A stretch of DNA of 64,000 nt, taken from the NCBI GenBank assembly GCA_947561715.1, contig OX387197.1, positions 27,120,266 to 27,184,265 of the forward strand, written 5' to 3'. This DNA comes from Ascidia mentula. Its lineage: Eukaryota > Chordata > Ascidiacea > Phlebobranchia > Ascidiidae. Under the pieces are notes generated by a model, which saw only the letters and a program-made list of their open reading frames with translations, ran no database searches and had not been told where the DNA came from. Positions 1 through 64,000 of the stretch are shown piece after piece. Made by a program: the position numbers and the translations under genes. Position 1 is the first letter of the stretch. Each line of letters starts with the position of its first letter.

Positions 1-210
1 GACCCAAATGATTTAGCCATCGAATGTTCTCGAGTAAAGTGATTCATTCAACATCCTGTTTAACACATAAAATGTTCTCCTATTCTTATGTCACATCACA
101 CCTATGTTCTTGTATTATATTACTTTAAGCGCCTTATGATATTACGTGACATTATTGACCAATCAGCGCTCAGTATAGAGAGCTTTGAAAAAAACAGTGT
201 CTACTTTAAA

Positions 211-305
211 GTCTATTCTACTCGATTCTACTCGATTCTACTCGATTCTACTCGATTCTACTCGATTCTACTCGATTCTACTCGACTCTACTCGATTCTA
301 TTTGA
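211..305. repeat. 10-bp tandem repeat (unit ctcgattcta)
   Basis: About nine near-perfect head-to-tail copies of a 10-bp unit, ctcgattcta, with one visible variant (ctcgactcta) near the right end. Because 10 is not a multiple of 3, the array gives repetitive open frames rich in S, T, R, F, Y and L in several frames. Those frames are a by-product of the repeat and not evidence of a gene. It looks like a minisatellite. Confidence 0.9.
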
Positions 306-2396
306 ATAAGGACGAAGCAGAAGCAGGTTTAACAATCGAAGAGGCTCAATTCGCCCTCACGCTATCGAGGCACTGTTAAATATCTCTGAGACAAATAGAT
401 TGCAATGATGCCCCGCTTGGAACGACTCCTTTCTTGAGAGTCTATCGCTATCGACAACCTACAGTTTTGGATGGATTCTATCATCCAATCCGACCCCCAG
501 GGATCTGCAAGAACAAGCAAGTCCAACACCCAAGGATCGACTTTCCGGAAAATCCAGAACAAAAACCAAAGGACATCCACATGTGTCCCGCGAGGTACAA
601 TGTACAAACAATTTTAGCGACGATCGCCCATATAAACTCTAAACGCGCCGAAAACCAAGTTGTAATTCGCATTTCAACGTTGTACCGACTTCCTGTATAT
701 AACAGAACCATTATTTTCACGCTTGTGTTCATAAATTCGCCTCCTGAAAACTACATAACTTTTTTCGCATTGATGACGGTCCGTCCAACATTTCAACAGA
801 CCCAGGAGGACAACTTAGTTTGATATTGTGCATGTTTTCATTCGTATTAAACGTAGCCAAGCACGTAACTTCTGACTGGCCAATTTCTCGCATGGTCTCA
901 CAAGTTGGCAAATTGCAATGTTCGCTTTTCATTTTGAAATGCCTGTATCAAACTATACAATATTATTTACCGTCAAACGCATCATAATTTCGTTGTTACT
1001 TTGAATGTGCATTTTATTCGTTCAATCGCATTAACCAATTTTTTAATCGCCTACAACTGATATTATATTCATCACCTGCAAATCTGGGGGGGGAGTATTT
1101 GTAACATACGTCACAGAAACCACAGCTTGTATTGCGTAATGTTTTGCGAGAACGACCTAAAACCTTTCTTAGATTTCCTTGTGGTAGATTACGCACGTAA
1201 AAGATATTCATTTTCTTCGCGTTAAACCGGTTTTATTGCAATAATTAATGCCGTAAAATAACTTGTTGTCATTTTCATGTATCCGCGCCATAATGTTTTT
1301 AGCTCTGCTATATGTTCCGTGAAATCGCTTGCAATAAAAAATATGTTTACACCGTGTACTCACTCACACAGTTGCCAGTATTTCGGGGGTCACGGTTGAG
1401 TGTGGTCGTTGTCATGAGAAATCTTGCGAACATAAAACTGAACGTGGTCTTTTGTCAGTCTTGGCGCATCGAAGGTTATTGCGAGACAATAGCGAACAGT
1501 GTTGCTCCGAGAACTGTGAAGGCAGTTGTGGGCCTAGTCATGTTCCCAATGGTGAATTGACATTGCTAGGGATAGGATTTCGAGATGGAATGGTTCCTGT
1601 TTGTGCTGAATTAGGGTTGGATTAACGTTGGGGCAGTTGGGATGGCTTTAGCCAAGCAAATATAGTCAGAGTGTACTTGGCATGGACCTGTGCAAATTGT
1701 GCAATGTCCTAAAGACGAGTGGTTAGTTTATTAGTTATAGAGGGTTGTAAAACAAAGTGAATCTTGACAAAATGGCGTTCCTAGTTATCACTGTGGTGGA
1801 TCGAGACCAATGATATGGATGTTGTATATTGGGGTTAGAAATGGCATTCGTTTCCTGTTTTAATTGTCCGAATTGAAAAGCGTGCAGCGTGGGATTCCAT
1901 GTAAGGCATGTACTTGGGGTTGAATGTTTTCCATTTCGTATGAGTGGCTTGGAAAAAAGGAGTAAGTATCTATGGCCAAAAATAGCTGGTATTTCCTCAA
2001 AGGTTTCTGCGAATGCGGATACGTTACTTTTGTTTTGACATGTTTAATAGCTGGCGTTCACAGGTTTTTGATGGCAGGATATCGTACTCAGCTAACTGTT
2101 GTTTAAGCGAGCATACATGTAGGTAAAATACAGGTGCACTTATAGCGCTATTGAAGCTAAACCTGATCAATAGAGGGGTTATGTAAACAGGACGTGATGT
2201 CGCAACTTGGTATTACAGCGAGTAGTGTTGCAAGTTTGCTGGTAACCGGACATTACGTTTTTCTGCAGCTCGCGATTTTGTTGACTGCAGTCTAGGGTCC
2301 ATTGTAGTGGCATCGCCCCTGTCTTCCTGCTTACTGGTTTTGGTGGCGTTTCCAGGAAGTCAATAAGACGTAATGCCAGTTTTCATCTATCTGATG
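306..2396. other. No gene recognised
   Basis: About 2 kb without a recognisable host coding exon. Short open frames occur on both strands, but none shows a known domain or a convincing chain of splice sites. The right part may hold decayed sequence from the 3' side of the minus-strand retroelement fragment next to it, but I could not set a boundary or find terminal repeats. Confidence 0.5.
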
Positions 2397-2798
2397 TTAC
2401 CTCATATGATATGTGCGGTTGCTTTTGTCTATTGTAAATGTTTTTGCGGTTTTAAGCAATGGGCCTTGATATGCGGGTAGAAGTGGTAACTTGTGGTGAT
2501 CTATTCTTATGCAGACATATTTACAGTTTGTTAACCTTTCGTCCAAATGGGTAGTTTGCGGAAAACGCGGTTGCTTATAAGTTAATTTCCGGAAATATTC
2601 ATTTTGTGCCGCCCATATGAAGGTAGCTGGGTCATTAGTTGTCTTAGTGTTGGGTAACATCACACATGAGCTGATAGTGGTCACAACTTTTGTCCAAAGT
2701 TCGATGTCCCGGTGCATGCCTGGCCAAACATAGCGGCTCGTGATCTGCTTGGTGGTCTCCTTTGAACCAGGATGTGATAGCTGGGTGTGTTGAGTCAA
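2397..2798 (-). mobile_element. Ty3/gypsy-like retroelement pol fragment (fossil)
   Basis: The minus-strand translation contains a motif typical of the zinc-binding N-terminal part of gypsy integrases (SHPGSKET followed by YVWPGMHRDI). It also contains a C-terminal stretch (RIDHHKLPLLPAYQGP) resembling the end of gypsy Pol. Only the 3' part of pol is represented; no gag, protease or reverse transcriptase and no flanking LTRs were seen. It is a broken, old fragment. The family assignment rests on motif recognition alone. Confidence 0.75.
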
Positions 2799-2886
2799 AT
2801 AGAAATGTTTATATAAAGCATAGATGGTGCTTACTGAGTCATAGATTAGTTTCCTGGAACCGAACGGTAATAACAGGGCGGAATAT

Positions 2887-3036
2887 GTTGTGCGCGGCTG
2901 TGTCTCCAGAAAATATGTGCCAATGTAACGTGTTCTTTTACGAACTGTTTACAGGAAGTTCTGGACTTAAATCTTACACAGCCGCACAACTCTTATGTAC
3001 ACAGAACTTCCTGCAAACATTTCATAAAAGAACACG
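2887..3036. repeat. Two interleaved inverted repeats (A-B-A'-B')
   Basis: Arm A (2887-2902) pairs with A' (2977-2990), sharing the cores gttgtgc and ggctgtg. Arm B (2930-2964) pairs with B' (3002-3036) over 35 positions with about 3 mismatches. The order is A, B, A', B', so the two stems interleave instead of nesting. The structure ends about 130 bp before the first ATG of the NLR gene. It could be a relic of small inverted-repeat transposons or a structured leader or promoter element. Confidence 0.7.
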
Positions 3037-3129
3037 GTACACTCGAACATATTTGCTTGTCTTGTTGTTAAGTGTAACCCTGCATTATTTGCACAGCTTG
3101 TTTATATGTAATATATTTGTTGTACTTGT

Positions 3130-3163
3130 AAGTTAATATAAAGCAACACCTGCTCTTACTAGA
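3130..3163 (+). promoter_or_regulatory. Possible promoter or spliced-leader acceptor of the NLR gene
   Basis: An AT-rich TATA-like stretch (aatataaag) lies about 25 bp upstream of the first ATG. A pyrimidine-rich tract followed by ctag sits directly before that ATG. Ascidians trans-splice a short leader onto many mRNAs, so the second signal could be a spliced-leader acceptor. Both readings are inference from short motifs. Confidence 0.3.
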
Positions 3164-6100
3164 ATGGACGAACAACAAACAGAAGAAGAAAATAATCCAC
3201 AAAACATTGTTGCCGAGGTAAGCTTGTTGATCAGAAGGGTTTCCGAAGTATGTTGGCCGGGGATGTGTTTGTTTGCAAAAACTGGCGCGAAAGATTATAA
3301 TAATAAGAAGAAACCAAATAAAACTAAGCATTTCAATGGAAAGATGGGATTGTTCTTACTGCACAATTTATCAATTCTTAGAGCTATTTAGGCCAAGCAA
3401 ACACTGTGAGTCGCGGTCGATTGGTCATGACTTGTGTTTCGATACGAATTACTGTGGAAATTTTATGTAACAATGTGCGTACTTTTTGTAATTGCATCAG
3501 TTTGATTTTTCTGTCATATAGTCAGTACATTCCCACTTAAATAAAGTACAAGATTGACCCAACTAGCAAATCTTTCCAAGACTTGTTTCATTGTTAGGAT
3601 ATGCAAAAGTAATTAAGGCTATATAATGCTTTAAAAAGGCAACAGCACTGGCCCTTAAAGTGATATCGGCTATCGTATCGAGATCAAAATGTTTACTGGA
3701 CCCGGCTTGACTTTGCAATATCGCTTAAAACTATTGGGAAAAAGTTTTATTTCCTGTGCACAACTTTTGTAGGTACGTTACAATAAAGTTCAACTAAATC
3801 TGAACCTTTAATCTGATCTGTGCCGGTAATTTGTCAGAACCGGAACTAAATGTGAACCCACTGGGTTTAAAAAACTTTCGAGCCTGACCCGGAACTGAAT
3901 TCTTATGGCAAACGGTTTGACTGGTTACAACACAACAAGAAAAAAAAATAAATAGAAAAAGGGGTGTAGGCCTGGAAAGCGTCATGTCACTGTGCAAAAT
4001 CTATGATACCACCAAAAGGGTGTCGAATTTCAAGCTGATATCGCCAGCAGAAATCTTTCAGCCAACGCCATTCGCCCTTGACAATCGCAAATAGTTTTGT
4101 GAATATAAAGACACAAAAGAAACACACATAAACACCACAAACAATTAACGAAAGCGTTAGTGATGCCTGTTTCATTCCAGAACCTTCATATCAGTGACGT
4201 ACAGAATCAAATTTGGCAACAGCAGACCATATATCAACAACCTGTGATACAACACCATTACCACCAAGCAGCAACGCCAGTTAACGCTGAATCAAATGCC
4301 CCAACAACTTCCCAGGACGTTGTTGCACAAGGTGTAAAATGTTCGCAAGATTAAAATCGCTAGATAATATGTGGTAAAGCAGCACCAGTACTAACTCGAC
4401 TGGATCATTCATACAACTTATTTTTATTGAATAATTTGTTCGTATTGAAACGATTGTAAATAATAGAATGAAAATCTTGCTAGCACAGTTTATAGACCTT
4501 TAATGTAGAGTCTAACAGCAAAATCAATTTCTTCTAAATTTCTTTTGATATTGAACTTTAGTTAGAAACAACAGTAAATTAGTTTTGATCAGCACAAGGA
4601 AATGCGGCATTACAAAAATCCGGTTTAAAATTTGCAGATACTAAACTACAACAGGCAGTTGATGAAATCAAAAGATACCAGCGGGAAAAACTCGATCCTG
4701 ATGTTGTCCCTTACAGCGATGAGTTTAAGGAGACTGAAGTCCCTGAAGTTTATCCAAGCCTAATTAAAACTGATATTTACAAAGGCATTGATCCTGAAAT
4801 AGAAAGTGAGTTCCGGCGATCAACAAGCAAAAGAGTGGGAGATAGGTTTGTTGGAGAACACATAAACTTTCATGATTTAGTTGCAAGTTTCACAATCCAA
4901 AGCCAGAAAGGTATATTCCTAGCTCTTCTGGGCCCAGCTGGATGTGGAAAAACTACTCTTTCAAAGAGATTGTGCAGGCATCTAGAAACAGAAGATCACT
5001 TAGTGCTTCATCTTCGTTTCATGTTTTTAAACTACGGCGACAGAACGCTTACTTTGCAGGAGCTTTTGCTGGATAACCAGTTTATCGATGCTTCACAGGA
5101 AACACTTAATTTGGTTTTCCAGTGGATGAAAAACAACCAGGAAAAGTGTTCTTTTATTTTTGATGGCTTGGATCAGGCAACCTGGACACTAGAAAACATG
5201 GCACCTGTAAATGTGAAGTATGGCACTCCCTTGCCAGTACAACAGCTTGTTGCTAACCTTTGCAACAAGCATTTTTTTTCTAAATCTTTGTTGATTTTTA
5301 CCTCTAGACCCCATCCACTATTCTCAACACCTTTGGGACTTAGACCCGACCCCACAATTTATGTCAGTGATCTTTCTGCAAATGATACAAAGGCTTTGTT
5401 TTATGGCTACGCAGCCGATAAAGCTAATGAACTGTGGAACAAGCTTGAGGTTAAATCTCCACAGTTGCTTGATTTATGTCGCAATCCAATGCTTTTACAA
5501 TTCATTGTATATGCTGGGTTATTTGGCAACGCAAACCACATGTCCACCATAACTAATGTGTTTGATGCCGTTTTGCAACAACTTGGTCGCTCTGAGCATG
5601 CAAAAGGAGAGAAATTAGATAACCTCAAACATTCACTTGGCCAAATGGCATATGAAGGCATGGTTCGTAAAACCGTTATGTTCTCCCATGATGATCTTCT
5701 CAAAGTAGGCTTGAAAGATCTAAAAGTTCAGGATGTTGTAATCAAAATGGCAAAGATCTTCTGGTTCTCATGTCAGAGAGTTTTTGACGGAGCAAATGTT
5801 CTCTTTCTTTTTGTGCATCAAATACTGCAAGAGAATTTTGCGGCACAGTACATCTCCTTTTTCATGCCAGATGAAGAATTCGATCAATTCCTTGATGATT
5901 TGGTTGAAGACCCCCATTGGGGAACCACCCGCCGTTTCGTTTGCGGTCTTTTGCTTGGAAATAAATCTGGTATTTACAGAATATTAAACCTTATATTGCG
6001 ATATATTTTATCTCCTGTATCTTCAGCGAAAGTTTCTGGACGTGGTTGCACTGAAAACTGTTTGGAGTCATATTCAGACCATAGCACTGTCAGCCATGCA

Positions 6101-9100
6101 ACAAGTTCCAAGATACAAGATATACGTCAGTTTGTAGTTTATTTTATTGAAAATGAAACAATTGTTAAGTGCTACCATATATGCATGTATCTTTGGTGCC
6201 ATATTTTTGCAACAATGTATTCCTGGAAAGGCGGCTTTGGCAATAAGTTTGACGTTAGAGGTCACAAAATTGCTTCCTTATAATTTGTTTTGCAGCTTGT
6301 GGAAGCGGTTTGACTCGAACGGATGTGAAATTTGCTTCATCCAAAACATTAAGGGTGGAATTCATAAACCCCGATCAAGGATCAGATCAGTTGATCCGGA
6401 TCAGTTTTCATAGATCCGTATTCATAAACCCCGATCAAAGCTGATCGCGGATCAGTATGACGCGTTTTGATCCGCGAATTTGATCCACCCTTGGAGGTGG
6501 ATCAAGCCTACTTTCCTGCGTTGTTTTTGTTAAATTTGACCGTTAATTTCATTGTTCCTTGTTGCGTTGACAATCAATATTGTCATTTCTTGACTAACGG
6601 CTGAAAAAAAGCATTTACGCGACTCGGCCAGCTGTTCTGCTGATGAGCTAACACGTTTTTCATGGCAAGTATTAAACTTTGTATACAATGCGTAAATTAA
6701 GATAGTACAAGCAAAATTAGTTTGATGTTTGCTATGTAACAAAAATAGTAATAAATAAATTGAAAATGAAGGTACAAAATCCATTTGTTAAAAATGCATT
6801 TTATGAGCAGCTGTGCAAATAGTGTACCTTTTTTTGCAGAAGCAACGAAAAGTAGGGATTGGCCAGTTTTTAAACATTTATTATCAATTAACTTTACAAA
6901 ATTAACCTAGAGGATGTTGGTATCACTGATTGTGGTTGAATTGTTATACAATATATGTCAAAAACTTGCAGAAACTTCCAGTTGAAAAGGTAGATTTCCT
7001 TCTGGTAGTACCAAATGCAGCACCAATACAAATTTCAAAATATTTTTTGTTTTGCATAAAAAAATCATGGAACATTTGACCGTGATGCAACTAAATAACT
7101 TCCCACTAATGCTAATCTTGTTACAAAAAGTTAGCATACATTGTATTGTGCACCAAACACATGCTTCAATTGGTTTTACAGACAGTGTATCATTGTATTC
7201 CCGTAATAATATGAATATATGGTATTATTTGCACGAAATATAATAGTTTTGCTTGTCAGAGTATTTATTATCAACAATTAATTGTGCAATTGCAGTTACA
7301 CTGGGAATGTATGCCTTTTGCCTTAACTGCAATTTATGTTTGAGGCCCTGGTGTCTTCATTTTTATTTTAAAAAAACACATGGTTGATAATTTTATTTTG
7401 TACATCTGTGTTTTTTAAATAAAATGCATTTATAACTTGTTCATGTGATTCTTATGACAGTTAGCTGACAACTAACAAGAGAAATTACATTCTTTGCTTG
7501 TTTTAGTTTATTCATCACAATGATTAACAGGTAAAAACAAAATTATCACAATTAATTAGTTGGGGAACTTGCACACGGCTTTGAATTATTCTAGTAATTG
7601 CTCTGATGAAAGTGACCTTGAATGTTAGAATAGTTTCCAAACGACTTGGTAATAAAAATTGGTTGGACCTGCAAAAAACAGAAAGTTGGCAAAGTCACAA
7701 TTAAAAATTTAAATTCGTACTTTCTTCCAAAGAATGGTCGTTTATTGCGTTATCTTAATGTCGAAACATATGCCAGTTAAATAAATCTCTCACAATTTAG
7801 CATTTATAAAGTAAAAGTAGGCCCAAATGGTTAACAAAGGACAGCAACATTTACCAACCAAAACACTCATACTTCACTTCGTACTTACTTGTTTCCCTCG
7901 TGTTTAATCTTCCAGCAAAAACTCAGACCACAACCTAGTCTACGCAAAACAGCTACCGCTGTCAATGCGAATCGCCACCGACACCGGTCACAATTAAGCA
8001 CCCTACCTACTTCCTGTCGAACTTGCGCAGTTTGTTGTCTGCACAATCACTGAACCGTAAAAAATGTGATAAAAATTCGTGATACTTTTCGCTACAGCGA
8101 AGGATATATCACGAAACTCCGATCAAAACTGTGGTTGATCCAGGATCAGCTAATCGGGGTTTATGAATTCCAACTTGATCCGATCGTTGATCCTGGATTA
8201 GCTGATCCGGGATCAAGGATCAATCCTGATCGGGGTTTATGAATTCCACCCTAAGGGTTGCAACAAGCAGACAACATCATGTGAAACAGTTGAAGAAAAT
8301 TGGTGATGATTTTGCAAAGCCCAAATCGAGTAAAGATAACAACAATCCTTATTTTTAACCTTCGTTATATAAGATTTATTGATATGAGTTAAAAAAATGT
8401 TGTTGTTTTACTTTTTAAACGAATAAAGTATGTTTCTGTTGAGTTTCTTCAATCTTTCACAGGAAAACGCGGAGGGTCTGACAGACGCTCATCAGATGAA
8501 ACACAATCAAAACGTGCTAGAGAAGGTCCGTTTTTTTACATGAAGTTACCACGCTTTCAAAATCAAAATAACTTATGATGCAATAATTTTGTTTCGAAGC
8601 TTCTGGAAACTCGTCCTCAATGAACAATCCAAGATCAATGTCTGGTTATGATGCTGGGCAACACAAAGAAGGTATTGAACCAGACCTTTATTTAAGCACT
8701 TAATTATAAAATTGTAATTCTTTAAAATCAAAGTATTTTCCTGATACAAGAATTGCATTGGAACCGTTTGTCACATGATTACTTGTTAAATTCGTTGGCA
8801 GTTTTGCATCACCCCTATCAGTTGGTTGATCCCGCAAATAATTCTCCCATTTCCATACATTGCTTCTACTTATATCACGAATGTTCATTTTATAGACAAA
8901 CGTTGGCAAAAGCTTTTGAAGAGACTTTCGAAATTCCTCCTAGAAAAAGATTCCGATGGATTGTTTTTACATGGATACGAATTGCGAGGTTAATATTTAG
9001 GTCCAGTCAGTTCAATGTATGTTTGTAAGCATAACTGTTACGTCACAGTAGGTGTCAGTTTCGTCACAATCGCATTGTATAGTATTGGATTTTGTTTTCG

Positions 9101-9754
9101 TAGATTTACATGAAGTACTTAAAATAAACTTGTTCCTGTTTCAGATTTCCTCGTAGATTTACAAGAAGTTGACGACAAATTCAGGGATGAAATTGCTTGC
9201 TCCTGTACTAAACAGTTGTACATAAGTGGAACCCCACTGAATACGTCGGATATTTTCGCTTTGGTTGACTTTCTTCCTCGAATTCGAATACGCGGTTTAA
9301 GGCTGTGGCTGGCAGATTGCCAACTGAATTCCCAAACTTTAAACATGATCTGTGAAGCGATCACGAATTTGAAACACAAGGTTTGTTAAAATTAAAAATA
9401 TTTTTTAACATTTCTGCTTTTTCTGTTTTCAAAAGTTTGAAACCAAATCTTGATATTTTATGAAGTTGGGAATCCTCTTCCTGAGTAGAAACAAGTTTGG
9501 AAAAAACGATGTCAAGAACATTTGTCGGATTCTTAAGAAAGTGAGATGGTTGGACCTGGAAGATTGTGGATTCGATTCCGAATCTATTCGGATCTTGAAG
9601 GAAAAGTCAAAACAACTGAAGCACCGAGTATGACATTTGTTTAATCTATATTTACAAATAAAACTGATTTTGAGTTATTTTTCAGCCATATATTGACGGT
9701 TTGAATGATCAGTCGCCTTCCTCGTCCAGTGAGGATTCCAGTGGTCCGGATTAA
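3164..9754 (+). CDS. NACHT-LRR (NLR) family receptor, ten exons, exon 4 split by a transposon
   Basis: Proposed exons: 3164-3217, 4181-4331, 4593-6125, 6296-6352 joined to 8255-8329, 8463-8525, 8600-8671, 8896-8988, 9145-9380, 9466-9627 and 9686-9754. All phases agree and the total is 2565 nt (854 aa) if the transposon in exon 4 is excluded. A Q-rich N-terminal region is followed by a NACHT NTPase with P-loop GPAGCGKTT near residue 181 and Walker B FIFDGLD near 257. Then come a probable winged-helix region, a basic segment resembling a nuclear localisation signal (RKRGG...KRARE), and two or three leucine-rich repeats (LWLADCQLN, LDLEDCGFD). No death, CARD or PYD effector domain is visible. 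NLRs act as cytosolic sensors or transcriptional regulators; the role here is unknown. The exon 3 donor (gtcagt at 6126) is the least certain junction. Read through the insertion, the frame stops at 6442-6444, before the LRRs. Confidence 0.85.
6353..8251. mobile_element. 1.9-kb inverted-repeat DNA transposon, PIF/Harbinger-like by TSD, non-autonomous
   Basis: The ends are inverted repeats starting gggtggaattcataaacc and ending with its complement. They are flanked by a TAA duplication (6350-6352 and 8252-8254). Each end carries a second copy of the core attcataaaccccgatca further in (about 6420 on the left, 8153 on the right), and both ends are packed with GATC motifs. A 3-bp TWA target site is characteristic of PIF/Harbinger elements, but no transposase-like protein was recognised in the AT-rich interior. 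It sits inside NLR exon 4 and looks recent, because both the duplication and the outer termini are intact. Confidence 0.85.
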
Positions 9755-10293
9755 CACAAAACCGTCACCCAAGAATTCTTCCAGGGTTTATTGTGTGGGA
9801 TTCGTTTGTGGAAGTGGTCGAATCCGGATAGCTTATCAACAGCCAATATTCTATTCGCTGTAGCGACATAATTCTTCATTCGTGGGCTGAATCCCCTGAT
9901 GTTTGCCTCATACAATCCCGTTTTCGTGCGTAAATCTCAACGACAATGCGTAATATTACCCCCACTTGCGTAATGCACCAAAACGTTTTCCTAAAACTCT
10001 TAGTATCAAAATTTATACGCGCAGTATCAGTCATAATGCTGCAAAGAGCATCACTGGCATTATTTGTACTGAAGAAAATTATTATTTTCACATTGGGTGA
10101 CATCGGGCAGCAGTCCTCGTATTTTGTTCGATAAGTTTTATTATCGCCTGAAGTAACCTTCCCATACTTCCCTGCTTGAATCACCAAACTCGACCCAAAC
10201 CTTAAACGTTCAAACAATCAAGTGTTACAAAAATAATTTATTATCAGTGATCTTGCATAGCGTGTGAACAAACAACTGTGTTATTCGATGTCG
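9755..10293. other. Tail-to-tail interval between the NLR gene and XPF
   Basis: The stop codons of two convergent genes face each other across about 540 bp. The interval must hold both 3' untranslated regions. No further coding sequence or repeat was recognised. Confidence 0.5.
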
Positions 10294-13200
10294 TCACCGT
10301 TTCCCACGCTTTCCGAAAAACTTTTTCGACCCGCCGGCGCCACCAAACGGTCGTTTTGTCTTGGTGTTTCTGCCTTTCTCTGTGGTTGTTACGTCACCAA
10401 CAGCGTCGAACTTTTTATGGAGAAAATCGTGAAGCTGTGACGAAAATATCGAAATATTTGTTGCAAACTCAGACAATTCACGTAGACAGCCACCAGGTGG
10501 CATACTATTTGCTTTCTTCTGTCATTGGACTTTTCCATAAATATATTCGTTCCATTGTTACTACAAATTATCATTTTAAAACCATTATATTTATCTCGTA
10601 TTGTTTTTTTTTTAACAACCAACTCAACTGTGAACGTTTCACTAATTCACCCGTAATTATAATGAAACATTCAACAACACGATGTTACGATGGAGCCTGC
10701 ATTGTATTTGAGGTCGGTTTGACTAAAAAAATATACCCTATGCCCATTTTGAATACTTCTGCCCTGTATTTCTGCAAGAGGTTTCTGGAGTAACTGAAAT
10801 GAAATGTGGACGTTACCTGCTGTGCATTTGTGCGGCTTGAGATTACGGACTCGAGTTGATCAACAGACAACTTGCAAAGTTCCCTTAAGTCGGTCACGTG
10901 ATGTAGGATGCGACGACAATTTTTTGAGTCGATTCCTGGAAGACGCAGAAGAAAATCCTGCAAAGTATCAGTAACTCGACATAAGTAGTTCGCTTACTTT
11001 GAATACTCGATATATTTCCCGCTTTAAAACTTACTAATAATTATAAACATTACGGTTTAGCCATGAGAGGGCATACGGATCAAAAACCCAGAAACTTCAC
11101 ATATTTATTGAAACACTGTTGGCTCCTACAAGCTACAACTCATTACACAATATATTCTCGGTAATTAGGGTCGTGAGTTCGAATCCCATCAGCAGCGGAA
11201 ATAAAAGTTAAAACAGTGGAAGTTACGTAAGGTGCTGAGTTGTATTTTTCATTGTTCTGTGACTCTCCGTCGCCTTCTTGTGTCCCGATAGCGGCCGCCA
11301 CCACAGGGTCCGGTTGTTTTCTGCCAATACAAGAATATTTTCCACTGGTGTCAATATGAAGACATAGCAATAAGAGCTTCCGCAGGTAACATCGAGTTAG
11401 TGGAGAAGTTTGAAAACTATACGCGGATTCGAATCCGAACAATTGCTCTGGAGTCAAACCAGAGCATTTTCGCGGAGTCAGTAATTTTGACTCCACCACC
11501 TTAGTTTTAACGAAAGCAACTGAATGTTAATTTCGATGAAAGTTTTCAGTTGCAGCGAGTTTTGCATCAACAGGTTTATTACCTGCCCAGTTTATAGTAA
11601 TTCTTAATCGCTCAACCAAATTCAACGCATACTTGGTCAAACATACCTGGATATCTTGAGTTGGTGGAAGAGTTGGGCAGCGGCTGATGGAGACGAACAC
11701 CAAGCTAACCTGAGGTTGGGAAAGTGGAGAAGCAACAACGCAAGCTTCTGATTCAATTCCTTCAGTGTAAGTTTGGCTCCAGCCATGCCACGAGCCTGCG
11801 GGCAACCAGTTCAAACCGATCAATAATACATAAATTAGTGTATTGGATCGGTTGTGATGTTAAGTGTGAGTATTCAGTTGCAAAAGATTGGGAAGTTATT
11901 GAGAGCAAATGATTGTTATGGTTCTTTTGCTTTGACTTACTACTTCAAATTAGAGGGCTTAAGCTAAGATGCTGGACATATTAAGCAGACTTTCAAACAC
12001 AACTGTTTACATTCAACAGTAACAATGATTATGAACACAGTTGTGTTTGAAACGTCTGCTTAATATGTCCAACATCTTGGCTTTGGCCTCAACATTACGG
12101 CCTAAACATCGCAACTGAATCGGTAGACACGTGAATTTATGGAATGTTGATTGCATCTTAACTTTGACTTTCCCATTTCAAGTTACAACACTTACCTGGA
12201 AGGAAAAAGCTTTATTTGCGTCGAATTCAATGAGGAGCATCGGTTTCTTGTAATGTCTCGTCATAGCCACGCATTGTGTGTAAAGTCTTCCCGTGTTAAG
12301 AGATCCGATCAAATCACTTATACTTTTCCTCTCAACACAAATATCAGGGGTCAGAATGTAATCTCCAACCTGTGTTTATGTTCAGGGTAAAATTACTTCG
12401 TCACCAGCTGGGGTTTGGATAAGTTATACTTTGTGTGCTGGTAGTTTAGTTATTTGGGTCATTTTGTAAAAAACTGATTAAACTTCGTCGTAAAACATAT
12501 TGATAGTCGAGGAGTGTAGAATTCGCTTAATTTTCTTGAAATATCTTGTTTCGACTGCAAGAACTAACATGAGAATAAATATTACCTCCAGTGTAATCGG
12601 TTCAATCTCTACCCCCCTCTTGTGGATGAGAGAGGGCAATTCGCTCCTGAATTCTCTCATATCAATAATTACTCTGTGTTCTGCCTCAGTGGATGACGAA
12701 CTGTAATCAAAAACATATTGCATAAATTGTACCCACTGCTTTCTACATGATTACAACGCCTTTATAAACTTTAAGCAATCAAGCGTTTCCAGTACACAGA
12801 AGTAGCATTTGTTATTTGACAGTTCGATTTTTTTCCTAAAACCAACAGGATTCACAATTATCACAAATATGAATTAATGAGTCCCAACCTCTGCCCGCCA
12901 GCTTTACGTGAGTCCGACTTAACTTGGTAAGCTGGTTCAGAGTTTCGGACAAACTGAGGGTCGTCATCGTTCTTCCCCTCTCTCTCCTTCGGTACAACCA
13001 TCGTCTGCAAATTAAAATTCCTTTGTCACCCAATGCGAAAAGCGGTCGATCAGTTCTTTTTATAAGGTCAAGGTGACCTTGTAGAAAATGGCGGGGAGAA
13101 TTGGTAACCATGTAACCTAAGAGGTTACTGACAGGGAATGGCAGCTTGTTTGAAATAACAACTCCGCTGCAGGTTTTCTGCACATTTATGCATGCTTTCA

Positions 13201-16200
13201 ACGATTTCGCAACGAAGCACACGAGTATTTTGATCAATAGAGGTCACCCAAGGTCATGACGTCTCTTACCGACTTTTCGCGGATGAGGGAACGGAACGCT
13301 TCCTTTTCTCTTCTGAGGGCTGTGAGGTAAACTTGCTCTTCAGCGGATGAGCGGTAGGTTAGGAAATAAACTCGCAGGGGAACCCCCGGTCTGCAAGCTT
13401 TAAATACTTCGAGTTGTCGGACGAAGTGGACGCTACTGTCGTACAGGATCACGAACCTACATTTAAAAATAAATACTTGATACACCACTACCAGAGGTTG
13501 GCAACTTTTTCCATGCAAAGAGCCAGTTACACTCTTTTGGCACAAAAAAAAAAACTAACACACGTTTAAAGCCACAAAAGTTGGTTGGGATTATTTTGAT
13601 AGTTCAACTCTCACAAAATATAAGAAGCTCACTACGCGTTTTCAGTGAAATTGCAAATCTACAGGAAGTGCAAAATAACTTAACTTTAATGTTTACTACA
13701 TATTTAAATTACAGTTCTTGCTGAAACGTTTTTTTTTTTTTTTTTTTTTTCGGGCCAGTCTTTTTATTTTCAGAATTATGAGTAAATCCTTGATTTGTGC
13801 TCCTAAATTATAGTTGTTTTCAAATTCTGCTTGCAGTCTGTAAGGAGCCATAACAGAAGGTTAAAGGGCCACATGTGGCTCCAAAAACTATACAGTGCCG
13901 ACCTCTGATATATAGTGCAAAAACCTTTAAGAAAAAAAGCCTTTTTGCTTAGGAACCTGCACAATGTTTACATCCAGAACAACAATCAATAAAATACCTT
14001 GGTTCAATTTTTTCCAGGGCTCTGGTCAAGCTGTAAGGGTCAGGGTTTCCATGTAAAGCATGAAGGTAAGTCTCAGGGCATTCTGAAACCTTCATTTTCT
14101 CAACCAAACTTTGCTCCTCTGTTCCCAAACAAGAATTTGATTCCAGTTTTTTTAAAGATGATCCCTGTTTTCCATTTGTGATGTCACTGTCTGAAGTTTT
14201 CATTTTCTTAACATTGTTGTTGGATTCTTCATTTCCAGAAAACATCTGAATTAGGGTGTTGACGTTTTCTTGTACTGTAACTGGTCAAAAATTTTTATTA
14301 GTTTAATATGTGCTCAAAAATTCATTTTTGAGACTTGAACAAATGCATTTTCTTTCAGGTATTGGAAATATTGTATGTGAAAATAATGTCACAACTCACA
14401 AGGTCACCAACCTTTTCTAACAGACTCTGGTACTGGAAGATTCTTCTTGAAGATTCTGTTGTAAATCCGGATCATTGTTGTTTGATCTCCGTCACACAAA
14501 TAATCACGTAATATGTAACAACCCCTCATGTCACTTGCACAAACCATCACTTTGCCCTCACCAACTACAACACAATGCAATGATGATATTCACAAGTATT
14601 TTAGAAAATACAAACTGACTTTCAGTTTTTGCTGAATGTTTATTTGCTTCTTTAATTTCATCAAGAATTTCACTGAGAATTTTCCACTTTGGTGGGGTTT
14701 CAAGTTTGAGTTGTTTTTCTTCTGTGTTTGCTTTGGCGCCTTTTCCACTTTTATCACTGATTTTTTAAAACACAAGATTCAGATGGTAATATATTCTCTG
14801 GACCCAAACCTGAGATATTGCTCCATCAAAGTGTATTACTTAGTGAATGTTTTGTAACATTCTGTATTTAAATTAAATGTCAGTTATTTGTAAATACTTC
14901 AAAATAAAACTCACTTTTTATCGCCATGGACACGATATCTTGCCTGCATGAACAAACTATCGGCTGCATCTAAAAATATCCAGCCAGGGTTTTTGCCAAA
15001 TGCTTTCTGTGTTCCACTGGATGTTTCTGAACAATTACCAGTTGATAAAAAAACATCAGAAAACCCAATTTCACTTAAAATTTACCAAGCATGTTGAGAA
15101 AAGTAACACAATCGTACTGAGAAAGTGACTGTAAAAGTTGCCTCAACATTCGCAAGTCGGAAACAAGATGTTTTGTTTTGGATCCAAGTTGGTTCCAGAT
15201 TGGATCGAGTTGGTTGCGGACGCTACGGTCAAAATATTTTCCCAGACTGTTTTCCACTGTGAAGTCATCCGTGTCCAACTTAAACAACAAAATCAAACTT
15301 TTTCCCCTTGTGCACTCGAACCTTAATTAAACACCAGGCTGCATTGTGTTTATTTTAATCAACTGCATAGAACTACTTTAACTTGAACATATTTTAACAA
15401 ACAAATCCGGTTCTGAATCAAACAAGGGATCATATCAACACGTAAACAAAATCACTGCTTCATGTCTGGAATTTCATGAATTCCACATACTGTATGGAAA
15501 GAACATTAAAGTTATTTTTTACCCCAGGATTGCTGGACTTCAATTCTTTGAGACAAGCAGCAACAATTTCCAACAGAGAAGTTTGAATTTTTCTCATCGA
15601 CGGTGTAAGTTCAACAGAAATTTCAATTGCCTCCGGCTTGAAAAATTATCACAGTGTTAACATCAAGGTTGGCATAAATCAATTTTGGATGATAAAGGTT
15701 TTGAACACTTTAAGATCTATCCACATTAATTTTTCATTATTTCAATCGAACCTTGTGTTTCTCTAAGCAAGCAATCACACTGGAATGAAATCTTGGCCAG
15801 AGAAACACTTTTCCAACAAAAAGATTTTTCATAACTTTTTCCAGTTTGCTGTAATCACCGGTCAGCGATACAGGATTATCTGTGAAAGCTTTAATGAAGC
15901 CTTCTTTGTTTTTCTGTCTAAAGAGCCTCATGATAAATGGTTCCATGCTTGTGTCTGCCATTTTATGAGCCTGCAAGAATGGTGTACATTTGTAAAGTTA
16001 ATCCATATTGAGTCAGTCAGTAAGATGTACTAGAGTATTTTGTAATTGACAATACTAAAATTCATTACGCATAAATTTAAAATGTTTGTTGCTAATTTTT
16101 GTCATAATTGTAACTTTTATCACAGAAAATAAAACCAAAGGAGAAATCATGTTTGAAACAGATTTGAAGATATTAAAACAAGTTATTCAAAAAATTATTA

Positions 16201-16737
16201 TAAAATCTATAATATACCTTAAAAACTAATATCCCAGAGACAAGATGGACAGGAATTCTGTCGACCAACAAATCCATAACAAGAATTCTGGAGGAAGCGA
16301 AAAATACCCCTCCATTCGAATATTTTTTCTTTCTCTCTTGGGCACTGAACTCAGAAGTTATTACTTGTGGCAATTGTGAAATTCCAAAATCTCTGAAGAC
16401 ATTAAAAACCAATCAAAACCCCAAACCAATTGATTTGTTGCATTAAGGAATTTGTACCCACCGAAGTTTTTCAATGTAATATTCTTGCTGCATTGAATCT
16501 GAATTTAAAACGAAAACAAGTTCTTTTAGATCACAGTAGAGACGCAAGAAGTTCACGCAGATTCTTTCCAAACCCAAACCCTGTAACAGTTTTGTATACT
16601 CCATTAAATCAAATTTTTAAGCCATATTTTCTCACCTCGCATAAAACCACCAGGCAGTTTTCGTTAAACGCATCAAGAAAAAGTTGATTTTCATATTCAA
16701 GCATATTCTGGTCCGGGTCTTTCTTGTTCAAAGCCAT
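10294..16737 (-). CDS. ERCC4: DNA repair endonuclease XPF (ERCC4), multi-exon
   Basis: XPF with ERCC1 cuts the 5' side of lesions in nucleotide-excision repair and interstrand cross-link repair. Exon 1 (16737-16636) begins [10 protein letters not shown] and encodes the start of the degenerate helicase-like domain. Later exons give [15 protein letters not shown] (near 15750), [19 protein letters not shown] (near 15200), [19 protein letters not shown] (near 14650) and [17 protein letters not shown] (near 13430). The nuclease core VGDYILTP...[12 protein letters not shown] lies near 12200-12370, with the catalytic ERKxxxD motif intact. The tandem helix-hairpin-helix domain ([20 protein letters not shown]) is at about 10850-10960, and the protein ends in a basic tail (FFGKRGKR). 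Introns carry several transposon relics. It is head-to-head with MED27, the ATGs being about 225 bp apart. Not every internal exon boundary was resolved. Confidence 0.95.
11150..11205 (+). repeat. tRNA 3'-half-like fragment in the XPF gene
   Basis: The sequence gggtcgtgagttcgaatccc matches a tRNA T-arm with an internal B-box promoter core (gttcgaatc). No convincing 5' half or A box was found upstream. It may be the head of a decayed tRNA-derived SINE or a tRNA pseudogene fragment. It lies in an intron between two XPF exons. Confidence 0.4.
11950..12092. repeat. Fold-back element in an XPF intron
   Basis: Left arm 11950-12006 and right arm 12037-12092 are imperfect inverted copies sharing the core ggacatattaagcagac and caaacacaactgt, separated by about 30 bp. 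The arms total over 55 bp each with a few mismatches and small gaps. This is typical of a fold-back MITE. No target-site duplication was clear. Confidence 0.75.
13492..13907. mobile_element. hAT-like non-autonomous element in an XPF intron
   Basis: It starts cagaggttggcaac and ends with the near complement gccgacctctg, the terminal pattern of many hAT elements. Subterminal gagcca / tggctc blocks are also typical. The interior holds a long T run (about 13728-13750) and no coding sequence. The 8-bp target duplication expected for hAT is not recognisable, so it is probably old. Confidence 0.7.
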
Positions 16738-16962
16738 TTCGGACTGTTAAACAACACGAAAACAAATCAACAACAGTAACAGAAAATATTTCACGAAAGC
16801 GCGCAATGTTTATGTGTGTAAATATCTGCTGACTCACAATATATTGCTTAGTCACAACAATGCTGACTGTCCCGCGTTGGTTTTCGAACAATAAAAAGTT
16901 AACGTGTTATTGTTGTCATTGGTTTTTCTTTAAATTGTCTGGAAAATATATCATCATCTTTC
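16738..16962. promoter_or_regulatory. Divergent promoter of XPF and MED27
   Basis: Only 225 bp separate the two opposed start codons, so both 5' untranslated regions and promoters must fit here unless upstream exons exist elsewhere. No TATA box is evident. Inferred from geometry alone. Confidence 0.55.
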
Positions 16963-19351
16963 ATGATGGCACAGGCAAAAATAAATATTAACTTGCTGTC
17001 CCAGGTGAGAATAAAACTTCATTTTCTATTCTTTTGATAATTGTTCATAATTCTTATACATAAGATATTATTTCAGAACTTATCACGATTTTAATCAATC
17101 TAACTTTTTCCAATCAATAAAGCTGCATTTTAACCCAGGCAATAGCAGGGACCCAGAAGCTTCGTTCGACGGTCACCAATGTTTTCAACCTTCTGTGTGA
17201 GGGAGTAAAACCTGATGGGGATGAGGAGGGCAAAGGAGACGAAGCAGAAACAACAGTTACTGTCGGGAAAGATGGGAAAAAATTCCTGCAACGATTCCAG
17301 GATTATCTTGAGGCAGTCAACAAAGATTACAAGTGGGTTTCATATAGCCTACAGATTTGTGCATGTTTTATTATATGACCAGTGCAATATCATTAAAAAT
17401 TGTTGAATTTTTTATGTTTTAATTGCAATGTGTATTTTTCTCATTAGACAGTTTCAGTATGTGATAGCAAAAAATATGAACACAACGTATATTGGCATGC
17501 AAACAAAACCGCCATAGGAAAAAATAAATTTTTATCAAATATGCAGTATTTGAAAGCTTATAATACTGGATGTGAACTTGGCTCTTGCGCCATTTCATAC
17601 TTTTGTAAAATTGTTTGCAGTGAAGTGGAGAAAACGTGCAACAATATGACGTCAGTGAGTGACTTGCCAACGCTCGGGCCTTCAGGAGCTTTGAGTCTCG
17701 ATTCAATTGCGGATAAAACTAGTCTATACAGAGATGCTGTTTTAACCTATCAGGTATGTTTGTGTGTGAATACATCGGCCTGTAAAGGATATTTTGAAAT
17801 GTATAAACAACAAAATACATGAAATACATGTCACTTTTCATGTTAGATAAAAAATCAAGATTGGTATAGTCCCGAACAGAATACTTAAAAAAAACACATT
17901 TATCAATATTTTTTTTGTTAAAACAGTGGAACCAAAGAATGCACGAATATGGTCAAATAGCCTCCAACATAATGATGACAAATCAAATTAAACGCTCACA
18001 ACTTCAAACTGGGCCTGGAGTCAAACGGAGACGAGCTGCTCCACCAAAGTTCAACACTATGCCAAGCCAGTAAGATTGCTGTGACCAATTTCTCGTTTCA
18101 AAACAAGTTGAAAAGTACAACAAACAAAGCTACATACGCTTCCTTTAATGTATTTTCAACTTGTAGTGACCCATTACATTTTTGTTGCCATGGTTACCAC
18201 CCAAGGCTCATTTGTGTTTTCAACAGGTTCATCGACCAAACATTGCAGAACTTATGTCGGCAGCTTCCAGAAATAACCCTGAAAGTTCTGCCGTCAACTG
18301 GAGACATGAGAGTCATCCATTTAACAGTGGCAAAGGTGTTTGTTGTCATAGCAGTTCTTCGCAGTCTGACAATTGAAAAAGTTTTGGTGAGTTGTGTTAA
18401 TTTCTGTTCTTCCCTAACCTAAGTTTATTCCCTGCAACTATTCATGATCCTTTTTGTAACTGGTTATGTGAAATAAAGTATATATTACGTAATAAGTACC
18501 TAAGTTAATATATTGTATTTAAAATACTTTATTAGGTTGTATTTTTTATAAATTTCCCAATGTGTACTATGTAAGTGCTTGTTCCCCATCAATGCTATGG
18601 TATTTTCAGATACCGTAAGTCAAAAAAAAAACTTTTGTGAAAAGTTAAAAAAGAAAATTTTTTTGTTCGTAAATGACTTAAATTTAAAACTTCTTTTTTT
18701 ATTCCAGGTAAAAGGAATTGATGAAAATGTCATGCTTGAAAATAACACAGTGGATCTTTTTACTCAATCCCAATATAAATGCATGCAGAAGATTACAGAC
18801 CATGCAATGTCAGCAGTTTTGCAATACAGCACCAGCCAAACTTCACCACCGGAGTTAACACTTAAGTATTTTGGCGTAAGTCAAGAACTCTGATTTTTTT
18901 GTTGTAATGTACTGACCAGTTCTAAAAGCATGTTACTAAGATGAGGTTAGCGTTTCGACAAACTTTTATTTCCACATTGTGCTGAAATTTCTGCAGCTTT
19001 AAATGTGCTCCATACAATTCCACCATATCATTAAATTATTAAACATGTCGTATCAGTCTTTATGTGTATACGAACTAAATTCTCTTGATTAGGCACTCTT
19101 TTGTAAAAGACATAAATTTTGTTTTACAAAAAGTACACTAGCTTTCGTGAGTAGCTCTCGCTTCATCAAGTGAAACCATATCATTGTAACCCAAAGTTAA
19201 AACAATCGTTTTACAGCACTGGCTGCAAAGCTACAAGAACCTGTTCTCTGATCCGTGTACAGTCTGTGGAAAACACTTGGACAGTGGTCTACCCCCTTTA
19301 TGGAGAGATTTCAAACTTCCATCTCCATGCCATGATTCCTGCAGAGCATGA
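16963..19351 (+). CDS. MED27: Mediator complex subunit 27
   Basis: MED27 is a tail/head-junction subunit of the Mediator coactivator, working with RNA polymerase II in the nucleus. Seven exons: 16963-17004, 17139-17332, 17621-17753, 17927-18069, 18227-18386, 18708-18875 and 19217-19351. They sum to 975 nt, giving 324 aa against about 311 in human. Family-like segments are ALSLDSIADKTSLYRDA, a basic KRRRAAPPKF stretch, ITDHAMSAVLQY, and a C-terminal cysteine/histidine module (CTVCGKHLDSGLPPLWRDF then CHDSC) matching the human tail. Two ATG codons lie in tandem at 16963 and 16966; the first is used here. Tail-to-tail with OXCT1. Confidence 0.93.
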
Positions 19352-19854
19352 TGGATTGTAGGGCAGACTTCAGTGCTTGCTGTGCAAGGAATAGGGAAAG
19401 TTGGTGGGACTTTGTTGGGAGGATTGGAAACGTGTTTGCGGTCTACTGAAAGTTTAGGCTGATATTCCACATGACGTATCGTCTTTTTGCATTTGTTCAT
19501 TGGTTTGGTACATCATATTATAAAAATGGACGATGTAGAAAGTTAATAATGTAACGTTTTTTCTAACACTTTGGTTAAAAAGACAACATGATTTTTGCTT
19601 GAAACACAATGCAGAAAAAAAGGGACTCGAAGGATGTACCGACAGTTAGACACAATAGAAAGGTTTTGTGGTTAGGTAACTCAGGCAAGAATTATTCTGC
19701 TGCAAATTGTAAGACGTTAAATGTGAACATTATAAATGGTAGTAATTATTTGTTTGTGCTTTCATGAGGGTAACTTGTGTTGTTCTTCATAACACTGCTT
19801 GGTGAGACCCTAGGACACCTTGTTCGAAGGCACATCTGGTAGTGTTTGAACACA
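19352..19854. other. Tail-to-tail interval between MED27 and OXCT1
   Basis: About 500 bp between two convergent stop codons. No repeat or coding exon recognised; it should contain both 3' ends. Confidence 0.5.
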
Positions 19855-22800
19855 CTAAATCTGTCTCATGGTTTTAACGTCGATTGCAACTTTAAACGGA
19901 CTTCCAGTTGCTTCCTTGATGTCATCTACTGTCAAGCCCTCGGCAATTTCAATCAAAACGAGACCATCCTTCTTGTCGACATCGAATACACACTGAAAAA
20001 GAGGTCAGTTGTCGGCTGATGAGGATGTCACAAGATGATGTTGGTTAATATTATAATTGGCTTCTGTATTTTCTACACCAGGTAATTAATATTTGCATTT
20101 TGCTGCACATTCACAGCAATACACTTGTCAAAAAATATTAGTCAAGTTTGTCCAAGTAAACAGAACCAATATTGCAAAGGCTTGTGATGTAAAGACAATA
20201 CAATTTAAAGTGATAGTTTACCTTGTCTGTGATAATAGTATCAACACATTTAGTTCCTGTCAAAGGAAGATTGCATTCCTCCAAAATTTTATGTTTTCCA
20301 CCCTTAGCAACGTGTTCCATGGTAACAACAACTTTGGTCCTTGCGCTCCCAACAAGATCCATTGCTCCTCCCATTCCCTTCACTATTTTGCCCTGTGCAC
20401 ATGCATTCATTGACAGGGTAAACTCTTTGAGATAGCAGAATCTCCAGTGAGCTTTATGGCCAACAAAGACTATCTTTCTTCAGTAACAAGGTCTTCATTT
20501 TTACTGATATATATTCTGCCTGCTAAGAGGCATTGTAGTGTAGGTATAGCTTGTTCAAATTATAAACTCCAATGCTTGATTTGTACAAGTGAGATTAATA
20601 ATTTTCGCAACATACCGGTATCATCCAGTTGGCGAGATCTCCGTGTTGTGAGACTTGCATCGCACCGAGAACAGTGAGATCAATGTGACCTCCTCGAATC
20701 ATCGCAAAACTGTTGTCGCTTGAGAAGTACGACGCCCCAGAAACCACAGTAACTGTTTCTTTGCCGGCGTTTATTAAATCAGGATCCTCTTTACCCACTC
20801 GTGGGAACGGACCCTGGGGGTTATAAAAGATTTGTCAATTATGACATCACATTTATGTAAGTTTCAAACCCACCAAACCCATAACTCCATTTTCACTTTG
20901 CAGGGTCACGCTCATGCCTTCTCGTATAAAATTACTTGCCAACATTGGCATCCCGATACCCAGGTTAGCGTACATCCCATCTTTAAATTCAAGTGCAGCT
21001 CTTCTTACAATCCTTTCCCTCATCAAAGCAGATGGTTTTGTTGACTGGGAAGTACTGTCTGGTTCCTTGTAGTGGGTCAGTCTCTGTATAGACAATTACA
21101 CTATATTGACTCAAAGGGAAATTTCTTCCGATTGTAACAATAGTAAATTTTTAGGACAAACATGACAAAAATTATCTGCAATACTAATTCCAGTCTAGTG
21201 TGTAACATTTTTTTGCATGGAAGAATAAAAGAAATTGGTCATAGAAAGGTATGAATAAGTTACCTCAATACGTTTTTCATATTTTTCCCCTTTGATGACC
21301 CTCTGTACGTAGACCCCTGGTACATGAACATGTTCAGGAGGTATTTCTCCATTTTCAACAATCTCTTCAACTTCTACTATGGTCGTTCGAGCAGCCTACA
21401 ACATTATTCATCCTGCTTTCTGCGATTTTTACACACTCAGTAACTTTACCTTACACATTGGTGCGTTAAAGTTTTGCGCTGTTTTCCTAAAAACTAAGTT
21501 TCCAGATTTATCAGCTTTCCATGCTTTGATCAAACCAAACTCCCCGGTTATGGCTCTTTCCATTACATAATTTTGTCCATCAAAGTTCCTGGACTGCAAA
21601 CAATATTAAGTTGTGATTAGTACAAGGGGCAGAAAGATTCAAGTGGGCTATGGTCACTTGTCAATGTTGAACTTAATCTTACTGGCTAGGTCCCCATAAC
21701 ATTTACTAGCAATTATAAATTTTACCTCTCTTTCTTGACTTTTTTCAATAATTTTTCCATTTGCATCATATTTTATTGGTGCACCACCAAGATGAATCAG
21801 CGTTCCATACCCAGTAGGTGTGAAAAAGGCTGGAACCCCAGCCCCCCCAGCTCGTATTCTCTCAGCAAGAGTCCCCTGGGGGGTAAGTTCAACCTGGACA
21901 GGTAGTAAATATTGATTTAGGTTTTTTTAATCAGGCTTTAAACCAGTGATTCCCAACCTTCTTGTGGTTACGTACTAATTCAATTTCGACACGTACCGCC
22001 AAGTCAAGTGTTACAAAGTAACCAAGGGAATAGTAACGAATATTTTAAGATCAGTTAAGATTTTTTAAATTGGAACTATATCCACTAATTATAGAAAAGT
22101 ACTCGCGTACCACTGGTTGGAAACCACTGCTTTATACCATATTTGGTAATTTACTTGAAAAATATTTGAAAGTGATTATTGGATTATACAAGTTTCTTTA
22201 ATATTGTTGGATATGTTGCATATTATAATCAGAGAGTCCAACATGTTATGGCAGTTTAAGGTGAGTATTGTTGGATGGTTACCTCAAGTTCGCCGGACAA
22301 ATATTGTCTTTCAAACTCTGCATTTTCACCAACATACGATGAAATCATTCGTTTTATCTGGCGTTGTTTCAACAGCAAACCAAGACCAAAATCATCAACC
22401 CTGTGAAATCGAAATCATAATACCAAGCTAGATACGAGCAACAAGAAACCAAAAACATATTTTTCCATGGTTAATGTTTTTGTCTTGGATTTTGTACAAG
22501 GTCAAGTACGTATAGCTGAATGTTGATGCACAATAGTTGTCCCACCCACCCTGCATTGTTGCTCACGACTGTAAGGTTTTTGGGCTTTTTTCTCAACAAT
22601 GCTCCGATTAAATTCTCTGGGATCCCACACAATCCAAACCCCCCAACCAACAATTTCGATCCGTCGCTTACATCAGCCACGGCTGCGTCAAAATCATCAT
22701 AAAACTTGGCGTTTCGCAAAGCAGTTGTAGAAAACTTGCAAACCTGTAAAAACAATGCACTGTAATCACTTGCATTACAATGCAAATAAAGCCTATACAG

Positions 22801-23138
22801 GTCAATATGTGAACAATTCATAACATCCTCTCTAAAAAGGACCGTGAAACTTTCCGTAATCAAATGCTTTAGAGTTTTAAATTGCACCACCCTGCACAGT
22901 GTACGTAAGTACATATGTACTCAAGGATATATTTTTATTTATATTGCAGAAATACACAAAAAATGCACGTAACAACAACAGAGGCATTTTTATTAATTGA
23001 GACAAAATAGTGGTAATGCAAAGTATTATTGTCATAGAATGTAACAGGTATGAAAAGACGAACCTTTGTGTATGAAAACACACGACATGCTGAAAGTCGC
23101 AGTGACTTGCAAAATGTGATGCTCATGATTTTCTGCAA
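19855..23138 (-). CDS. OXCT1: Succinyl-CoA:3-ketoacid CoA-transferase (SCOT), mitochondrial
   Basis: SCOT transfers CoA from succinyl-CoA to acetoacetate, the committed step of ketone-body use in mitochondria. The protein begins [19 protein letters not shown], a basic, serine-rich presequence consistent with mitochondrial import; a second ATG at 23126 is an alternative start. Family segments in order: [20 protein letters not shown] with [10 protein letters not shown] (about 22550-22690), the [16 protein letters not shown] region (about 21820), [16 protein letters not shown] (about 21320), the catalytic-glutamate motif [10 protein letters not shown] (about 20890), and the tail [11 protein letters not shown] ending at 19855. 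Both subdomains of the fused animal enzyme are present. Divergent from DNAI3. Confidence 0.95.
21944..22129. mobile_element. 186-bp hAT-type MITE in an OXCT1 intron
   Basis: Termini cagtgattcccaacc and ggttggaaaccactg are near-perfect inverted repeats. They are flanked by 8-bp direct repeats ctttaaac (21936-21943) and ctttatac (22130-22137), 7 of 8 matching. An 8-bp duplication with CAGTG ends is the hAT signature. There is no coding capacity. Confidence 0.85.
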
Positions 23139-23761
23139 CTCAACAATACGAAGTCCTCGTAATCACGTATCCATATGGTGACATCATAAATAAAAACAAT
23201 TATCATTCACGGTTGACTGAGCTGGACTTAACACAGTTTGATTGGTCAGAAACACGGGGGCGCTGTCTATGGTGAAAATATTCATTCAATTTGGTATTTC
23301 TGCTTGTTTATGTGCAAAATGTTCAGTTTTTAAGTAAACTTCCAAACCTTCGAAGCCATATTATTCACATAAATAAATTTGTGGAAAAAGTAGATTTGGA
23401 ATACATTAAAATTTTTAGTGGATAAAAAATCAACATAGACCTTCTTATCTAACAACTTTTACTCGGGAATTTTCAGGTTTTGTTTCAGTCCAATAATTTA
23501 TTTATTCCCCATTCAAAAAACCTTCTAAGCAGTGGCGACTCCAAGCGTAGGACAGCAACCTAAGCCATTCCCTAGTAACGAAGATTTGCTCTTCGAAAAG
23601 TTTGTTTTTAAACTTTCATGTAATTTAACACGACTTATCTAATATAGCAGGGAAGTTTTACATCGCGTTATTAGGGGACTCTTACGTATTTTATGTTTTA
23701 CCTTATTTATGTTTTAAGCCGAATTTTTAGTCGTAATTAAGTGGCATTTATTGTAAAAGTC
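23139..23761. promoter_or_regulatory. Divergent promoter region of OXCT1 and DNAI3
   Basis: A 623-bp interval between opposed start codons. It must hold both promoters unless there are unseen 5' exons. No specific factor site stands out. Confidence 0.45.
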
Positions 23762-26700
23762 ATGGCCGATTCCGACAAACGGTCGCCGACGCCATCGGAA
23801 GGTCGAAAATCAAGTGGGAAAAAAAGTCCAAAGCCAGGTGACATTTTAAAGACAATAGCAGTATAATTTTCTCTCAATACATTTTGAATCGTCTGTTAAC
23901 TCGTCATCATTAGCCTATAATTAGAATTTCAAACAATTGCTTTATTGAAACAATTCCATTTCAGATGCACAACCATCAAAGACAAAACAATCATCACATC
24001 TCAACATTTCAATGCAAAACATGGAAGGTAAATTCGTATAATATTGTGATAAATGGTGAAAAAAATGTTGAAACATTTGTATTACTCAATGCAGAACTTG
24101 CATCACTACCAAAGCAAAAGCTTGATCATTGCAATGTTAACCTTCTTTGTTGTTTAGGTATTCCACCGAAAGACATTGTTCCACTTTTCATGGCCACAAA
24201 GACCCAGGAGATATTTTCTTGCATATGTGATGAGAACGTCACTGAAGACGAACCATTCAAACTGATTAAAAAGGAAGATATTATCACTGACATGAAAATG
24301 AGAGCAGCTATTTCTGATTTCCACCCCGTGAAACAAATTGTGTTGGTGAGCACATTGTTTAATTTATGCCTGTTACCAAATTTAGGATCAGATCTTAAAG
24401 AACAACAGTAATATCTAATATCCAACTGCCCAAATCTTGTTTTTTATCATTGTATTAAACATAATGTTGTTCCACATCAAAAGGGTCCCATGATAATTTA
24501 TATTTAAGTAACTTGACTTTGTGATTGATGCAGGACTACCCTGGTGAAAGTCTGTTGGTTGCATACGACCCAGACTTCAAATACGGACAAAACTTTTTTC
24601 TTTGCATAACTGAAGATTCAAAAAACAAAATTATCCAACCAGAAACACCAGAGGGAGAGGAAGGTAGTTGTGAATTCCACAAATATTTGTTAAAACAAAA
24701 AGTAGTTTGCTTGATATCTATAGAAGGGTTTTTTTAATTGGTGCACATTTATAAACTTCTGCATTATTAGACTAACTGTGTCATTAAATGTAATTTACAT
24801 TGTTTTTACTGATACCAATCCAACGTTTTCAGTGTTTAGGTGCTTTTACTTCTGCTTAGGTTATAATGTGTTTTATTTTGCAGAGGTTGATGTAGAAGGT
24901 GGGAAACCAGGTGAAGAGAAGGAAGAAGTTTATGTTTACAAACCTACAGAAGCCAAGGAGTGGATTCCACAGGGAAGTCAGGTTGAAGTTGAGGATGAGA
25001 TGGTGGTTGACACCAGAAATAAGGTTGGTTCAACATTAAGTTGCAATGGGGTTTTATCTGCTTATGTAAGTTAGGTTCTAACACATATATTATTTGCAGC
25101 CCAAATATAATTCCCTTGGAATTTTTTTAAACTTCACCATATTTTTTTTTGCTTATAAAGATGAACATAAAAGCTTGTCAAATACTCAAGAATGTAACTT
25201 TTGATAAAAATGTTTTGGGTTTTAATATTGAATCAACAACTTATTCCTCAAAAGATTGCATTATTTTACTTGTTGTTTTTTGTTTACAAAACCCCTTTTT
25301 CAACAAACCAAATCAATCTTATTGTAGATCAAGATCCGTGCATCAAGAGTTAGAAGAGAATTTGGAGCTCCCTTCAAGTTTAAGGACCGGGATGCTGACC
25401 CAGCTTCCACGACACAAGGATTGTCAGCTTCCTACCTCACCTGTAACTCTTACATTGACAAGAACTTCACGCTGAAGAAGATGGAATTGGACAACGCCGT
25501 ACAAGCTGTGCCCGAGCTTGTGGATGGGAGTTCACAGACAGACTGGTGAATAACAAACCGTATGGTTTTGTTCCGTAAATGTGTAATGTTATTCTCTGTT
25601 TGTAAAGTTGCATTCCGACAATTCGATGTGATAGTTTTCATGTATTTTTAATGCTGAAATTTAACATAAACTTAAGGAACCCACTTTCCAGAAGTTACAA
25701 AAGACGAAAAAAATTCTTCCCTTGTTCGACTACGGGGATAACATGACTAAATATCTTGCCTATACATTAATATGCTTGTTGCAAAAATATTGTTGTTGTT
25801 TCTGTTTGTAGGAAACACCCGGTGAATGCTACTGTTCAATATGAACCACGACAGATCAGCCCCGAAGAAGCGAAAAAAGCTCAAGAAGTTCCGGAGTTTT
25901 CCGAGTTCGTGAAAGATGCGTTGCCCAGGTATTCACACCACATGGATTAAACCTTCACACAAGTCTTGCTTTTCAGTTTTTCTTAAATTTTAATGTCGCC
26001 AAATATTTCCATTAAATATTTTCTTGTGACCCAAAAACTTATTTACGAGGTAAAAAAAATTATTTTGTTCAATTCCAAAAAAAAATCCACTTAAAGTTTG
26101 CCGATAAACTTTATCTGACAAGATGTTGTGTGATGCCCACTGGAACAATTCCTAAATAAATATAACCATTTTGCTCAAACAGTTGGTGTTTTTTCAACAG
26201 GTTTGAGTTGGCTCTGCAGCAGAACATTATCATGGACGTGTTTTTCGACGACTGGGGGGTTCTTGGTGACGAGGATACTAATTTTGGAAGTAAATCTGAC
26301 AGCCATCTGAAGGTACTCCGATGCCACGGATTAAAACATTTAGCAATTACAAAGCTCATAATATCTCACTATAATCCCAAACACGAAAATGCATAAATAT
26401 TTTTCTCATTTTGGGATTCATTTGCCAGTTGTAGATTTATGTTTTTTTGTTTAGGAATATCAGTCGTTCACTGACCTTCAGTATAGCAAGGACAAGACGG
26501 TTACGTGTGTAGATTGGCACCCAACGGTGAGTGATGTGGGATTTAAATTAAAAACATCATGGTTCAAACTTGTGCCTGCTCCGCCCCAGATCAACTTTCT
26601 AGTGTTTTTACTTTGCAAAGTGTGACCGAATTAAAAGGTGGCGATAAACCGTATCGCATCCCATTGTCAAGTGATTTTCTGGAACGTTTTTTAGAAATAA

Positions 26701-29700
26701 TCACAATTGTATTTTCTGTGACACTGCTCGGGGAAATAATCACAAATTTTGCTACATATTTGACTTCTTATATGGAAAAATTAAAATCTTAACTACAGAT
26801 GCTGGCCTAGCGATCACTGTACCTTCCATAATGGCAATATGCACACAAAGCACTAGCGTTTAACAACAGGATTAGCCTGGCTGTGGTAAGGAATATATAT
26901 TTCGCCATGTGGGAATCATCAGTTCCTTGCTATATGTACAGATGTTTGCAAACATTAAAACCGCTTCATGTTTTCGGATTAAGATCAAAGGGGTCATGGC
27001 TGTGTCGGTTTGTGAGCGACTGAGTTTTGATGAAAGAATCGACAACGCCAACAAACTTTTAATGACTCCGTCTCTAATTCTCATCTGGAGTTTCGCCGAT
27101 CCTATACACCCGCAGGTGAATACCCAACACTGATACCAATACTTTTTAGCGCTAAGTTTTAAAGTGGGTGATTTTTTTGGCACATTTTCTTATTTGCCAA
27201 AATGAAAACCACTTTTGCCAGGTTCGTCGGTTTTAGATCCAAACTTGCTACTTCTGGTTGAAACCAAGCAACTTACGAACGACAACCTTACAGCTATCCC
27301 TGATTAAATTGACCGTTAAAAAAGCAGTAATTTAAAACCCATAAAAATATGTCGAGGAATTGAACCGAATTTTTCTCACAGCTGCTACTGGAAGGTCCTG
27401 ATGACATCACTTGTTTCAAAATTTGTCCAACCAATCCCAATATAGTGGCCGGAGGTTGCATCAATGGTCAACTCGTGTTGTGGGATATCACAGAGTTTGC
27501 TGATAAACTTACAAGCAGCAAGGGAAGCGTTTCCAAGGGAGGCAGAAAGAAAGCGGTGATTTGTGTAACTTTTTTAAGATGGTTCTAAAATACGGCGGAT
27601 TAACTCGAAGAAAATGTCGGAAAGTTCTGAAGAATAATATTGTGACACACTTGTCTGTGAGCTATTGTTATTGTTTACTGGATTAGGACCAAGCTTAACA
27701 AACCTGTATTGTGATGTAATAAACTAGGTGTGTTTACCAGGTAATGTTCGGAGAGGAGTTGTCCCCTGAGACACCAACCGTGAGATATTGTTGTGTGTCA
27801 GCCATCGAACACAGCCATAGAAATGTTATCACTTCCCTTGAATGGATTCCGGATCATTACGAGGTGAAGAGGGTGGCGAAAAACTGAATAAAAACACAAT
27901 AATTTTTGGGGTCTGGGTGTGAGAAGTTGACCAGTAAAGGAAGATTGTCATTACTTGTTGTTATTAAGCTCAATCGCTTTGGTCAAGCCGTGGAAAACCG
28001 AATGTGTGAAACTTGTCAACTGATGACGTGTGGGACGGATGGTCACGTGATGATTTGGGACACGAGGCCGCCAAAGACGACGGGACGAGAGCAGGTATCG
28101 CGATTATCGGAAAGTTTGACGTCTAAATGGGTTAAATTGATGCGAGCAATTTCAATATCGGACATGTTGAAAAACCCAGGTTTAATATCTTCGTTTTGTA
28201 ATTTTAAAGCAATTGTCATTCTGGCATAAAAGTTGCGCCGGATTTTATAAACCTCGCCGGACGGTTCTTTAAATTTACAATGCCTGGCTTCAATCTTTGA
28301 TGCCTGGACAGATTTTGTAAAATTACAAAGCGAAGATGCAATGCCTGGCACCAATAGAAGCACTTAATTATCTTGGTCAGGAGAAAGCAGCCCCTGAGGT
28401 TCTGGGTGTGTCGCAAGCTTTCAAACACCTCGATTTAAGTTGGAAACCTCTGATAAAGTTGGCGATGCCGAAGACAGATAGTAGTGGTGATTACAGTCCT
28501 ATCAAGTTCAGCATGGAGGAAAGACAGGGAGTAAGAGATCATGGTATGTTGGAAATAATTCGATCGAAGTTTAATTCCGTGTTGAAATTAGAGCTGATAA
28601 AAACCCACTAACTTCGAATATTTTCTGTTGTTTATTTTCAGTTACGAATATTTTGTAAAGAGTAAACTTTATAAATAATTTGTTTGGTGATTTGAGTAAA
28701 GTTTTCGACATTTTACAATTTTTTAGTTGGTGAAATTTCTTTAAATTCTTCCACATTTGCAGTCCCACTCCCCGCGGGGGGAAAACCCGAAGGTGGGGCC
28801 GGAATGGCGAAAATCCCATCAGCGAAAAACCAGAAGCCGTTGGAGTGCATCAGCACTCGTTATTTCCTGGGCACGGAGGACGGGGAGGTTGTCTGTTCCG
28901 ACCTCAAGATGGAGAAGGACAACGAGACTGGAAAACCAAACGGTCTGAGTCCTTAATAACCGAGATAGTCCACAAATTACCACTCATTTTTCCTCTGCAG
29001 TTCCGAAACCCTCTTGGGTGGTGAATCCCCACGATGGACCCGTTTGCACTCTGCAGCGAAACCCCTTCTTTAATGACGTCATCCTGAGTGTTGGGGGGTG
29101 GACATTCGGTTTGTGGAGGGACAAAGTAACGGTACGAATTCCGGGGCGAACACGCGCTGGCGATGTTTTGTGGGAAATTACTAAATTAGTTCCTGACATT
29201 CTAGATCAGCGAACTAAAACATTTATAAATGATCAGAACACGTGATGTGGAATTGTTTGTTGCCTAATGTGGTTGCCTAGTGGTTCGGTCCCATCCTACA
29301 CGCAATCGAAAGTGCGTTGAGTCTTTCCTAGTGCGGCGCATGCGAAATAGTTTGAGAACCAATGTGGCAGCCGTGCAGCATTAATAAGACACATGAGGAC
29401 GAGGATGTGATAAATTATCTTATAGTTGTTTCATTTTCTTTTGTTAAATTTTAGATATTGCTGAAATTTAAAGTAAACTTTACCAAATATAAACTCCATA
29501 TGACAGAACGGATCCATCCTGCAGTCGGCTTGCGCATCGAAGTTGTACACAGCCGGTCACTGGAGTACAACCAGACCAGCCGTCTTCTTCCTCGGTACCC
29601 AGGATGGAAATGTTGAAGTAGGGATTTGTGAATGTGGAATTTCGATTTGACAAAACGTTAATTTGTGGATATTTCCATCGGAGTTTTTGTGTCCCGACAA

Positions 29701-30917
29701 ATTTCGGGTTCAATATAAAAAAGAAATATTATAAATTATTGGTACTTCATGTGTAAGGTTTGTGATTACGAAGAGACAAAGAAGACGTTGTTTATCGTTT
29801 GACCTATTTAATGCTGAACTTACGTCATATAAAGCTAACTATAGTTGCATGTGCCTCGTCTGCTTAATGTTCAATTGTCTCGTGTTCCGCATGTTGCTAA
29901 TACGATGAAATTAATTGTCTCATATCTCAGGTCTGGGATCTCTTGGACAGAACGCACGAACCCCTTCTTGTACAGAATGTTACGGCAGCTCAAGTTACAC
30001 AGATTATCCCCTGGATTGTGTCAAAGAAACAACATCTCCTTGCAGTATCCGATAATGTTGGAACACTTCATATACTCGAGATACCATGGAATCTGCGCCA
30101 TGCTGCCTCTAGTGAGGTAAACATGATTATCTTTGGCTGGCTGATTGATCGGCAAAGTCGTATTCAAGAGTCACACCAAGCTGCACTGATGTGACCTAAT
30201 AGATCGAAACAGTGGCCATCTGTATGCAGCTCACATATGGGTAAAATGTGTCTAAAATAAAAGATCTGTTGCATACTTAATTAAAGTTAGATTATGCTCA
30301 CAACATACACGGTGCGGTTTTGTGAAAAACTTAATTCTTTGCAGAAAAAGGGCGTCGAGAATTATTTCGATCGAGAAACAAAGAGAATCGAATATTTTGA
30401 CAAACGAGCCGACATGAGATCGAGACAAAGAGGCGACGACTTGGCAGCAAAGAAGGGAGGGGTGAGAAATGATCAATAATTCGTTTGAACAACAGTTCCA
30501 AGTGTTGTTATCCTATGACTGTTAACTTATATTCCTGAAAAACCATAAAAACGCGAATTTTAAACGTTTCGAAATTATATATTTTCATTCCTTCGGGTGG
30601 CGAACTGATGTTAGTTTATTCACTGGCTGCAAAAATATCCTTCATAAAGAATCGTCACCAAATGCCATCTCTGACCCCCAAGTCACGAACCACAGAAAAA
30701 ATTATGATTATCCCAGAAATCTTATCGTTGTGAAGCTGTACATGTTTAGTAAACTGAACATTTTATTTTTTTGCTGTTGAAGGCCAAGCCATCCGAACAA
30801 ACCTCTGACGAAGCGTTGGCGGAAGAATACAAAGTGGAGTACGAGGCGTTTTTGACCCTAGAGAAGAAGTTGCTTCAGGAGCTTGGGATTGTGGAAGAAG
30901 ATAAACCTGAAATATAA
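23762..30917 (+). CDS. DNAI3: Axonemal dynein intermediate chain 3 (WD-repeat protein 63)
   Basis: DNAI3/WDR63 is an intermediate chain of the inner-arm dynein of motile cilia and sperm flagella. Exon 1 (23762 to about 23837) encodes a charged, serine/proline-rich start MADSDKRSPTPSEGRKSSGK. It is followed by IPPKDIVPLFMATKTQEIF and WD-repeat segments: LLLEGPDDITCFKICP with NIVAGGCINGQLVLWDI (about 27380-27490), GTDGHVMIWDTRPP (about 28030), YFLGTEDGEVVCSDLK (about 28860) and LLAVSDNVGTLHILEIPW (about 30030). The C-terminus is a charged helical tail (EYEAFLTLEKKLLQELGI) ending at 30917. At least 15 exons with short introns are visible; not every boundary was fixed. An intron carries a short dispersed repeat near 30170. 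Confidence 0.92.
30169..30230 (+). repeat. Short dispersed repeat, copy 1
   Basis: The stretch agtcacaccaagctgcact...gaaacagtggccatctgt recurs with small changes at about 55025-55088 in the same orientation. Both copies are intronic (here DNAI3). The family is not recognised; a SINE fragment is possible. Confidence 0.65.
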
Positions 30918-31375
30918 AATTATTTGTTTGTTTGAAACTTTTGTTCCTGCGCTTAATATGTTTTCACAATACATATATTTTACAATGTTCAATTACATAT
31001 TTTTGAAGTCTGTAACATTTTAGCTTTATTAAATGAGCTGACAAACATTCTCTTAAAAAACATCGAAACGTTTCCGCCCCCACTTTTAAAATTATAAAAT
31101 CATTCATGCGTAACGTCCAGAGCAAACGCACCAAAAAAAACTTTTTGTTTATTTTTAGGAACGAAGTAATTAGTGGAGTTGTTTATTTGTTGGTCTCCGT
31201 TATATACAAATTTATTGAAACTGTCACTTTGAAAATAACTGATTGGGCACATTAGTAGAACACTCCAATTATTGGGTGGGCGTTTACAATAAGTTGTGGC
31301 GTTTTTTGTTACCTTTTTGCTATTTCGGAGCAAGCAAGTTAATTCCAACATCACAAAAACGCGTTTTTACAAAAC
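30918..31375. other. Interval between DNAI3 and INIP
   Basis: A 458-bp spacer between two genes on the same strand. It holds the DNAI3 3' end and the INIP promoter. No other feature seen. Confidence 0.4.
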
Positions 31376-31946
31376 ATGAAGCGAACGGTTAATCTACGGG
31401 AAATGTCTGCGGCCACCACAACACCCAACCCCCCACAGCAAGAATCTCAAACCAAGAAGATAATGATGGACTTGCAGCAGGAGAAGAAAAGATTAAGAAT
31501 GTTGCAACAGGGCAGGTTTGATGTCAGCATCATATAGGGTTATAACATCAAAAGTTTTATTCAATCCTAGGAATATAACAAGTGGGGTAGCAATTGAATA
31601 GAAATACCTTTGTATTATGTAAAACAAAATAAATTGTAACTTAGCTTTAATTTACTTATAAACTAGTTGAATGTCTTACAGCAATCCGAGCACTTTGCCA
31701 CCAAAACACCAACTTGGTACCACCCAGCCAACGGTGGACTCAAATCAGCACCTTATGATGAATCAGAGAAGTGCAATGCAGGCAAGGCTTATGTTTAAAA
31801 CCCATAAACCAAGTACTTTTGTGATACTCTATATTCCTTCCCTGCAGATGGCGCACACAACATCTTTCGGATTTTTTATTCCCCAGTCATCAGCATTTGG
31901 TAACATAATACTGCCAGTTATTCCTAGGTTGAGTCCAAGTGACTAA
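31376..31946 (+). CDS. INIP: SOSS complex subunit C (INIP)
   Basis: SOSS-C is a small subunit of the INTS3-NABP-INIP sensor of single-stranded DNA, which works in double-strand-break repair. Exons 31376-31515, 31682-31781 and 31848-31946 give 339 nt (112 aa; human about 104). The N-terminal helix LQQEKKRLRMLQQ and the C-terminal FGFFIPQSSAFGNIILPVIP correspond to the conserved human regions (DKEKRKLL and SGYFITQDSAFGNLILPVLP). The second intron, 31782-31847, would be 66 nt with a GC donor (CAG|gcaagg) and a strong ctgcag acceptor. Because its length is a multiple of 3 and it is open, retention would add 22 residues that human INIP lacks. Confidence 0.87.
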
Positions 31947-32334
31947 CTCCCCAAAGCTCGCATAAAAATGACAAATTTTGCAGCTACACAATATGACACA
32001 TTTACTACCATTCTGACATGGGCAAGTGGCAATCAGTTCTCCTTTGTGCAGTGAATGCTTGACCTTCTTGAAAGCTTAATCTTGTGCTTGTTTGTCTCCC
32101 TTCACATTCATGTCTATTCCATGGAAACAATATTTTTTCTTTGTCTCATTTTTACACAAACACAACCATTACTTATTGAACCCAATTCATCTTTGGCTTT
32201 CAATATTTTCCAACAGTTGAAACACTTTTTAAACCTTTGATTTTTATGTTTAAATCCGCTTGTACTCTTTGTTTAGTTTTAGGTGTAAAAAAGTAAAATA
32301 TGCCCAAGGCACAGCTGAAACTTCATAATCAAAC

Positions 32335-32793
32335 ATGACTTCATCCCTTCTTTACCCAAAGTTAGTGAGGACTTTTGCTTGCCGCTTGTACAGCTCTGCT
32401 TCCAACAAGGTCACTTGCAGTCGACGGTTTGAAGAAAAAGATTTGTTCGAATTTGCCAATTTAACAGGCGACCACAACCCAATACATCTCGACGAAAACT
32501 TTGCATCAAACACGGGAATTTTCGAACGCCGTGTTGTGCACGGAGCTCTTATAAACGGTTTCGTGTCCGGAATTCTGGGAACGAAACTTCCCGGCCCCGG
32601 CAGTGTTGCCTTTTCACAGGAAATCCGTTTCCCCAAACCTCTGTACTTGGGCGAAGAGATGGTTGCCGAGGTGAAAGTGGTTGCGACAAAAAGAAAGTTT
32701 GTGGAATGCGAGATCCTTTGTCGAGTACCAGAGAAGGACAAAATTGTCATGTCGGGAAAGGCTACGGTAATGTTAATGCAACAAACCAAGTAA
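32335..32793 (+). CDS. HTD2: Mitochondrial hydroxyacyl-thioester dehydratase type 2 (MaoC family)
   Basis: HTD2 dehydrates 3-hydroxyacyl-ACP in mitochondrial fatty-acid synthesis (type II). A single uninterrupted 152-aa frame. Residues 1-25 are basic and hydroxylated (LVRTFACRLYSSAS), as in a mitochondrial presequence. A hot-dog-fold hydratase follows with the signature FANLTGDHNPIHLDENFAS; Asp46 and His51 are the expected catalytic pair. In vertebrates this protein is made from the bicistronic RPP14 transcript; no RPP14-like frame was seen upstream here, where the neighbour is INIP 388 bp away on the same strand. Lack of introns is unusual beside intron-rich neighbours. Confidence 0.9.
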   Translation: MTSSLLYPKLVRTFACRLYSSASNKVTCSRRFEEKDLFEFANLTGDHNPIHLDENFASNTGIFERRVVHGALINGFVSGILGTKLPGPGSVAFSQEIRFPKPLYLGEEMVAEVKVVATKRKFVECEILCRVPEKDKIVMSGKATVMLMQQTK

Positions 32794-35700
32794 ACACTTG
32801 GCGGTATAGTGAAACTTTACTTTCTCCGTTCAACTCTAAATATTTTGTTTATTTTACCGTCAATACTTGCGCGATTATTTAATTACAAACGCATTAAGCT
32901 CGAAAACAAACCAATCACTTTACGGTGGAAATTGTATCCGACCCTGTCTTCTATTTGCCGAAATAACTCGTGATTTTACTACTTTAACATTTTTCAAGTT
33001 TCACAAACACAAGAGTCAACAATCATTGGGATATCGGTTGGCCATAATAATACAATCACTTGCTAAACACATCAGGATTAGTCCGGTATATGCTATGGTC
33101 CAGTGTTATTGCTGAAAGTTAGATGATCGCCAGGTCATCCCTTGCAGCTGTGGCCAAGGTTCACACGCATGCAACACTAGAGGTCATTTTTCGTTGGTAT
33201 TTGAACAAAATTCATAACGTTCCAGGCGACCTTACTACAGGTTTTTAGATGTAACATCATACGATTTTTTTTTCTTCATGTTTCGCTCCCTTGTTTTGGG
33301 GTAACTGCAATGTTGGAATTTTGATTCGTTGTTGCTTTAACGACGACGGTTTCCATTACCCCAACATCCTGCAACAGTGATGTATCCAAGTTGTCCATAT
33401 TCATGTTATGCATTTGAAAGACCTTTGGGCGGTGATAATTTTTAAAGCAAGAAATTATTTGTATTTTTTGATCACTTTTGGATGATTTCGCTGAATAAAA
33501 GTTTGTGTGAAAATATAAGCAGTGAAAGTAAATTTTATTTGCGGTAAATGTTGTTCCGAAACGTCATTCTGCTCATCATGTGGTTCACAAAATATTTCAG
33601 GCGCGCGATAACTAAATCTGACGTTAATTTAAGTTAAAGAAACAGACACAAGAAAGGTGCAGTGGCATATTATCTTTCACTACGTTTAAATTTAGACGTA
33701 GATGCCAATTTGTGGAGATTACGATCAGCGACCTTTCCGTAACCCTCGGCTATTATCTGGTCTCGGTTATCTTTGCTTTGAAACATTGAACGCAGAAATA
33801 TTTCATCCTACCTATTTTCATATCGGTGGGTTGCTTTCTTGATGTAATTAATTGTCATTTGCAAAAATACACAAATAACCAGCGTCATAAAGTTCGCATT
33901 TGCCACCCCCTTAAAAGTAAATATCGTATGTTACCACAAGAGGCGGTAGTGAGCTGCTGTAATTCTTTTTTCTCTGGAATGGAATTTCTTTCAGTCTTTA
34001 TAAAATTACGTCATGTAAACTAAAAAAGATTGCAAGAAACTGCCCAGGCAGTAGGTGCGTTGGCTCCAGTATTTCTATCCAGCGTAATGATTTGTGTATT
34101 GGTTTAAAGCCGGTAATGTGAACAGTTTTCCAGTAAAGCAAAATGGAAGTTGGAAGTTAAGTTAAGACTCGGGAAACAGGAAGTGGAAATAATTACGTTT
34201 GAAACTTCGTTCGGTTTCGGTTTTGGACGCAAAGCAAAGGTTTTGTCGCTTTGTCATTGTCGTAAATTAAAGTATGTCGATTTTAAAAGAATCTTTAACA
34301 TGCCGTAAGCAGTAGGCCTAAATGTGTTTTCTGTAGTAAGAACTTTGTAATAGCAATTTATCTGCAGAACGTTTTCTGCTGCGGATAAGTTCATGTTTTG
34401 AAAATTGATATTCACTGAATTTACTCCGAAAAGTAGTAATCAGCTTTTCTGTAGCGTGCCTATTTTTTTTAATCAATAAATATGGAGATACATTAAACCA
34501 GTTATATGATTGTTGGATACCTACCTTCTCACCTTCTCATCTTCATCCCATGTTGCCAGTGTTATTGTGATGTTATTGTTATTTATTGTATTTTCTATGC
34601 AGCAACTTGCCATATAAAAGTGTCACAAAATCTGTTAAGTTATATGTTTCTATGTTCCTTCAAATATATATGCCAGGTTGTCAGTGCTTTTGGGTTTAAG
34701 TTTATAGTTCGTGTAGCATTTAATATCATGTCACTAAAGGAAACCCTCAAGTAAAATGTTCGTTGTTTTCTATTTCAAACTCCTTATGTTTTTTGTGATT
34801 TGACATCAAATCATGTCAAGTTTTACCTGCACATTGTTAGAGTGAGAAATCCAGAATGTTTAATCCACGTTGTCTTGTGTCCTGGTGTTCTACAATATGA
34901 ATGCAGTCTCAGTTTTCTATGATATCTTTGTTGTAAGTTTTAAATGTGTTTTGATTCCAAATATATGTGGTTGGTTTAAAAAACTGATTGTCCAATTTCT
35001 TTTATTTTGTGCGATTTAAATTCCAAATATGTCAACGTTTTCAGTTGATTTAAAACAATCAATTTATACAACTACAGTAACTTCAAATGGTTTTCAGATT
35101 GCTGTAACATTTGTTGCTTTTTCCTTCAGTAGTGCTTTTTCCTAAAAAAAAATAATGATGGACTAAATCTAAGTGGAAAGTGTTGTTGAATATTATTATG
35201 GTGACATTGTGTATTTTTGTCTGAGGAATTTCAAACCTAGTTTAATACATTGTGTTAAAATTGGTAAATGGAATATCAATGCTTAATTTGTTATCTTGTA
35301 TTTAACGTAATATGTATTGATGTTTTTATGTGGGCCATTGTGATGTCACTGATATAGGAAACTAGTCATGTGTTTTTTTGATATGATGACCGGCCATATT
35401 GCAATGCCGTTGATGTAATCAGTTCTATTTCATAGTGAATTAATTGCCTTCCTATAACCTTTGTTTGCTGCGAACTAATGCACTTTGAGCTGTCTGGAAG
35501 TTACATGATAAATTATTGCAACTTAACTTTGCATGTGTTTGGACTGGTTTTGTTAAATATTAACTCCTGGTTGTGTGTGCTCCCATTCTGTTGCAAACTT
35601 TTCATTTGTTTGCAGAATGCAACAATGCTGTAGAACCAATAAACTTTTGTGACTGAAAACTCCATGTTTAAACTGGTCTTTAAATTGCCTTTCAAAAACC

Positions 35701-36042
35701 AAATTGTGTAATAGGGTTTTTGTTTGTTATAATTCTTTTATTTGCCAATTCTGACTTTGTTCGAGGTTTTGATGAAACAGAATTCTTGATCCCCACTCAT
35801 ATTTGTGTACCAACGACTGGTCAGATAGGCAAACCTGTCTGACTTACAAACAATCGAATGGTGACTGACGTATTTTCCTCAAAAACTTTTTAATTTCTTA
35901 TTTTTTTCCAGTAAATTGTTTTTATAGATTTTGTCATATTATCTTGGTATTTTTCATTTTGAATATTTTTCCACAGACTTTGGTATAGAATGCTTGCTTG
36001 CTTGTAGACCGGGAGAATTTGCTGATTGTTATGTGTTTACAG
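32794..36042. other. 3.2-kb stretch without recognised exons, possible 5' region of the RhoGAP gene
   Basis: AT-rich sequence with many short open frames on both strands, none recognisable. A candidate first exon near 34274 (ATG TCG ATT TTA... before gtaagc) was tested but its phase does not fit the next supported RhoGAP exon. The region probably contains the RhoGAP promoter and an untranslated 5' exon. Confidence 0.4.
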
Positions 36043-39000
36043 TCGTGTGCGTGACACCCAAGTGAGCCACAAGCATTTGATGACATCACCGTGCTCCGAA
36101 GCAAACCTGGTGAGTGGCTTTCAACGCTACCGATCACTCAAACCTCAACATCACATTTTTGTCTATAAAATCACGAATAAAAATTATGTCTGCATTTTAT
36201 TTGCTTTTGGCTAAGCTGCTGTAGTAGCATTATGTCAATTAAGTTGCTAATGGTCTCTAGTGACCGTTATGTATGGTTTTAATCACCAATCAAAACTTGT
36301 ATATTTTTAGACATTGTGCAATGCTTTGTGGGTTACAAACACTTATTTTTTTGGTGTCTTTATTTTACAATATTACACAGTATCTTAATAATAAATATTC
36401 TAGTTTCCTACATCATGTGCATACATGCATTATTTTTCATTACACAAATATGCAAAATAATAGATATAATAAATGCAAAGTTGTCTTGTGTTTTAAAGTT
36501 TTGCCTGATCAAATTCAGTTTACATTTCCATATGTTCATGTATGACAGGTATGAATTCGAATTTTCGTGCCACCGACAGCTTTGACAGCACAGCAAGTGG
36601 TAACAACCTTACCAACAACACAAATTACCTCAACAATGATCCCTATTCAACGTCAATTAACAGTGGTAACCTACTATTGCTTTTACCATAGCACTCAGCC
36701 TGTATGGAAAGATTATCCTGGATAAGAAAGTTCAACCTGTATTAAATGTTGTGTATATTAGCAGAAGTGTACATTGTTTAGGTTTGTAGTTCTCAACCAG
36801 GGTTGTGGCAGTCCCTACACTCACTGTTATGAAATAAATTTGCTTGTAGAATGTGACATTTAAATTGCTTTGTGGTTTGAGCAATTGTGGTATTACGGCT
36901 ATAAAAGTAAAGTGTTGGCGACAAAGTTGAAGCTTTGATGTTGTATCATGTAACAAGTTAGTTTTTGAAACTGGTCTGAAAGTGCCAGAATCCAAAAAAC
37001 TTTAGGGTCTATAGAAAAGTTTCTTTTATGATATTGATGTGTTTTTGGTATTGCAGGTGTTAGCGTTGTGAGTAATGATTAACTTGCAACAGGCTACTTG
37101 AATCAGCAACATTAACTTACCACTTGACTTTATGTGAAGAAACCTGTTGTCGCAACCATTACTTTGTAAATCGTTTTAATGATATTTTATGCCAAAATCA
37201 AAATGTCTTGGTTTTAAATTTGCAAATCTACTTTATTGTCACAAATTTGTGTTTGCTCAAATTTATAAATGTTGTTACTTTTGTGTTTGACCCAATTTTG
37301 GCTCCACATTTACATGAAAGATTTTACTCTTAATTTGTTTCTTTCTGTGTAGTTGGGAGTTCGTCATCGCTGGAGCAGAGTTGGGAAGGAAAGAACAATG
37401 CTGAAGCAAGACTAATGAGTCAGGAAGGCGTTTATCAACTAACAAAAGATCTACGGCGTTTCTCTGAGGCACTGACGGCATTAAAAACTGTCTTCATCGA
37501 GGAAAGAGGTGGATATAAAAATATGCTTATAACAAGGGTGTTGTCATTGACAACCAGCTTAATTTGTGGAAATTATGTCTGTGATTTAATTTTATCATTT
37601 CCTGACTACATGTAACTGACATTTATTAAAATATGAGAAGTAAAGATTTGATAATATTCTAAAAAACTTCTTTGGTTGGCTTTTTCTTGCCCAAGAGTAG
37701 TGTGTCAATGCAAGTTGCAATGTAATGCACGTAATTGTCCCTAAAACCACCCAGTACATTGTGCCATTTATGGCCTCGAATGCATTGCTTGGCATTCTGT
37801 TGTTGTGTAAGTCCAACCCCATTAGCATGTGTTGAAGGAATGCACCTTCAGTTAAAGCATTGCCCTTTGTTGTGGCATTTCATGCTTGGTCGGGCTTGCA
37901 GGGCAGCTATGATAACATTTACACATCTTGTTCATTCATCACCGACCTATTTAACAAACTCAACATGTTGTTTTGTGGATGTGCAGCGTACAAATATTTT
38001 TGTCAATTCATTGTTTGAAAGTTGTGAAAATATTTTTATTCCTAAAATACACTCTGGGTATTTCCAGTGGAGCTCTGTTTCCATTACGGGCATTCCTTTC
38101 AAGCCAAAATTTCTATTTTAAAATGTACGAACTTAACCAACCCAACCTGAAAGCCAACAAGTTTCAAGTTGTATTTAGAGTTCAATTTCTCAAATCCACA
38201 TTATTTGTAGATTCGTCTGACAAGAGTATGAGGGTGTTGGCCCATGAACGCTTGGGGGAATTACTCAACGTTCTAAAACAAGTCGTTGACAAATATGCTG
38301 AACTCAACTCAAGTGATATTCTTTCCATGGCAGGAACGCTTATAAAACACGTGAAAGGTAAAAATTAAAATTTTGTGTTGCTTTAAATAATTTTATAACA
38401 AGACACACAATTTTGTGAGATAAAAATAATCAATCATGTGTCCATGTTCAATGCTCTTCCATTTGTAAATTGAACTTAATGTGAGTTATTCTAATTTTAT
38501 GACAAAAACCCACAACCCATGCCAATAAAAAAACAGTAAAGGAATATAATTTGAACTAAATAGTATTTTTTTACCAGAATTCAACTATGAAGAGGATAGA
38601 AATGATGTTTCGCCCGACATATTCCGTTCCATCAACAACTTGGCTATGGCATTTTGCTCAAGGTATATGTATGGACATTATATCCACATTGGTTAAATGA
38701 AACAACAATGTTATTGTTTAGTGTATCGGAATGTCTAATGGGCGACATCAACATCAACCCACAGTTGTCACTGGTAAGAATAAAACATGAGTCAGATGTT
38801 TTTGTTCGTAACTTATGAGAAACAAGTTTAAGTTGAAATAATTGTCGTGGTTTTTTTTCACACTGTATGTTTGTCATTTGTGATAGAAGATAAGTTGATA
38901 ATTACTAACGTCCAGTTCAAGTTGCCCCAATATATACTGATTAGTAAAAAACAACATTAAATGATGAAAGTTTATCACTGAATGCATTGTGTATAAGTTG

Positions 39001-42000
39001 TACAAGAATGAGCTAACTTTTAAACTTAATATTTTCCACCTACTGATTATATTTATATCATCTGTGTGGAAGAACAATAACATATTTCCACCCACGATGT
39101 TCGTTGTCAACCAGCTTTAAAATAGTTCCTCCCTGCAAGAGGATGTAGAAGGTTTTAAAGTTGTGATGTTGAAACAGAGCTCATCACAGTCATTTGACAA
39201 TCTGGAAAGTGCGAACCAGGTTTATGGTGGACAAGAAATTCTTCCTGTTGTGAATCCCGTTCCTCCGATGGTACCAACACCCGTTGAAAGTAAGAACTTG
39301 TTTTGCTTCAGTCTGTTTAAAATTATGCATCATTTCTTGTGTTTAAACCTTTTAATGTGTTTTTAACAAAATTTTTCCCTATTTAATGAATGGTTTATTT
39401 ACCTGCATTTATTTCTAGCTATATTTGTAGTGTACAGTAAGGATGTGGCAAGGCGAAACCTGTCAGGGAACATAGGCTACTTGTGTGTGTGATCTATTCG
39501 TCACATCTTACTTATGCACGTATATATTCAGGCTCGCACGAATAATGATTTCTATTTATTCGGGTTCGCACGAACCCAAATCTTTGTCCATCTGGCAGAT
39601 CCCTGGTGTACAGAATACCCAACATTTTGTTTGAATAATTGCATTTACAATCGTCAGTAAAATAAATTTTCAATGTAATGAGTTTTGCAAATTTAGCTAA
39701 TAGGATTGGATTTTATCGATATACGGCCGCTTAACGAAAATGACCTGAAAATTTTAATGTCAATAATTCTATCAACAGGTTTTCTTGTCAAGAATTTTGT
39801 GGAAAATAAATATTTTGTAGTGTGTTTTTCTGGAAGAAGAAACCAATCCACAATATCGCAATGAATATTCAAGAAAATTGTTTCTTGTTGTAGATGTTAC
39901 ATCACCTTTGCTAGAGAATGTTGACCACACGCTTCAGAACATAGATGGGGGCCTGGAGATGGCGTTTGACCGAGCAAAAATCCTTTCCAAGTATCTCAAT
40001 GAGTTGATAACCTACGTGAGGAAGAAGGCTTCACTTGGTGAGTTGGAAAAATAACCTTCGAAATACGAACCACTGTCAAGTTTATTTAAAGCAGTTTATA
40101 CTAAATGGTGAAATTGCTAAGGATTCTCCAAACTTATTATCAATATTGTCATTCTTGTGTTTAACCATTTACTTGCATGCTTCTGACAAACTATTTTATT
40201 TATGTAAATTACAAATCCAGATTATTTCTCAATTTCATCATTTTTGTTCAGAAATTGATCATGCAAAAGCGCTTCTGAAGCTTTCGGCACAAACAAAACA
40301 CGCTCTCTCTGAACAAAGCTTTCTTCCATTCCAGTCACTTTACTGCACATCCCTTGACCATGTGAGTATTTACCTCCAATATTCCTTCAATGGTTTGATT
40401 CCACATTAATATTCAGTGAATGTACAAGTTTATGTTTTAGAACTTGCCAACTGAGAAGAAATAAGGTTCAAGGAAAATGTTTTTTTTTTAGATTGTTCAT
40501 AATAATGCGTCTAACTCATGCATTGCATTGTTTATGCTGCAAAGAATTGCGTGGCTTAAAGCCAATTTTTTTAGGTTTGTGAAGTCACAAAATAGTTGCG
40601 CTCTGTTTATCACAACAGCTGAGAAGTTGTGTTACATTTTGTAGCAAAAATAACAAATCAAGGATTCCGTGTTTGTGTTTTCTTCATAGCTTGTGTTTGG
40701 TTTTGGGATTAAAGTTTGTGTTGAAAGCGGAGGCTCTCGGAACACTTAGCTGTGATTGTGACATAAAACAACATTTTACAATAACTATGCCTGAAATTTT
40801 GTGGTTTAGGTAAAAATTATTGAGTTTTTTGCGTTGCAAAATGTATTTGTGATAAAACAAGAGAATGAAACTTTTTCCATGTATATTTAGAAAACAGCCA
40901 TTATATTTAAAAGTTATGTTTTCAAACCAACTCTAGTTTGTTACAAGAATGTTTCATTTTGTAGAGCTGCAAAACACAATAATTGTGGGTTTATATTCTT
41001 AGTTATGAACAAAAAAAAATTGTGCAAAAAATAACCAATACTGACATTACAGCAATAATTTCATGCGACAAACTTATGCACAGGATAAAGAGTATGCGAG
41101 CAACTGCCAACAAATGTACATGAATGATTTGATGCAACAGAAATTCATTGACCCACTCCAAGCGAAGAAGAACGAACACGACAAGAGACGAAAAGCAATC
41201 CGTGATTCCTGGTTCAGAGAGAAGAGAAAGTTGGTGAGTGGTAATTGGTGGTAATTAGTGGTAGCTATTATAAACATGAACCCATATTTGATATGAACTT
41301 ATCCCAGCCCAAGGAAACTTACAGATTTTTGCAAGCTGAAAAAGTCACAAGAATTATACAACAATATTTTTATAAAAATTGACTGTGATTCCAAGTATAG
41401 TTTAAGTGTTTCGCAACGAATGTATTCCCTCCATGTAGGATGAAGCGATCACCAACATGAAGAAGGCCAAGCAAGCTTACCACAGTCGGGTACAGGATTA
41501 TCAGAAAGCAAAGGAGGCAGCAATCAGAGCTGAAGGTGAACAGAGTTTGCAAACGCTCCCCAAGCACGGAGGAGTCGGTGGTGGATCGACCATCTCATCT
41601 GTCCTCCACTCTGCTGCTGGAGGAGCCTCCAAGATGGAACGGAAGAAGAAATTAGAAGAAGATACAAGTATTAAGGTACTCCACAAGTTGTTTATAAGGA
41701 TTCGAATTTGAAATTTGTATAGTCATAAATTTTCACTAACATTTTTACTTCTTTTAAATAAAGTCAGTAATGTTTCATGCAATGCCAGGATGCGAAGCCT
41801 GTAAACCCTTAATAAACTCTTTTGTTTTGTTAAATTTTCTTCGAAACTACAAAGGTGACAAAGAGTTTTGAGACCCACATTATGCTGTTAGTTCACTGAT
41901 AAACGAAAGTAGTTAAAAGTGAAACCAGAACTTTGCCCCCAACAACTATTGTTTGTTCTCAGGCGTCGCAAGCCGAACAAAATTACCGGGCATTTGTGAA

Positions 42001-45000
42001 TGAGGCGAACCGACGTCAACATGACCTCGATAAGAATAAGGTCAGCACTTGAGATTCTACCAAGTATTATTGCTTGTTTGTCTTTTTCGACCCTCGCCCA
42101 CTGCCCTCAAGCTGGGTTTTTATTTCAACAAAAAATTTCTGACAAATGTACGAAATAGCTGTAAACATTTCGAACCTTGCGAATTTTTTTAGACATTTAT
42201 AACGTATATTTCAAAACAAGTAGCTTATTGCAGTAATTTACGCGATGTAACAGCCAACTTTCTTCGCAAAGCACACGAAAACGCGGGCATCAAGTATTTA
42301 TTGTGACAAAACCTTGATATTTTGTTAAAGCCGGGGCATGTAAAAAACACGGGTAAATCGGATATTTTTATTCGTCACTGTGACTTGTTGGAATGTGGAA
42401 ACTTAAACTTTGCCCTTCGCGTGTCGCTCGCCTGTCTTCGGGAACACAACGCCACCTACCGGACGCATATACCGCTTGTGCGTCCACTCACACGCACTTT
42501 GAAGAAACACCCGCTGGTCCAGGGTTCTTTGCTTTTCGCGTGATTCACATAAACATACATAATTTTACATCGGGGCAAACCCTTCGTTACACCTTGTTAT
42601 TCGTACAGGTGGTTTATCTCCAGCAGTTAAGAGACCTCATTACTCAATGTGACCAAACAGCGAAAACCGTGACCATTTCATTCTTCCAACAACACCAACA
42701 TCTGTTCTCACCTCTACCTGTGCAGGTGGGTCAATTCGCTGCAGCGAAAACAACCGTTTAATGGAAGCCTTCAGATTATTGAGATTTTTAACCTTATGTG
42801 ATTTTCCCAACATTCAAATAACCAGTAAATATTATAAATTATTGATAAGTTGCAACTTTAACAATGGATTCATAAAAGATGCCAACACCGGGTGTCGTGT
42901 CTACAAGAACGAAATCCTATGTAGTTTAAACTCTTTGTTGGTGTCAAAACAGATGAAATTTTGTTCTTTTCAGTTTCAGGCGATGTGTGAAGATGCCCGG
43001 AGATACGAACCTGGATTCCAATATTCCGACTACATCCGAAACCTTCCGATCCAACCCAATGTTAACCGAGCCGACTTTGAGTTTGAGAGATTCGCACAGG
43101 ACGGTTCTCCTTACCTCGTACAAACAGGTGATGAAATTGGAGACGAAAGTCCTGCCGGGATTCTTGTGTTTAAAAGTTCGGAATGTTGGTTTTTGTTTTA
43201 AGATTTTTAATGAAACAGACGCGAAAATGAACCACAGTAACTTTGCGTAGACTGTAAAATTCTTTTGTTTATATTCATCCGCATTGATTCCACTTTTTAA
43301 TAAAATTTAAATGTTTTAGGTTCGAAATTGGCGGAATCCGAGGATTCCCCGTATCAGGGACGAGGGAGACGATCTAAGGGTAAACCTCACATTCCTAACT
43401 ACCTTAGTTTACTGTAATTATCCCCACGAAAAGTTCTTTTCACAACCTTCGGACGAGACAATATTTTTAGTTGTGATTTACAAGTGTTTGTGTCTTCAGC
43501 TTTTGAAGATTTTGCAGTCTCGGAATTTTAGGGTTTTAAATATTTGTAACCAAAGCTCACTTCTCACGAACTATTTAGTCCTGGTCTTATTGTGGGAGTT
43601 TTTCTGTGGTAGTACACGGTATGCCATGCAGTTTATGACAATTACATGTGACTGTTTATATAAACGTGCCATAATAATTTCCTCAACAAACCAATATCAT
43701 CCACCCCCCGCTTTCCACAGCTGGTATGAGCGATACTGAGAGTAGCAGCAGTCGATCTTTGGACGATATTTCCCCGTCAGCCAGTCCTGGTGACCTCACT
43801 CGACCCCAGGGGACAGTCCCTCAGCTGCGACGACATTCTACTGAAGGTTCGGTTTCATCCGAGGATGTTTTGGACGATAAAGAACATACAGGAGGCACGC
43901 TTGCGCCACCTACCGACAGAAGTAAGTGTTTGTTTCGTAACGAATCCACGGGCTGAATTTTGTTGAAATTAGCTTATGTTAAGGCGGTATCGTAATACAT
44001 GGTGAAACGTGGTAGTTTTTCTGTCATGTTTTTAAAACACAATATTCCGTGATTTTGAAAACGTCTTAACAGAGAAATTTATTTTACATTTCATAACAAA
44101 ACTTTCAACAATTGAAGTTAAATTTTGTTTAGATCTGGAACCGACTCCAAACTCTTCTCCCCTCCCGAAACGTAACCAGATGTCGAAGCAAGCAGTTAAA
44201 ATGGTGGCTAACGTTCGTGGTGCTTTTAAGGTAATAAATATTTGAGCTAAACGTTTGAGTAAAATCTAATCATTAATAAAAGAGATTACACAATTTGTGA
44301 CACAACTGATTTGCGATTATCTCTAATTCGCTTGGTAACGATCTTGGTAGCAAATTAAATCAAGCGAACAATTTTTTCCGCAGATGCCGAAGAAGCAGCC
44401 GAAAGCTTCTGTGTTCGGGGTTGAATTTTCTATCGCTGCGCAAGATGCGGTTGATGGAATTCCTTACGTTGTGAAACGTTGCATTGCTGAGATTGATAAC
44501 AGAGCTCTTACTATTAAGGTAATCCTCCTTTTCATCAAACTTGTCGACTGGGTGTTCTGGAAGGTTCAACACTTCAGAAAGAGTTGACAATTTTTTGTAT
44601 TCAGTTCCGTTCCTTCGAACATTCCCGACTCTTTTCATCAAACTTGCCCGACTGGGCGTCTTAGGGCGCTCAGCACTTTTAAGAATTAAATTTATTTTTC
44701 GCATTCAGTTCCGTTCATTACTTTTTTATGTTCACGGACAAATTATCACAGGAGTAAAATAATGTGTCGGAAAGTTTGGTTTGGAAATGCATGGAAAACT
44801 GCAGTTATGTCTATTAGATCCATATATTTCATTTTTCTGTATTAACACGTTGACAATGGTTACCAACTCGACCAACCAACGTACAGATATGATGGTTTAC
44901 TCATTCTCCAAACAGGGGATTTACCGGATAAACGGTGTGAAAAACCGCGTAGAGAAGATTTGTGCCCAGTTCGAAAGTGCGCCGACCACCATGGAATTAT

Positions 45001-48000
45001 CTCAACATTCACCACACGATGTCAGTAGTGTGCTCAAGTGTTTTCTCCGACAACTTCCCGAACCTCTGTTGCAGTTCATAACATACACGCAACTATTGCA
45101 AATCGCTAAGGTGGGGGTTGTGGAGTTTTGTGGTAAAATTGGTGTTGAAAATTGGCTTTGTTTGCATTTAAACCAGAATTGCTCAGTTGGCGGCCACTAA
45201 CGTTGGCTGAAGTTGTTTGAATAATTAAAAACTTGTGGTAATTCTAAACTCAAACTGCACCCAAACCTAACTACTATCCCCAGTTTTGCTTCAAACTCAA
45301 TATTTTATTCCCACATACAGGATTACCAGCAGCTGATCGCCGAAACGAACGAATCAGCGAAACGTGCTAAGGAGGAGGGCCGCCCCCCACCCCCTCTCCC
45401 CACTCGTGACGTATTGGACGCTCTGATCGATCGAATACGCCAGACTGTAGATAAACTCCCGCTACCCAACCGTAACACCCTGCAGTATATAATATCACAT
45501 CTTACCAGGTATATAGGGATGTGAAACTTGTCCGAACCTTCTCTGTATTTTTAGTAAATTTGGCGAAGGGGTTGCTATAATTTTGATATGTTTATGGTTA
45601 TGTGGTCACTGTGAAGTAATTTACACTGGTATATAGTAAGCCATGGTGTGCATGAAATCCATGTTCATATATCTCCCGCAGGGTGGCAGCACACAGCAAG
45701 GACAACAAGATGACCTCGAGTAACCTCGCCATTGTGTTCGGTCCAACGCTCATGCGACAAAAGTTGGGGTGAGTTCTCGAATAACCCCGTATTATAACCG
45801 TCGTCATGGCAACATAGTGTATTTGGTGCACTCTTGGTTATTCACATGAAATATTTCCTGGAAATGAATGAAGTAATTCCATGTACAATTGATCGCCTGC
45901 CTCTATCCATGATAACCGTGCTTATATTGAATTGTTTCCATAGAGACGGCAACGAATCGTTGAACATGTTGATAGACATGCCATTCCAATCCCGTATTGT
46001 TGAAATGCTGATTGAACACAAGGATTATATATTCGGGACCCATTCCCATCAAGCTGGGAACATCTTTCCATTCCCAGGTTTCACTTCATGTTTTGCTTTA
46101 ACTTGTTAATTATTTGTCATAAACACAAAAATGTATGTAGTGATGTAATTAACTGTGATAACGAACAATTTCACATTTATATTTTTCACCGCCAGTTGGA
46201 TTCGAACCCACGGTATTCTGTGCAAAAATCCCAACATTTTTGTGTGGTTTGAAGTAGAATGGTGGTTAATTAAAAAACAATTGTTATTTCAGTTAAGATG
46301 CCCAAAAATTTCATTTTGCTTTTGTTAACCATCCCACGTAACCTTGATTTGAGGTGACATAAAAAACATTCTTGCTACATTCGGGGTCTCACTAAATCGT
46401 TTCTCCCATAATGGAAAATATATGTAGATTTTTCATCAAAACTCCCCACAGCCACTGTAACCTCCACAATTCATCCTAGGTTTCCAGCAAGCCCCGTCAT
46501 CTTATGCTCCAGAGAACGTGGATGACAACGCTCTCACTCCTGATTCCGCCATCTCGGAGTCGGAGGATCTTGCCGCATCCGTTAGCGACCTCTCGATATC
46601 AGATCAAAACACAGCTCGTCCTTCCGAGATCCTTCTCGATTTCGACGTTTCTCCTCCTTTTAACCAACCGTCAGATGGCGCTAGTGCCACGGGTGGTGAT
46701 GATAATTACGGGACAACTACGGTAAGTTTAAATTTTCACGTTTAATGCGTAGAAATGTGGTTTGTGGCTAAACCAACGCGTAGTTAGCCTGCAATCTGGT
46801 TGGGTTTGTATCAGTTTAGGGTGTTAGAAGGTTAAATTAAGCCCGTTTGTCTTTGGGAAGTACGGAAGGTTAAGGTTTGTTTACAAATTGTATGGTTAAG
46901 ACGTCGTCTAGTTTGAAGCTAAAATGGCCACAGAACCTTATGTTAACCATGTGGATTGCATGGCCTGGCCATCAGCACTGCTGTAATTTATTAAGCTGGT
47001 GTGGTAGCAGGGGTTGCTACGGGTTGCATGACGTAATAACCGTGTTTTCTGCATGTTCCTGGTGTTGCTCGTGCATCATCTCACCTTATGTTGTCATAAC
47101 GACGCATTTTAGGTTTTTCCAGAAATTTCAATAAGTTGTACTGTTTTAAATACTGCCTGTAGAAAATCTGCTACCGTTTTTTTTAGGAAATTATAACGGT
47201 GATAACTCATCCATAATTCCTGCATATAGGATGGAATATACGATAATATGGACCTTAAAAAAAAATTGTTTACAAAAATATGCAAACATATTTTAATGCA
47301 AGTTTTTTCCGCCGCCTTTTTTCTTTCTGGTGTGCTTACGTCATCCCCTTTTACCTTTTATTTCTCTCGCATGGCTTGCTCATCTACTGACACAGATCGA
47401 CAATTTTCCGATTAACAATCCCGCCATCGCCGGCGCCATCAACGGTGAGTGACGTAACGATGTATGACGTCATCTCGTTGCATGCCGTGTGACGTAATTC
47501 GTGGTGCTTTGCTTGTGTGTGTGTGAACTTAACTTGGGTGTTATTGGTTGTGGATTTCCGACATCGTATATGATTTTGATGTGGGCGGCATTTGTGTCAA
47601 AACACGAGCTTGGGAATTAACATATCATGGGGATCCCCCCTCATGGGGTTCTTAACCTGGGGTCCATGAACCCACAAGGGGTACGAGAAGATGCATTAAG
47701 GGGTCCGTGAAACGAAATAAAATTATTCCGAAATTCCACGTTTTTCCTTTGTCCAAGGTTTCGCTATCAACGAATTTTAATTTTTCAACATTTGCAATGT
47801 GTTTCTTGCAAAGGGGTCCAGAGCTTTTCAAACAATGTATTAGGGGTTCGTGATCCAAAAAAGGTTAAGAAACACTGCCCTAAACAAACACAAGATGCAA
47901 ACATCTTTGCCGCCCACGTGACCGCATTTGTCACTTTTTTAATTTAAACTTTTTCAAACGATTGGATTTTCGACTAACAGACTTACGTGGTGCTGTGCAT

Positions 48001-49147
48001 GTGGATATAATTTGTGTTTTAACTCTCGTAAATTCATCCTGTGCCTCTAAACCTTCGCTTAATTGCTTGTATGCTTGTCCAGAATCCGGAACGCTCCTTT
48101 CAAATAGCACTAGTTTGATTGACTCTGGCACGCTACTGGATCTCCAAAACTCCAACTCAAGTAAGCCACGCGTCTTGCAATGTACCAAGTAACCTGCACT
48201 AAAACCTCTATATAGTGAGGATGTAATTCCCGCATATGTTCTGATGGATTAAAATGAACAAAGAGAAAGTGTTTTGTTGCAAATGGAAACATTTTTACTA
48301 TAACCAAGTTTCACAAAAATTTGTTTGAAAACAGCAAATAATTACACTTTTTCGCCACCTTTGAGAAACAAGGCGCTTGTGCACCTGTATTACGTCATTG
48401 TCGTGATTTTATTAATTGTCACGTAACAACTCAGATCCTTTTGTGAACAACTTTGAAAGTGGGAACCCCCGTCCCGACACGCTTGACTTCAACGTGCTCA
48501 GTCATCCGGAACCAGTCGATAAATCTCAGATTCTCCTCGATTTCTCTGTGTTCGAAACCCCCCAGGAGGAGCCCGCGAACCCCAGTGGTTGGGTGGTCGA
48601 CGGGCCCCCGGTAGCCGCCAAACGGTCTCCATCCAAACAAGTTCCAGAACACCCCCAAGGCTCCGTTTCGGGTCCCGTGGCCCCAAAACGCACCACCAAG
48701 AACCGGAAGTTGCGTAGAAGCATCGATGACGAGGATGACGTCACAAACCCCCGCGCCGGAACGAAGTTAGCGAACTTTGTTGGTCGAAGGTTAAGTGCGA
48801 CAAGCTTCAAGTTCTCCAACAAACGAGGTTCCCTCACCAAGTCATCCAGTATTGACGAGGGTGATTCCCCTCCGAAAATATCCCCCAGGAAGCAACTTCC
48901 TGAGCCTCAAACTCCCACTGAAGGCCAGGGGAGGAAACTTCCAGCTCTCCCACCTCACGTTTCGTCGGGTCAGCAATCAACCACCATGGCTGGACGAACT
49001 CCTCCCCAACTACCGCTGGGGACGCGGAAGAGCAGCACTCTACCCTTGTCGCTACGCAACGGAGACCAGACGTCACAACCGGCAGCGAAGCGTGAAATCC
49101 TCGTATCTCACATCAGCCAAGATGGGAACGAGGCTTCGTTTTGTTGA
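36043..49147 (+). CDS. F-BAR / RhoGAP protein of the ARHGAP29-ARHGAP45-GMIP family, lacking the C1 finger
   Basis: The family converts Rho-GTP to Rho-GDP at membranes shaped or sensed by the F-BAR domain. The first supported exon is 36043-36109; the true start is uncertain (ATG at 36549 is one option). Conserved N-terminal blocks: [16 protein letters not shown] and [12 protein letters not shown]. The F-BAR segment runs over about 39900-43120 ([53 protein letters not shown]). A serine-rich linker ([17 protein letters not shown]) follows. The RhoGAP domain spans about 44400-46060 with the arginine-finger motif [20 protein letters not shown] and [18 protein letters not shown]. The last exon (about 48434-49147) encodes a basic, proline-rich tail with PxxP motifs. 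Relatives have a cysteine-rich C1 finger between MSKxA and the GAP; here [17 protein letters not shown] joins [15 protein letters not shown] with no such finger. Confidence 0.9.
42275..42545. other. GC-richer block inside a RhoGAP intron
   Basis: Within the intron at about 42043-42608 a block with markedly more G and C than the surrounding AT-rich intron contains cgcgtgtcgctcgcctgtcttc and ccacctaccggacgc. It is open in one frame for 73 codons but shows no known domain. It may be an inserted repeat; no terminal repeats were identified. Confidence 0.35.
47029..47497. promoter_or_regulatory. Cluster of CRE/ATF-like sites in RhoGAP introns
   Basis: Sites tgacgtaat (47029), ttacgtcatc (47336), tgacgtaac (47450), tgacgtcatc (47465) and tgacgtaatt (47490) lie within 470 bp, three of them inside 48 bp. 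They flank or border a short coding exon near 47396-47442. The palindrome TGACGTCA binds CREB/ATF-type bZIP factors. Enhancer function is inference. Confidence 0.45.
47642..47877. mobile_element. hAT-like MITE in a RhoGAP intron
   Basis: Begins catggggttcttaacctggg and ends ggttaagaaacactg; the two ends are imperfect inverted repeats of the type seen in hAT elements with GGTTCTTAACC ends. The inside holds further ggggtcc blocks. It is not coding. The 8-bp duplication is not clear, so it is probably old. Confidence 0.65.
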
Positions 49148-50100
49148 CGCCGATCAGTCCGTCCACTTGTACGCACACTACTTCCCTGATTTACGCCTTA
49201 TCATGTCTCGTATTTTCCCTGTTTCATTTCATATTTCTTTGATCCACTTTCGCCGCGCACGCCTTCCTCACCGCCATTGCAGTAGAAATATTAGCGTGTT
49301 CCGCTGAAGCAGTTTTGAACGACATGCACTTCGACGTGTACATAAAAAAACAAGCAAGATACAAACGGGAGGTTGGCTCCTTGAAACCCCGGTGCAATAA
49401 CCGCGCTTCTTACGTTATTGCTTTTATGTGGCAGTATTCCTATCAAAATGGACCGAACGCTTATTGCTAGCCTGCAGTTTGTACCAATCATCCCAGCAAA
49501 CGCTTGCATTAAACGCAGCCAGTAATTTGACCAGAAAATGCCCGTTATTTTGATCGTGCGTCTTTCATTAGCTCTCATAGAGCGGTTACTTCCAGAATCG
49601 ATATTTCCAATGTGACGTCACTCGCCTTGTTAACATTGCTCCGTTTCTTTGTGTGTCATCCATGTTGATTACTTTTCGCATTGATCTTTTTGCTCTGTCG
49701 ACCCCTGCCTGATGATATGACCACTTTTATTCGAGCTCTTGGCTACCGCGATGGGGGAAAGCCCCTACAATGAGTAGAAGATGTAACGCTTGTCGCGTGT
49801 CGCGCGTATCGGTGGTAGCAATTCGGCTTCAGCAGTGTAGGACTCCGCGAAGCCTCATCCGTTTTTACTTCGATTTATTTTATTTTTCGCCGCACTGAGT
49901 AGGGTTTTAAGCGGGCATTCTTGTTTGGTGCTTGATGAAAAATCGCGTTTTCGAGATATTTCCTACTCGTCCCGCGCTTCCACTTTTTTGACACGTGTCG
50001 TTTTGATTTGTTTACTGACATAACCCAAAACCCATCGCGCGATTTCTACGCTGTAACACGATGTCCTTTGTGTAACATCAATAAATTTTAAATTTCGTTC
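49148..50100 (+). other. Probable 3' untranslated region of the RhoGAP gene
   Basis: Downstream of the RhoGAP stop, with no recognisable coding exon. A canonical AATAAA lies at 50080-50085, which would give a 3' untranslated region of roughly 950 nt. Part of it could instead be intergenic. Confidence 0.4.
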
Positions 50101-50197
50101 ACTGAACATACAGTGATTGTTTTTTTTCCCTTACGTGAGTTAGAATCTTGTACATTGAGGTGGTATCCCGTAAGTGAGCAGAATTTTGCAAACCTTA

Positions 50198-50314
50198 GGC
50201 CGGGTCCACACTCACGCTTTGCGCCGGCGGATTCTTTGTTTGTTTCATTATACGCTCGGGATATTAAAACAAACAAAGAATCCGCCGGCGCAAAGCGTGA
50301 GTGTGGACCCGGCC
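50198..50314. mobile_element. 117-bp palindromic MITE with TTA duplications
   Basis: Two 48-bp arms, starting ggccgggtccacactcacgc and ending with its exact complement, are perfect inverted repeats around a loop of about 21 bp. TTA flanks both sides (50195-50197 and 50315-50317). The 3-bp TWA duplication suggests PIF/Harbinger mobilisation. The perfect arms point to a recent insertion or to strong constraint. It lies between the RhoGAP and NABP genes. Confidence 0.88.
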
Positions 50315-50317
50315 TTA

Positions 50318-51114
50318 AAATGTGATGGTGGCCACAATCATACGGCATAACTCATCAAATCCTAACACACAGGGCCGGTTCTTTGCAAATTTGACCGGTT
50401 TTAACAAGGAGATAAAAAAATCCACATCCCTTGTCATGACCTCTCTTAGGTGTACAGATATGTACCGGGCCCTACTTAACAGTTAAGGCTGTTTTTTCAT
50501 AAGCGTTGAATGTGCTATACTAGTGCAGTTATTATGCGTGATTGACCTTCCACAGGATAACTTTTCACTTCCTCGTTATGGAAGAGAAGTTGAGAAAAAA
50601 GTAACGCTCTGAGGTAGGGGATAAATTCGTCTCGCGGCAGTTGCTGGAAAACAAACTCGAAAACATTTGAAGATTTTTCGGTGTTAATGAATTTTGCTGT
50701 AATGTTAGTTTAAACATGTTTATCAACAGGAGGTGGGTGGACAATATCCTTTGTTTGGTAAGAACACGTTGATTCATGTCATCGAATACAATAATAATAA
50801 CATATTGTACTACTATTGCCAGAAGATCGGTCTATTTCTATTTTAAATAATATTAAAAGACCTTTTTTAAAAAGTTGCCAGTTTGAGATATTCTGTATCG
50901 CATGTAAAGTAAATTGAAGGTTTTCTTATAATCTTAACTACTCATGCAATACCATTTCTACTGGACTAATAAAGAATGTTTCTGTTGTTTTTCTAGTTGT
51001 TGGTTGCTGTTGTGATTCTATCGTGGACATACACCTTGTTCACAACTCGTATTACCGGACTACGGTTTTTAAGTGAGAGGGCGTCAGCAACTGTATAACT
51101 ACCAACATAAAAAC
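50318..51114. other. Upstream region of NABP
   Basis: AT-rich and without recognisable coding sequence. A good splice acceptor (ttgtttttctag, ending near 50997) occurs about 115 bp before the NABP ATG with no clear partner donor. It could be an intron end in the 5' untranslated region or a spliced-leader acceptor. Confidence 0.35.
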
Positions 51115-51612
51115 ATGTATGCCAAATCTAACGAAGACAGCAAAAACGGAAGTTTAAACTACATCAAGGACATTTACCCTCAAGCTAAAAATCTTCAAAT
51201 GAAAGTCATAGTGTTGCATGTTGGCAATTCGTACAAAACCAAAGATGGACTTGAAGTTCGATCATGCAAAGTTGCAGACAAAACAGGTGCCATTAACTTG
51301 TCTATTTGGGGTGAACATGGTGCTTTTATTCAACCTGGTGACATTCTGGCCCTTAGTAGATGCTATGCAGTACTGTTTAAAAACTGTCTGACTTTGTATG
51401 TTGGAAAGCTTGGAAGTCTGACAAAAGTAGGGGATTTTTGTATGGTGTTTAGTGAGGTTCCTGACATTAGTGAACCAAATCAGGAATGGATACAACAACA
51501 AAATCAGGATGGAAAAAATTCGCAAGGAAATCAGCCCGGATCAACAACACAATCATCAGCACACCAACCCAAACAAACTAATCCTAAATCCAATAATTTT
51601 AGGGCAAAATAA
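51115..51612 (+). CDS. NABP: SOSS complex subunit B, single-stranded-DNA-binding protein (NABP1/2, hSSB-type)
   Basis: SOSS-B binds single-stranded DNA through one OB fold and recruits repair factors with INTS3 and INIP. The frame is 165 aa in one exon, starting at ATG 51115. The OB-fold segments [38 protein letters not shown] and [16 protein letters not shown] match the human proteins closely. A Q/N/S-rich low-complexity tail follows, as in the family (human NABP2 about 211 aa). Whether it equals NABP1 or NABP2 cannot be decided; tunicates may have a single ancestor. Intronless, unlike the vertebrate genes. Confidence 0.93.
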
Positions 51613-52013
51613 ACTTTGGTTCACAGATTGTGTTTTTTAATTCTGTGTACATGGATTTAAAATTGGTATGTCAGTTACTAGTTTCCTTACAATGTATGGA
51701 ATGAGTTTATTGTAGGTATACTAATGTTGTTTTATATCATTTGCTGCACTGCTGGTAATTGCCAGAAAAGAATATTTTGTTATTTTATTGCAAAATGTGG
51801 CAGTGTATCATGAATAATAAAAACCACAAACATTTACAGATTGGTATTTTAAAATGTTTTTGGATAAAATGTAAATTGATGTGGTATAACTTCAGAATGA
51901 CATAAAACAAACCCACAACACAATACATACTTTAGACCTAAAATATTGGGCCATTTTGTCTCACATTAGTAAAACATACAAATAAAAAGCAATCTGGAGG
52001 AAATTGTTGTTTC
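51613..52013. other. Tail-to-tail interval between NABP and SREK1IP1
   Basis: About 400 AT-rich bases containing both 3' ends. No other feature recognised. Confidence 0.45.
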
Positions 52014-52665
<652 letters not shown>

Positions 52666-53398
52666 AGTGGAAAGTTCTTGTTGACTAAAATGCGCCTGCA
52701 AATTTTACGCAGATCATTTTCCGAATTCGGCGCAATGTCCACTTCTGCTGTTGATATATTAAACACTTTACGTCGCCGTTGAGAGGTTTTTTGTCGCTGT
52801 ATGCCGCAATATTTTGAAATTTTTATTTAAGTTTGAAAGCGTTTGAAATCCCTTTATTTTTAATCACTATGAAAAAACCGAAAACGAACTTTCGTCTCTC
52901 CTACTTCCTGAAAATTTCATGTAGTCCTACGCAGAAAACAATCATGCCGTTGCTGCGTTGATTCCATATTATCAAACAATGGTCCCAGCAACATATCTCC
53001 CTACAGAAGCAACAATGTTGAAACCTGTGAACTAATTCGACAACTTGCAATTGTACCTTGTCACGTCACAATGGCTTTCTGATGTCATTAGTAAAACAAC
53101 AATTCTCGATTTTACGTCAGGGGAGTATAAACTTGATTGCTATAGCAAACAAAAATTAAAATTCTTTTTTTGGTGAAGTATATTTCATTAAACGTGTCAT
53201 TTTTTGTTGTGAATAATAATTTCTTTGTTTTAATGACCCTTAGCGCCTCATGCGGCTCGGGTGTGGTCATTTGCTCGGTAATTGCAATCCTGACAAGTCA
53301 GTCTCTTGCTTCGCAACATAAAAGGTTGACGATAAAAGTTTTATTGCGGTGCTACGACAAAAGAATTTCAAGGCCGTCGAAGGCAGTGCATAACCGAG
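52666..53398. promoter_or_regulatory. Divergent region between SREK1IP1 and the G-gamma gene
   Basis: A 733-bp gap between opposed starts. It is presumed to hold both promoters. No exon or repeat recognised. Confidence 0.4.
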
Positions 53399-53766
53399 AT
53401 GAATCAAGCAGTCCAAAGTGCTCAAAAACATTTGGATGAACTGCAGTTCCATCTGACGATTGACCGAGTACCGGTAAATAATATAAACAAGAATAATTTA
53501 ATACAAATTTTGGATTTCTGTTATTAGTTCGGTTTATAACCTAGGAGAAATGCTAAAAGTTTAGCTAAAATACCCTGGAACAAGTCAAAAATAATGCAAT
53601 TGTAAATGTAAAATACAACAATAAAACACCGATTATTACGTTTTAGGTTTCAAAAGCTGCTACAGACCTAAAGAATTTTGTACTGGATAACCAAGGTCAA
53701 GATTTCCTCCTTGTTAAGCCCCCAGATAACCCCTTCAAACCCAAGAGCTCATGCATGTTTTTATGA
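53399..53766 (+). CDS. Heterotrimeric G-protein gamma subunit, GNG5/GNG10-like
   Basis: Two exons, 53399-53473 and 53647-53766, joined in phase 0 between VP and VS, encode 64 aa. The order of features is that of G-gamma: an N-terminal helix (AVQSAQKHLDELQFHL), then VSKAATDLKNFVLDN, a DNPFKP motif, and a C-terminal CaaX box CMFL. A final leucine predicts geranylgeranylation, giving membrane attachment of the G beta-gamma dimer. Best remembered matches are GNG5 (VSQAAADLKQFCLQN...NPFRP...CSFL) and GNG10. The ORF is too short for size-filtered gene finding. Confidence 0.88.
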
Positions 53767-54620
53767 TTAATCGTGTCATATTCATACATTAAGGTTTTAT
53801 CTATTCATTTTTCAGGCATGTTTTAAAAAGTATGCTATGCGATACAGTTGCTACTTTGCCGTCATATGCATTGTTGTTAAAATGCAGCCATAGCAACTGT
53901 TCTGTTACTCGCGTTTTAAGGCCTGCGAAAGCTGATATAAAACCAATGTTGCATTTAAACTTCATATTGCTTTAATGCACTAACTAAATGCTCTGCCTTG
54001 ATATTGTAGCAAACAAGTACGTGCCATTATGGTCACAGTGGTCCTAAAACTTGTACAAAGTGCATTTCAAGCATCCACTTTTTTTTTAGTCTTTACAGTA
54101 AGTGAAAATAGACTTGTTGCATGCATTTTATTGAAGTTAATAAAAAACATTACTCCAATGTTTACGGGATGAAATACAAAAAATGAACTGATTTTTTATT
54201 CTTTGGTAAAGAAAGGCCGGATAAAAAGTTCACAAATATTTTGAATCCAGTATAAAAAAAGTTTAATGAAACCACAAAGCATTTTAATATAAAGTCAACA
54301 TCCTCCACCAGGTTAATTGGTTTAGTTTTGGTGAACAGAGATCTTCAATATAAAGTCATTGGTATGATTTTTAATGTGTCTTTTTTTACCCACATACTAA
54401 CTAGCCAGAATGCCACTTGGTGGAATGTTGTTTTTGTTGGGGTAATTGTATTGCACGGGTAATCACAGATTGGACATTGGAACAACAAGTGGGCAAAATG
54501 TTTACCTTTGTAACAACTATTTGCAGCACCCATTGCAAAAATGCTGCCCACAGTTGAAACGCTGTGGTGTAAAAAACAATTTGGCATCTAAAAATAAAAA
54601 ATTTTGTAGCAGTTGAATGT
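53767..54620. other. Tail-to-tail interval between the G-gamma gene and RNF170
   Basis: About 850 AT-rich bases. A minus-strand open stretch at 54345-54587 contains FQCPICDYPCN, but there is no further support that it is a gene. The rest is probably 3' untranslated sequence. Confidence 0.4.
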
Positions 54621-56331
54621 CTATGCTCTTTCTGCCACTATTTGCCTATAAATGATCGTCATATAAACCAGAACAAGCAACAAAATAAAAAGATCGTCCA
54701 GCAAGCCAATGATGCCGAACATGGCTTCTGGAATTATGTCCAATGGTGATATAAGGTAAATGAGGATTGCTGCCACACATAGAAATATCCTTGCCCGGAA
54801 CATAAACACCAGACCCCCGACCGAAAATAATTCCCTCCATAAGTGTCTCAGGATCGCTGGGAGATCCCATATGTAGTCGAATATCTGACAAAAAAAAAAA
54901 AAAAATTATGATAAAATGTGGAAAGTGGATAGTACAAAATAACCATAATTCACATATAAGCATCAGAGCCGATAATCAAAAAGTTTTGCTTTGACAACAA
55001 AGTTTAGTTGGTAGAATTATTGTAAGTCACACCAAAGCTGCACTAATGAAACTTATCAGGTGGAAACAGTGGCCATCTGTGTGCAACCAACCGAAATAAC
55101 AGAATTCACTACTTACTGGTCTTGGTTGACCAGAAAACCTTCGATTGTAATCGTTGATACTTCGTTCTATGTCTCTTGCTCCTTCGTTATTATTTGCATC
55201 AAAATCTTTCATCAGTAAACTGACAAGTTGTCGACAAACTGGGCACTGGACTGCTCCAAGCCAATTCCCATACCTCCAGTATGTTATGATGCATTGCCCT
55301 GCAAACACAAGGTTGTAAAGTTTAGCCATTTTGATAAGATATAAATCTTGCAGTAAACATTTTTTAGTTACAGTAGCACTGGTGAAGCTGATTGACCTTA
55401 GCATGTACATGATAACAACAGCATTTATTGCCTGAATATCTCTTCACAGTATTTCCACATGACCAAACAAAACAAAAACTACTGAACATTTAGTGGATGA
55501 AAAATTGGGTAAAAACAAATGCATGTTTATTTGTATAATGTGTGAATGCCACATGGACATGCCACTGCAGTGTTGAATTTGAGCATACAAGCATGCAAGA
55601 TTGTTCACAACAAATGTTTTTGGGTTATAATAATGGTTTTACCACAAAATAAATGACCACAGTTTGTTTCCACAGCAAGTCTTGCTTCCAGGAGGCAGAT
55701 TGGACACCTCCGATCACTGTAGTACCTTTGCCTATTTTCATTCTGTTAATCAAGATATGGTTGCAAATTGTTAAAGTTGTCTTTTCCCATGGACACTAAA
55801 AAAAGCATCTGAAATGGATAAATTCAATGCTACACCTATTGTGTTAAATGATCTCATTGACTTGAAAACTAGAGACATGGATAGGTTTTGACCTTGAAAA
55901 ACTATAGAATGTCAAAGTAAAAGTTGGGGATGTGTTCAAATCTAGTTAATTGCTCTGGAAACAATATTTACCAAGTGGCTGGAAGCATTATTGCTCGTCC
56001 CTGGAACATCTTCAGTCTCTGTTGTGTCATTTGCATTTATTCCCAACTGACTCCGCGTTGCTGCAACATTTTCCTGACTATCGGGGTGTATCTGGAGTAG
56101 GTTGGAGTAGTTCAACCATCTGCACGCAAAACAGGATTACCTTACTGTAATTTTAAAGAGTAAACTGTGTTTTGTAATATTTAATCAGGCAACTTACTTG
56201 AAAATGAAAAACGCAATAGCAATTGCCATTGCCAAAATGGTAAAAAGTGTAACGACGACTTCATCTCCAATTCCTTCCACATAGGTTCCACTGGGACTCC
56301 TCTCTACGATCGGGATCTCCTCCGCGCTCAT
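54621..56331 (-). CDS. RNF170: E3 ubiquitin ligase RNF170
   Basis: RNF170 is an ER-membrane RING ligase that ubiquitinates activated IP3 receptors. It starts MSAEEIPIVERS at 56331, followed by a hydrophobic segment (VVVTLFTILAMAIAIAFFIF). The C3HC4 RING is split by an intron: RCPICLLEARLAVETNCGHLFC (about 55660-55730), then GQCIITYWRYGNWLGAVQC (about 55250-55300) with CPVCRQ. NDYNRRFSGQPR and LRHLWRELFSVGGLVF follow. The last exon encodes two membrane spans with the family motif ISPLDIIPEAMFGIIGLLDD and ends RQIVAERA. Its size and order match human RNF170. Confidence 0.93.
55025..55088 (+). repeat. Short dispersed repeat, copy 2
   Basis: Similar to 30169-30230 (agtcacacca, gctgcact, gaaacagtggccatctgt shared in the same order). 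Lies in an RNF170 intron. The family is unknown. Confidence 0.65.
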
Positions 56332-56788
56332 ATCCCTGTGTTTCACTATGTTCGTCTATCCGTTGTGTGTTCACATAAACATTTGTTTTGGTTCTTTAAC
56401 CAAACTTCAAAATTCAGACCTGCACCTCCTGTATGCCTCTGACAGTTTTATACACGAACGAAACGAATACAAATTAGTAAACTGACATGCAATTATTTGT
56501 GTTTATGTTTCCAAAAAATGTGTCAACAAAAACAATGCTGCAAAACAAACGACATCAGCGCCTTTCAAACAGTTTGCAAATAAATAAATGGGCGAAAGCA
56601 ATTGACCAAAACATATTTGCAAGAAGGCCTAAAGGTATCTTATTTTTGGTTCGTTGAATATTTTTCATGAAAAAAACAAAAATAAATTCTTGTTTGTTCA
56701 GGCGTAACGTAATAGGGAAACTCCCGGTTTTTCGCAAACTTGTTTGGTTTTTAAGATTTTTGTGCCTTAATTTGTAAATTGTGGAAAA
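56332..56788. promoter_or_regulatory. Divergent promoter region of RNF170 and the VMAC-like gene
   Basis: A 457-bp interval between opposed start codons, presumed to carry both promoters. No specific site was recognised. Confidence 0.45.
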
Positions 56789-57800
56789 ATGTCCTTCGAT
56801 AAGTCGGTTATTGACGAAGCAAATCGACATCTGGGCGCTTTAAGTCAACGCGTTGAAAAACTCGAAAGCACTGTGCAGGAGCAAGCTAAACAATTAATGC
56901 TGAAAGACAAAATTCATCAAGTGAGCAACAGGTTCTATCATATCCTTGTAACTTTTGCATGTAGAGTTCATTCACAAAATAAACATGATTTGGTTCAATT
57001 TGCCTTTTAATTCCCAATATTGTGTTTAGGAAACTATGGATGCATTATGCAAAAAGAAGGATGCAGAAATTGCAAAACTCAACGTGTGGCTTGAAAGTAC
57101 CCAAGCTGAAATTCGTCGGATGAAGAATCTTGAAAAGCAGCAAACCATGATTATGTCCCACTTAAAACACAGATGCTCCATACTCGAAAATGCATCAAAG
57201 TTTGTGGATTTCTTTTATTAACACTTCCAATTATATTAAATAACCCATCCCAATGCTGTTTTTTCTGACTGAATATAAATTTTGTTTTGTTTCTTCCTTT
57301 ATAGATTTGCAAATGTTGGTTTTACTGTGTCTTTATTCTGGATGTTTTTTCAAATTATTATATATTCAAAACAAGTAGGACTAACTTAATTAAACAAGAA
57401 AAAACATGTGACCTTTTATGTCTCATCATGATTGGATAATTACTTTGGTATTGCAAAAACTCATTACCAAACATAACAAAAATATTTCCAATATCTCTTG
57501 TTACTTTTTAGATACAGTTCAAGTCTGGAGGGGTTGCTGACGTGTTTGGTTGAGGGTGAAAAATTATGCAACGTTGATTATGAAGATTTGGTGAAACGGC
57601 AGATGTCCAGTATGCCACCACATGGAGGCACTGTTGATGACATGTTCGATGACACACAGACTTCACATGGAAATGTTAACCCAACGGACAACGACAGCAT
57701 TGTCACAAATCCATCTGTGGGCGAACACTCGAGTTTTGAAAATGCTCGAAAGTTTGTTAATGGTGGAAGGTTTTCAATCACTGAAGATTCAGACACCTGA
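56789..57800 (+). CDS. Coiled-coil protein similar to VMAC (vimentin-type intermediate filament-associated)
   Basis: Three exons (56789-56920, 57030-57199, 57512-57800) sum to 591 nt, 196 aa. The first 110 residues form a heptad-like coiled coil (IDEANRHLGALSQRVEKLES, KKKDAEIAKLNVWLEST). Then come a hydrophobic block SSSLEGLLTCLVEGEKL and an acidic, low-complexity tail ending ITEDSDT. The arrangement resembles human VMAC (IREANAHLAAV..., PPLAGLLDALAEAERL), which associates with vimentin-type filaments. The match is by memory and moderate, so the symbol is withheld. Confidence 0.7.
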
Positions 57801-58968
57801 GATTTGTTGCAAGAAACTTCTAGAATTTGAAATGTGAAGTTCGTGCAGAGCTGGTGCAATAATAAGGTGTTTTAAAATGACTTGAGCTCCATATTTTATG
57901 CAGTAGGTTCTTCCAATAGGATTATATGTGTATTGTATGTACATATATATGTAAAGCACATATTAGGATTTGTAGTTACATATGGCCACCCTTTTTTATA
58001 TGTGTTGTTTTTGTGAAATGCTTTCACTGTTTTTACCCGACTGCGTGGGTGGTAAATGATGGAGTTTCATGGATCAGGTTATGCATGGTTATATTTTGTC
58101 ACCTGTACTGTCATGATCTGGTTTTGGTTAATTTGATAAAATTACTTCTGTAGAATCAATTCTTGTTGAAAAACCTTTTAGTGGACAAATGTTTAGAAGT
58201 TGATATTTAAATTTGTACTTCATTTTAAAGTATGGAGATACATTATTTGGGAATACCTTTATGCATGACACTCATGAAAATTCTTGGTAATGTGAATTAA
58301 GCAACTTTGTTGTGCTTACAATTTTCATTCACCCTTTCATTGTAAGTTTATCAGTGAAATGTTTTTTCACAGGAAAACTTTTATATTATTGTCATACATT
58401 TTGAGTTATCGTTTTCAGCTTCCCTTTATTGTGTCGCTGTGTTTTGCAACTTTCTTTTCCATATTTCTTCGTTTACTCCGTTAAGAACACAGAGTGCCTT
58501 TCGTTATTGGAAAACTTTCCGTCTCCATCATCTTGTGAATCGAACGTTTCTTGTTCTTCTAACTCAGATGATGACTGGTGAGGAAGATCTGCCAAAATGT
58601 GAGTTGAACAAAAATCGTAATTTTGGGTTAATATTAGATAGATTAGGGTTAGGTCCACAGGGGTAGGTGTTAGGGTTGTTGAAATGACCTTTTATAGATG
58701 GATTGATTTAAACGTCATATTTAGCTGAACAAATCAACTTGTAATCCGTAGGTTTCAGTAAAAATATTGGCTTTATGCAATATTTGCTTAAAACATAGCA
58801 GGCGCACCGGGGTACATGAAAGAGTGCCGAACTGGGAGATTTCAATGATACAAACTTTCGTGATTTCCCAAAATATATCCTCCCACAGGCACATATTTAC
58901 GTCAACAAATTAATCGCCTCGTAATCTTAATCACAGCCAGATATGTGTGTTTGTGTTATCCCATTATG
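57801..58968. other. Interval after the VMAC-like gene, with one ambiguous exon-like stretch
   Basis: Mostly AT-rich without recognised genes. At 58486-58581 a plus-strand frame after a possible ttaag acceptor encodes NTECLSLLENFPSPSSCES, a further serine/aspartate-rich stretch and a stop. The minus strand is also open here. It could be an alternative last exon of the VMAC-like gene or nothing. Confidence 0.35.
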
Positions 58969-61900
58969 TTAGTGAGGAAATTCAGAATGTTTGTTACCGT
59001 CATTGTTGTTCAGCCATTGGAGTACGCGGTCATGTTGTAGGGGCTCCTGATAACCTCTGGGTCTGGGAGCGGCCGAAACTCCACGTGTCACCACGCTATT
59101 AGTTATTTCTTTTGCTTGTTGGTGAAACCGCTCTCTCGTATTCGGCTGATTGACGTCACTTTTCCTGGAGGACTGGGTTGGCGTCGAAGATTCGTCTTGA
59201 ACTTGTCGTATGTAAGGAGAGGCCGATTTCGGCGCAATTCTGTGTTGTCCAGGATGGCTGTTGGAGTCGGGGCAAATTTCCAACTTTTTCTCGGCCGGTT
59301 CGAATTTCGGCTCTTTGTAGAGTGTGACAGTCGCACATGCCATGCCCGTACACCTTAACGGGTAATTCTCGAGCTTATTCGCACATTCGACATCTTGCGT
59401 CGGCTCTTCGCGGTGCGGCATTGTTACGTAATTTTCTCGAATCGAATCTGCTTTGTTCAAACAATTGGTGTCGATGCATTCCACGTCGTCGATGCGACCC
59501 CGGTTGAACCAACTGTAGCCGGCTATCAGGAAAACTTTGCCACGATAAGAACAGGATCCGGCTTCGGATCGAGTCATGGACACACTAACACCTGCCGCAG
59601 GATTTGTGTCCTTCTCATCTTCAAGCATTGGGCTGCGAAGACAAGATCGTTGGTTCGCAGTAAAGTGTTTTGAAGTTTCCCAAGAAATGTGCATATAATT
59701 GGGATCAAGGAATGTGAAAGATCACGTGGGAACTGTTGTTATAGTTACCATTGTTACGCTGTCAGGTGACTTGGGTGCAAAATTCCAGTCGACAAGGCAA
59801 GTTTATCACAAGTCAATTCGCACTATTGTGCATACAACTTTACATAGTGCAAACCTATATTAAGTTTAACAAACCTATCTGGGAATGAACTCGTTCGTCC
59901 CAAAGCCCACGCAGGTTGTGGTGTTTTTTCCACTAAAGCTGGGGATGCAGAATCGTCGATTTTAAACTCGGATTTCAGGATCGTCCATTGGTCGTGGACG
60001 GGTGAATAGAGTTCAATCTGATACATAGACATCATAATCACATTAAGCGTACATGTGCTTTATAACAGGAATCTTGCATTACAGTTACGATCATTATTTA
60101 CAAAATAATAATTTCAAAAAATTAATTTTACTTTCACTAAATTGTTACTGCTTCCCCCTGCGTTAAATTTTTACATGAAGAAACTGATGTACTGCGTCGC
60201 TGCTGCAAATTGTTGATTGCGATGTCTCCAACACGTAATGGTTGGAGAGTCACTGTCCCAGTTTCCCCATTTATCAAAATTGTGCAGTCTATAAAATCAT
60301 ATTCGCATGGTACCCGGCACAAAACCTACTTCACTGGCCCCGTAAATTCCCATCCCCGGGTCGGTAGCGTCCACAGAAGCTCCACCGACAATCCAGAGGA
60401 TGTTATCGAGGGCATGAAGACTTCCGGAAAATCTTGGTTTAACGAGAGGTTGTCGCCGTTCCCACTTCGAGCTAACGGGGAAGTAACTGGAAATACAGGA
60501 CACGCGTTTTAAGTGTAGATTAGACGCTTTTGACGTACATGGAAAGTTACGTTAAAACACAATTTCCATATTAAGCAGCGTTGATACAACCCGACAAAGA
60601 TATGCTATAGTTTGGTATCAGAATTTAATTTTAACCTGTAATCCAGGTGGGACTATGAAAAGAAATTCTCCACAAAAAACTTATCTTCGCAAAACGACCA
60701 CTTCACCTAAATAAACCAACGTAATATGAACACAAACCTTTCCACTCTTCTGGAAACAAGATCATCACTGGATCCACCAGCAACGTAGACCCTTCCATTA
60801 AGTGGTGTGGCAGCAGTGTGTCTCCGGGGGCTGCTGATTGGTTGGATTCTTTCCCACGTGTTATTTGGCGCGCTGTACATTTCCACTTCGGAGACGGTGA
60901 CGCCTTGTGTCGTGCGACCACCTGCATGAAGTTGATTAACTTTCAATACACCGTGTCCACCAACATTCACATGAACTACCATCATGATGCAGGTAAGGTA
61001 TACAGCACCTTATCTATTACTACATGCATGCCCATTGGGCAAATTCACAAAAAACCTTCATACCGATTGCGTATAGCTTCATCTCCATGGCAACCAGTTG
61101 AAAGCTTTCCCTCGGTGTTCCCATATTTGCCACCTGCAGCCATTCCTCTGTCCAGGTATCGTATCGCCACACCTAATATGGTATCGTGTGTCACGAAATG
61201 TTTGCTGTAGTTTCACCGAAAAGTGAATTAGCCTCCCCTTTCCTTCAAACAATCAACTTCATTCTTATTTCATTGTTACGTACCTTTCTGCTGGGGGACC
61301 GACATCCTTCCGTCGAATCCCCGCCTGCCACGTAGATGAAACGACCCATTGTCGCGACTGAAGGATAAACACATTGTAATCGCGAATTTCTCCACGTTAA
61401 AGTGAAACGTATACGGTAATCTTCACATTATTAATGTTTTTATCATCAGTTTCCATTTCAAGGAAATTGTTGTATTTGATTTGTTATTATTAGTAATACT
61501 ATTGAAAGCCTTTTTGAGAACTACAGACAAAGAGAAAGTTACTCAAACCCACAATCTTACCGGCGTGGTGATGACGTGGTTCCGGCATCTGGGCGAATGG
61601 TTTCCACTTCCTATTCCTCAAGTCGCAATAAAACATTTTATCTGTGAGAGATCCCTCCCTTTTCAGAGCCAAACCTCCACAAGCAATGATGGAGTCGATC
61701 TGACAACCGAGCAACAGAGAGGTGTTTAAACATTCTGGTTAAAAGTCAAATTAAACCCAGTTTGACCATACTGCTGGCAGCAGCTGCTACGAGGTATGAG
61801 TTAGGATACTGGGAATATTATTGGGTTGATTTTAGAAGTTTTGTTTTTTGTATATTTGATAATTTATAACAAATATACTAAATATGGACATCGTCTGTCA

Positions 61901-64000
61901 TTATGATCTTTCAAATTATACTTTTCATTGCAGACTTTTTTTAAAAACTCGATTTTATTCGGGTTTGGGTTTTTATAGTGACGTACATTTACTGTGGTCC
62001 GAGGCGTGGTCCGTATATTTTGCATTACGCTTCTCCGATGTGGCAGAAGGTGATATCGCACAGCTTCCCTCGCAAACTCGCCAACCTCTGGGATCTGACA
62101 TACGTACGTTGAAGACTCTACCGTGTCCACCAATTCGCTCTCAGGTATGAGTGGGAATCGAACGTGGCACATCAGACGACCAGCGTACACAATTCGCGTC
62201 GTCCTTAGGCAATCCCATGGTTAGTTGCTGTTTTTGTTGTGTAATAGTAAAATACTTAAATACACTAGTTAAAATTTAACTGGTCTTTCCTCTTAAACTT
62301 GTAACTGTAAAATATGTGAGTACAAAATTACTCACAAAGATGGACGATCAAATTCAGTGCGATCTTTTATTATAAAGGATCATAGAAATATTAATTTCAC
62401 ATAATCTTAAATGCACTAAACAAAATCGGACTGGTGTTCTTTATCTTTAAAGAGGTCGCTGTCAAACTCAGATATTGTGGAAACTTCACTACAAACGGTT
62501 TTACAAGTTGGAAACAAGTAATGCGTGACTGACCTGTAGCTTAAACCTTGTCTAAAATGTAGTGTGCATTTCACACTTTCACCTTAACCCTTACCTAAAA
62601 TAGAGTTTTTAACGAACGCTCGATATCATGCGACTGAAACAACATAGTGGCTTTAAATTGCTCACAAACATAGAACGGGCATCGCAATACACCGATGTTT
62701 ATAAATAACTGTCGTTTGTTTAATACCGAGGGAGTAAGTTTAGAACGCAGAACTCGTCTATACTTTTAAAACATCACACTTACTGATCAGCTTCAATCCA
62801 ACGCACGAGAGCTTGGAACACGGTTACTTCTGATGGAACGTCAAGATCTTGGCGCTGCACAATTCCTCTTAATTCGCAATATCTCAGTTTCAGGAGCTCC
62901 TTTTGATCACAAACTTTATGGAAATTAGTGCTGGCCAGTCGATAGCTTTCTTCCAGCAAAGCTTTGAGCTCGTACAAGTTTGCCACCTGTGTAGATAATT
63001 AACCCCTCTTTTATCATTTGCGGAATAATTAAACAACAAAAAATAAACATTAATCAACGCTGTTTCAGCTGTAAAGGTATATGTAAATGCAACTATTGTA
63101 AAACAACATTAAAAAATACCTGCAAGGTTCGCAGGCAGTTTGATACGTTCAGATGCTTGGTTAGAAAACTCTCGCAAGCTTCAACTATTCTTGGGATTCG
63201 AAGAAATGAAGCAGCCGACAACATGTCATCCACGGTTTTCCGTGAAAGTGTGATCGATCCCCCATAGAAATAATACGTAAAAAAGTCAGATTTTCAGGGG
63301 TTTGAAAGCTTTTCAATATCCCTGTTGGCAGGGTAATGATTTTTAAATTTAAGTTTTCACATTTGAGGTAGTTTGCTGCGTTAAACCGAGTAGAAAACGT
63401 CATAAGAGCCATCTTTTCCCAAAAAAGTTTACACAAACAAAAAACACCAGCACCTGCTACAGATATTGTCCATATCTTTTTATCGTTCGCATATTTAACC
63501 ACAAATTATCTCGGTGTTAAAACTTACTCATACATTCCTTCCAAAATGGCGGCCACGGTGTGGGCTTGGATACCCAGAAGTGGAACTTTCGTCATTTCCG
63601 ACTCGGTGACGTCAACCTTCCGCCGCAAGACGAACATTTCCCGAAGATAATCACTGGATGCAGCCAACACAATCTAAAACGTTGTAAATCTTGTTGCAAA
63701 ATATGAAAATATTACAAATTTTGCCCTAAAAATCTGATCAAATAATTTCATTTCGCTTTTTACCAATTCACCTTATGGGCTTGGAAGCTTGCATTGTCCA
63801 CAGTCAACACCACGTCACACAGATCCCTCGTCTTATACAAAGCAGATATTCCAGACACAAGCGATTGCTGGTGATTTGACAAACTGTATACCTCAGTTTC
63901 CAAGCCAGAAGCTGCTTGGTAAGCATTGGAGTCCTTTAAATTAACAGTTAAAGAACCCGTCGATTTGATGGGGTTTAAAACCCCCGAAGGGGTTACGTAA
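58969..64000 (-). CDS. BTB-BACK-Kelch protein (KLHL family), 5' end beyond the window
   Basis: KLHL proteins are usually substrate adaptors of Cullin-3 ubiquitin ligases. Reading from the right edge: BTB domain RDLCDVVLTVDNASFQAHK (about 63790), SSDYLREMFVLRRK, and YFYGGSITLSRKTVDDMLSA (about 63250). The BACK domain follows (ANLYELKALLEESYRLASTN, ELRGIVQRQDL, about 62780-63000). Kelch repeats are spread over about 61700-59820 (GRFIYVAGGDS, ACGGLALKREG, RVYVAGGSSDD, LWIVGGAS). The last exon (to 58969) has one more blade (GKVFLIAGYSW) and a long polar tail ending SEFPH. No start codon is visible, so the N-terminus is off the window. The closest human KLHL could not be chosen. Confidence 0.88.
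61990..62215 (-). repeat. Possible tRNA-related SINE in a Kelch-gene intron
   Basis: On the minus strand, cacgttcgattcccactc resembles a tRNA T-arm with a B-box core. The preceding 40 bases (ggacgacgcgaattgtgtac) could be part of a tRNA-like head. The block is GC-richer than its intron and open on both strands without a known domain. No A box or poly(A) tail was confirmed. Confidence 0.35.

Follow-up and report, generated by a model that had tools for sequence, protein, structure and literature searches.

A non-autonomous PIF/Harbinger DNA transposon appears to have inserted at a TAA in exon 4 of an NLR-type gene that had until then been intact, on chromosome 1 of the ascidian Ascidia mentula, and the full-length protein would thereby be lost on this haplotype, either by truncation or by skipping of the interrupted exon; we give this reading a probability of about 0.85. 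The window, that is, the whole stretch of DNA analysed, is 64,000 nucleotides long and corresponds to C1:27120266-27184265, contig C1 being taken as chromosome 1 (OX387197.1); positions are given within the window unless a contig is named. The element would have been moved by a transposase from a coding relative like the copy at L039:2238-5190, and after its insertion the full-length protein of 845 or 854 codons would not be encodable from this haplotype by any route found. Two outcomes may follow. Exon 4 and the element may be retained, or the message may end inside the element, in which case the product would be 628 aa long and lack the LRR part, or the message would decay; alternatively, the 2-kb interrupted exon may be skipped, which would give an in-frame 810-aa receptor missing only the polar linker of 44 (or 35) residues that lies between NACHT and LRRs.

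The insertion is real but fairly ordinary. The element is of a known kind, and insertions into large receptor families are to be expected. Its value is that of a clear-cut transposon insertion in an immune-type gene for which 20 paralogous empty sites are available. A search of the literature found nothing on Ascidia mentula and transposable elements, nothing in titles and abstract openings on the NLRs of this species, and no title on a case like this insertion.

The interrupted gene

The gene model is predicted from the sequence and comprises ten exons on the forward strand. Exon 1, from the ATG to its donor (3164..3217), and exon 2 (4181..4331) are predicted from frame and splice signals. 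Exon 3 (4593..6125) encodes the NACHT ATPase and winged-helix region, with a Pfam NACHT match (PF05729, E 1.1e-16) above the cut-off and a partial match to the NOD2-type winged helix (NOD2_WH, 1e-5). Exon 4 is split by the element into a left half (6296..6352), which includes the left TAA and has a homologous exon in all 20 fetched paralogs, and a right half (8255..8329). Exon 5 (8463..8525, 63 nt) and exon 6 (8600..8671, 72 nt) are both predicted from frame and phase and are phase-1 symmetric. Exon 7 (8896..8988) is matched in 16 of the 20 paralogs, and exons 8 and 9 in 18 of 20 each; exon 8 (9145..9380) is LRR-like by position and has no Pfam match, and exon 9 (9466..9627) is LRR-like with a Pfam LRR_1 match of 0.016, below the curated cut-off. 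Exon 10, which carries the stop codon (9686..9754), is predicted from the frame and has a single weak match (L022, E 0.022) among four paralogs.

When position 6352 is joined to 8255, exon 4 becomes an open exon of 132 nt and the ten-exon model encodes 854 codons with one terminal stop, both figures as originally predicted. The 3' end of the exon needs revision. The original prediction had placed exon 4 at 6296-8329, and the open joined frame of 132 nt stands; its donor, nevertheless, is more likely to be 8302 than 8329, judging by homology and score. A GT is present at the position homologous to 8302|GTG in 17 of the 20 paralogs (16 detected by script and L015 by eye), being absent in L019, L021 and L022, and the donor score is 4.0 at 8302 versus 2.5 at 8329. 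A donor at 8302 makes the exon 105 nt long and gives the empty gene 845 codons; both exon lengths are multiples of three. The splice scores were computed with general weights and discriminate poorly, since the gene's own predicted acceptors range from -4.4 to 6.7.

The NACHT match supports the original description of the gene as NLR-type, its split coding exon is likewise confirmed, and the product is best regarded as an NLR-type protein with a putative immune role. Among solved structures, the nearest relatives in sequence are 7crw, 'NLR family protein 1' (6.8e-17), together with NLRP1 chains. The gene thus resembles NLRP1-type receptors in its NACHT domain and its best solved relatives, and differs from them in that its LRR match lies below the cut-off and in being interrupted by an element. 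Just upstream, positions 2397-2945 of the reverse strand match the Integrase_H2C2 zinc-binding domain (Pfam, 3.3e-8) and are therefore probably a retroelement remnant. Elsewhere in the window lie exons of ordinary genes, with Pfam matches to CoA transferase (22474-22920, reverse strand, 6.4e-15), MaoC-like dehydratase (32329-32790, forward strand, 4.2e-18) and RhoGAP (44763-45197, forward strand, 6.4e-17).

The inserted element and its relatives

The element spans 6353..8251 (1,899 bp, no strand assigned). Its first 25 bases (from 6353) and its last 25 (up to 8251) are exact reverse complements of each other, so that a perfect 25-bp terminal inverted repeat is formed by 6353..6377 on the forward and 8227..8251 on the reverse strand. 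A TAA adjoins each edge, at 6350..6352 and 8252..8254, as expected of a target-site duplication; the TAA-flanked inverted termini of the original prediction are thereby confirmed. On paper the direct repeat extends to 7 bp, TAAGGGT (6350-6356 and 8252-8258), because the host GGGT that follows the right TAA is identical to the start of the element. Inside the right end there is a subterminal copy of the terminus motif (8158..8175, reverse strand, at most 3 mismatches in 18). Reading frames for a transposase or a Myb/SANT protein are absent from the element, the longest stop-free stretch being 88 aa.

The 24-base terminus was sought across 195,842,439 bases in 79 contigs, allowing up to 3 mismatches, and gave 26 matches, 3 of them in the window element itself; the reversed control pattern gave none in the same search, so the matches are not due to chance. 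The best relative at the right end (L039) is 95% identical over 203 bp (distance 0.051), and the best at the left end (L041) is 94% identical over 162 bp (distance 0.058). The copy at L039:2238-5190 has the same termini as the window element and encodes, in separate open frames, DDE_Tnp_4 (7.9e-29) and Myb_DNA-bind_5 (1e-10) domains (Pfam). From its inverted repeats, its TAA duplication, which is of the 3-bp TWA type of PIF/Harbinger, and this coding relative, the window element is classified as a non-autonomous PIF/Harbinger copy; the DDE_Tnp_4 and Myb/SANT proteins typical of the superfamily are encoded by the relative and not by the window element. It shares with the large MITEs of PIF/Harbinger its terminal inverted repeats, a 3-bp TAA duplication and the lack of a transposase. 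With 1.9 kb it is longer, this being long for a MITE, and is otherwise not unusual.

The flanks of other copies are less uniform. A near full-length relative (L033, 81-87% identity in three pieces) has TAA on both sides when the right end is taken to lie two bases beyond the match, and a 131-bp copy (L046) is flanked by TAA at both ends. Against the family assignment, among the fetched copies listed, TWA lies outside 11 of the 24 termini of other copies and not outside the other 13, several of these being C71 copies that duplicate each other, and the coding copy in L039 has an unmatched pair of flanks, GAA and TAA.

Further relatives, about 80-83% identical, are found in L034-L038 (C71, 15.25-15.28 and 19.2-19.7 Mb). 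Some of the copies at 19.2-19.7 Mb lie within a few kb of places that match LRR exons of this NLR family, and were apparently duplicated together with these neighbouring exons. At two places a pair of termini face each other, the whole spanning 82 bp (C1:27073549-27073630) and 61 bp (C67:9611722-9611782) between outer edges; these are very small fold-back relatives of the window element, the former some 47 kb upstream of the window.

Paralogs, empty sites and age of the insertion

A search with the exon 3 region (query 4600-6352) found at least 39 other places with 78-82% identity in exon 3, all on C71, another chromosome-size contig that is taken as chromosome 7; the number is a lower bound, as 40 of 122 candidates were scored. 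The NLR expansion is a large one: 35 of these places lie on one strand in two arrays, at 0.68-0.95 and 14.2-15.3 Mb, and isolated copies occur at 12.7-13.8 and 17.5 Mb. The best-scoring 20 of the 39 listed places were compared with the window gene. In exon 3 they are 93-99.9% identical to each other, and the window gene, at 81-82% identity to them, is a lone diverged copy. The exon 3 match contains stops in three of the 20 (L014, L025 and L032), which indicates that decayed copies exist in the family.

All 20 paralogs have an exon 4 homologue without the element and with a frame open through the site, the typical paralog exon reading CRGGLASTNVKSTSSKTLDGAT as compared with CGSGLTRTDVKFASSKTLRVAT in the joined window exon. 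In a blastn search with the joined site, first copies align across the junction in 15 of the 20; L023 and L028 end just short of it and L019, L021 and L022 are unmatched, the open exon 4 having been recovered in these five by the frame check. The left half of exon 4 had 25 further short matches in the search with exon 3, but the query ended at 6352, which makes the ends of these matches uninformative. The exon 4 unit occurs twice in 15 paralogs and once in five, second copies having been sought at 3600-5200 of each locus. In each of the 15 second copies the homologous stretch can be read in the same phase without a stop (a sixteenth match, in L032, is a chance one); their acceptors, AAAG or GAAG, look weaker, and they are putative exons. 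The empty sites are paralogous, not allelic. No empty allele was found among the 40 of 122 candidates that were scored, where the nearest other exon 3 copy is about 82% identical, as expected if a single haplotype is represented in the assembly.

Apart from the element, the gene is intact: the joined frame has a single terminal stop, and exon 3, pooled over the 20 paralogs, gives a dN/dS well below 1 (0.269, with dS 0.555). The pooled value for exons 7-9 is 0.465 (dS 0.583), and for exon 7 alone the mean across 16 paralogs is 0.85, a noisy figure from only 25-30 codons. Since the copy is lone and diverged and shows constraint, the gene has probably been intact over a long separate history, with the insertion late in it. 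The distance of 5-6% between the element and its closest relatives, about a tenth of the gene dS of 0.555, may be taken as an upper bound on the age of the insertion, and the event, originally predicted to be recent, does appear relatively young.

Consequences for the protein and alternative explanations

An artefact of assembly is hardly credible as the origin of the interruption: nothing was found in its favour, the termini are perfect and accompanied by a target duplication, and the published description of the A. mentula assembly gives 74-fold HiFi reads and a QV of 64.9, with a total of 196,975,169 bp in 95 scaffolds, nine chromosomes and a longest scaffold of 27,920,005 bp (PMC11109543). 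It is also improbable, though less so, that the gene was already a pseudogene, or that exon 4 was never used, the insertion being then without consequence. The lone and diverged position of the gene, the stops in three of the 20 paralogs and the absence, at the homologous place in the window gene, of the GTAAAT found after exon 4 in many paralogs would fit such a history, against which stand the single, terminal stop in the 854 joined codons, the constraint on exon 3 and the presence of a donor at 8302. Removal of the element from the transcript, in the manner of introners (DNA transposons turned introns) and with the protein unaffected, had been offered in the original prediction as one possibility. 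The edges of the element do resemble those of an intron, with a donor AGG|gtggaa at 6354 (score 3.0) and an acceptor ccaccctaag|G at 8256 (score -1.0), which score no differently from sites predicted for the gene itself, and larvacean work is summarised as placing 95% of introns outside the GT/AG rule in some tunicate genomes (PMC13326754). Like introners, then, the element has a GT near one edge and an AG at the other; unlike theirs, its removal at this GT-AG pair falls one base short and does not restore the frame, for an intron at 6355-8255 takes out 1,901 nt of the 1,902 inserted, and the extra nucleotide shifts the frame to an end at 615 or 620 aa. The frame was kept in none of 802 combinations of 23 donors (score 2.0 or more), 34 acceptors (-4.5 or more) and two exon ends within the enlarged exon, a test confined to GT-AG introns and hence to canonical sites, and splicing exon 3 straight to a new acceptor among the same scored sites never keeps it either. 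Excision by splicing is unlikely on these grounds, and an introner-like removal that leaves the protein unaffected has a very small probability.

A disruptive insertion into a working gene therefore remains the preferred reading, and what it does to the product depends on the treatment of exon 4. Read in the gene's frame, the element brings a premature TGA at 6442..6444 on the forward strand, the very position predicted originally, after 628 aa; six hexamers resembling polyA signals occur in 6296-8329, and these are common by chance in AT-rich DNA. The original view that the LRRs are lost and that the allele may be a knock-out goes further than the sequence shows, since both boundaries of exon 4 fall in phase 1, like those of exons 5 and 6, and a splice from exon 3 to exon 5 therefore stays in frame and would yield 810 aa. 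A weak donor at 6307 (score 2.0), joined to exon 5, is also in frame and would give 814 aa. The insertion may thus leave the gene alive, exon 4 being skippable in frame.

That skipping is in fact what happens, so that the insertion is nearly neutral and leaves a receptor with a shorter linker, is a serious possibility that falls somewhat short of even odds. Besides the phase symmetry, the variable copy number of the exon 4 unit among the paralogs speaks for a dispensable linker unit, and internal exons of 2 kb, the size of the interrupted one, are usually poorly recognised. On the other hand, the enlarged exon may be kept if splice sites pair across introns in this species, and skipping is itself predicted, the second exon 4 copies of the paralogs being putative exons with weaker-looking acceptors. 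Retention or truncation is, by inference, slightly likelier than skipping. A broader proposal is rather doubtful: that a segregating allele forces the skipping of a repeat-type, phase-symmetric linker exon, giving a shorter receptor that is still of NACHT-LRR type, and that such symmetric exons buffer the NLR family against transposons. If exon 4 is skipped, the case would illustrate how a modular linker can shield a family of receptors against insertions; if it is not, the window gene would simply add to the broken copies of a large family.
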